Of a stretch of DNA of 35,445 nucleotides, positions 1-35,445 are shown in pieces; the first letter of the stretch is position 1, and every line of letters begins with the position of its first letter. The stretch lies in assembly GCA_003566375.1 (NCBI GenBank), contig PXDN01000300.1, positions 1-35,445 on the forward strand. The letters run 5' to 3'. The notes under the pieces were generated by a model. That model made no database searches and had not been told where the DNA came from. It was given only the letters and a program-made list of their open reading frames with translations. The position numbers and the translations under genes are program-made. Origin of the DNA: Opitutia bacterium. Its GTDB lineage: Bacteria > Verrucomicrobiota > Verrucomicrobiia > Opitutales > T3Sed10-336.

Positions 1-43
1 CTTCCAAACGTCCTTCTTCAATTAATTGGTCCGCGATGGTCAT
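1..43 (-). CDS. Start of a gene running off the left edge (MTIADQLIEEGRLE...), product unknown
   Basis: ATG at 43-41 on the minus strand just downstream of the SpmA/B-type gene; only 14 codons are visible. The tail resembles C-termini of Rpn/PD-(D/E)XK-type proteins, but it is too short to assign. Confidence 0.3.
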   Translation of the reverse strand, partial: MTIADQLIEEGRLE

Positions 44-79
44 GGCATTTTCCCTGACTTCAGAAATAGTCCCCCCCGT

Positions 80-1417
80 TCAACCGAACACGATGGTGGC
101 CACCGTTACCGCCACGATGATGCCGGTGACATCGGCCAGGAGGCCGGCGGGGACGGCGTGGCGGGTGCGGCGGATGCCGACCGCGCCGAAATAGACCGCC
201 AGCACGTAAAAGGTGGTCTCGGTGCTGCCGGCGAGGGTGGCCCCGGCGCGGGCGAGGAAGCTGTCCGGCCCGTGGGTGGCGGCCAATTCCGCCAGCAGGG
301 CCTGGGAGCCGCTGCCGCTCAGCGGGCGCATGAAGGCCAGCGGCAGCAGATCGACCGGGAAACGCAAAAATTCCAAAATCGGCCCGAGAATCCAAGCCAG
401 CAGGGCAATCCCGTCGGCCCCGCGGAACATGCCGATGGCCACGAAAATCGCCACCAGATACGGGATGATGCGCAGGGCGATGTTGAACCCTTCCTTGGCC
501 CCTTCCACAAACTCTTCGTACACCTTGACCTTGTTGAGGGCGGCATACAGCGGGAAAAAGGCGACCGCAAACGGGATGGCAAGCACGGCGAGGGCACCCA
601 TGACCCGCACGAACAGGCCGTCGGCCGCTTCTTCCGGCGCTTCCAGCCAAAAGGCGAGCCCGGGGTTGAGCTGGGCGGCAAAGAAGAAAACAAAGGCCGC
701 GCAAAACAGAAGCAGAACGGCTTTTTTGCCGGGCGTGAGGGGAGCGGGGGGCTCCAGCAGGATTTCCTCTTCCTCCGTCTCCCGGTCCTCTTCGGAGCGG
801 GCGGCCAAATCTCCGGGGTCGGCGGGAGGCAATTGGAACATGGGGAGCTTTTCCAGGGTTTTGACGGCAATCAGGGCGACCATGGTGGAGCACATCGTGG
901 CCACCAGGGCGGTGCCGATGATGGCGGTCGGCATGACCGAGCCCGCCGCCGCCAAAATGCCCACCGTGGTGGCGGATACCAGCTGCACCGAGCTGGTGTT
1001 GATGGCCAGGAAGGTGCACATCGCGTTGGTGGCGGTGCCGGGCCGGGGGTTGAGTTGTTCGAGATGGCGCATCGCCTTGATGCCGAGCGGGGTGGCCGCG
1101 TTGCCGAGCCCGAGCATGTTGGCGGCGATGTTCATCAGCATGGCGCCGTTGGCCGGGTGGTTGGGGGGGACCTCGGGAAAGAGAAACCGCATCACCGGCC
1201 GGATGCCGGAGGCGATGATGTAAATGACGCCGGATTTTTCCGCCAGGCGCATGATGCCGAGCCACAGGGCCATGACACCGACCAGGGGAAGGGCGATGTT
1301 CATGACCGACATGCGGGCCGCGTCGAAGGCGCCGGTGGTCACTTCCGCCATGCGTCCGGTGGCGCCCCCGATGAGGACGGCGGCGAGGATTAGGCCGAGC
1401 CAGATGTAGTTCAGCAT
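80..1417 (-). CDS. Nucleoside-recognition (Gate) domain membrane protein, SpmA/SpmB-type fusion
   Basis: 445 aa; motifs NAANMLGLGNAATPLGIKAM and N-terminal/C-terminal Gate-like halves (GSTETTFYVLAVYFGAVGIRRTRHAV) as in SpmA plus SpmB. Confidence 0.88.
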   Translation of the reverse strand: MLNYIWLGLILAAVLIGGATGRMAEVTTGAFDAARMSVMNIALPLVGVMALWLGIMRLAEKSGVIYIIASGIRPVMRFLFPEVPPNHPANGAMLMNIAANMLGLGNAATPLGIKAMRHLEQLNPRPGTATNAMCTFLAINTSSVQLVSATTVGILAAAGSVMPTAIIGTALVATMCSTMVALIAVKTLEKLPMFQLPPADPGDLAARSEEDRETEEEEILLEPPAPLTPGKKAVLLLFCAAFVFFFAAQLNPGLAFWLEAPEEAADGLFVRVMGALAVLAIPFAVAFFPLYAALNKVKVYEEFVEGAKEGFNIALRIIPYLVAIFVAIGMFRGADGIALLAWILGPILEFLRFPVDLLPLAFMRPLSGSGSQALLAELAATHGPDSFLARAGATLAGSTETTFYVLAVYFGAVGIRRTRHAVPAGLLADVTGIIVAVTVATIVFG

Positions 1418-1515
1418 CGGGAATCGTTGATAGCGGCGGGAGACCGGGCGGCAAGCCGGAAAAAGACCATAACAGGGAGATTTAACCGAATGAAAACTGG
1501 GGCGCCACGGTTCGG

Positions 1516-1805
1516 GCGTATGGCGTGATGCGGTGTTGTAAGCGGGAGCGCTCAGTTTTCAGCGGGCGTGATGCGTTGTGCAAGGGGTTGCGACGGGGAC
1601 TCGATTTCGCCGCCTAAAGGCTGGCGCTCCTGTGCACGGCGTTCAAGCGGGAGCGCCCAGCTTCAGCGGGCGGCATGCGGTGTGCAAGCGATTACTTCGG
1701 GTCTCCGATTTCGCCGCCTGAAGGCTGGCGCTCCTGTGCACGGCGTTTCCGAAGGCAATCTTCCGAAGAACAACGGTCCGTTTCAGCGGGCGCATGGGTT
1801 GCGCC
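1516..1805. repeat. Degenerate tandem repeat of about 104 bp (two good copies, flanking partial copies) with internal inverted segments
   Basis: agcgggagcgcycag..ttcagcgggcg..atgcg.tgtgcaag...atttcgccgcctraaggctggcgctcctgtgcacggcgtt at 1541-1644 and 1646-1748; partial copies near 1516-1540 and 1775-1805. Confidence 0.8.
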
Positions 1806-1940
1806 CATCCGGGCGAATTTCCGGTGGATTGACAAACCGGCGCGGCGGTTTTCAATGCCGGTTTGCTTTCCGCCTCCGCCAATCCGTCGCGGCGGGCGGG
1901 TCGTTTCCACTGATTTTCCGCCAAACACACAACACTCCTC

Positions 1941-3794
1941 ATGGAAGTTCTCTTCATCGCGCTTCTCGCCGGTTTCGGTTTCATCGTGGCCTACCACACC
2001 TACGGCCGCTGGCTGGGGCAGCGGATTTTCCGTCTCTCGGCGGCGGCGGTTTGCCCGTCGGCCAAGCTGGAGGACGGTGTGGATTACGTGCCGACCAACC
2101 GGTCCATCGTTTTCGGCCACCATTTTACCTCGATCGCCGGCACCGGGCCGATCGTGGGCCCGGCCATTGCGGTCATCTGGGGGTGGCTGCCGGCGTTGTT
2201 GTGGGTCTTGCTGGGGTCGGTTTTCATCGGAGCGGTGCACGATCTCGGGTCGTTGGTGGTCAGTCTGCGCAACAACGGCCAAACCGTGGGGGACATCGCC
2301 GGGAGAATGCTCAATCCGCGGGTGCGTATTCTCTTTCTGCTAACCCTCCTGATGGCGCTGGCCATCGTGCTGGCGGTTTTCGGGTTGGTCATCGCGGCGG
2401 TTTTCCGGATTTTTCCGGCCTCGATTTTCCCGGTGCTGGTGCAAATTCCCCTTGCAGTCGCCATCGGTCTTTGGTTGCACCGGAAAAACGTCAACTTGCT
2501 GCTCCCGTCCCTGATAGCCCTTGGGTTAATGTATCTCTCGGTGATTTACGGGAATGGCGGCTGGCTGGGAGCGTTCAACCAAACTCTCGCCCAGTGGCCG
2601 GCCATCGTCTGGGTCGCCCTGTTGCTCGGATACGCTTTCGTGGCGTCGGTGCTGCCGGTGTGGACGCTCTTGCAGCCGCGGGATTACATCAACTCGCTGC
2701 AATTGATCACCGCGCTCGGTCTGGTGCTGGCGGGTCTGGCAGCGGCGGCCTTGTTTGGCGGTCCCCCGGTGGCGGACGGTGGCGAACGGGTGCCGCTCGC
2801 CCTGGCCGCCCCGATGGTGCAATGGAATCCGGAGGGGGCGCCGCTGATTTTTCCGTTCTTGTTTATCACCATCGCCTGCGGGGCGATCAGCGGGTTTCAC
2901 TGCCTGGTCAGCAGTGGCACCAGCAGCAAGCAACTGCGGCGGGAAACCGACGCCCGCTTTGTCGGCTACGGGTCGATGGTGACGGAGGGGTTTCTCGCCA
3001 CCATGGTCATCCTGGCCTGTTGCGCCGGGCTGGGGCTGGGGATCGCGGCGGCGGACGGGGGGGTGTTGACCGGGCAGGCGGCGTGGGCGGAGCGCTACAC
3101 CTCGTGGTCGGCGGGGCTCGGGCCCAACGTGGCGGCTTTCGTGGATGGCTCGGCCAATTTTTTGGCGGCCATCGGGATACCCGCCGCCGCCGGTGTCGCC
3201 TTGATGGGGGTGCTGGTCGCTTCCTTCGCCGGCACGACGATGGACACCGCCTGCCGCCTGCAACGTTACGTGGTGCAGGAACTGGCCGCCGCTCTCCGCC
3301 CGGTCTCCTTCCGGGGCGGGCCATGGCATCCGCTGAGTTGGCTCGGTTCGCGCCACGGGGCAACCGCCTTCGCGGTGGGCTCCGCCTTGTTCCTGGCGGG
3401 AATGCCACAACCGGGGCAGGAGTGGACCCTGGCCTCGGCGGGCACCGGGGGGATGGTTTTGTGGCCGATGTTCGGGGCGACCAACCAATTGCTCGGCGGG
3501 CTGGCGTTTTTGGTGATCGCCTTTTACCTCTGGCGGCGGCAACTGCCGGTGTGGTTCGTGCTGTTACCGATGGTCTTCATGCTGGTCATGCCGATGTGGG
3601 CGATGTGCTGGCAGTTGTTCATCGGTCCGGAAAGCTGGATCGCCACCGGGAAGTGGGTGTTGGTGACCATGGGGCTGGCGACCATCGCGCTGGAGATTTG
3701 GATGATCATCGAGGCGGTGCGGCTCTTCCCGCGGGCGCGCGGCGTGTTGGAAGAGGGGCCGGCCGAGTGCGTCCGGCCTTCCACCGCCGGCTGA
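1941..3794 (+). CDS. cstA: Carbon starvation protein CstA family (peptide/pyruvate transporter)
   Basis: 617 aa; DYVPTNRSIVFGHHFTSIAGTGPIVGPAIAVIWGW is the CstA signature; multiple TM segments. Confidence 0.95.
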   Translation: MEVLFIALLAGFGFIVAYHTYGRWLGQRIFRLSAAAVCPSAKLEDGVDYVPTNRSIVFGHHFTSIAGTGPIVGPAIAVIWGWLPALLWVLLGSVFIGAVHDLGSLVVSLRNNGQTVGDIAGRMLNPRVRILFLLTLLMALAIVLAVFGLVIAAVFRIFPASIFPVLVQIPLAVAIGLWLHRKNVNLLLPSLIALGLMYLSVIYGNGGWLGAFNQTLAQWPAIVWVALLLGYAFVASVLPVWTLLQPRDYINSLQLITALGLVLAGLAAAALFGGPPVADGGERVPLALAAPMVQWNPEGAPLIFPFLFITIACGAISGFHCLVSSGTSSKQLRRETDARFVGYGSMVTEGFLATMVILACCAGLGLGIAAADGGVLTGQAAWAERYTSWSAGLGPNVAAFVDGSANFLAAIGIPAAAGVALMGVLVASFAGTTMDTACRLQRYVVQELAAALRPVSFRGGPWHPLSWLGSRHGATAFAVGSALFLAGMPQPGQEWTLASAGTGGMVLWPMFGATNQLLGGLAFLVIAFYLWRRQLPVWFVLLPMVFMLVMPMWAMCWQLFIGPESWIATGKWVLVTMGLATIALEIWMIIEAVRLFPRARGVLEEGPAECVRPSTAG

Positions 3795-3914
3795 CGGGGG
3801 GCGGCGAATCCCGGAATTGTCACGCAAAGAGGATGCGCCGGAGCGCGCCAATAAGCGGACGAAAATGCGGGTTACAAGGGGAGCGCCCGGCTTCAGACAG
3901 GCAATGAGAACAAG

Positions 3915-4360
3915 TGAAAAAATCAGTCATTTTCGGTGCGGAATTTAAAAGGTTTTTCCTCCACCAGGATCGACACCCACCGGCACAGGTTCTTGCGCAT
4001 GACATCGATGATCGCCTTGGTGTGATGATCGCCTTCGGCTTTCTTTTTGTCGTAGTAGGCCCGAAGCCGCGGGTCGTGCAGGAGGCGAACACACGCTGGC
4101 TTAAAACAGGGCCGTGCGGCCCGCTTCGACGCCCCGTTTGGACAGTTTCACCTTTCCTTTGAAGTTGTCTGACTCGCGCAGGCGGGGATCGCAGCCGGAT
4201 TTGAGAAGATTGGCGCATTGATCGCGCAATGTCTGGCGGGCGGAGACGAGGGCTTGAAGCTGAAGCTTTTCCGTCTGCCCCCCATAGCGGAAGCGCTCCA
4301 AATTCCCGCGGTGGATGCGCCCGATCTCACCCACCTTTCGCATGCTCGGGTTTGTGGAAA
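3915..4360 (-). pseudogene. Degenerate IS110-family transposase remnant
   Basis: Minus strand reads ...IHRGNLERFRYGGQTEKLQLQALVSARQTLRDQCANLL-[deletion]-GCDPRLRESDNFKGKVKLSKRGVEAGRTALF*ASV-[frameshift]-VRLLHDPRLRAYYDKKKAEGDHHTKAIIDVMRKNLCRWVSILVEEKPFKFRTEND*. Resembles the end of the DEDD region and the C-terminal domain of IS110-family transposases. Confidence 0.75.
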
Positions 4361-4728
4361 AACTCCGGCGGCTTTGGCTTATGGCCAAGTAAACTCATCG
4401 CGAGTTTCAGGCGATAAAAACACGCCGGAGTAAAGCTGCCCCTCCGGGCTTTGTCTGAGGCCAACAGAAGTGCTGTTGCGGGCGCGATAAAACACCGGAG
4501 GGAAAATCCATGCAACCTGCCTTGCGCGGTGGTGACAAGGGTCGGGCTTCGCCGAGCACCCCCCCCAAGGGGGCTCCCGTGAAAACGCACCAAAAAAAGG
4601 CGGAGGACCGGTGCTTGAAACGAAAATCAGGTGCTCTAAAAAATCAGGAATGGAACTTGACCCCTGCAGGCTGAGGGGGGAACATGACTCCGTAACCAAT
4701 CAGTTAATCTCTCAACCTAAAGGAACCC

Positions 4729-5598
4729 ATGTCTTCAAAATTCGCCAAATGCGCCTCTCTCACTCTCGCCGGGTTTGCCCTCTGTTCCATGGCCGGTGCC
4801 CAAAACGTCCTGTTCCAGGATACCTTCAACTCTTACACCGTTGATCCGTTGAATCCGGCCCCGCCGACTGCCATTGCGGACGGTGGCAAGTGGAGCCAGG
4901 TAATTACCGGCGGATCACCCGGCACACCGGTTTCCATCGTTTTCGATACCGATAACGCGTTTGGCCGCGGAACGGGCAACCAAATCCTCAAGATTGAAAA
5001 CGCTGTCAACTTTGGTCTCGTGGCGGACAAGCTTTTTTCCGCCCAAGTGATCACTTTCAGTTTTGATCTCATCATGGATCCGGTGACCGATGCCCAGGGA
5101 CACACTCAATTCATCAATAGCAACCAATTGTTCGCGGGCAACGGTGATGTGGCCAATGCCAACCGCGCCCACTTGGTGTCGCCGCGCATCAATACCCCGG
5201 ATCAAGAGACTGGGCGATTTCACGGCATCAGCGCCAGCAGTGATGACTACCTCACCGTTGGGCAATTGCACCGAATTGACGTGGTGGTGAACATGAGCGC
5301 TTCCGAAATTTCCTACAACGGGGTTACGCTGGCCTCCGGCGGCGTGGATTCCTGGGTGGATGGTAATCTTATTCATGCTGGTGACGTATTTGCCCGCCAA
5401 GCCCCGGTGCCGGGTGATATCCAGTCACTCCGCATGGGCAGTTTTTCCAACAACGTCTTCAGCGGCCGTTTCGACGGGGTCACCATCTTCGAGGGAGGCA
5501 GCGTTTTGGCCCCCATTCCCGAGCCTGGCACCTACGCCGCTATTTTCGGTGGTGTTCTCTTGGCTCTGGTCCTGATTCGCCGACGTTTTCAGAAGTAA
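4729..5598 (+). CDS. PEP-CTERM sorting domain-containing secreted protein
   Basis: Signal peptide, lectin-like body, C-terminal PIPEPGTYAAIFGGVLLALVLIRRRFQK. Confidence 0.88.
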   Translation: MSSKFAKCASLTLAGFALCSMAGAQNVLFQDTFNSYTVDPLNPAPPTAIADGGKWSQVITGGSPGTPVSIVFDTDNAFGRGTGNQILKIENAVNFGLVADKLFSAQVITFSFDLIMDPVTDAQGHTQFINSNQLFAGNGDVANANRAHLVSPRINTPDQETGRFHGISASSDDYLTVGQLHRIDVVVNMSASEISYNGVTLASGGVDSWVDGNLIHAGDVFARQAPVPGDIQSLRMGSFSNNVFSGRFDGVTIFEGGSVLAPIPEPGTYAAIFGGVLLALVLIRRRFQK

Positions 5599-5622
5599 AC
5601 TTTCCGAATTAGATTTGGCTCG

Positions 5623-5656
5623 AAAGCCGGTTGATCGTCTGATCAACCGGCTTTTT
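5623..5656 (+). terminator. Rho-independent terminator after the PEP-CTERM gene
   Basis: aaagccggttgatc-gtct-gatcaaccggcttttt: 14-bp perfect stem with T-tract, 25 bp after the stop codon. Confidence 0.9.
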
Positions 5657-5722
5657 CGTGTTCAGATCAAAGGGGCTGCCGTTCATCAAAAGAGGGGGCG
5701 TTACTGGTTTGGGCGGCGGCTT

Positions 5723-6715
5723 TTACTTCCCGCCAAAACCGTCGGGGTGGTCGCGGTGCCAGCGCCAGGCAGTTTCCACGATGGAGCGGATGTCGCGGTG
5801 CCGCGCGGTCCAGCCGAGTTCGCGTTGAGCCAGCGTGGAATCCGCGTAGAGCGACGGCGGGTCGCCCTCCCGGCGCGCTTCCTCAACTGTGGGGATCGGT
5901 TTGCCGGTGACTTCCGCCACCGCGTCGATCACCTCCCGCACCGAAGTGGGGGTGCCGGTGCCGAGATTGTAAAAAAAGGTTTGTCCCGGCGTTTCCAGTT
6001 TCGGAAACACCGCGATGTGGGCGCGGCTGAGATCGTCCACGTGGACGTAGTCGCGCAGGCAGGTGCCGTCGGGAGTCGGGTAATCCGTGCCGAAAATTTT
6101 AATGGTTTCCCGTTTGCCGAGCGCCACGTCGGCGACGAGCGGAATGAGGTGGGTTTCGGGGTCATGGTCCTCGCCGATGGAGCCGTCCTCGGCGGCTCCG
6201 GCGGCGTTGAAATAGCGGAAGGCGGCGGAGCTGAACCCGTGGGCGCGGGCGAGGGCGCGCAGGACGTTTTCAATGTCGAGTTTAGTCTGGCCGTAGGGAT
6301 TGATGGGCACTTGGGGCAGATCCTCGGTCATCGGCAGCTTTTCCGGCAACCCGTAGGTGGCGCAGGTGGAGGAAAAAACGAATTTCCACACCCCGGCGTC
6401 GCGCATGGCTTGGAGCAGTCGCAGGGTGGCGGCGACGTTGTTGAAATAGTATTTCAAGGGATCGGTCACCGATTCGCCCACATAGGCAAACGCCGCGAAA
6501 TGCATCACCACGTCGATGCGCTCTTTCTTGAGAACGGCTCCCACCGTTTCAGCATCACCGAGGTCGGCTTCGTAAAACGGAACCCCGTCGGCCACCGCCG
6601 CCCGGTGCCCAAAGACCAGATTGTCCAAAACGACCGGACGGTGCCCCGCCTCCCGCAGTTGACGCGCGCAATGGCTGCCGATGTAGCCCGCTCCTCCGAT
6701 AACCAAAACATTCAT
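5723..6715 (-). CDS. galE: UDP-glucose 4-epimerase
   Basis: MNVLVIGGAGYIGSHCARQL Rossmann motif; SSTCATYG, NPYGQTKLDIE, RYFNAAGA, GTDYPTPDGTCLRDYVHVDDL. Confidence 0.95.
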   Translation of the reverse strand: MNVLVIGGAGYIGSHCARQLREAGHRPVVLDNLVFGHRAAVADGVPFYEADLGDAETVGAVLKKERIDVVMHFAAFAYVGESVTDPLKYYFNNVAATLRLLQAMRDAGVWKFVFSSTCATYGLPEKLPMTEDLPQVPINPYGQTKLDIENVLRALARAHGFSSAAFRYFNAAGAAEDGSIGEDHDPETHLIPLVADVALGKRETIKIFGTDYPTPDGTCLRDYVHVDDLSRAHIAVFPKLETPGQTFFYNLGTGTPTSVREVIDAVAEVTGKPIPTVEEARREGDPPSLYADSTLAQRELGWTARHRDIRSIVETAWRWHRDHPDGFGGK

Positions 6716-6821
6716 GGCCACCCAATCTGGTTGAAGTGGCGCTGGTTTCACAGCAAAAAAAACCGTTCCGCGGGCGGCGGGAACGGCTTCTTGTTAGGGA
6801 ATAGGATAGAGCCTTTTAGGG

Positions 6822-7658
6822 TCAACGCCGGAAGCGGCGCCAACCTGCCATTCCCAAGGTGCCCAAGCCGAACAACAAAGCCCAGGTGGTTGGCTCGGGG
6901 ACGGCCGTGAAGGCGACATTATCGAAGGAAATGCTTTGGTCGATGCCGCCCACATTTTCACCGAACCAACGAATCCAAAGGGTTTCACCCGGAGCCAAAG
7001 GATCATTCAAATTGACGCTGACAGGGCCCAGGGTGATTTGGTTGTCGGGATCGGCACCGTCGATTTGCAAGCTGGTATCGGAGAAAAAGGGAGAGTTGTA
7101 TTGCAGGCTTGGGATCACCGTCCAGGTTCCATCCTCCAGCGAAGTGGCGTCCGTGGACCATGAGACGACAAACGTGTTTTGCTCGCCGGTGCGAATCCAC
7201 CATTGAATGCCGGTGTAGCCCAAGGTGAAGGAGGTCAGGTCGATCCCCGTTTGGTTTTGAATCGGTGCCCCGATGAAAACCCCGCTGCCGGTATTCGGGG
7301 CTCCGGTCGTGCCGTCAAACGGGCGGATGCCCAGGGACCCGTTCTGAGGATTGTCGTCCGGCCGGAAAAGATGAAGGCTTCGGGGACTGGTGGAGCCCCC
7401 GGAACTGATGCGGAAATTGGGGGGAACGGTGTAGGTTTCATCCGCGCTGTTATAATAGCGGGCAAACCACCCTGACACGATCTGGCCGTCATCCCACGGC
7501 ACGTTGGTGTTGGCCACCCAACCGTCTTCCGACGGGTTGTCGAAGGTTTCCAGCAATGTGGCCCCCGGTGTGGTGTAACTCAGAACCTGCCCCAAAGCAG
7601 CGGAGGCGGTAATACTCAGGCTAAGGAAAGCAATCGGTATGGAGCGCTTGGTTTTCAT
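6822..7658 (-). CDS. PEP-CTERM sorting domain-containing secreted protein
   Basis: Starts MKTKRSIPIAFLSLSITASAALGQ; ends VPEPTTWALLFGLGTLGMAGWRRFRR. The tracked ORF to 7928 has an artefactual N-terminal extension. Confidence 0.85.
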   Translation of the reverse strand: MKTKRSIPIAFLSLSITASAALGQVLSYTTPGATLLETFDNPSEDGWVANTNVPWDDGQIVSGWFARYYNSADETYTVPPNFRISSGGSTSPRSLHLFRPDDNPQNGSLGIRPFDGTTGAPNTGSGVFIGAPIQNQTGIDLTSFTLGYTGIQWWIRTGEQNTFVVSWSTDATSLEDGTWTVIPSLQYNSPFFSDTSLQIDGADPDNQITLGPVSVNLNDPLAPGETLWIRWFGENVGGIDQSISFDNVAFTAVPEPTTWALLFGLGTLGMAGWRRFRR

Positions 7659-7756
7659 TATCCGCACACCATGATGAAAACTTGTCAACTGATCAAGAGA
7701 TTTTTTGATGCTTTTGCTTCCCTTTGCGATTCTTTGCTTCACCAGGCTTAATGCCA

Positions 7757-8164
7757 TCAATGAGGATTGGCCGGAAAATTGGTCTCGCGGCGGTATTCGA
7801 CGTGGCCGCTGAAAAAAGCGAAGTTTCGCCCGCCCGAATGGGCGAAAGGGATGGCGCCGGGAGCATTGGCGCCGGGAAAGCCGAGGAAGCCGCCATAGTT
7901 GACGCTGTCGATGTCGCTGATCATCCAAATCAGGCTCGGTTCGGTGGCGTTGCGGGCTTCACCCATGGTGCCGGCGGCTTCGATTTCGTGAATGCGTTTG
8001 GGAACGCCCGGTGCCGTGCCGAAGGGCATCGTGGGAAGCGTGCCGCTGTTCAGACGGTGGTTGAGAAGGAAAGTCACCTCGTTGGAGTGGATATTGCGGG
8101 CGGCGTCATTGCTCGGGCACGCGTAAACCTCTTCGGAACGGTCGAGGTAGGGTTCCAGATGCAC
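7757..8164 (-). pseudogene. C-terminal fragment of a prepilin-like (H-X9-DG type) protein, 5' truncated
   Basis: LEPYLDRSEEVYACPSNDAARNIHSNEVTFLLNHRLNSG...HSGGRNFAFFSGHVEYRRETN; no N-terminal prepilin (FTLVELL) sequence upstream; in-frame TAG 9 nt before the possible start. Confidence 0.55.
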
Positions 8165-8242
8165 GGCCAGCTACCAAGATTTCCGCAAAATGCCAGTGGG
8201 AAAAAAATTGCCAGCCGGGTTGCGGGCCGGAAAACTGACCGC

Positions 8243-9007
8243 ATGAAATCCATCGCGCTCCTTTCATGCGTTTCCGCCACCTTGAAGCTCGCCGCCGCCC
8301 CGTTTGCCGGGACCGGTTTTTTCCTCGCCCTTGGAGCGGGTTTCTTCTCAGGCGGGTGCGCGGCCACCGGCTCAAGCCCTTCCATGGCTGAAAGCGATTC
8401 AGCTTGGACGGTCTTGTTCGACGGTTCTTCAGTTGAGGCGTGGCGGGGCTTTCGGCAGGAGGGTTTTCCGGAGAGCGGTTGGCTGGTCAGGGACGGGATT
8501 CTGAGCACCGTGCCCGGCCGGGGACACGCGGACATCATCACCCGGGAAACCTACGAAAACTTTGAGCTTCGCCTGGAATGGCGGGTGGTGGAACGGGGCA
8601 ACAGCGGGATTTTCTTCGGGGTTACCGAAGAGGTGTCCACCATCTGGCATTACGCGCCGGAGTTTCAAATTCTCGATGACCTTGGTTACAATCAGAAACC
8701 GGACAGCCCGCAGGCTACCGGGTCGCTCTACGATTTGCTCGGTCCGTCGGCGGACAAGGAGCTGAAGCCGGTGGGAGAATTCAACACCGCCCGCCTCGTC
8801 ATCCGCAACCGCCGGGTGGAACATTGGCTCAACGGGCAAAAGGTTTTGTCATACCACCTCGACGATCCCGCGCTGGCGGAAAAAATCGCCGCCAGCAAGT
8901 TCCGGGTTTACGACAAATTCGCCCAAATCCGCGACGGGCACATCGGGTTGCAGCACCACGGCCAGGAGGTAGCGTTCCGCAACATCCGCATTCGGCGGCT
9001 CGACTGA
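8243..9007 (+). CDS. DUF1080 (3-keto-disaccharide hydrolase-like) lipoprotein/secreted protein
   Basis: WTVLFDGSSVEAWRGF...GWLVRDGILSTVPGRGHADIITRETYENFELRLEWRV..GNSGIFF...EFQILDD...GHIGLQHHGQEVAFRNIRIRRL, typical DUF1080. Confidence 0.9.
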   Translation: MKSIALLSCVSATLKLAAAPFAGTGFFLALGAGFFSGGCAATGSSPSMAESDSAWTVLFDGSSVEAWRGFRQEGFPESGWLVRDGILSTVPGRGHADIITRETYENFELRLEWRVVERGNSGIFFGVTEEVSTIWHYAPEFQILDDLGYNQKPDSPQATGSLYDLLGPSADKELKPVGEFNTARLVIRNRRVEHWLNGQKVLSYHLDDPALAEKIAASKFRVYDKFAQIRDGHIGLQHHGQEVAFRNIRIRRLD

Positions 9008-9064
9008 GCAAACCGCGACGCGTTTGGCAGGTTGCGCGCCAGCCGGCAATCACCCGACGGGCAA

Positions 9065-10123
9065 TCAGCCGCCAAAGCGTCCGGCCAGGGACTGGTGGGC
9101 CTGCCGCACAAAGGTCTCGGTGGTGTTCCAGTCGATGCAGCCGTCGGTGATCGAGACCCCCCGGCGCAACGCCTCCTTGGGCTGGGGAAAGCTTTGGTTT
9201 CCACCTTCCAGATTACTCTCCATCATCATGCCGATAATGGAGGTGTTGCCTTCGGTGACTTGACGGAGAACTTCCGCGCCGACCTTGGGCTGGTTGGCGG
9301 GATCTTTGGCGCTGTTGGCATGGCTGGTGTCGATCATTACGGCCCGGATGAGGCCCGCCTTTTCCAGCAGGTTTTCGGTTTCGGCCACGCTGGCGGCATC
9401 GTAATTGGGGCCGCGCGAGCCGCCGCGCAGAATCACGTGGCAATTCGGATTGCCGCGGGTGGTCACCGCCGAGGCTTTTCCCTCGTGGTCAATGCCCAGG
9501 AAGGTCTGGGGACCGCTGGCCGCCTTGATGGCGTTGATGGCGGTGGCGATGTTGCCGTCGGTGCCGTTTTTAAAGCCGAGCGGCATGGAGAGACCGGAGG
9601 CCATTTGCCGGTGGGTTTGCGATTCAGTGGTGCGGGCGCCGATGGCCGACCAGCAAATCAGATCGGCGATGTACTGGGGCGTGATCGGGTCGAGCAATTC
9701 CGTGGCGGTCGGCAGGCCGAGGTCGATCACATCGCGCAGAAACGACCGGGCGAGGCGCAAACCGGCATCGATGTCACAACTGTTGTCAAGGCGCGGATCC
9801 ATGATCAGCCCCTTCCAGCCGACGGTGGTGCGCGGTTTTTCAAAATAAACCCGCATCACCAGCATCAGGCGGTCGGAAACCTCGCGGGCGAGGGCCGCCA
9901 ATTTGCGTCCATACTCCAACCCGGCGTCGGTATCGTGAATGGAACAAGGCCCGAGAACCAGAAGCAGGCGTTTGTCGTCCCCGAAAATGATGCGGTGGAT
10001 TTCCTCCCGGCTCTTGGCCACAAAACGGGCTTCTTCTTCGGATTTTGGCAATTGCCGCACAAGCGAAGCCGGTGAAGGCAGCGGCTGGTTGGCGAGGATG
10101 TTGATGTCAGTGACTTTTTCCAC
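9065..10123 (-). CDS. 3-deoxy-7-phosphoheptulonate synthase (class I, AroF/AroG/AroH type)
   Basis: LLLVLGPCSIHD, MRVYFEKPRTTVGWKGLIMDP, PTATELLDPITPQYIADLICWSAIGARTTESQTHRQMASGLSMPLGFKNGTDG. Confidence 0.95.
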   Translation of the reverse strand: MEKVTDINILANQPLPSPASLVRQLPKSEEEARFVAKSREEIHRIIFGDDKRLLLVLGPCSIHDTDAGLEYGRKLAALAREVSDRLMLVMRVYFEKPRTTVGWKGLIMDPRLDNSCDIDAGLRLARSFLRDVIDLGLPTATELLDPITPQYIADLICWSAIGARTTESQTHRQMASGLSMPLGFKNGTDGNIATAINAIKAASGPQTFLGIDHEGKASAVTTRGNPNCHVILRGGSRGPNYDAASVAETENLLEKAGLIRAVMIDTSHANSAKDPANQPKVGAEVLRQVTEGNTSIIGMMMESNLEGGNQSFPQPKEALRRGVSITDGCIDWNTTETFVRQAHQSLAGRFGG

Positions 10124-10192
10124 GGTTCAGAATATTGAAAAAGCCGCTAAGCATGTTGGGAGGGGCGTTCCGCGTAAAGACCTTTCCGGGCA

Positions 10193-10275
10193 AAAGAAAG
10201 GCGGGTGGCCTACCCCTAAACCACCCGCCAGCTGCTTTCTTTCTTAGTTACCCCAAAACCCCCGCTAAGCGGGGG
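10193..10275. promoter_or_regulatory. Two strong hairpins in the intergenic region between the DAHP synthase gene and exbD
   Basis: GGCGGGTGG-(12)-CCACCCGCC at 10200-10229 with outer AAAGAAA/TTTCTTT pairing, and CCCCCGC-taa-GCGGGGG at 10259-10275. Role unassigned. Confidence 0.5.
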
Positions 10276-10449
10276 AAATTGATTGTGAAAGTAACCAAAT
10301 GGTTTTTTTCACGAGAGTCAAAGACTTTTTTTAAAAAATTCGCAGTTTTTTTGGCTTTCGAAAAGGACTGGAATTTATCTGCAAAGAACGGGAATCGCGG
10401 ACTTGTCTATTGACCTGTCTTCCCCAGAATGGTTCCGGAAATTCGATCC

Positions 10450-10860
10450 ATGCGACTTCGTTCCAAACAACGCCACGCCGAGGACTTCCAGATGGCCCCC
10501 ATGATCGACATGGTGTTTTTGCTGCTGGTTTTTTTCATGTGCGTCAGCTCGCTGGCCCAGGCCGACAAGACGGTGGAGGTTGATTTGCCGGAATCGACCG
10601 AGAGCAAGGTGCCGGAGCATTTGGCCAATCGCGGCATCATCACGGTCCAGGAGGACGGGGCTTTGTTCATGGGGGCCCGCCCGGTCACCTTGGACGAACT
10701 GGGCGCGGAGATCCGCGGGGCCTTGCGCGAATTGCCCGAATTGCGGGTGCAGGTTCGGGCGGACCGGGGAACCACGTTCGACAAAATTCAAGCGGTGCTG
10801 CGGCTCTGTGCCGAGGCCGGTGCCAGCGATGTGATTTATTCCACCCACCAGTCGTCCTGA
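10450..10860 (+). CDS. exbD: ExbD/TolR-family biopolymer transport protein
   Basis: [35 protein letters not shown]: single N-terminal TM with conserved Asp; periplasmic ExbD domain. Confidence 0.88.
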
Positions 10861-10870
10861 AGCGCAAACC

Positions 10871-11320
10871 ATGGCCGTTCGTCCCCGCAAACGGGTTTAT
10901 CCCCGACCGCAAATGCAAATCGCGCCGATGATCGACGTGGTGTTTTTGATGCTGATCTATTTCATGGTCAGTTCGACCCTGCAACGGCAGGAAGCCGATA
11001 TTTCCTTTCAACTTCCCGGCGTGGTGGAGCAAACCGAACCCTTGGAAATGCCGGATGAGCAGATCATCGAAGTCACCGGTGACGGGAGCGTTTTGGTGAA
11101 CGAGTATGCCTACGACGAACCGGGGGCCGCCCGGCTGGTGCAATTAACCGGCATGCTGCTCCGTTTCCGCGAGGCCAGCGAGGCCAACCGGGTTGAACCC
11201 CGCGTGACCATCCAGCCCCATGGCGATGCCCGGCACGAGGTGATTGTGCGGGTGATGGACGCCTGCGCCGCCGCCGGCATCACCGCCGTTAATTTTGCCC
11301 TGGGGGATGAGGATTGGTGA
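10871..11320 (+). CDS. exbD: ExbD/TolR-family biopolymer transport protein (second copy)
   Basis: MQIAPMIDVVFLMLIYFMVSSTLQ; 10 bp after the first copy. Confidence 0.9.
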   Translation: MAVRPRKRVYPRPQMQIAPMIDVVFLMLIYFMVSSTLQRQEADISFQLPGVVEQTEPLEMPDEQIIEVTGDGSVLVNEYAYDEPGAARLVQLTGMLLRFREASEANRVEPRVTIQPHGDARHEVIVRVMDACAAAGITAVNFALGDEDW

Positions 11321-11639
11321 CCGGGCAACACCGGAGCCGTTTGCCGCCGAGCCGGTTTCGGTTGTGATTCATTCCGCGGGAAAGTGGAAGTGGCTTCGAC
11401 ACGGCTGAGCTCGTCGCAGGCCAGCCGCTTTGCCATGAAAACAAGCGGCATGCAGCCGCCACCCCTGTTGCTTTCCCCGCACTTTGCATCACCCACGCCG
11501 GTTTCCAGTGGAAAAATGCGGGATTGACCCGCTTTTGCGGCCCCCGTTTAGTTTTGATTTGCCGTGGGGGCATGCGCCGACAATTGAAAGGCGGCGCTTT
11601 CGCCGGGGCGGATCATTTTAGTTAAGACGCAATGAAGGC

Positions 11640-13406
11640 ATGCTGCCACCGTATCCACCAGATCATGTAGTCAAGGGAATACCCGCTTCGCCCGGCGTTG
11701 CGCACGGGCAGGTGGCTCTCATGCTCGCGCATGATTTGGAAGTTCCTGACGACAGCGTGTCCGAAGAGGATTTTCCCAAAGAGGTCAACCGCTTCGAAAA
11801 AGCCCTGCTCGACACCCGCCACCAAATTTCCAAAATCCGCGCCGAAGTCGCGGCCAAGCTGGGGGAGGACGAAGCCCGGATTTTCGACGCCCACTTGTTG
11901 GTGATCGAGGACAAGGCGCTCATCGACGAAACCATCCGTGAGATGGAGGAGGGCGGGATCAACATCGGGCACGCCTTCGACACGGTTTCCAACCGCTACA
12001 TCGACGCCTTCTCCCGCATCGATGACGAGTATTTGCGCGAACGCGCCACCGACATCCGCGACGTCTCCCGGCGCGTGTTGCAAAATTTAATGGGCGTGGC
12101 TTCCCACGGGATCCCGAAAATGGCGGAGCCCCGCGTCCTCGTCTGCCACGACATCACCCCGTCCGAAACCGCCGGGCTCGACGCGGAAAAGGTGCAGGCG
12201 ATCGTGACCGATGTCGGCAGCCGCACCAGCCACGCGGTCATCATGGCCCGCTCGATTCTCGTCCCGGCTGTGGTCGGTTTGCGCGACTTCTCCAAGCATA
12301 TCCGCGGGAGCGATTGGATTTTGGTGGACGGGTATGACGGGCTGGTGGTGGTCAATCCCTCCGAGGCGACCATGGCCCGCTACGGCAAAATCCAGCGGGA
12401 AAAAAAATCCCTCGACGAGCGCATCATGTCGGTCGCCTCGCTTCCGCCGGTCATGCTCGACGGGCGCGAAATCACCCTGCGGGCCAACATCGAGGGGGCG
12501 GACAACCTGGAGCGCGTGCAACAATCGGGCGCGTCCGGGGTCGGCCTGTTCCGCACCGAGTACCTGTTTTTGAACGGCCCCGGTTTTCCCGGCGAGGAGG
12601 AGCAGTTTCAAGCCTACGCGAAGGTGGCCAAAGCGTGTGCCCCGGAGCCGGTGGTCATCCGCACGCTCGATTTCGGGGCGGACAAGGTCGAGCGTTCCTC
12701 GGTTTATTTCAACGAGGAGGCGAACCCGTTTATTGGCTTCCGCGCGATCCGGTTTTGCCTGGAATACACCGACGTGTTTAAGGACCAGCTGCGGGCCATC
12801 CTGCGGGCCAGCCATTACGGCAATGTCCGCATCATGTACCCGATGATCAGCGGCTGCGAGGAGCTGCTCAAGGCGAATGCGATCCTGGAGGAGGTCAAGG
12901 AGGAGCTGCGGGGGCGGGACATTCCGTTTAGCGCCGACATCGAAGTCGGCAGCATGATCGAGGTGCCCGGGGCCGCGATGATGGCCGACGCGCTGGCCCG
13001 GCATTGTTCGTTTTTCAGCATCGGCACCAACGACCTTATCCAGTGCCTGCTCGCCATCGACCGCCTCAACGACCGCATCGCCCATCTCTACGAGCCGGCC
13101 CACCCGGCCGTCCTGCGGATCATCCGCAACGTGGTGGAGGCCGGCCGCAAGGCGGGCGTGAAGGTCAGCGTCTGCGGCGAGATGGCCGGCGATCCGATTT
13201 ACGTTCCCCTGCTGCTGGGGCTCGGGGTGGACGAATTGAGCGTGTCCCCCTCTTCCATCCCGGTGGTCCGCTACCTCATCCGCAACGTCTCCTACCGGGA
13301 GATGCAAGCCCTCGCCGAGGAAGCCTGCGGTCTCGATGACCTGCGCCGCATATTCGAGTTGGCCGAAGCGTTCTACCGCGAACGCGTGCTTGAGGCGGGG
13401 GTTTGA
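11640..13406 (+). CDS. ptsI: PTS enzyme I (phosphoenolpyruvate-protein phosphotransferase)
   Basis: GIPASPGVAHG, TDVGSRTSHAVIMARS (His active site), GVGLFRTEYLFL, YPMISG, SVCGEMAGDP. Confidence 0.95.
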   Translation: MLPPYPPDHVVKGIPASPGVAHGQVALMLAHDLEVPDDSVSEEDFPKEVNRFEKALLDTRHQISKIRAEVAAKLGEDEARIFDAHLLVIEDKALIDETIREMEEGGINIGHAFDTVSNRYIDAFSRIDDEYLRERATDIRDVSRRVLQNLMGVASHGIPKMAEPRVLVCHDITPSETAGLDAEKVQAIVTDVGSRTSHAVIMARSILVPAVVGLRDFSKHIRGSDWILVDGYDGLVVVNPSEATMARYGKIQREKKSLDERIMSVASLPPVMLDGREITLRANIEGADNLERVQQSGASGVGLFRTEYLFLNGPGFPGEEEQFQAYAKVAKACAPEPVVIRTLDFGADKVERSSVYFNEEANPFIGFRAIRFCLEYTDVFKDQLRAILRASHYGNVRIMYPMISGCEELLKANAILEEVKEELRGRDIPFSADIEVGSMIEVPGAAMMADALARHCSFFSIGTNDLIQCLLAIDRLNDRIAHLYEPAHPAVLRIIRNVVEAGRKAGVKVSVCGEMAGDPIYVPLLLGLGVDELSVSPSSIPVVRYLIRNVSYREMQALAEEACGLDDLRRIFELAEAFYRERVLEAGV

Positions 13407-13515
13407 GGGCCGCCCGCCCGCGTGCGCCCGCTTTCGGCCGGTCGGCACGACTCCTTGCGCTTTGCGCCGCTTTTTATTTGCGGCGGCGCACTGAAGATTG
13501 CACAACAGGGTGCGA

Positions 13516-13929
13516 TTGAAGCTCTCCGTCAAAGTTAATTATGCCTGTCGGGTCCTCGCCCAGATGGCCCGCGGCCACGGTCGGCCGGACCTGTTTCACA
13601 TTGGGGAACTGGCCGCCTCCGAGGCCATTCCCGCGAATTACCTCGCCCAAATTCTCGCCGAACTGCGCAACGCCGGCTTTATCACCAGCAAACGGGGAAA
13701 ATTCGGGGGCTACGCTCTCTCACGCCCGCCGGAGGAAATTTCCCTGCATGACATCGTCAAGGCCCTCGATCCCGAGATGCTGGAGTTTGACATCGGGGGC
13801 GAAGGGGAATCCGGCCAGCGCGTGCGGGAGGTCTGGAAAGAGGTGCAGCGGACGCTGGAAACGCAAACCCGCGGCATCACCCTCGACACCCTGGCATCGC
13901 AGCCTTCCGGAGCCATGTATTACATTTAG
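13516..13929 (+). CDS. Rrf2-family transcriptional regulator
   Basis: KLSVKVNYACRVLAQMA...IPANYLAQILAELRNAGFITSKRGKFGGYALSRPPEEISLHDIVKALD winged-helix; TTG start likely. Confidence 0.88.
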   Translation: MKLSVKVNYACRVLAQMARGHGRPDLFHIGELAASEAIPANYLAQILAELRNAGFITSKRGKFGGYALSRPPEEISLHDIVKALDPEMLEFDIGGEGESGQRVREVWKEVQRTLETQTRGITLDTLASQPSGAMYYI

Positions 13930-13944
13930 CCAACAGCCATCACC

Positions 13945-14652
13945 ATGCCCGATCCAAAGCTGGAAAAACTGCTCATTCTTCAAGACCGCGACATTCGCCG
14001 CCGCGGTCTCGAGCAACAAATCGCCGCCATCCCGAAAGAGATCCTCTCCCTGGAGGAAAAAATCGCCGCTGAAAAAGCCCGCTTGGAAGCCTCCAAGGGC
14101 AAATTGCGCGAACTCGAGGTTTCCCGCAAGGAGGTGGACGGCTCCATCGCCGAAGCCGAACAGCAAATCGCGCGCTACAAGAACCAGCAGCTTCAGGTGA
14201 AGAAAAACGAGGAATACAAGGCGTTGACCCACGAGATCGACTTGGTCCAGGGAAAAATCAACGAACTGGAGGAGCGCGGCATTTCCCTCCTGATCGAATT
14301 GGATGAGGAAAAAAGCCGGATGGAGAGCATCGAAACGGATTTCCGCGGCATCATCGGTCCCTTGGAGGAGAGGATCGCCGATCACCGCGCCCGGGAAATT
14401 TCCCTGAAAGCCGAATTGGAGACCGCCCGCGCGGAGGTGGATGCGGCCCGCGCCGATACGGCGCCGGAAGCGCTCGCGGTTTACGACCGCCAGGCGGGAC
14501 TGGCCCGCATGCCCATCGTGGTCGCGCTGCGGGAGAAAACCTGCCAGGGATGCCACCTGCGGGTCTCCGGCGAGGTGGAGGACGACGTCCGCCGGAACGT
14601 GAAAATTGCCACTTGTGATTGCTGCGGGCGCATCCTATATTGGGAGCGTTAG
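13945..14652 (+). CDS. Coiled-coil plus C4 zinc-ribbon protein (CT398/DUF164-like)
   Basis: Long coiled coil followed by CQGCHLRVSGEVEDDVRRNVKIATCDCCGRILYW. Confidence 0.9.
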   Translation: MPDPKLEKLLILQDRDIRRRGLEQQIAAIPKEILSLEEKIAAEKARLEASKGKLRELEVSRKEVDGSIAEAEQQIARYKNQQLQVKKNEEYKALTHEIDLVQGKINELEERGISLLIELDEEKSRMESIETDFRGIIGPLEERIADHRAREISLKAELETARAEVDAARADTAPEALAVYDRQAGLARMPIVVALREKTCQGCHLRVSGEVEDDVRRNVKIATCDCCGRILYWER

Positions 14653-15072
14653 TTTCGGGGCCGTGTCGTTCGCCGGGCGGTGGCAACGCCGCTTGGAGGA
14701 AAGTCCGGACACCACAGGGCGGGATTCCCCGTGAAAACGGGGGCGCTCCGTTTCAAAGCGGGGCGACGGAAAGTGTCACAGAAAAGATACCGCCTCCCGA
14801 AGATTTTAAATTTCAAATTTGAGATTTGAGATCATTGGGGGGTAAGGGTGAAAAGGTGGGGTAAGAGCCCACCGCCGCGGGGGCAACCGCGCGGGCAGGA
14901 TAAACCCAATCCGGTGCAAGGCCAAATAGGGAACGCGGGCGGCCCGTCCACATCGTTCCGGGTGAGCCGCACTCCGCTTCGGCGGAGAACCGGTTCGCAA
15001 GGACTGGTTAGATAAATGAACGCCCCCCTCTTCGGAGGGGAGACAAAATCCGGCTTACGAGCCCCGAAACTG
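14651..15072 (+). ncRNA. rnpB: RNase P RNA (bacterial class A)
   Basis: GGAGGAAAGTCCGGACACCACAGGGCGGG, ACAGAAAAGATACCGCC, GGTAAGGGTGAAAAGGTGGGGTAAGAGCCCACC, GCAAGGCCAAATAGGGAACG, ACAAAATCCGGCTTACGAGCCCC; P1 stem AGTTTCGGGGC/GCCCCGAAACT is a perfect 11 bp. Confidence 0.97.
14802..14833 (+). repeat. Heptamer repeat (ATTTTAA ATTTCAA ATTTGAG ATTTGAG) inside the rnpB P12 region
   Basis: Direct read; gattttaaatttcaaa/tttgagatttgagatc are complementary along all 16 positions when G.U pairs are allowed. Confidence 0.85.
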
Positions 15073-15099
15073 ACGCCCCTTCGCCCCGCCCGCGCTGCC

Positions 15100-15891
15100 T
15101 CACAATTCGCAGCACCTTCCGCCCCGGCCCGACTCGATAATGTCGAGATCCCACGGCACCCCGCCGCCCCGGGCGAAGGCAAACGCCTCCTCCACCGCGG
15201 CCACGCTGTTGCATTCGTTGCTCAAATGGCCGAGAAACACCTGCCGCCACGCCGGGTTTTCCGTCTCCCGCAACCAGTCGCTGGCGGCCTCGTTGCTCAG
15301 GTGGCCGTGGCGGCTGGCGATCCGTTGCTTCAACGACCAAGGCCGTTCGCTCCGCTGAAGCAGGCGGGGACAATGGTTGCTCTCCAGCACCAGAATGTGC
15401 GCTCCGCGCGCTTTTTCCCGCACCAGTTGGGGAACGTGGCCGAGGTCGGTGATCCATGCCACCGATTTTTCCGGATGAAACAGGTCGCCTCCCTGGCGGA
15501 AGAGAAACCCGACCGGGTCATAGGCGTCGTGGGGAACGGAGAAACTCTCGATTTCCAAATCGCGGAAGCGGATGGTGGTCCCGGTTTCAAAAACACGCCA
15601 ATTGACCTCGCGTTTCAGCCCGCGCCGAACGGCTTGGGCGGTGGGGGCGTTGGCGAAGACCTCCAGATTGGGTTGCCGGGAAAGCCCCCGGATGCCGGCC
15701 ACATGATCGCTGTGCTCGTGGGTCACGAAAACGGCGTCGAGGTTCTCCGGGTGTTCGCCGATATCCTCCAGCAATTCACCGATGCGGCGGGCGGAAAACC
15801 CGGCGTCGATGAGGATGCGGCAGTCGCCTGTTTGCAGGAAGGCGCAGTTGCCGGAGCTGCTGCTGCCGAGGATCTGGAAACGAAGGCTCAT
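15100..15891 (-). CDS. MBL-fold metallo-hydrolase (YycJ/WalJ-like)
   Basis: MSLRFQILGSSSSGNCAFLQTGDCRILIDAGFSARRI...VFVTHEHSDHVAGIRG...LESNHCPRLL. Confidence 0.9.
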   Translation of the reverse strand: MSLRFQILGSSSSGNCAFLQTGDCRILIDAGFSARRIGELLEDIGEHPENLDAVFVTHEHSDHVAGIRGLSRQPNLEVFANAPTAQAVRRGLKREVNWRVFETGTTIRFRDLEIESFSVPHDAYDPVGFLFRQGGDLFHPEKSVAWITDLGHVPQLVREKARGAHILVLESNHCPRLLQRSERPWSLKQRIASRHGHLSNEAASDWLRETENPAWRQVFLGHLSNECNSVAAVEEAFAFARGGGVPWDLDIIESGRGGRCCEL

Positions 15892-15973
15892 GCTTGGGGT
15901 CGAGCCTGCACTAATCCGCCGCGCGGGCAAAACGTTTGTCGAAAAAAATCCCCTCTCTCGCCGCCAATCCTTT

Positions 15974-16008
15974 CAAATCCAAAATCCCCAATCCAAAATC
16001 CAAAATAA
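15974..16008. repeat. Intergenic heptamer array CAAATCC AAAATCC CCAATCC AAAATCC AAAATAA
   Basis: Five consecutive 7-bp units read directly. Confidence 0.85.
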
Positions 16009-16012
16009 AATA

Positions 16013-17188
16013 TCAACTCTCCTCCGCCGTTTGGCCGGAAATCTCCGGGGCGTCGGCGATGCGGTCCACCATGAGCGAGAGCGCCCCGTCACAGGTCACG
16101 TTGCAGGCGGTGCCGAAACTGTCCTGCGCCATGTAGAGGGCGATCATCAGGCCGAGGGCGGCTTCGGGAAAGCCCAGCATCCCCTGCAGCAGGGCGAGGG
16201 CGGTCATGACCGCTCCGCCCGGCGCTCCCGGCGCGGCCACCATGGTGACCCCGAGGGTCAGCACAAACGGGATCATCGCCAAGGCCGGCGGCGGGGTCAG
16301 GTCCGGCGACAGCAGCATCACGGCGATGGCGCAGCCAACCAGGGTGATGGTGCTGCCGGCGAGGTGGATGGTGGCGAACAGCGGGACCGCGAAATTGGCC
16401 AGGGCCGGGCGGACGCCGTTGGCCTTGTTCTGCCGCAGCGAAACCGGAATGGTGGCCGCGCTCGACATGGTTCCCAGGGCGGTGAAATAGGCGGGCAGCA
16501 TCGTGATGAGGCTCTTGACCGGGGATTTCCCGGTGACGGCTCCAGCCAGCAGAAAGAGCACGGTCAGCCAAAGCCAGTGCAAAACGAGGATGAAAACCAG
16601 CACCTGCCCGAAAACCCGCAAGGTGGCGAAAACGGTTCCCTCCAGGGCCAGCTCGGCGAAAATGCCGGCGATGTAGTAGGGCAGCAGCGGAATGATCAGC
16701 TTGCCGATCAACCACTCGATCACGCCGCGGCCTTCATCGGCCAGCGCCCGCAGGCGCTCCGCCCCGGAGGCGGCGATGCCGATGCCAAACACGAAGGCGG
16801 CCACCAGCGCGGTGGAGAGCGGGAGCACCGGCGGCACTTCCAGTCGGAAAAACGGTTCCAAAACACGGCCGGCTTCCGCCGTTTCCCCCGGTTCGCCGGC
16901 CAGCAGCGGAATGATCCACAGCCCGAGCAGGACGGCGAGGGTCCCGGCCAGGATGGTCGAGCTGTAGGCCGTTCCGACCGTGATGCCGAGCAGTTTGCCG
17001 CCGCTGCGCCCGAGGCTGGCGATCCCGCTCATGATGAAGAACAGGATGATCAGCGGAATGGCGAACCCGATGAATTGCCCGAAAAGCGATTTGAAGGTGA
17101 GGAGCAACCGCAGCGGCCAGTCCGGCGAGACCAGCCCGAGGAGGATACCGATGACAATGCCTGCCAGAAGTCGGAGAATCAGTTTCAT
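16013..17188 (-). CDS. Dicarboxylate/amino acid:cation symporter (DAACS family)
   Basis: 391 aa, polytopic; GTMSSAATIPVSL, GSTITLVGCAIAVM, PGAPGGAVMTALALLQGMLG. Confidence 0.9.
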   Translation of the reverse strand: MKLILRLLAGIVIGILLGLVSPDWPLRLLLTFKSLFGQFIGFAIPLIILFFIMSGIASLGRSGGKLLGITVGTAYSSTILAGTLAVLLGLWIIPLLAGEPGETAEAGRVLEPFFRLEVPPVLPLSTALVAAFVFGIGIAASGAERLRALADEGRGVIEWLIGKLIIPLLPYYIAGIFAELALEGTVFATLRVFGQVLVFILVLHWLWLTVLFLLAGAVTGKSPVKSLITMLPAYFTALGTMSSAATIPVSLRQNKANGVRPALANFAVPLFATIHLAGSTITLVGCAIAVMLLSPDLTPPPALAMIPFVLTLGVTMVAAPGAPGGAVMTALALLQGMLGFPEAALGLMIALYMAQDSFGTACNVTCDGALSLMVDRIADAPEISGQTAEES

Positions 17189-17244
17189 GGTGGAAAATTT
17201 TGGATACCGCGCCGAGATTGGAAAACCCCAGCCGCCGGGTCAAC

Positions 17245-17410
17245 CCCGTGGCATCAAGCCTTGCTCGATGACCAAGCGGGCCATGCCATCCCGTGGCATC
17301 AAGCCTTGCTCGATGACCTGCACCCGCGCCTGGGATCGAGCCATCCCCGTGGCATCGAGCCTTGCTCGATGACCCAACCATCCCGTGGCATCGAGCCTTG
17401 CTCGATCATT
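17245..17410. repeat. Four copies of a 29-bp hairpin-containing repeat CCCGTGGCATCRAGCCTTGCTCGATGACC
   Basis: Copies at 17245-17273, 17290-17318, 17346-17374, 17382-17410 (3' end diverges); core ATCGAGC-CTT-GCTCGAT is a perfect palindromic stem. A truncated fifth match (gaccatcccgtgg) lies near 17517-17529. Confidence 0.9.
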
Positions 17411-17679
17411 CAGCCTTCAAGTGAGTTATTCGCTGAGCCATCCCAACTCGATTGCATGGGGTTCGTTCGAGACTCGTATCGAAAGCCCCACGCCGGAAGC
17501 AGCTTAAAAAAGTTAGACCATCCCGTGGAAAATTGCGGCTGCAGCGCTCAGGAAAGAATGAACGGGTTTCGCAAAGAGTTCGGCGAACAATCCCAGGATC
17601 GCAAATCGATTGAACATGGATCACCCAGCAGGGTCAGTCGGAGCCTCGGAAGCAAGCGGTGTTAAAATTCAAGGCGCGC

Positions 17680-17799
17680 CCTATTCACCGTTCCTTCGAC
17701 GTGACGTCTTTCGTTCGCTCCCCGGCAACAAGACCGGCAAGCGGAAGTCCCGTGATAACGCCGACCGGAACGCTTCGAATGGAGTGTCCGGTGAATAGG
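17680..17799. repeat. 120-bp segment bounded by perfect 11-bp inverted repeats (CCTATTCACCG/CGGTGAATAGG)
   Basis: CCTATTCACCG at 17680-17690 and CGGTGAATAGG at 17789-17799. Confidence 0.5.
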
Positions 17800-17839
17800 A
17801 AGCTTGAAAATCCCGGAGAATCGCCGATGCTAATCAATA

Positions 17840-18026
17840 ATGGACGCAGCAAAAATCATTGCAGACATCCAACGCCTCTCCGAAATGAGCGGTGTGAGGT
17901 GGTTGAGTTCGTTCGCCGCCTGCCTAACGCCGAGACGGTTGCGCGATGGAGGAAGCCGAGCACCCCGAGAAACTGGAGCGGTTTGATTCGGCCTCGGACC
18001 TCTTCAAAAAACTGGCTGTGGAATAG
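17840..18026 (+). pseudogene. Decayed small antitoxin-like gene with two 1-bp frameshifts
   Basis: Reconstructed MDAAKIIADIQRLSE/NERCEVVEFVRRLPNAETVA/AMEEAEHPEKLERFDSASDLFKKLAVE* across three frames, with breaks near 17884 and 17944; the N-terminal and C-terminal parts look like RelB-type small antitoxins. Confidence 0.6.
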
Positions 18027-18079
18027 TGCTGGAGGTCCGGGCGACATCTCATTTTTGTCAATTTTCAGGTATTGGTTTG

Positions 18080-18961
18080 ATGCAACGGCTGACCATTTTA
18101 CTTATCCTTACGTTAATAACGCCTAGCTTGTTTGCGCTTCAGAAGCAGCACGACTTTGGTTCTCCCGAGCTTGACGGGTTTTATGCCGACCTCGGAACCC
18201 TGTCGCATATCTCGAAAACCGTTATTTCCGCTCATGCTGACGGCCCAAATGCCGACGTTATAGAAAATGGAATTCAGGAAAGATTCGATGATTCGCGTTC
18301 GCGCGGTCTATCTCCTCACCACCGGGTCCAGCTTGTGGATTCAGTGGGCGATCCGAACACCACGGCAGAGCTAAGGATAACGGTTTCCCAGAAGGCAGGA
18401 CGGAACGGCCTTTCGATCCTTTTAATCGATCATAGCATCAAGTCCGAGGTTCCGGAGCTGAGGTTTGTGCGTAGGGGATATACCGTCGACCTTCCAGCAG
18501 GGATGACGGCAAATGAAATAGCTGATACTGCTTGGCTGCATTCAGTTCTACTGCTGGGCACGATTGAGGCTGCTGGAACCAATCCAGACTTTTTGACGGA
18601 CATCAGTCTTCACGGGGTGTGGATTGGGGTCCTTCTTCACAGCATGCACCCTTCGTTTTCCGTCTACCAGCGGGTCCTGGAAATAAGACACTCCGGAGGG
18701 AGGGAAAGAGCGACGATTTCGCCTGACACCGGGGGGTTAGGTTGGATTGTTGTTCGACTACGAGATAGTTCTCTAGAAATCGAGGATCACGGAGGTATCC
18801 ACTTCACCATCCCGGTCGAGAATGTTGGCGAAGCTGAAAGGTATCTGGGCCGCTTCGATTTTGATATGCGAAGGAAAGAATATTCTTTTATACCAGCTTC
18901 TGTAGATCCCATGGACCCGTCGGTGGGATTTCGTAAAGAACAAGGCCCAACAAATCGGTAG
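18080..18961 (+). CDS. Hypothetical secreted protein, no recognised family
   Basis: MQRLTILLILTLITPSLFALQ signal peptide; about 294 aa; codon usage visibly less GC-rich than its neighbours. Confidence 0.65.
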   Translation: MQRLTILLILTLITPSLFALQKQHDFGSPELDGFYADLGTLSHISKTVISAHADGPNADVIENGIQERFDDSRSRGLSPHHRVQLVDSVGDPNTTAELRITVSQKAGRNGLSILLIDHSIKSEVPELRFVRRGYTVDLPAGMTANEIADTAWLHSVLLLGTIEAAGTNPDFLTDISLHGVWIGVLLHSMHPSFSVYQRVLEIRHSGGRERATISPDTGGLGWIVVRLRDSSLEIEDHGGIHFTIPVENVGEAERYLGRFDFDMRRKEYSFIPASVDPMDPSVGFRKEQGPTNR

Positions 18962-19024
18962 AATCAACGAGGGCGTAAAACCCCTCCTATAAAAAAACTT
19001 TTCGTCCGGCCCGCGGCGTTACTT

Positions 19025-20029
19025 TTAAACCGTCGTTTCCCAGGCACCGCTTTTGGCCGAACGGTAGGCGGCTTCGACGATGGCCACCGCGTCCATGGTC
19101 GCCGCGAGATCGGCTTGCCGCTCGGCTTCGCCCACCTCTCCGCGGACCGCCGCGACCAGCCTGTCCACGCGGGTGGGGGACCCTTCGCCCGGAGGCACCG
19201 GAACGGGGGTCTCGCCGGGCGCTCCGGTCACGTAGCCGTCGGCGGTGTTCCAAAGGCTTTTTTTCGATCCGGTGATTTCCAAGCCGTTCAACCCGCCGGT
19301 GTGGGTCCAGGAGGTTTCCATCAACCCGCGCGCGCCGTTGGCGAAACGAAGGTGAACCGTGGCGTAATCCTCCACCTCCGGATAGTTGCCGGACTCGTTC
19401 CCGGCCTGCGCCCACACTTTATCAGCCGGGCCAAACAGGAGGCGCAGCAGGTGGAGGGCGTGGGTGCCGAGATCGATCAAGGCGCCGCCGCCGGATAGGG
19501 CGGGCTGGCAAAACCAAGCCACGTCGGGATTGTCGAACCACCGGCCGTAGGCGGCGTGGTGGGCGTTGCGGTAACGAACGGAGGTGATCTGGCCAAACGC
19601 CTCCTCCTCGATCAACCGCCGGATACCCGCCATTTGGGCAGACCAGGGCTGAAAGTATCCGCAAAACAACGTCGTTTCTGGATGCTGTTCGAGAAGGGAC
19701 CGCACCCGCTTCAGGTCGGCGGTGGAGGTCACCAGCGGTTTCTCGCAAAACACCGGTTTGCCCACGGGAATCACCGCTTCCAGCAGCGGCAGGTGGCGGG
19801 TGTTTTCCGCGCAGATGATGAAGCCGTCGGTTTCCGGGTCATGGATCACCGCGGCGGCATCGGCGGTAAATTGCGCTCCCGCGCTTTCGGCGTAGCGCCG
19901 CCCGCGTTCCTCCACATCGTCCCAGATCATGCGCGCCCGCCGGCCGTCACCGGCCTGGGCGATGTTGTCGAGGAAGCTTTTGGTGTGGATGTGGGCGGTG
20001 GAGAGAAACGAGATGGTGACAGGTTGCAT
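19025..20029 (-). CDS. Gfo/Idh/MocA-family oxidoreductase
   Basis: ISFLSTAHIHTKSFLDNIAQ..., PVFCEKPLVTSTADLKRV, GGGALIDLGTHALHLLRLLFG. Confidence 0.9.
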   Translation of the reverse strand: MQPVTISFLSTAHIHTKSFLDNIAQAGDGRRARMIWDDVEERGRRYAESAGAQFTADAAAVIHDPETDGFIICAENTRHLPLLEAVIPVGKPVFCEKPLVTSTADLKRVRSLLEQHPETTLFCGYFQPWSAQMAGIRRLIEEEAFGQITSVRYRNAHHAAYGRWFDNPDVAWFCQPALSGGGALIDLGTHALHLLRLLFGPADKVWAQAGNESGNYPEVEDYATVHLRFANGARGLMETSWTHTGGLNGLEITGSKKSLWNTADGYVTGAPGETPVPVPPGEGSPTRVDRLVAAVRGEVGEAERQADLAATMDAVAIVEAAYRSAKSGAWETTV

Positions 20030-20060
20030 GATAATCTGGATACAGGTGGGGATGCCCGCT

Positions 20061-21110
20061 TCAGGCGAGTGCGATCTCCCGGTTTTGTTTGGAGGATTCG
20101 TAGATTCCTTCGAGAATGCCGATCACCTTCAGGCTGTCGGTGTAAGGGACGGGGGAGGGGTCGCTCCCGCGCACCGCCTTGGCGAAGGCGAGGATTTCCT
20201 CGGTGTGCGACGGCTGCAGGCCGCTGGCCGGCAGCACGGTGGCGTCCACCAGGGCGCGGTTGAAAACGGAGGCGTATTCGCCGGAGGGCCAGTGGATGCT
20301 TCCGTTTTTGCCGAAAATCTGGGCGCTGAAGTCCTGGGACTCTTTCTGGTGATGGAGCCAGGAGGCTTCCAGAACCATGGTGGCGCCGTTTTCAAAATGA
20401 ATGAACCCGGAGGCAAAATCCTCCACCCCGACGAGATCGCGGTCCCACTCGCCCCAACCGCCGGGAATGTCCCAGCCCTTGGCAAAATTGGTGTGGACGC
20501 GTCCGCTGACCCGCACCGCCTTCGGAAAATTCATCAGCCAAAGACCGAGGTCGAGGGCGTGGACGCCGATGTCCATGCACGGGCCGCCCCCGCTGAGCGC
20601 CGGGTCGATGAACCCCGGGCGGGCCGGCATCCAGTTGCGGCGGGTGGCGTGGATGCGGGCGTAATAAACCTCGCCGAGGTCGCGTTCCTCCAGGAACCGC
20701 TTGATGGCGACGGCGGCCGGGGTGAACCGCTGGTTTTGGGCGACCATGAGAATCCCCTTGGCCTTGGCGGCGGCCTCCCCGATCCGGTGGATGTCGGCGG
20801 TGGTGGTGGCGAGCGGTTTTTCGCAGAGCACGTTTTTGCCGGCCTCAAGGGCGGCGATCACGATTTCGGTGTGCAGTTGGTTGGGCGTGCAAACATCGAC
20901 GATGTCGATTGCGGGGTCCGCCACCAAATCCCGGTAGTCGGTGTGGACGGACGGGATCTTGAAATCCCCGGCCAGTTTTTCCGCCGTTTCCCGGTGGCTG
21001 TCGCAAGCCGCCGCCACTTCACAATCCGGAACCGCCGCCCAGCCGGGCATGTGAAAGGCGCGCGTCACGCCTCCGGAACCGACCACCCCAACTTTCAGTT
21101 TTGAAGCCAT
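20061..21110 (-). CDS. Gfo/Idh/MocA-family oxidoreductase
   Basis: MASKLKVGVVGSGGVTRAFHMPGW, VDVCTPNQLHTEIVIAALEAGKNVLCEKPLATTTADI, GGGPCMDIGVHALDLGLWLM. Confidence 0.93.
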   Translation of the reverse strand: MASKLKVGVVGSGGVTRAFHMPGWAAVPDCEVAAACDSHRETAEKLAGDFKIPSVHTDYRDLVADPAIDIVDVCTPNQLHTEIVIAALEAGKNVLCEKPLATTTADIHRIGEAAAKAKGILMVAQNQRFTPAAVAIKRFLEERDLGEVYYARIHATRRNWMPARPGFIDPALSGGGPCMDIGVHALDLGLWLMNFPKAVRVSGRVHTNFAKGWDIPGGWGEWDRDLVGVEDFASGFIHFENGATMVLEASWLHHQKESQDFSAQIFGKNGSIHWPSGEYASVFNRALVDATVLPASGLQPSHTEEILAFAKAVRGSDPSPVPYTDSLKVIGILEGIYESSKQNREIALA

Positions 21111-21204
21111 GGTCCTGAGGTTGATGGCCGAAAACCGTCCGGAAGCAAGCCGGAACAGCGGCGGTGGCACGAGACCGGGTGGGATTTGGCCCCGGAACCC
21201 CGGT

Positions 21205-21933
21205 TTACCGGCCCTGGGTTTCCAGATGCCGCCGGATGTCGCGCATGACCGCCGTTGGGCCGCGGTAGCGCCCGTTCACGTAGCTGCTCGACAAAACTTC
21301 CCCGCCGCCGTCGATGAAGACCAGATTGGGAATGCCGCTGCCGGAATACTTCTTCAACAGATCCATTTGGTTGATCCGGTTGTGCCGCACGGCCGGCCAC
21401 GGAATGTTGAAATCCCGCATGTAGCCCTCCATATTGGAAGGGCTGCTGTCCCGGCTGACCAAAATGATTTCAAAATCCGGATGTTTTTCGCGCATCTCCC
21501 CGTAAAAATCGACCAGCCGGGGGGTGAAGTTGCGGCAAGGGCCGCACCAGGCGGCCGAGTAGTAGAGGGCGAAAAGCGTTTTATCCTCCACGGTGTCGGC
21601 GGGCAGGTTGGCCACCCGCCGTCCCCGCACGCCGACCAAATTTCCCCGCAACTCCCGCGCCACCTTTTCACGGGCCTCCTCCGCCTTCGCCTGTTCCGCC
21701 AATTGTTCGGCCCGTTCCCGCACCCGCTGCTGGTCTTCCTCCACGAGGTTGGCGATCGGGTAGCGGAACGTTTGTCCGTCCCGCTCAAAAACCACGATTC
21801 TTTCCTCCACGGCGGTGACGGTGGCGGTCATGGTCTGCCCGTCTTGGTTGGTCCAGGTATCGGGCGAATCCGCCGCGGACAGTGCTGAGAGGGTGATCAG
21901 AAACAAAAACAAGCAAACGGGGCGCGATTTCAT
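21205..21933 (-). CDS. Secreted SHD1-like plus thioredoxin-fold (nucleoredoxin/tryparedoxin-like) protein
   Basis: Signal peptide; TWTNQDGQTMTATVTAVEERIVVFERDGQTFRYPIANLVEEDQ (SHD1-like); LFALYYSAAWCGPCRNFTPRLVDFYGEM (WCGPC). Confidence 0.88.
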   Translation of the reverse strand: MKSRPVCLFLFLITLSALSAADSPDTWTNQDGQTMTATVTAVEERIVVFERDGQTFRYPIANLVEEDQQRVRERAEQLAEQAKAEEAREKVARELRGNLVGVRGRRVANLPADTVEDKTLFALYYSAAWCGPCRNFTPRLVDFYGEMREKHPDFEIILVSRDSSPSNMEGYMRDFNIPWPAVRHNRINQMDLLKKYSGSGIPNLVFIDGGGEVLSSSYVNGRYRGPTAVMRDIRRHLETQGR

Positions 21934-22053
21934 AATGGTTTTAGTATGGAGCGATTGCTCATATTGGCAAGCGCCGGGCGCATCCGAAGGGCAACCGGGT
22001 TCCGTGGGAAAACACCTCTTGCGGTTGAACGGTTTCGGTGGTGAATTCGCCAA

Positions 22054-24648
22054 ATGACCGTTTGCGGAAAATCCCCCTGGCGCTTGCCTTCCCGAATTAT
22101 TGGCCTGGCCGCTTTGGCGGCGGGAGCGCTTCCGGCGGAGTCGTCTCCCGGAGGTTACCACGATTGGGTGGACCAATTTCCCGGTTTGACTTTGGAGGAA
22201 CGGGTTGCGTTGGCGAATCCTTCCGGCGACGGCGTGCCCAATGTCTTTAAATTCGCTTTCGATCTCGATCCACGGGTGAGTGGGCGCGGGCAGTTGCCGC
22301 GGCCGGTCGTGGAGCGAAACCGGCACGGGGATTTTCTCGTGTTGGAAGCGCCGTTGCGGGAGGCCGCCGTCCAAGGGGGAGCGCTCGGTTGGGCGACGAC
22401 CTGGTTGCGGGAAACTTGGGCGGGCGGCGTTCGGAATGTGCAAAACACACCGGAAACCGCCGCGTGGTATTCGGGGCGGGCGTCGGCAACGGTCGCGGTC
22501 GAGCCCGGCCGGCTGAGTCAAAGCCTGAGCGGCGGGTCCGCCTTGCTGACGGCTTATTTCACCGAGCCGGGCGAAACCGTTTCCATCGCCCCGGGGGAAA
22601 CCTTGCGTGTCCGGTTTGGGTTGTCGTTTACGGGAACCGAAGGGGTGGAGGATCCGAATTTTGTCCGTTTCGGTTTGTTCGACACGTCGATGAACCATCG
22701 CCTGGCCGCCGACGGGCAGGGAAACTCCAACTCCACCTTTTCCGGGGTGGTTGGCTACGGGTGCATGATCGGGAATTTTGGCGAGGGCGGCTCGGTCGGG
22801 CTCCGGGTGCGTCCGGGCGCGTCCTCCAACGCGCTGCTCAACGTGATCGGGGTTTGGGAGTCGATGACCGCCGGCGGTGGAGCGTCGTTTTCCTCGGCCC
22901 TGCGGGAGGGGATCGTCTATGAGGCCACCCTGGCCGTGACCCGCGCCTCCGGAAACATGATGCAGATTTCGACTTCGCTGCGCGGCCCGGAAGGGGAATT
23001 GTTCAGCGCCTCGGCAACCGAGGAGGCAAACCTCTTTACGGAGTTCGACACGTTTGCGATTATTTCCAGCGGTGTTAACGGCGAGGCGTTTCACCTGCAC
23101 GCGGCCACCGTGGATCTGGGCCCGGCCGACGGGCTCGGCATTCTGGCGGAATGGAGTTCCGATCTGGGCGGAGGTTTGTGGCGCGGCGTGAACCCGCGCC
23201 ACTTGGAGCGGGATTCCGCCGCCCTCGGCCGGGTGCGTCTCCCGATGGAAGGGGAACCGGTGTTTTTGCGGTTTCGCGCCACCCGGTTGGACCGGATCGA
23301 GCGGACTCGGTTTGCCGACCGGACGGAGGCCCTCGGTTTACCGGTTGTCGGAGGAGCGGTTTGCTGGGTGGATTTCAACAACAACGGCTTCCCCGATCTG
23401 GTGGCCGGCGGGCGGCTGTTTCGAAACAACCAAGGAAACGGATTCACCCAGATTGCTTCCGGCCTCGGCTGGGTGGTGGCCGGCGATTCCAACAACAACG
23501 GTTGGCCCGACCTGTTTTCGTTTACCCAACAAAAGCTCTACCGCAACAACCACGGCAACGGAGTGGTGGAAGTTCCCCTGCCGTCCTTTCCGGATGGATA
23601 CGTGTCGCAGGCGGCGGTCTGGGGCGATTTCAACGGCAACGGGCGGCTCGACCTCTACGTCAGCGGCTATGAGAATTGGAGCGAGGGCATCACCTGGCCG
23701 GATTACCTTCTGATCAATCAGGGGGACGGCACGTTTGTGATCGCCGCGACATATTCCGGACGGCGGGCGCGCGGAGTGACCACTTGCGATTTCGACCGTT
23801 CGGGCGCGCTCGACATCTATGTATCCAATTACCGGTTGCAAGCGAACCAGCTTTGGAAGAACAACGGGGCAGCCTCCCTTACGGATGTGGCGTCGGCGCG
23901 CGGCGTGGCCGCCGCCTCGGCCGGGTTTTCCGGCGGCCATTCGATCGGGGCGGCCTGGGGCGATTTCAACAACAGCGGTTGGTTCGACCTCTTTGCCGGA
24001 AATTTCGCGCACGCCGGCCAGCCGCAGTCGCGGTTCCTGCGCAACCGCGGGCCGGAGGGAGAATTTCATTTCGAGGACATGGGGACCGGCGGGGTTTATT
24101 ATCAGGAATCCTACGCCAGCCCGGCCGCCGGTGATTTTAACAACGACGGGCGCTTGGACCTGATGTTTACCACTGTTTACGGAACCGCCTCGGGCGGCGT
24201 GCGCAATTACCCCGTGCTCTATCAAAACGAAGGCGGCTTCCGATTTAGCGACGTGACCGCCGAAGCCGGTTTGGCGGAATTGCCGCCGACCTACCAGGCG
24301 GCGTGGGCGGATTTCAACAACAACGGCCAACTCGATCTCTACGTGGCGGGTCGGTTGTTTGAAAACCGGGGCAACAGCAACCACTGGTTGAAAGTCCGGC
24401 TGCGGGGAGACGGCGTCAACGTCAACCGCTCGGCCATCGGCGCGCAAGTCCGCATCCATATCGGGGAGGAGACTCTCTCCCGCCAGGTCGAGAGCGGCAC
24501 CGGGCGCGGGAACCAAAACGACGCCACCCTCCACTTCGGCCTCGGGTCGCAACCGGGACCGTTTGACCTGGATATCTTCTGGCCGGATGGAACGACCCGC
24601 ACGCTTTCATCGGTCCCGTCGAATCGGTTGATCAATGTGACCTATTAA
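22054..24648 (+). CDS. FG-GAP/VCBS-repeat protein with C-terminal ASPIC/UnbV domain
   Basis: Seven D-x-[ND]-x-x-G-x-x-D motifs (DFNNNGFPDL, DSNNNGWPDL, DFNGNGRLDL, DFDRSGALDI, DFNNSGWFDL, DFNNDGRLDL, DFNNNGQLDL), then NHWLKVRLRG...RSAIGAQVRIHIGEET...HFGLGSQPGPFDLDIFWPDGTTRTL. Confidence 0.92.
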   Translation: MTVCGKSPWRLPSRIIGLAALAAGALPAESSPGGYHDWVDQFPGLTLEERVALANPSGDGVPNVFKFAFDLDPRVSGRGQLPRPVVERNRHGDFLVLEAPLREAAVQGGALGWATTWLRETWAGGVRNVQNTPETAAWYSGRASATVAVEPGRLSQSLSGGSALLTAYFTEPGETVSIAPGETLRVRFGLSFTGTEGVEDPNFVRFGLFDTSMNHRLAADGQGNSNSTFSGVVGYGCMIGNFGEGGSVGLRVRPGASSNALLNVIGVWESMTAGGGASFSSALREGIVYEATLAVTRASGNMMQISTSLRGPEGELFSASATEEANLFTEFDTFAIISSGVNGEAFHLHAATVDLGPADGLGILAEWSSDLGGGLWRGVNPRHLERDSAALGRVRLPMEGEPVFLRFRATRLDRIERTRFADRTEALGLPVVGGAVCWVDFNNNGFPDLVAGGRLFRNNQGNGFTQIASGLGWVVAGDSNNNGWPDLFSFTQQKLYRNNHGNGVVEVPLPSFPDGYVSQAAVWGDFNGNGRLDLYVSGYENWSEGITWPDYLLINQGDGTFVIAATYSGRRARGVTTCDFDRSGALDIYVSNYRLQANQLWKNNGAASLTDVASARGVAAASAGFSGGHSIGAAWGDFNNSGWFDLFAGNFAHAGQPQSRFLRNRGPEGEFHFEDMGTGGVYYQESYASPAAGDFNNDGRLDLMFTTVYGTASGGVRNYPVLYQNEGGFRFSDVTAEAGLAELPPTYQAAWADFNNNGQLDLYVAGRLFENRGNSNHWLKVRLRGDGVNVNRSAIGAQVRIHIGEETLSRQVESGTGRGNQNDATLHFGLGSQPGPFDLDIFWPDGTTRTLSSVPSNRLINVTY

Positions 24649-24774
24649 ACCCCGCGGGGGAGGCCGGCGGGGTCGCGGTCCTCATGGCAATGGGCGGATT
24701 TCTCCTCGGCGCATTGTTTTGACACTGAATTGTTGGGGGAAAGAATAAGCGGTCTCAAACCGGGATGTTTCGTA

Positions 24775-25728
24775 ATGAATCAATGTAACGGCTTTTTTTC
24801 CAGTGGCGAAATTGGCGCGGAAGCGGAAGAGTTTTTCCGTCAGCAAGGATACCTGGTGGTGAAGAAAGCCCTCTCCGCCGGCCAATTGGAACAGCTTTTG
24901 CGGGAGACGGTGAGCCTTGCCCGCGGCAAGCTGGGTCCGGTCGAGGGAATGCCGGATTCGTCGGCGGCCGAGAGTGATGATGGGGTTTTGGGCAAAATTC
25001 TATGCGTGCACCAGCCCCACAAAATTTCTCCTTTGTTGCGATCCATGGTCAATTTACCGCCGATTCTGGAGGTGTTGACGCGGGTCATCGGCCCGAATGT
25101 GAAGTGCATGCAATCGATGCTGTTCATCAAAGCCGCGGGCAAACCCGGTCAGGCGTGGCATCAGGACGAGGATTACATTCCGACCCGCGACCGGTCGCTC
25201 ACCGGCGCGTGGATCGCCATGGATGATGCCACGGTGGAGAACGGCTGCCTCTGGGTGATCCCCGGTTCCCACCGGCCCGGCATTCTTTGGCCGCAATACC
25301 CGCACGCCGACCCGCGCTTCGATTGCGCGCGGGAGTCCTACGATTTTCCCCACCGCGATGAAGACGCGGTGCCGGTCGAAGTTTCCGCCGGGAGCATCGT
25401 CTTTTTCAACGGCTATCTTCTGCACCGGTCGTTGCCGAACAAGGCCACGTCCGGTTACCGGCGGTGTTTGGTCAACCACTACATGAGCGCCGAGTCGCTG
25501 TTGCCGTGGTTCACCGCCGCCACCATGCCGAAAGAGGCCGGGGCCGCGTTGGCCGATTACCGCGACATCATCCTGGTGGCCGGAAACGATCCTTACGCCT
25601 GGAAGGGCACCCTGGACATTGCCCGCCCGAAAATCCGCCCGGCGGGCGAGGGAGGCTGCGGTGACGGCCGCCTGACGCTTCAGGAGCACAAAGCCCTGCA
25701 AACCGCAAAGCCGGCCGCCAAAGCTTAA
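24775..25728 (+). CDS. Phytanoyl-CoA dioxygenase (PhyH) family protein
   Basis: FFRQQGYLVVKKAL, WHQDEDYIPTRDRSLTGAWIAMDDATVENGCLWVIPGSHR (HxD), SIVFFNGYLLHRSLPNKATSGYRRCLVNHYMS. Confidence 0.93.
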   Translation: MNQCNGFFSSGEIGAEAEEFFRQQGYLVVKKALSAGQLEQLLRETVSLARGKLGPVEGMPDSSAAESDDGVLGKILCVHQPHKISPLLRSMVNLPPILEVLTRVIGPNVKCMQSMLFIKAAGKPGQAWHQDEDYIPTRDRSLTGAWIAMDDATVENGCLWVIPGSHRPGILWPQYPHADPRFDCARESYDFPHRDEDAVPVEVSAGSIVFFNGYLLHRSLPNKATSGYRRCLVNHYMSAESLLPWFTAATMPKEAGAALADYRDIILVAGNDPYAWKGTLDIARPKIRPAGEGGCGDGRLTLQEHKALQTAKPAAKA

Positions 25729-25823
25729 GCCCACCCTGTCAGACCCCCGCCCCTTTTCACCCCCCGCTTCCACTCCGCCACCAACGGCTTGTTGAACAAC
25801 CCTCATGGTGCATTTTGTAAAAA

Positions 25824-25859
25824 CGACATTAATTTTATCAGCTGATAAAAGTATTGTCG
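25824..25859. promoter_or_regulatory. 36-bp near-perfect inverted repeat with an 18-bp perfect palindromic core
   Basis: CGACATTAATTTTATCAGCTGATAAAAGTATTGTCG; core TTTTATCAGCTGATAAAA at 25833-25850. Function (operator or terminator) not assigned. Confidence 0.6.
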
Positions 25860-26104
25860 CTTTTTGGTTGGAGGGTTGGGAGGGGCGTTCGTTTGGGCTG
25901 TTGTCGGCAGCGCTCGCCGGGCGGGTTGGTTTTTGGAGGGAGGCGGGGGGAAGCCGGGAGGATGATGACCGCCGAATATTTGGATTCTTCGCTTGCCCGG
26001 TGTGGCCGGGGTGGTTTTTCTCAGAGGGCGTTTTTAGTTATTTTTGAACTTACAGCTTTGGGATGCCCGGACGCATTGTTTGGCACCGTTTCACCATCTT
26101 GATA

Positions 26105-26731
26105 ATGATCCAACCGAATCCAACGACCCACCGCCGCCCTTCCCGTGTTTTCCCCGTCGGAGCGGCCGCGCTCGCCGCCGCCCTTTTTGCCACGGGATGC
26201 ACAAGCTCTTCCCAAACCCAGCGTCCGCGCACGGGCATCGAGCAGTTGTTGCTCAGCACGGCGGTGGACCACGCGCTGGAGGGCGTGGAGATTCCCCAGG
26301 TGAACGGAAAGAAGGTTTTCGTGGAAGGGAGCATGCTGGAGGCGTATGACCGCCCCTACGTGCTTGGATCGATCCGTGCCTTGTTAAGCGAAAACGGCGC
26401 TCTGCTTCAAACGGGTCGGGACGACGCGGAAATCATTGTGGAGCCGCGCAGCGGCGCTCTCGGCACCGATGTGGCCGACGCGCTTCTCGGCATTCCCAGC
26501 ATCCCGATCATCATTCCCGGCGCGGGAACCTCCGAATTCCCGGAGGTCGTGCTCTACTCCTCGAACAAGCAGAACACCGTTTCCAAACTGGCCTTGCTCG
26601 GCTATTATCAGGACGGGGCCAACGCCTTTTCGACCGAATCCTTGTCAGGCACGGCCTATTTCAACCGCTACAAGTTTCTCCTGCTGCTGACCGTCAATTT
26701 CACCGACATCCCGGAGCGGGCCCGCTACTGA
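26105..26731 (+). CDS. Lipoprotein, DUF6655-like
   Basis: Lipobox ALFATGC; RPRTGIEQLLLSTAVDHAL...VFVEGSMLEAYDRPYVLGSIRALLSENGALL..AEIIVEPRSGALGTD. Confidence 0.75.
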   Translation: MIQPNPTTHRRPSRVFPVGAAALAAALFATGCTSSSQTQRPRTGIEQLLLSTAVDHALEGVEIPQVNGKKVFVEGSMLEAYDRPYVLGSIRALLSENGALLQTGRDDAEIIVEPRSGALGTDVADALLGIPSIPIIIPGAGTSEFPEVVLYSSNKQNTVSKLALLGYYQDGANAFSTESLSGTAYFNRYKFLLLLTVNFTDIPERARY

Positions 26732-26741
26732 CCAGCTGTTG

Positions 26742-27740
26742 CTAAAACGAAACAAACCCGCCGAATCGCCAAAAGAGCGAACGGCTGAGATCAAGATCCG
26801 CCCGCATGCCGTCTGTGTTATGGGTGTATTTCCCGATATTGTGGTAACGCAGGCCGGTGTAAACGCCTCTGTGGTCCGTTAAATGCCACAGGAAGGAGAT
26901 TTCGGCGTAACCTCCGGCCCGGCCTTGGCTTCCGGAGCTGCTTGAGGTTGTTTGGGAAACGGGAGCTCCGCCGATCACGGTGTTTTGTTCATAGGAATAA
27001 TCGCTGTCGATGTGGGCCAAGGCCAATCCACCGCCCACGCCGAGAAACAGTTTTTCCCGCATCCAAAATTCCAGGTAGGGACCGACCCGCAAGCCGTACA
27101 CATCGGCATCGAGTTGATGGTGGACGCCGCTGCTTCCCGACATCGGCGTGTCTCCGATCATGGGACCGGGACCGTTGACCGTGCCGGAGTAGGGAGCGGT
27201 CGGGACCAAAATTCCGCCCAAGGGAAAGGCGTCAACGGCCCGGGAGGTGTTGCCGGAAACATCGGCTTTCGACCAACCCGCGCCGATTTGAATTCCCCAC
27301 CTGACGACTTCGTCGCGGCTGCGCCCGTGTTCTTGTTGAAAGGCGAAATCAAACCCGCGCTGGGCACTGGCTCTCTCATGTTGGGTGGAGCCGGTGTGGT
27401 TACCGGTTGCTCCGCTCAGGGTCAGCCAGTCATTGGCCGGGTCCACTTGGGAGGCGTCGTTGTAGCCCCAATACCAAGTCATGCCTCCGGCATTGCCGCT
27501 GCTGTCCACGCCAATGAAACCGTCCTGGTATTCAAACACGGTTCCGGGCACGCCCCCGCCCCCGATGGCCGCGCCGCCCGGGGGGACGGGATTGGCGGCC
27601 ATGGAACCGTCGTGGAAATCCGCCGTGATGTTAAAACCGAAGGCGGGGCCAAAGGTGATTTTCTGTGGTCGTTGTCCGGTGAAGCCGTTGCCCGCCATGG
27701 CCGCCAGAAGAAGAACTGTGGTTACAATCGTGTGTTTCAT
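26742..27740 (-). CDS. Outer-membrane beta-barrel-like secreted protein
   Basis: Signal peptide; alternating beta pattern, GLRVGPYLEFWMREKLFLGVGGGLALAHIDSDYSYEQ..., C-terminal SLFWRFGGFVSF (aromatic terminal residue). Confidence 0.75.
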   Translation of the reverse strand: MKHTIVTTVLLLAAMAGNGFTGQRPQKITFGPAFGFNITADFHDGSMAANPVPPGGAAIGGGGVPGTVFEYQDGFIGVDSSGNAGGMTWYWGYNDASQVDPANDWLTLSGATGNHTGSTQHERASAQRGFDFAFQQEHGRSRDEVVRWGIQIGAGWSKADVSGNTSRAVDAFPLGGILVPTAPYSGTVNGPGPMIGDTPMSGSSGVHHQLDADVYGLRVGPYLEFWMREKLFLGVGGGLALAHIDSDYSYEQNTVIGGAPVSQTTSSSSGSQGRAGGYAEISFLWHLTDHRGVYTGLRYHNIGKYTHNTDGMRADLDLSRSLFWRFGGFVSF

Positions 27741-27903
27741 AGGGCTTTTCAGGTGTGGGAGGATTGTTGTGAATCAGGGTTGCGCCCCGCGCGTTTCCGC
27801 GGGCACCGGCGTTTTGGCGCGGCGGCCCGGCTCATGAAAAGGCGCGGAGTGAATGCTCATGATGGTGGTTGGTTTTCCAGATGTGTTGGTTCCGGTGTGG
27901 TGG

Positions 27904-30552
27904 TCAGGAATTGTTGTCCGGAAGGAGAATCACCCGGTAAAACCGGGATGAAGATTCCGAGGGCTTGGACTTGGTCTTGGGAGGGCCGTCGTCCACCCAC
28001 ATGACCCGCGTGGAAGTGGCCATGATGATGGCGGGAGAGTTGATCCAAGGAGTGGATTCGTCCATGCCGTCCCGGTATTGGACCATGTATTGTCGTCCCG
28101 GAACGGTGATGAATTCGATCACATGGGTGTCGTTTCGCCGCTCCTGCCGACTGATTTGCAAGACGGTGCCGGCCGGATCCACCGGCGTGTCGGGGGTGGT
28201 GGCGGAAACGGACAGGTTGGGCGTGTAGGACGTGTCCCGGGTGGGCAGATAATATTCCAGTTTCAAGACCACCGAATCGCCGGGAGCGAGCGGGGAATCG
28301 AACTTCAAGTTGTTGCCGGTGGTGTCGGTGGAGGAATACCAGCGCGCTCCGCTCGGCAGGTTGGTTACCGTCAGCAGAATCGCCTCGGCGGTGGCGCCGC
28401 TGGGATTGGTGACCGTGACCGTTTGTTCCAGCAGACCGGTTTGTGGATTGACGGCCAAGGCGCTTTCGGTGCTGAGATTCAACTGACTGACCGGTGCGCC
28501 CACCACGATGGCGGTGTCGGTGCCGGTGCGGGTCAGCGCCGGCACGGGGATGGAGGAGGATGGTTGGTCCTCGAAGAGGGATTCACCCTCAAAAGTGACA
28601 CTGCCCTCGTTGGTGCTGGCGGAAACATTGATGGTGTAAGCCCCTTCGCCGCTGAAGTTGGTGAAAGTGGCGGCGTAGATTCCGTCCCCGGGAATGCGGT
28701 CGCCCCCGGTTCCGTCATCGCGGAAGACCACCGTGACGGTTTGGCCGTCCGGCCGGGTGATGTCAGCGGTCATGTCCACATCCGTTACGATTTGTCCCCG
28801 GTAGCGCAAAGTCGCTTCGATAAACAGGGGAGTCGGGTAGTTGATGTCGCCCTCCGGGACGTCCACGATGAGTTGCACGCTGTCGTGATCGACCATGGCC
28901 ATCGGCTCCACCATGCCGCCCGAAGCGCTGGAGGAAGCGGTGACCCGCATGATCCATTGACCGGGCTCGGGAACGTCCACCACCATAAGCCGGAAATTGG
29001 CGTCGGAGTGGAATTCCACGCCCGCTTCGGGGGTGCCGAAAGTGATCACTTGGGAGGAGGGGGAGATCAATTCCAAATTAGCCAGATCACTCTCCACCTC
29101 CACGGCCAAACCGAACGTCACGCTGGCGGCGCCCTCCTCCACTTGGAGGGGAATTTCGTGCACGGCATCCGGCAAAAGAGGCAGTGGGGCGTTGGCCAGC
29201 AGACCCTTCCCCGAAGTTTCGGCCGCGAGGCGGAAAAACAATCCGGCGAGGTCAAACGAATTGGTCACGGCGAAGTAGCGACCGCCGGTTTGGGTGGCGA
29301 TACTCCGGAGGACTTGTTGGCCGGAAGTGCTGAGTCCCGTTCCCAAGCCCACGCTGATCACCGTCACATGCTGTTCGATCAGGCTGGGCACCACGCTCTG
29401 GGGGTGGGTGCCGGTATTGTGGTCGCCATCCCCAAGCAAAATAATAACCTCATCGCAGGAGCGTTCCGGTTGGGCCATCAAGGTTTCCAGGGAACGTTGC
29501 AGGCCGCCTCCGATGTTGGTCAGGCCGCCCGCGCTCAGCGAGGCGATGCCGCTTTTGATGGAAGCCGTGTCGGTGGTGAGCGGTCGGTCGAGGGTGGCCC
29601 CGCTGGAGAAGGAGGAGAGGGCGAATTCGGGAGGCTCAACACTGCCGCTGAAGAACTCCGAAAGCGTGATGGAATCCACGAAGATCCTGGCCGCGCTGCG
29701 GGCGAACGTCATGCGGTTTTGGGAATTCATGCTGCCGGAACGGTCGATGCAGAGCACGCTCCGGAGATTGGCAAACCCCTCCTCAAAGGTCACCGCGTGG
29801 GCGGCCGGGGGTTCGGTGTTGGGCAAATTGGCCGGGGCGTTGGCGCTGCGGGTCGGGTGCGCGGCGATCAATTCCCAGCAGGATTGTTCGTGGACATGGT
29901 GTTGCCAGGTGTTTTCGTTGGGGTCGTGGTTGGCCGCCACACAAAATTCCTTCAAGGTGTAAGTGCTTCCGCCTCCGGCACGACCTCCGCGGGTGAAATA
30001 ATTATCCATTAGACAATAATTCAGATCCGCCGTGTCGGGCGGGGCCGCGCATTCGGCGTTTCCACCGGGCCCGCTGTATTCGTCAAGCACTCCGTAGGCG
30101 TGGTGGGCGTGCTCATGAGCTATGGTGTAAGCGTCGCCGTTGGCTCCGTTGAGGGCTTGGAAATTGCTGTCGAAATAGAGCATCACATGCTCCCCGCGCA
30201 CCCCGTATTTTCCCTGTGTGGCGTAGGCGCGGCCCGCGCCGGGATTCACCCAGTATTCAGCGGATTGGGATGCGCCGCTGTTGTTGACGATTTTTATGGT
30301 TCCGAACCGGTGTTGCCCGTCGGTGGCGTCCGCCAGAATTTGGCTGGCGTTGGTAAAGGCGGTTCGGATTTGCGCCAACTGCGCCTCAGTGGCTTCAAAG
30401 CGGACGGAAACGCAAAAATCGAATTCGCCGTCTTTGAACGTGCCGGTTCCGCCCCAGAACGGAGTGGGACAAAGAACGAGTATCAGGAACGGCAACAAGG
30501 CCGCGGCGGTGGATCGAATGAAACGGTTTTTCATGGTGGAGAGGGATTTCAT
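27904..30552 (-). CDS. CLCA-like secreted protein: HExxH metalloprotease-like domain plus VWA domain plus beta-rich C-terminus
   Basis: AYTIAHEHAHHAYGVLDEY (HExxH...DEY as in CLCA), SVLCIDRSGSMNSQNRMTFARSAARIFVDSI (MIDAS DxSxS), YMVQYRDGMDESTPW C-terminal domain. Confidence 0.8.
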   Translation of the reverse strand: MKSLSTMKNRFIRSTAAALLPFLILVLCPTPFWGGTGTFKDGEFDFCVSVRFEATEAQLAQIRTAFTNASQILADATDGQHRFGTIKIVNNSGASQSAEYWVNPGAGRAYATQGKYGVRGEHVMLYFDSNFQALNGANGDAYTIAHEHAHHAYGVLDEYSGPGGNAECAAPPDTADLNYCLMDNYFTRGGRAGGGSTYTLKEFCVAANHDPNENTWQHHVHEQSCWELIAAHPTRSANAPANLPNTEPPAAHAVTFEEGFANLRSVLCIDRSGSMNSQNRMTFARSAARIFVDSITLSEFFSGSVEPPEFALSSFSSGATLDRPLTTDTASIKSGIASLSAGGLTNIGGGLQRSLETLMAQPERSCDEVIILLGDGDHNTGTHPQSVVPSLIEQHVTVISVGLGTGLSTSGQQVLRSIATQTGGRYFAVTNSFDLAGLFFRLAAETSGKGLLANAPLPLLPDAVHEIPLQVEEGAASVTFGLAVEVESDLANLELISPSSQVITFGTPEAGVEFHSDANFRLMVVDVPEPGQWIMRVTASSSASGGMVEPMAMVDHDSVQLIVDVPEGDINYPTPLFIEATLRYRGQIVTDVDMTADITRPDGQTVTVVFRDDGTGGDRIPGDGIYAATFTNFSGEGAYTINVSASTNEGSVTFEGESLFEDQPSSSIPVPALTRTGTDTAIVVGAPVSQLNLSTESALAVNPQTGLLEQTVTVTNPSGATAEAILLTVTNLPSGARWYSSTDTTGNNLKFDSPLAPGDSVVLKLEYYLPTRDTSYTPNLSVSATTPDTPVDPAGTVLQISRQERRNDTHVIEFITVPGRQYMVQYRDGMDESTPWINSPAIIMATSTRVMWVDDGPPKTKSKPSESSSRFYRVILLPDNNS

Positions 30553-30557
30553 GATAA

Positions 30558-31301
30558 TCAGGGTTTGGCACTGGGTTTCTTTTCGGGAGGATGGTGGCGG
30601 GCCGGAAAAATCCGGATCTCGTGCAAATGCTGTCCGTGTTTAAGAACGAACAACCGATGACCATCCGCGGAACGGATAAGATCATCGTGAAGGGCTGTGG
30701 TCAGGGGAACAAAACGGAGCGGCATGTCCAGAATCTGCCGCAGGGACGCGGCCGCGGCGGTCTCGAAATCCGTCAGCGTCAACGGTTCTTTCTCACGCGT
30801 GGCGGTAGGCAACGGACGGATTCGCTCCAGTTTGGCGTAGGCGGCCGATCGTTCGGCATGGCCTTTTCCGTTTTGGGCGACGGCTTCCAGTTTCCGCAAC
30901 AGGCGGAGGGCTTCCGTGTTGTCCGGAAGTAAAAAATGCCGGATTTGGCCGTCGGTGGCCACAATGCGCAATTGATCATGACCCATGAGGGGACCGGTTG
31001 CCGGAGAATCCGGGCTCAGGGTGTGGATTACCCTCAACAGCCGTGCGGCTTCATCCGTTGGCAAGGGGTGGCGGGTTCTGTCCACCACCACCATTTTATT
31101 CCGGTAAAAGGCGGTTAGAATCAGTTCTTTGTTCCGGTGGATTTCGTAGTTGAGCGACGCGTCCGAATGGAAGGGCAGGAACTCAATGACCGCAACGGAT
31201 GCCTGACGGGATTGTTCCGGCGGGGCAGCGGCACAAGCCGTGGTTAGAAAACAAACCAAAATAAAGCCCGATACAGACAAAGATGGTTTTTTCGAAAGCA
31301 C
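30558..31301 (-). CDS. Hypothetical lipoprotein upstream of the CLCA-like gene
   Basis: Probable GTG start giving LSKKPSLSVSGFILVCFLTTACAAAPP (lipobox LTTAC); stop is 5 bp before the CLCA-like ATG. Confidence 0.65.
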   Translation of the reverse strand: MLSKKPSLSVSGFILVCFLTTACAAAPPEQSRQASVAVIEFLPFHSDASLNYEIHRNKELILTAFYRNKMVVVDRTRHPLPTDEAARLLRVIHTLSPDSPATGPLMGHDQLRIVATDGQIRHFLLPDNTEALRLLRKLEAVAQNGKGHAERSAAYAKLERIRPLPTATREKEPLTLTDFETAAAASLRQILDMPLRFVPLTTALHDDLIRSADGHRLFVLKHGQHLHEIRIFPARHHPPEKKPSAKP

Positions 31302-31537
31302 AATGGATGCAATTAATGAAAATTTCACAAAGCAGGCAAGAGCAAAATAGACCTCAAACCCGGTTTGCCTGTCGAAGTTGCCGCCGGTCTTCGGGCGGGA
31401 CCCAATGTCCTTTCCGGGAGTGACGCTGGACTCGAATTGACCTGGCGCCGTCCCTTCGGTTGCTCGAGTCGGCGGCCACAACTTTGGCATGCGCGGGCGG
31501 AGACCGCGTTTTGGCCTGGTGGGGATGAGAACTTGCC

Positions 31538-33364
31538 ATGGCGGTGAAAATGTTCGCTATGGTGCCTTCCATGAAGCTGTTTTTTGGGAAAACCCCGGAG
31601 GCTCAACAATCAAGAGTCGGCGGGGGCGGATTCATTGCGGCGGCGTTTCGCGCCACGGGTTGCCGGGCCTGGCCGTTTTGGGTTTTCGGGATTTTGTTGC
31701 TCGGCCCGGCGGCATGGCAGTCCGCGGCGGCGGAACAGGCCGCGCGCGAACCGTATATGATAATCGGCGACATTCGCGGCGCCACCGGCCAGCCGGTGGA
31801 ATTTTCCGCGGTCGTCCGGCATTTGCCCGCCGGCACGGTGGCGGTCGAGTGGAGCATGCATTTGGTTCTGCCGGAATTCACCCAGGCGGTCATCCGGCCG
31901 GGCCGGGGAGTTCCGCCCAATGCCACGGTCGATGTCGAGCCGGGTGAAGGGGGACCGCCGGCCTTTCGTTTCCGGGTCAGCGCCCCGGAGGGAGAAGTCC
32001 TGCGCGGGGGGGAACTCGCCACGGTGACGCTGCCGGCGCCCGGGCGGATGTTGCAGCGGGCGCCGGTGGCGGTGTCGGCGGTACGCGCGGTCACGGTGGA
32101 TGGGGAACAGGTCGTTCTGTCGCCGCCGCAACCGACCATCGCGTTCGCCCTGTTTCACGATCCGATCCCGCTCTTCGCGCTTTTGGCCGGATGCGTGGGG
32201 TTCATCTTTTGGCTCGGCCAATTGCCGGCCCTGCAAGGGTTTTTCCGTTATTTTCCGCCGCTGATTTGGTGCTATTTCGTGCCGATGCTGATGACCACGG
32301 CCGGGATCACCCCGGATGCCTCGCCGCTCTACGCCTTCATGTCGCGGGTGGTGTTGCCGGCGGTGCTGGTTTTGTTGTTGATGCCCTCGGACGTGCGGGG
32401 AATCGCCCGCCTCGGCGGGAAAGCCGTTTTGATGATGCTCTTCGCCACCACCGGAATCGTGGTGGGGGCGGTGGTTTCTTTCACCCTATTCGCCAAGGCG
32501 ATGCCGGGCGCGTTGCCCGATGATGCCTGGCGGGCGGTGCCGGCCCTCGCCGGTTCCTGGATCGGCGGCTCGGCCAACATGGTGGCGGTCATTGAATCCC
32601 TCGGCACCCCGCCGGGCCTGATCGGGCCAATGGTGATTGTGGACACGGTGCTGGCCTATTCGTGGCTGGGGTTGTTGATCGCGCTCTCGGCTTACCAAGG
32701 GAAGATCGATAAATACCACCGCGCCGATTCGCGGATCGTGGATGAAATCAGCGCCCACCTGAAAGCCGAGCACGCGGCCAATGCCCGCGATCCCCGCATC
32801 GTGGACGTGGCCTTGATGTTCGCGGTGGCCTTTGTGGTCAGCCAGCTCTGCCTGAGCCTCGGCGGCCCGGTGCATTCGTTTTTCCAAACCATCCTCGGCT
32901 GGGAGCGGTTTTCGGAGGTGATCAATGCCTTCGGCTGGGGCATCCTGCTGATTACGGCGGCGGGTCTGGCGCTGTCGTTCACCCGGCTGCGGGCGCTCGA
33001 TTATTGCGGGGCCTCTTCGCTCGGGTATGTCGGTCTCTATCTTCTCCTGACAACCTACGGAGCGCGGGCCAACCTGCGGGCGATCCTCGAAGTGCCGGTT
33101 TTCTTCGGCATCGGGTTTGTGTGGATTCTCATTCACATCGCCTTTCTGTATCTGGGTCTGCGGTTGTTGCGGGTGCCGCTGTTCCTGGCGGCGACCAGTT
33201 CCATGGCCAACATCGGTGGAACGGCTTCCGCCCCGGTGGTGGCGGCGGCCTACAATCAGTCGATGGCGCCGGTCGGACTGCTCATGGCGATCATTGGCAG
33301 CGTGCTGGGAACGCCGCTGGCGTTGTTTGTCATTGCCACCATTTGCCGGGCGGTTGCGCCATGA
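31538..33364 (+). CDS. DUF819-family membrane protein with N-terminal secreted beta-rich (cohesin-like) domain
   Basis: C-terminal ~400 aa polytopic, LAGSWIGGSANMVAVIESLGTP...TSSMANIGGTASAPVVAAAYNQSMAPVGLLMAIIGSVLGTPLAL (DUF819). N-terminus has a TM/signal and ~130 aa of beta-rich sequence. Confidence 0.85.
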   Translation: MAVKMFAMVPSMKLFFGKTPEAQQSRVGGGGFIAAAFRATGCRAWPFWVFGILLLGPAAWQSAAAEQAAREPYMIIGDIRGATGQPVEFSAVVRHLPAGTVAVEWSMHLVLPEFTQAVIRPGRGVPPNATVDVEPGEGGPPAFRFRVSAPEGEVLRGGELATVTLPAPGRMLQRAPVAVSAVRAVTVDGEQVVLSPPQPTIAFALFHDPIPLFALLAGCVGFIFWLGQLPALQGFFRYFPPLIWCYFVPMLMTTAGITPDASPLYAFMSRVVLPAVLVLLLMPSDVRGIARLGGKAVLMMLFATTGIVVGAVVSFTLFAKAMPGALPDDAWRAVPALAGSWIGGSANMVAVIESLGTPPGLIGPMVIVDTVLAYSWLGLLIALSAYQGKIDKYHRADSRIVDEISAHLKAEHAANARDPRIVDVALMFAVAFVVSQLCLSLGGPVHSFFQTILGWERFSEVINAFGWGILLITAAGLALSFTRLRALDYCGASSLGYVGLYLLLTTYGARANLRAILEVPVFFGIGFVWILIHIAFLYLGLRLLRVPLFLAATSSMANIGGTASAPVVAAAYNQSMAPVGLLMAIIGSVLGTPLALFVIATICRAVAP

Positions 33365-33589
33365 AATGTCTCCGGCTTCAATAACCGTCCGGATGCCTCC
33401 CAAAAGCGTGCCGACAAAGCTGAACAAAACGCCGAAACAGAGAATGCCGTAAACCATCCGCGCGATGGAACGGGCGTCCTCCGTATCCATGTTTGGAAAA
33501 AGGCCCGCCGGTTCGGGAGATTGGGGCTTTCCATTTGCGGAACGGGCTGGTAACGCCTATACCTTTTCACTTTTTCAAACGAACCACGG

Positions 33590-34126
33590 ATGTCCCTATT
33601 TCTCGCCACGCTTCTCTCCGGCTTGACGCTTCTCGTTTTGGGAGCGGTCCTGCTTTGGAACACCCGGACGGTCGCCGCCGTCGCCCGGACCTTTCCCCGC
33701 TCGACCCAGGCCGCCTATGTTTGCATGGGCCTGGCCACCGTCTGGTTCCTTTACCTCGTGGCCAATCTTTCGGAGGCCGACTTCGGGGCCTACCGCAATT
33801 TGCTGGTGTTGGCTTTCGGCGGTATCGCGGTGAGTTCCTTTTTCCACGCCCGTGAGTTTCTGGCCGTGCGGGGGGCGGCCATCCTGGTTTTGCTGAGCGC
33901 CCATGTCCTGCTCGACGCGGCCTTCATGGAGCCCCAGGCCAGCCGGCTGTTTTTGGTTTCGTTTGTGTACGTAGCCATCCTGGCCGCCCTCTACCTCGGG
34001 GTATCGCCCTATCGGCTGCGGGATTTCTTCGGCTGGCTTTTCGCCTCGCCCGGGCGGCCGCGGGTGTTGGGCGGCGTGTTGCTGGGATACGGGGTGCTGC
34101 TGAACGTGGCGGCTTTCACCTATTGA
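33590..34126 (+). CDS. Hypothetical polytopic membrane protein
   Basis: 178 aa, about 6 hydrophobic segments; ends 16 bp before gmk. Confidence 0.75.
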   Translation: MSLFLATLLSGLTLLVLGAVLLWNTRTVAAVARTFPRSTQAAYVCMGLATVWFLYLVANLSEADFGAYRNLLVLAFGGIAVSSFFHAREFLAVRGAAILVLLSAHVLLDAAFMEPQASRLFLVSFVYVAILAALYLGVSPYRLRDFFGWLFASPGRPRVLGGVLLGYGVLLNVAAFTY

Positions 34127-34142
34127 GATTCCGCGAGTTTGG

Positions 34143-34790
34143 ATGAAACATCCCGATAAAGATCCAGCCCTGTTGTTGATCGTTTCCGGCCCGGCCGGTT
34201 CCGGCAAAACCACTCTCTGCGACCGCTTGATGGCCACCCATCCGGAATTGCAGCGGGTGGTGACCTGCACCACGCGGAAACCGCGGCCCGGGGAGGTGGA
34301 CGGGGTTGATTACCATTTTTTCAGCGAAGACCAATTTCTCCGGGAAATTGAAGCCGGTTCGTTTTTGGAACACGCCCAAATTCACGGGGCCACCCGCTAC
34401 GGAGTGCTCAGACGGGAGTTGCGCGACAAGCTCGGGAAGGAGACCAGCCTGCTGCTCAACATCGACGTCCAGGGTGCGGCCACATTTCGGGAGGCGGCCG
34501 CCCGTGATGACCAGCTTTGCACCCGCATCGTTTCGGTATTCATCCTTCCGATGTCGCTGGATGTCATCCGCGAGCGCTTGGAAAGCCGGGGAACCGACGA
34601 CGAGGTCTCCATGCGCAAGCGCCTGGCCAGCGCCAAGGCGGAGATGGAGCAGTGGCCCAACTACGATTATTGCATCCAAAGCGGTTCGCGGGACGGTGAT
34701 TTTCGGCGGCTCGACAGCATTCTTTTGGCCGAGCGTTTGCGCGTTTCCCGCCTGGTGGGCAAACGCGCGCCCGAAATGATCCAAGGTTGA
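34143..34790 (+). CDS. gmk: Guanylate kinase
   Basis: LLIVSGPAGSGKTTLCDRLM, VVTCTTRKPRPGEVDGVDYHFFSEDQF, EHAQIHGATRYGVLR, LNIDVQGAA. Confidence 0.96.
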   Translation: MKHPDKDPALLLIVSGPAGSGKTTLCDRLMATHPELQRVVTCTTRKPRPGEVDGVDYHFFSEDQFLREIEAGSFLEHAQIHGATRYGVLRRELRDKLGKETSLLLNIDVQGAATFREAAARDDQLCTRIVSVFILPMSLDVIRERLESRGTDDEVSMRKRLASAKAEMEQWPNYDYCIQSGSRDGDFRRLDSILLAERLRVSRLVGKRAPEMIQG

Positions 34791-34873
34791 ATACGGGCAC
34801 CTGAAGCCCGGGGGGAATATCCGGTGTTGTTTTGGACGCGAAGGGGTGTATTTTACTCTCACTTTCCAGCACC

Positions 34874-35445
34874 ATGACTGATTTGATTTTCCATTCCCGT
34901 CTTGCCCGGCATTTAACAACCGCCTGGTTCTTTTGCGCCGCTGCCATGGCGGCGTGGGGCACGCTTTACCGGGATCATGTTTTTGACATCACCTTTCCTC
35001 TGGAGAGGAATTCCGGCTACGAGTATGCGGAGGGGTGGCACCTCTGCCGCGACAGCTGCACCCGCGCCCACCGGGCGACCGACATTTACGCCGAGCCGGG
35101 AACGCCGGTTTATGCCATTGCTTCCGGCACCATCGGCTGGCGGCGCACGTCGGCCGACAGCGGTTGGTCGCCGACCTCGGGGTCCGGGTATTCGCTTTAC
35201 ATCACGGCGCCGAACAATGCCTACCGGCACTTTTACGGGCATTTCGGGCCGCATTTTCCCGACCGGGAGGAGGAGGCTTTTGCGGTGAATCCAGCCACCG
35301 GCGAACTCTGGCAGGTCGGCGATTTCGTGCAACGCGGGCAATTGCTCGGGTGGGTCGGCACCTCCGGGGCGACGGCCTCGGGGCCCCACCTGCATTTGGA
35401 AATCCGTTCCATGAACCGGTCCTTTCCCCGCGACGATCCCGGGGA
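34874..35445 (+). CDS. M23-family peptidase (3' end outside the window)
   Basis: Frame from ATG 34874 stays open to the edge: HRATDIYAEPGTPVYAIASGTIGW...YRHFYGHFGPHF...GDFVQRGQLLGWVGTSGATASGPHLHLEIRS (HLHLE). Not in the supplied ORF track because it is open-ended. Confidence 0.88.
   Translation, partial: MTDLIFHSRLARHLTTAWFFCAAAMAAWGTLYRDHVFDITFPLERNSGYEYAEGWHLCRDSCTRAHRATDIYAEPGTPVYAIASGTIGWRRTSADSGWSPTSGSGYSLYITAPNNAYRHFYGHFGPHFPDREEEAFAVNPATGELWQVGDFVQRGQLLGWVGTSGATASGPHLHLEIRSMNRSFPRDDPG

Follow-up and report, generated by a model that had tools for sequence, protein, structure and literature searches.

The window analysed here, a stretch of 35,445 nt from a relative of Opitutales (phylum Verrucomicrobiota), contains a full-length gene for bacterial class A RNase P RNA (rnpB) at 14653-15073 on the + strand. 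In a cmscan search with RF00010 the gene matched the whole model (1-367 of 367) at 235.4 bits, against a gathering score of 100, with an E-value of 1.6e-75. The source genome (G000), an assembly of 3.6 Mb in 422 contigs that is 88% complete, has one copy of rnpB. Directly upstream lies a gene for a C4-type zinc-ribbon protein (13945-14652, + strand; Pfam PF02591), and tblastn found a homologue of this gene at the rnpB loci of relatives. RNase P RNA is an essential tRNA-processing ribozyme, and P12 is a peripheral, naturally highly variable arm of it. The covariance alignment places a heptamer array in P12 and shows the conserved strands that flank P12 to be intact; the RNase P RNA that carries the array is presumably active.

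The P12 segment, as placed by the alignment, spans 14789-14850 (+ strand) with its conserved base (ACCGCC ... GGTAAGGGTG). Within it are four units of a heptamer family with the consensus ATYTSAR (14803-14830, + strand): ATTTTAA (14803-14809), ATTTCAA (14810-14816) and ATTTGAG twice (14817-14823 and 14824-14830). Tandem Repeats Finder reported this array at 14801-14832, with a period of 7, 4.6 copies and a score of 36, and the pattern of three ATTTNNN units followed by ATTT matches it exactly. With up to one mismatch, the same pattern has three matches in the window, where 100 dinucleotide shuffles give an expectation of 0.00; three ATYTSAR units with up to three mismatches have six matches in the window, all at the P12 array, with 0.09 expected. 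For the P12 segment the predicted folding energy is -31.4 kcal/mol (z = -7.67), a stability that none of 200 shuffled sequences reached. Given the stability of this fold and the absence of matches in the shuffles, the 7-base periodicity is not a product of chance. A preliminary description of this DNA had claimed heptamers in 7-bp register inside P12, and the unit listing, Tandem Repeats Finder, the shuffles and the cmscan placement all bear this out.

In the minimum free energy fold, the units form a hairpin on the + strand with a 5' arm at 14802-14815, a 3' arm at 14820-14833 and an AAUU loop at 14816-14819. The heptamer helix comprises 14 bp, including three G.U pairs, and is followed by an A/A mismatch and then by a 9-bp outer P12 stem, in which 14792-14800 (+ strand) pairs with 14835-14843. 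The three G.U pairs had been described correctly; pairing at every position had also been claimed, and this does not stand, since closure is not possible for the two A-U pairs adjoining the axis. The further suggestion that the repeat register keeps the element foldable was right, and holds more strongly than it was put. Leaving aside the central S, both AT and YTSAR read the same as their reverse complements. Any in-register array of ATYTSAR therefore pairs with itself, the exceptions being C-C or G-G encounters at the unit centres.

Our same-family set consisted of the source genome and seven relatives (G001-G007), together representing four genera. P12 heptamers are present in G001, G004 and G006, a single unit is left in G003, and there are none in G002 or G007; for G005 no rnpB was found. 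Family members thus differ in copy number at this one site, with between 0 and 4 units. P12 is 62-64 nt long in the array-bearing family members (n = 4) and 52 nt in G003, which bears the remnant, as against 20-50 nt (median 29) in 42 rnpBs of the same order that lack heptamers. The P12 of the source genome is not an ordinary long A/U-rich P12, and the possibility, raised at the outset, that relatives share an ordinary arm of equal length does not hold.

The consensus ATYTSAR is common to the arrays found elsewhere in genomes, of which we extracted 57. Arrays of three ATTTSAR units lie outside rnpB in G002, G004 and G005, and exact arrays of this kind occur in 26 of 141 sampled genomes of the class; in both sets the reversed control pattern had no match. 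With one mismatch allowed, eight of the nine genomes that were picked by their P12 have such an array (control, 0). An orthologous intergenic array has 6 units in G002 versus 5 in G005, in DNA that is otherwise 93% identical. In G000, G001 and G006, the only ATTTSAR array of the assembled genome is the one in P12, and a search of the 88% complete G000 assembly for dispersed ATYTSAR copies (three units, up to two mismatches) found none beyond rnpB except two weak sites. Judged by the dispersal seen in the relatives G002, G004 and G005, the array in the source genome would derive from, and be built like, a short tandemly repeated (STRR) heptamer of its family. The proposed invasion of P12 by a repeat is supported; with ATTTSAR confined to rnpB in this genome, the array looks inherited and retained more than recently arrived.

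A second heptamer, ATTTTGG, which is not self-complementary, forms arrays in G000, G001, G003, G004, G006 and G007. An array of this type was found by Tandem Repeats Finder and by pattern in the window at 15975-16006 (- strand), between a symporter gene and an MBL-fold gene; the host genome thus has heptamer arrays other than that in rnpB, contrary to a possibility that the preliminary description had allowed for. Several more ATTTTGG arrays, in both orientations, lie between or beside tRNA-like genes at C43:11021-11371 of the source genome (L034-L037), and an array of ATTTTTA at C151:7542-7573 (L032) represents a third 7-base unit.

Species genomes in GTDB were also scanned for P12 frames that hold two ATTTSAR units. 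This gave 12 records from several lineages, all 12 of which are rnpB by cmscan (three family members were tested under other locus identifiers), and all of our evidence on P12 arrays comes from metagenome-assembled sequences. The records include G001, G004 and G006 (SLOW01000098, PXBO01000072 and PWMU01000014), Opitutales/Opitutia MAGs whose sample names denote soda-lake sediments. Others are from Opitutaceae (L094, L098 and L102, joined by L101 and L103 on the evidence of the rnpB tree), Limisphaerales (L095), Pontiellaceae (L099), a Deltaproteobacteria MAG (L104) and a Planctomycetota MAG (L093), the last a weak case with two units only. In an even sample of the class, 2 of 384 genomes have a P12 array, indicating that such arrays are rare outside the source family. 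The fold axis lies in AT in G000, G001, G004, G006, L099, L102 and L104, and in the central S in L094, L095, L098 and L101. Both the spread over other lineages and the occurrence of two axis types speak for several separate entries into P12. The idea of a P12 repeat in a lineage unrelated to the cyanobacteria is upheld and refined by these records, in that such arrays turn up in several further lineages.

Two of the records call for separate comment. L103 (JANQAI010000005.1) bears the name Magnetospirillum and was rejected as a proteobacterial case: its rnpB groups with those of Opitutaceae with a support of 100, and by this placement the record is mislabelled or chimeric. The Planctomycetota rnpB (L093, 6300-6930; 631 nt) has several long arms rich in A/U, and the motif CTTGGTATTCTTTT is common to two of them.

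C-centred and G-centred units are mixed in all 12 P12 arrays that were scored, but in 32 of the 57 arrays from elsewhere in genomes (Fisher p = 0.0024), and P12 arrays fold more stably than genomic windows of equal length (p = 5.6e-4, with each genomic array given its best window and strand and the P12 windows centred by hand); P12 arrays within a clade are not independent, so both p-values are optimistic. Among 384 genomes of the class, there was no ATTTTGG array in P12, and no pair of ATYTSAR units was found outside P12 in 16 rnpBs. Permuting the order of units within P12 arrays did not make them clearly less stable (the mean fraction as stable was 0.44), and pair counts across the few rows available gave no covariation beyond the built-in symmetry. 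The mixing of C and G, the higher stability, the absence of ATTTTGG from P12 and the restriction to P12 fit, rather than prove, a filter for foldability that would act on P12 arrays.

Taken as a whole, the data are likely to be explained by an STRR-type extension of P12 by ATYTSAR heptamers that was tolerated as foldable and then retained. In-register units would form an A/U-rich hairpin unaided, with the axis in AT or in the central S. An array that landed or expanded in P12, presumably by slippage or recombination, would lengthen an existing helix and leave the conserved flanking strands undisturbed, and the arrays seen in P12 are those with complementary C and G units. In G000, G001 and G006, the P12 array would have outlived copies elsewhere in the genome, kept in place by selection. 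In rnpB trees, whose deep branches are poorly supported, G001, G003, G004, G006 and G007 fall together, G000 lies outside them, and G002 is placed elsewhere with weak support. This topology fits a gain before G000 split from the g2/g4 group, with reduction in G003 and loss in G007. We propose that acquisition of the array probably predates the split of the family into genera, that the outer units then changed, and that the array was reduced in G003 and lost from G007. That the only ATTTSAR array in G000, G001 and G006 is in P12 suggests that P12 has preserved what was lost from the remainder of the genome. A bolder and more tentative version, which we hold to be possible though we would not bet on it, is that a hitherto undescribed ATYTSAR repeat, by virtue of its self-complementarity in register, entered P12 independently in several lineages and is kept there by purifying selection after its loss from the genome, making the RNA a fossil record of repeats.

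The heptamer hairpin is best read as a tolerated extension of the P12 helix, and we claim no further role for it. The heptamers could instead be selected for a function of their own, for example as an A/U-rich helix that binds a protein or dimerises; the P12 array being the sole ATTTSAR array in three genomes, and the C/G composition that favours pairing, would both suit such a role. We nonetheless think it improbable, as G002 and G007 do without a P12 array, the arrays vary in length and units, and P12 itself has been described as dispensable at times (PMC2858038). We give similarly little credence to the idea that each P12 grew heptamers of its own by slippage within an A/U-rich hairpin, unrelated to any genomic repeat family. 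Several lineages and two fold axes, AT-centred in G000 and S-centred in L094, L095, L098 and L101, would be expected of such origins, but the P12 consensus is that of the genomic arrays in the same genomes, and no ATTTTGG is seen in P12, although this heptamer too is A/T-rich and occurs commonly among the family genomes. An accidental periodicity in an ordinary long A/U-rich P12, or a misassembly, might be suspected from the high variability of this arm and the modest Tandem Repeats Finder score of 36, but is very improbable and already contradicted by the shuffles, with 0 matches expected, by the recurrence of the same units in the P12 of related genomes that were assembled separately, and by the far shorter heptamer-free P12 of the order.

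Heptamers in rnpB have a precedent in the cyanobacteria, where STRR heptamers are reportedly located in P12. That heterocyst-forming species carry them within the gene for RNase P RNA, as the preliminary description said, is confirmed through a citation (Vioque, 1997, cited in PMC2858038). As far as that citation goes, the two cases are alike in having tandem heptamers of a genomically dispersed family within the RNase P RNA gene. They differ in that the hosts described here belong to other phyla, the heptamer ATYTSAR is self-complementary in register, and in G000 the heptamer family is nearly confined to rnpB. The P12 array of the source genome is best read as a parallel to the cyanobacterial case with a presumably different heptamer. 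What is new is the occurrence in hosts other than cyanobacteria, a heptamer with a built-in dyad, and recurrence across lineages. In the literature searched, no paper dealt with ATTTSAR arrays or with rnpB heptamers in hosts other than cyanobacteria; a search with exact ATTTSAR array strings, a weak test of novelty, found no bacterial repeat paper.

Intergenic arrays of other heptamers have been described: TAACTGA in Beggiatoaceae, Cyanobacteria and Bacteroidetes (PMC4679880), and GGGAATC / GGGGAYT in Xanthomonas and Nostoc (PMC4692102). DNA polymerase slippage has been proposed for them, and RNase P is mentioned in neither paper (PMC4679880; PMC4692102). Like these arrays, ATYTSAR arrays consist of dispersed, mostly intergenic 7-base units of varying copy number; unlike theirs, the unit equals its reverse complement everywhere but at the centre. 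The insertion of repeats into an essential ribozyme extends beyond cyanobacteria, and a single kind of repeat recurs in a single arm. This suggests a rule by which a structured RNA can absorb a repeat that folds on itself at any copy number, and the growth of variable RNase P RNA helices could be tested directly by setting genomes that have active arrays against genomes that lack them.

ATYTSAR arrays also resemble REPs and other palindromic extragenic repeats in being dispersed, foldable and extragenic. REPs, as characterised in PMC3733652, are single palindromes of 20-40 bp, whereas the ATYTSAR palindrome is assembled from a variable number of tandem 7-mers. The window has a REP-like element of its own at 17241-17410, next to the symporter gene, where several copies of CCGTGGCATCGAGCCTTGCTCGATGA run head to tail; a 141-base query has 23 matches in the source genome. 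At 1540-1747, a 104-base unit occurs twice in tandem, with the copies 85% alike, and contains the inverted parts GGGAGCGC / GGCGCTCC.
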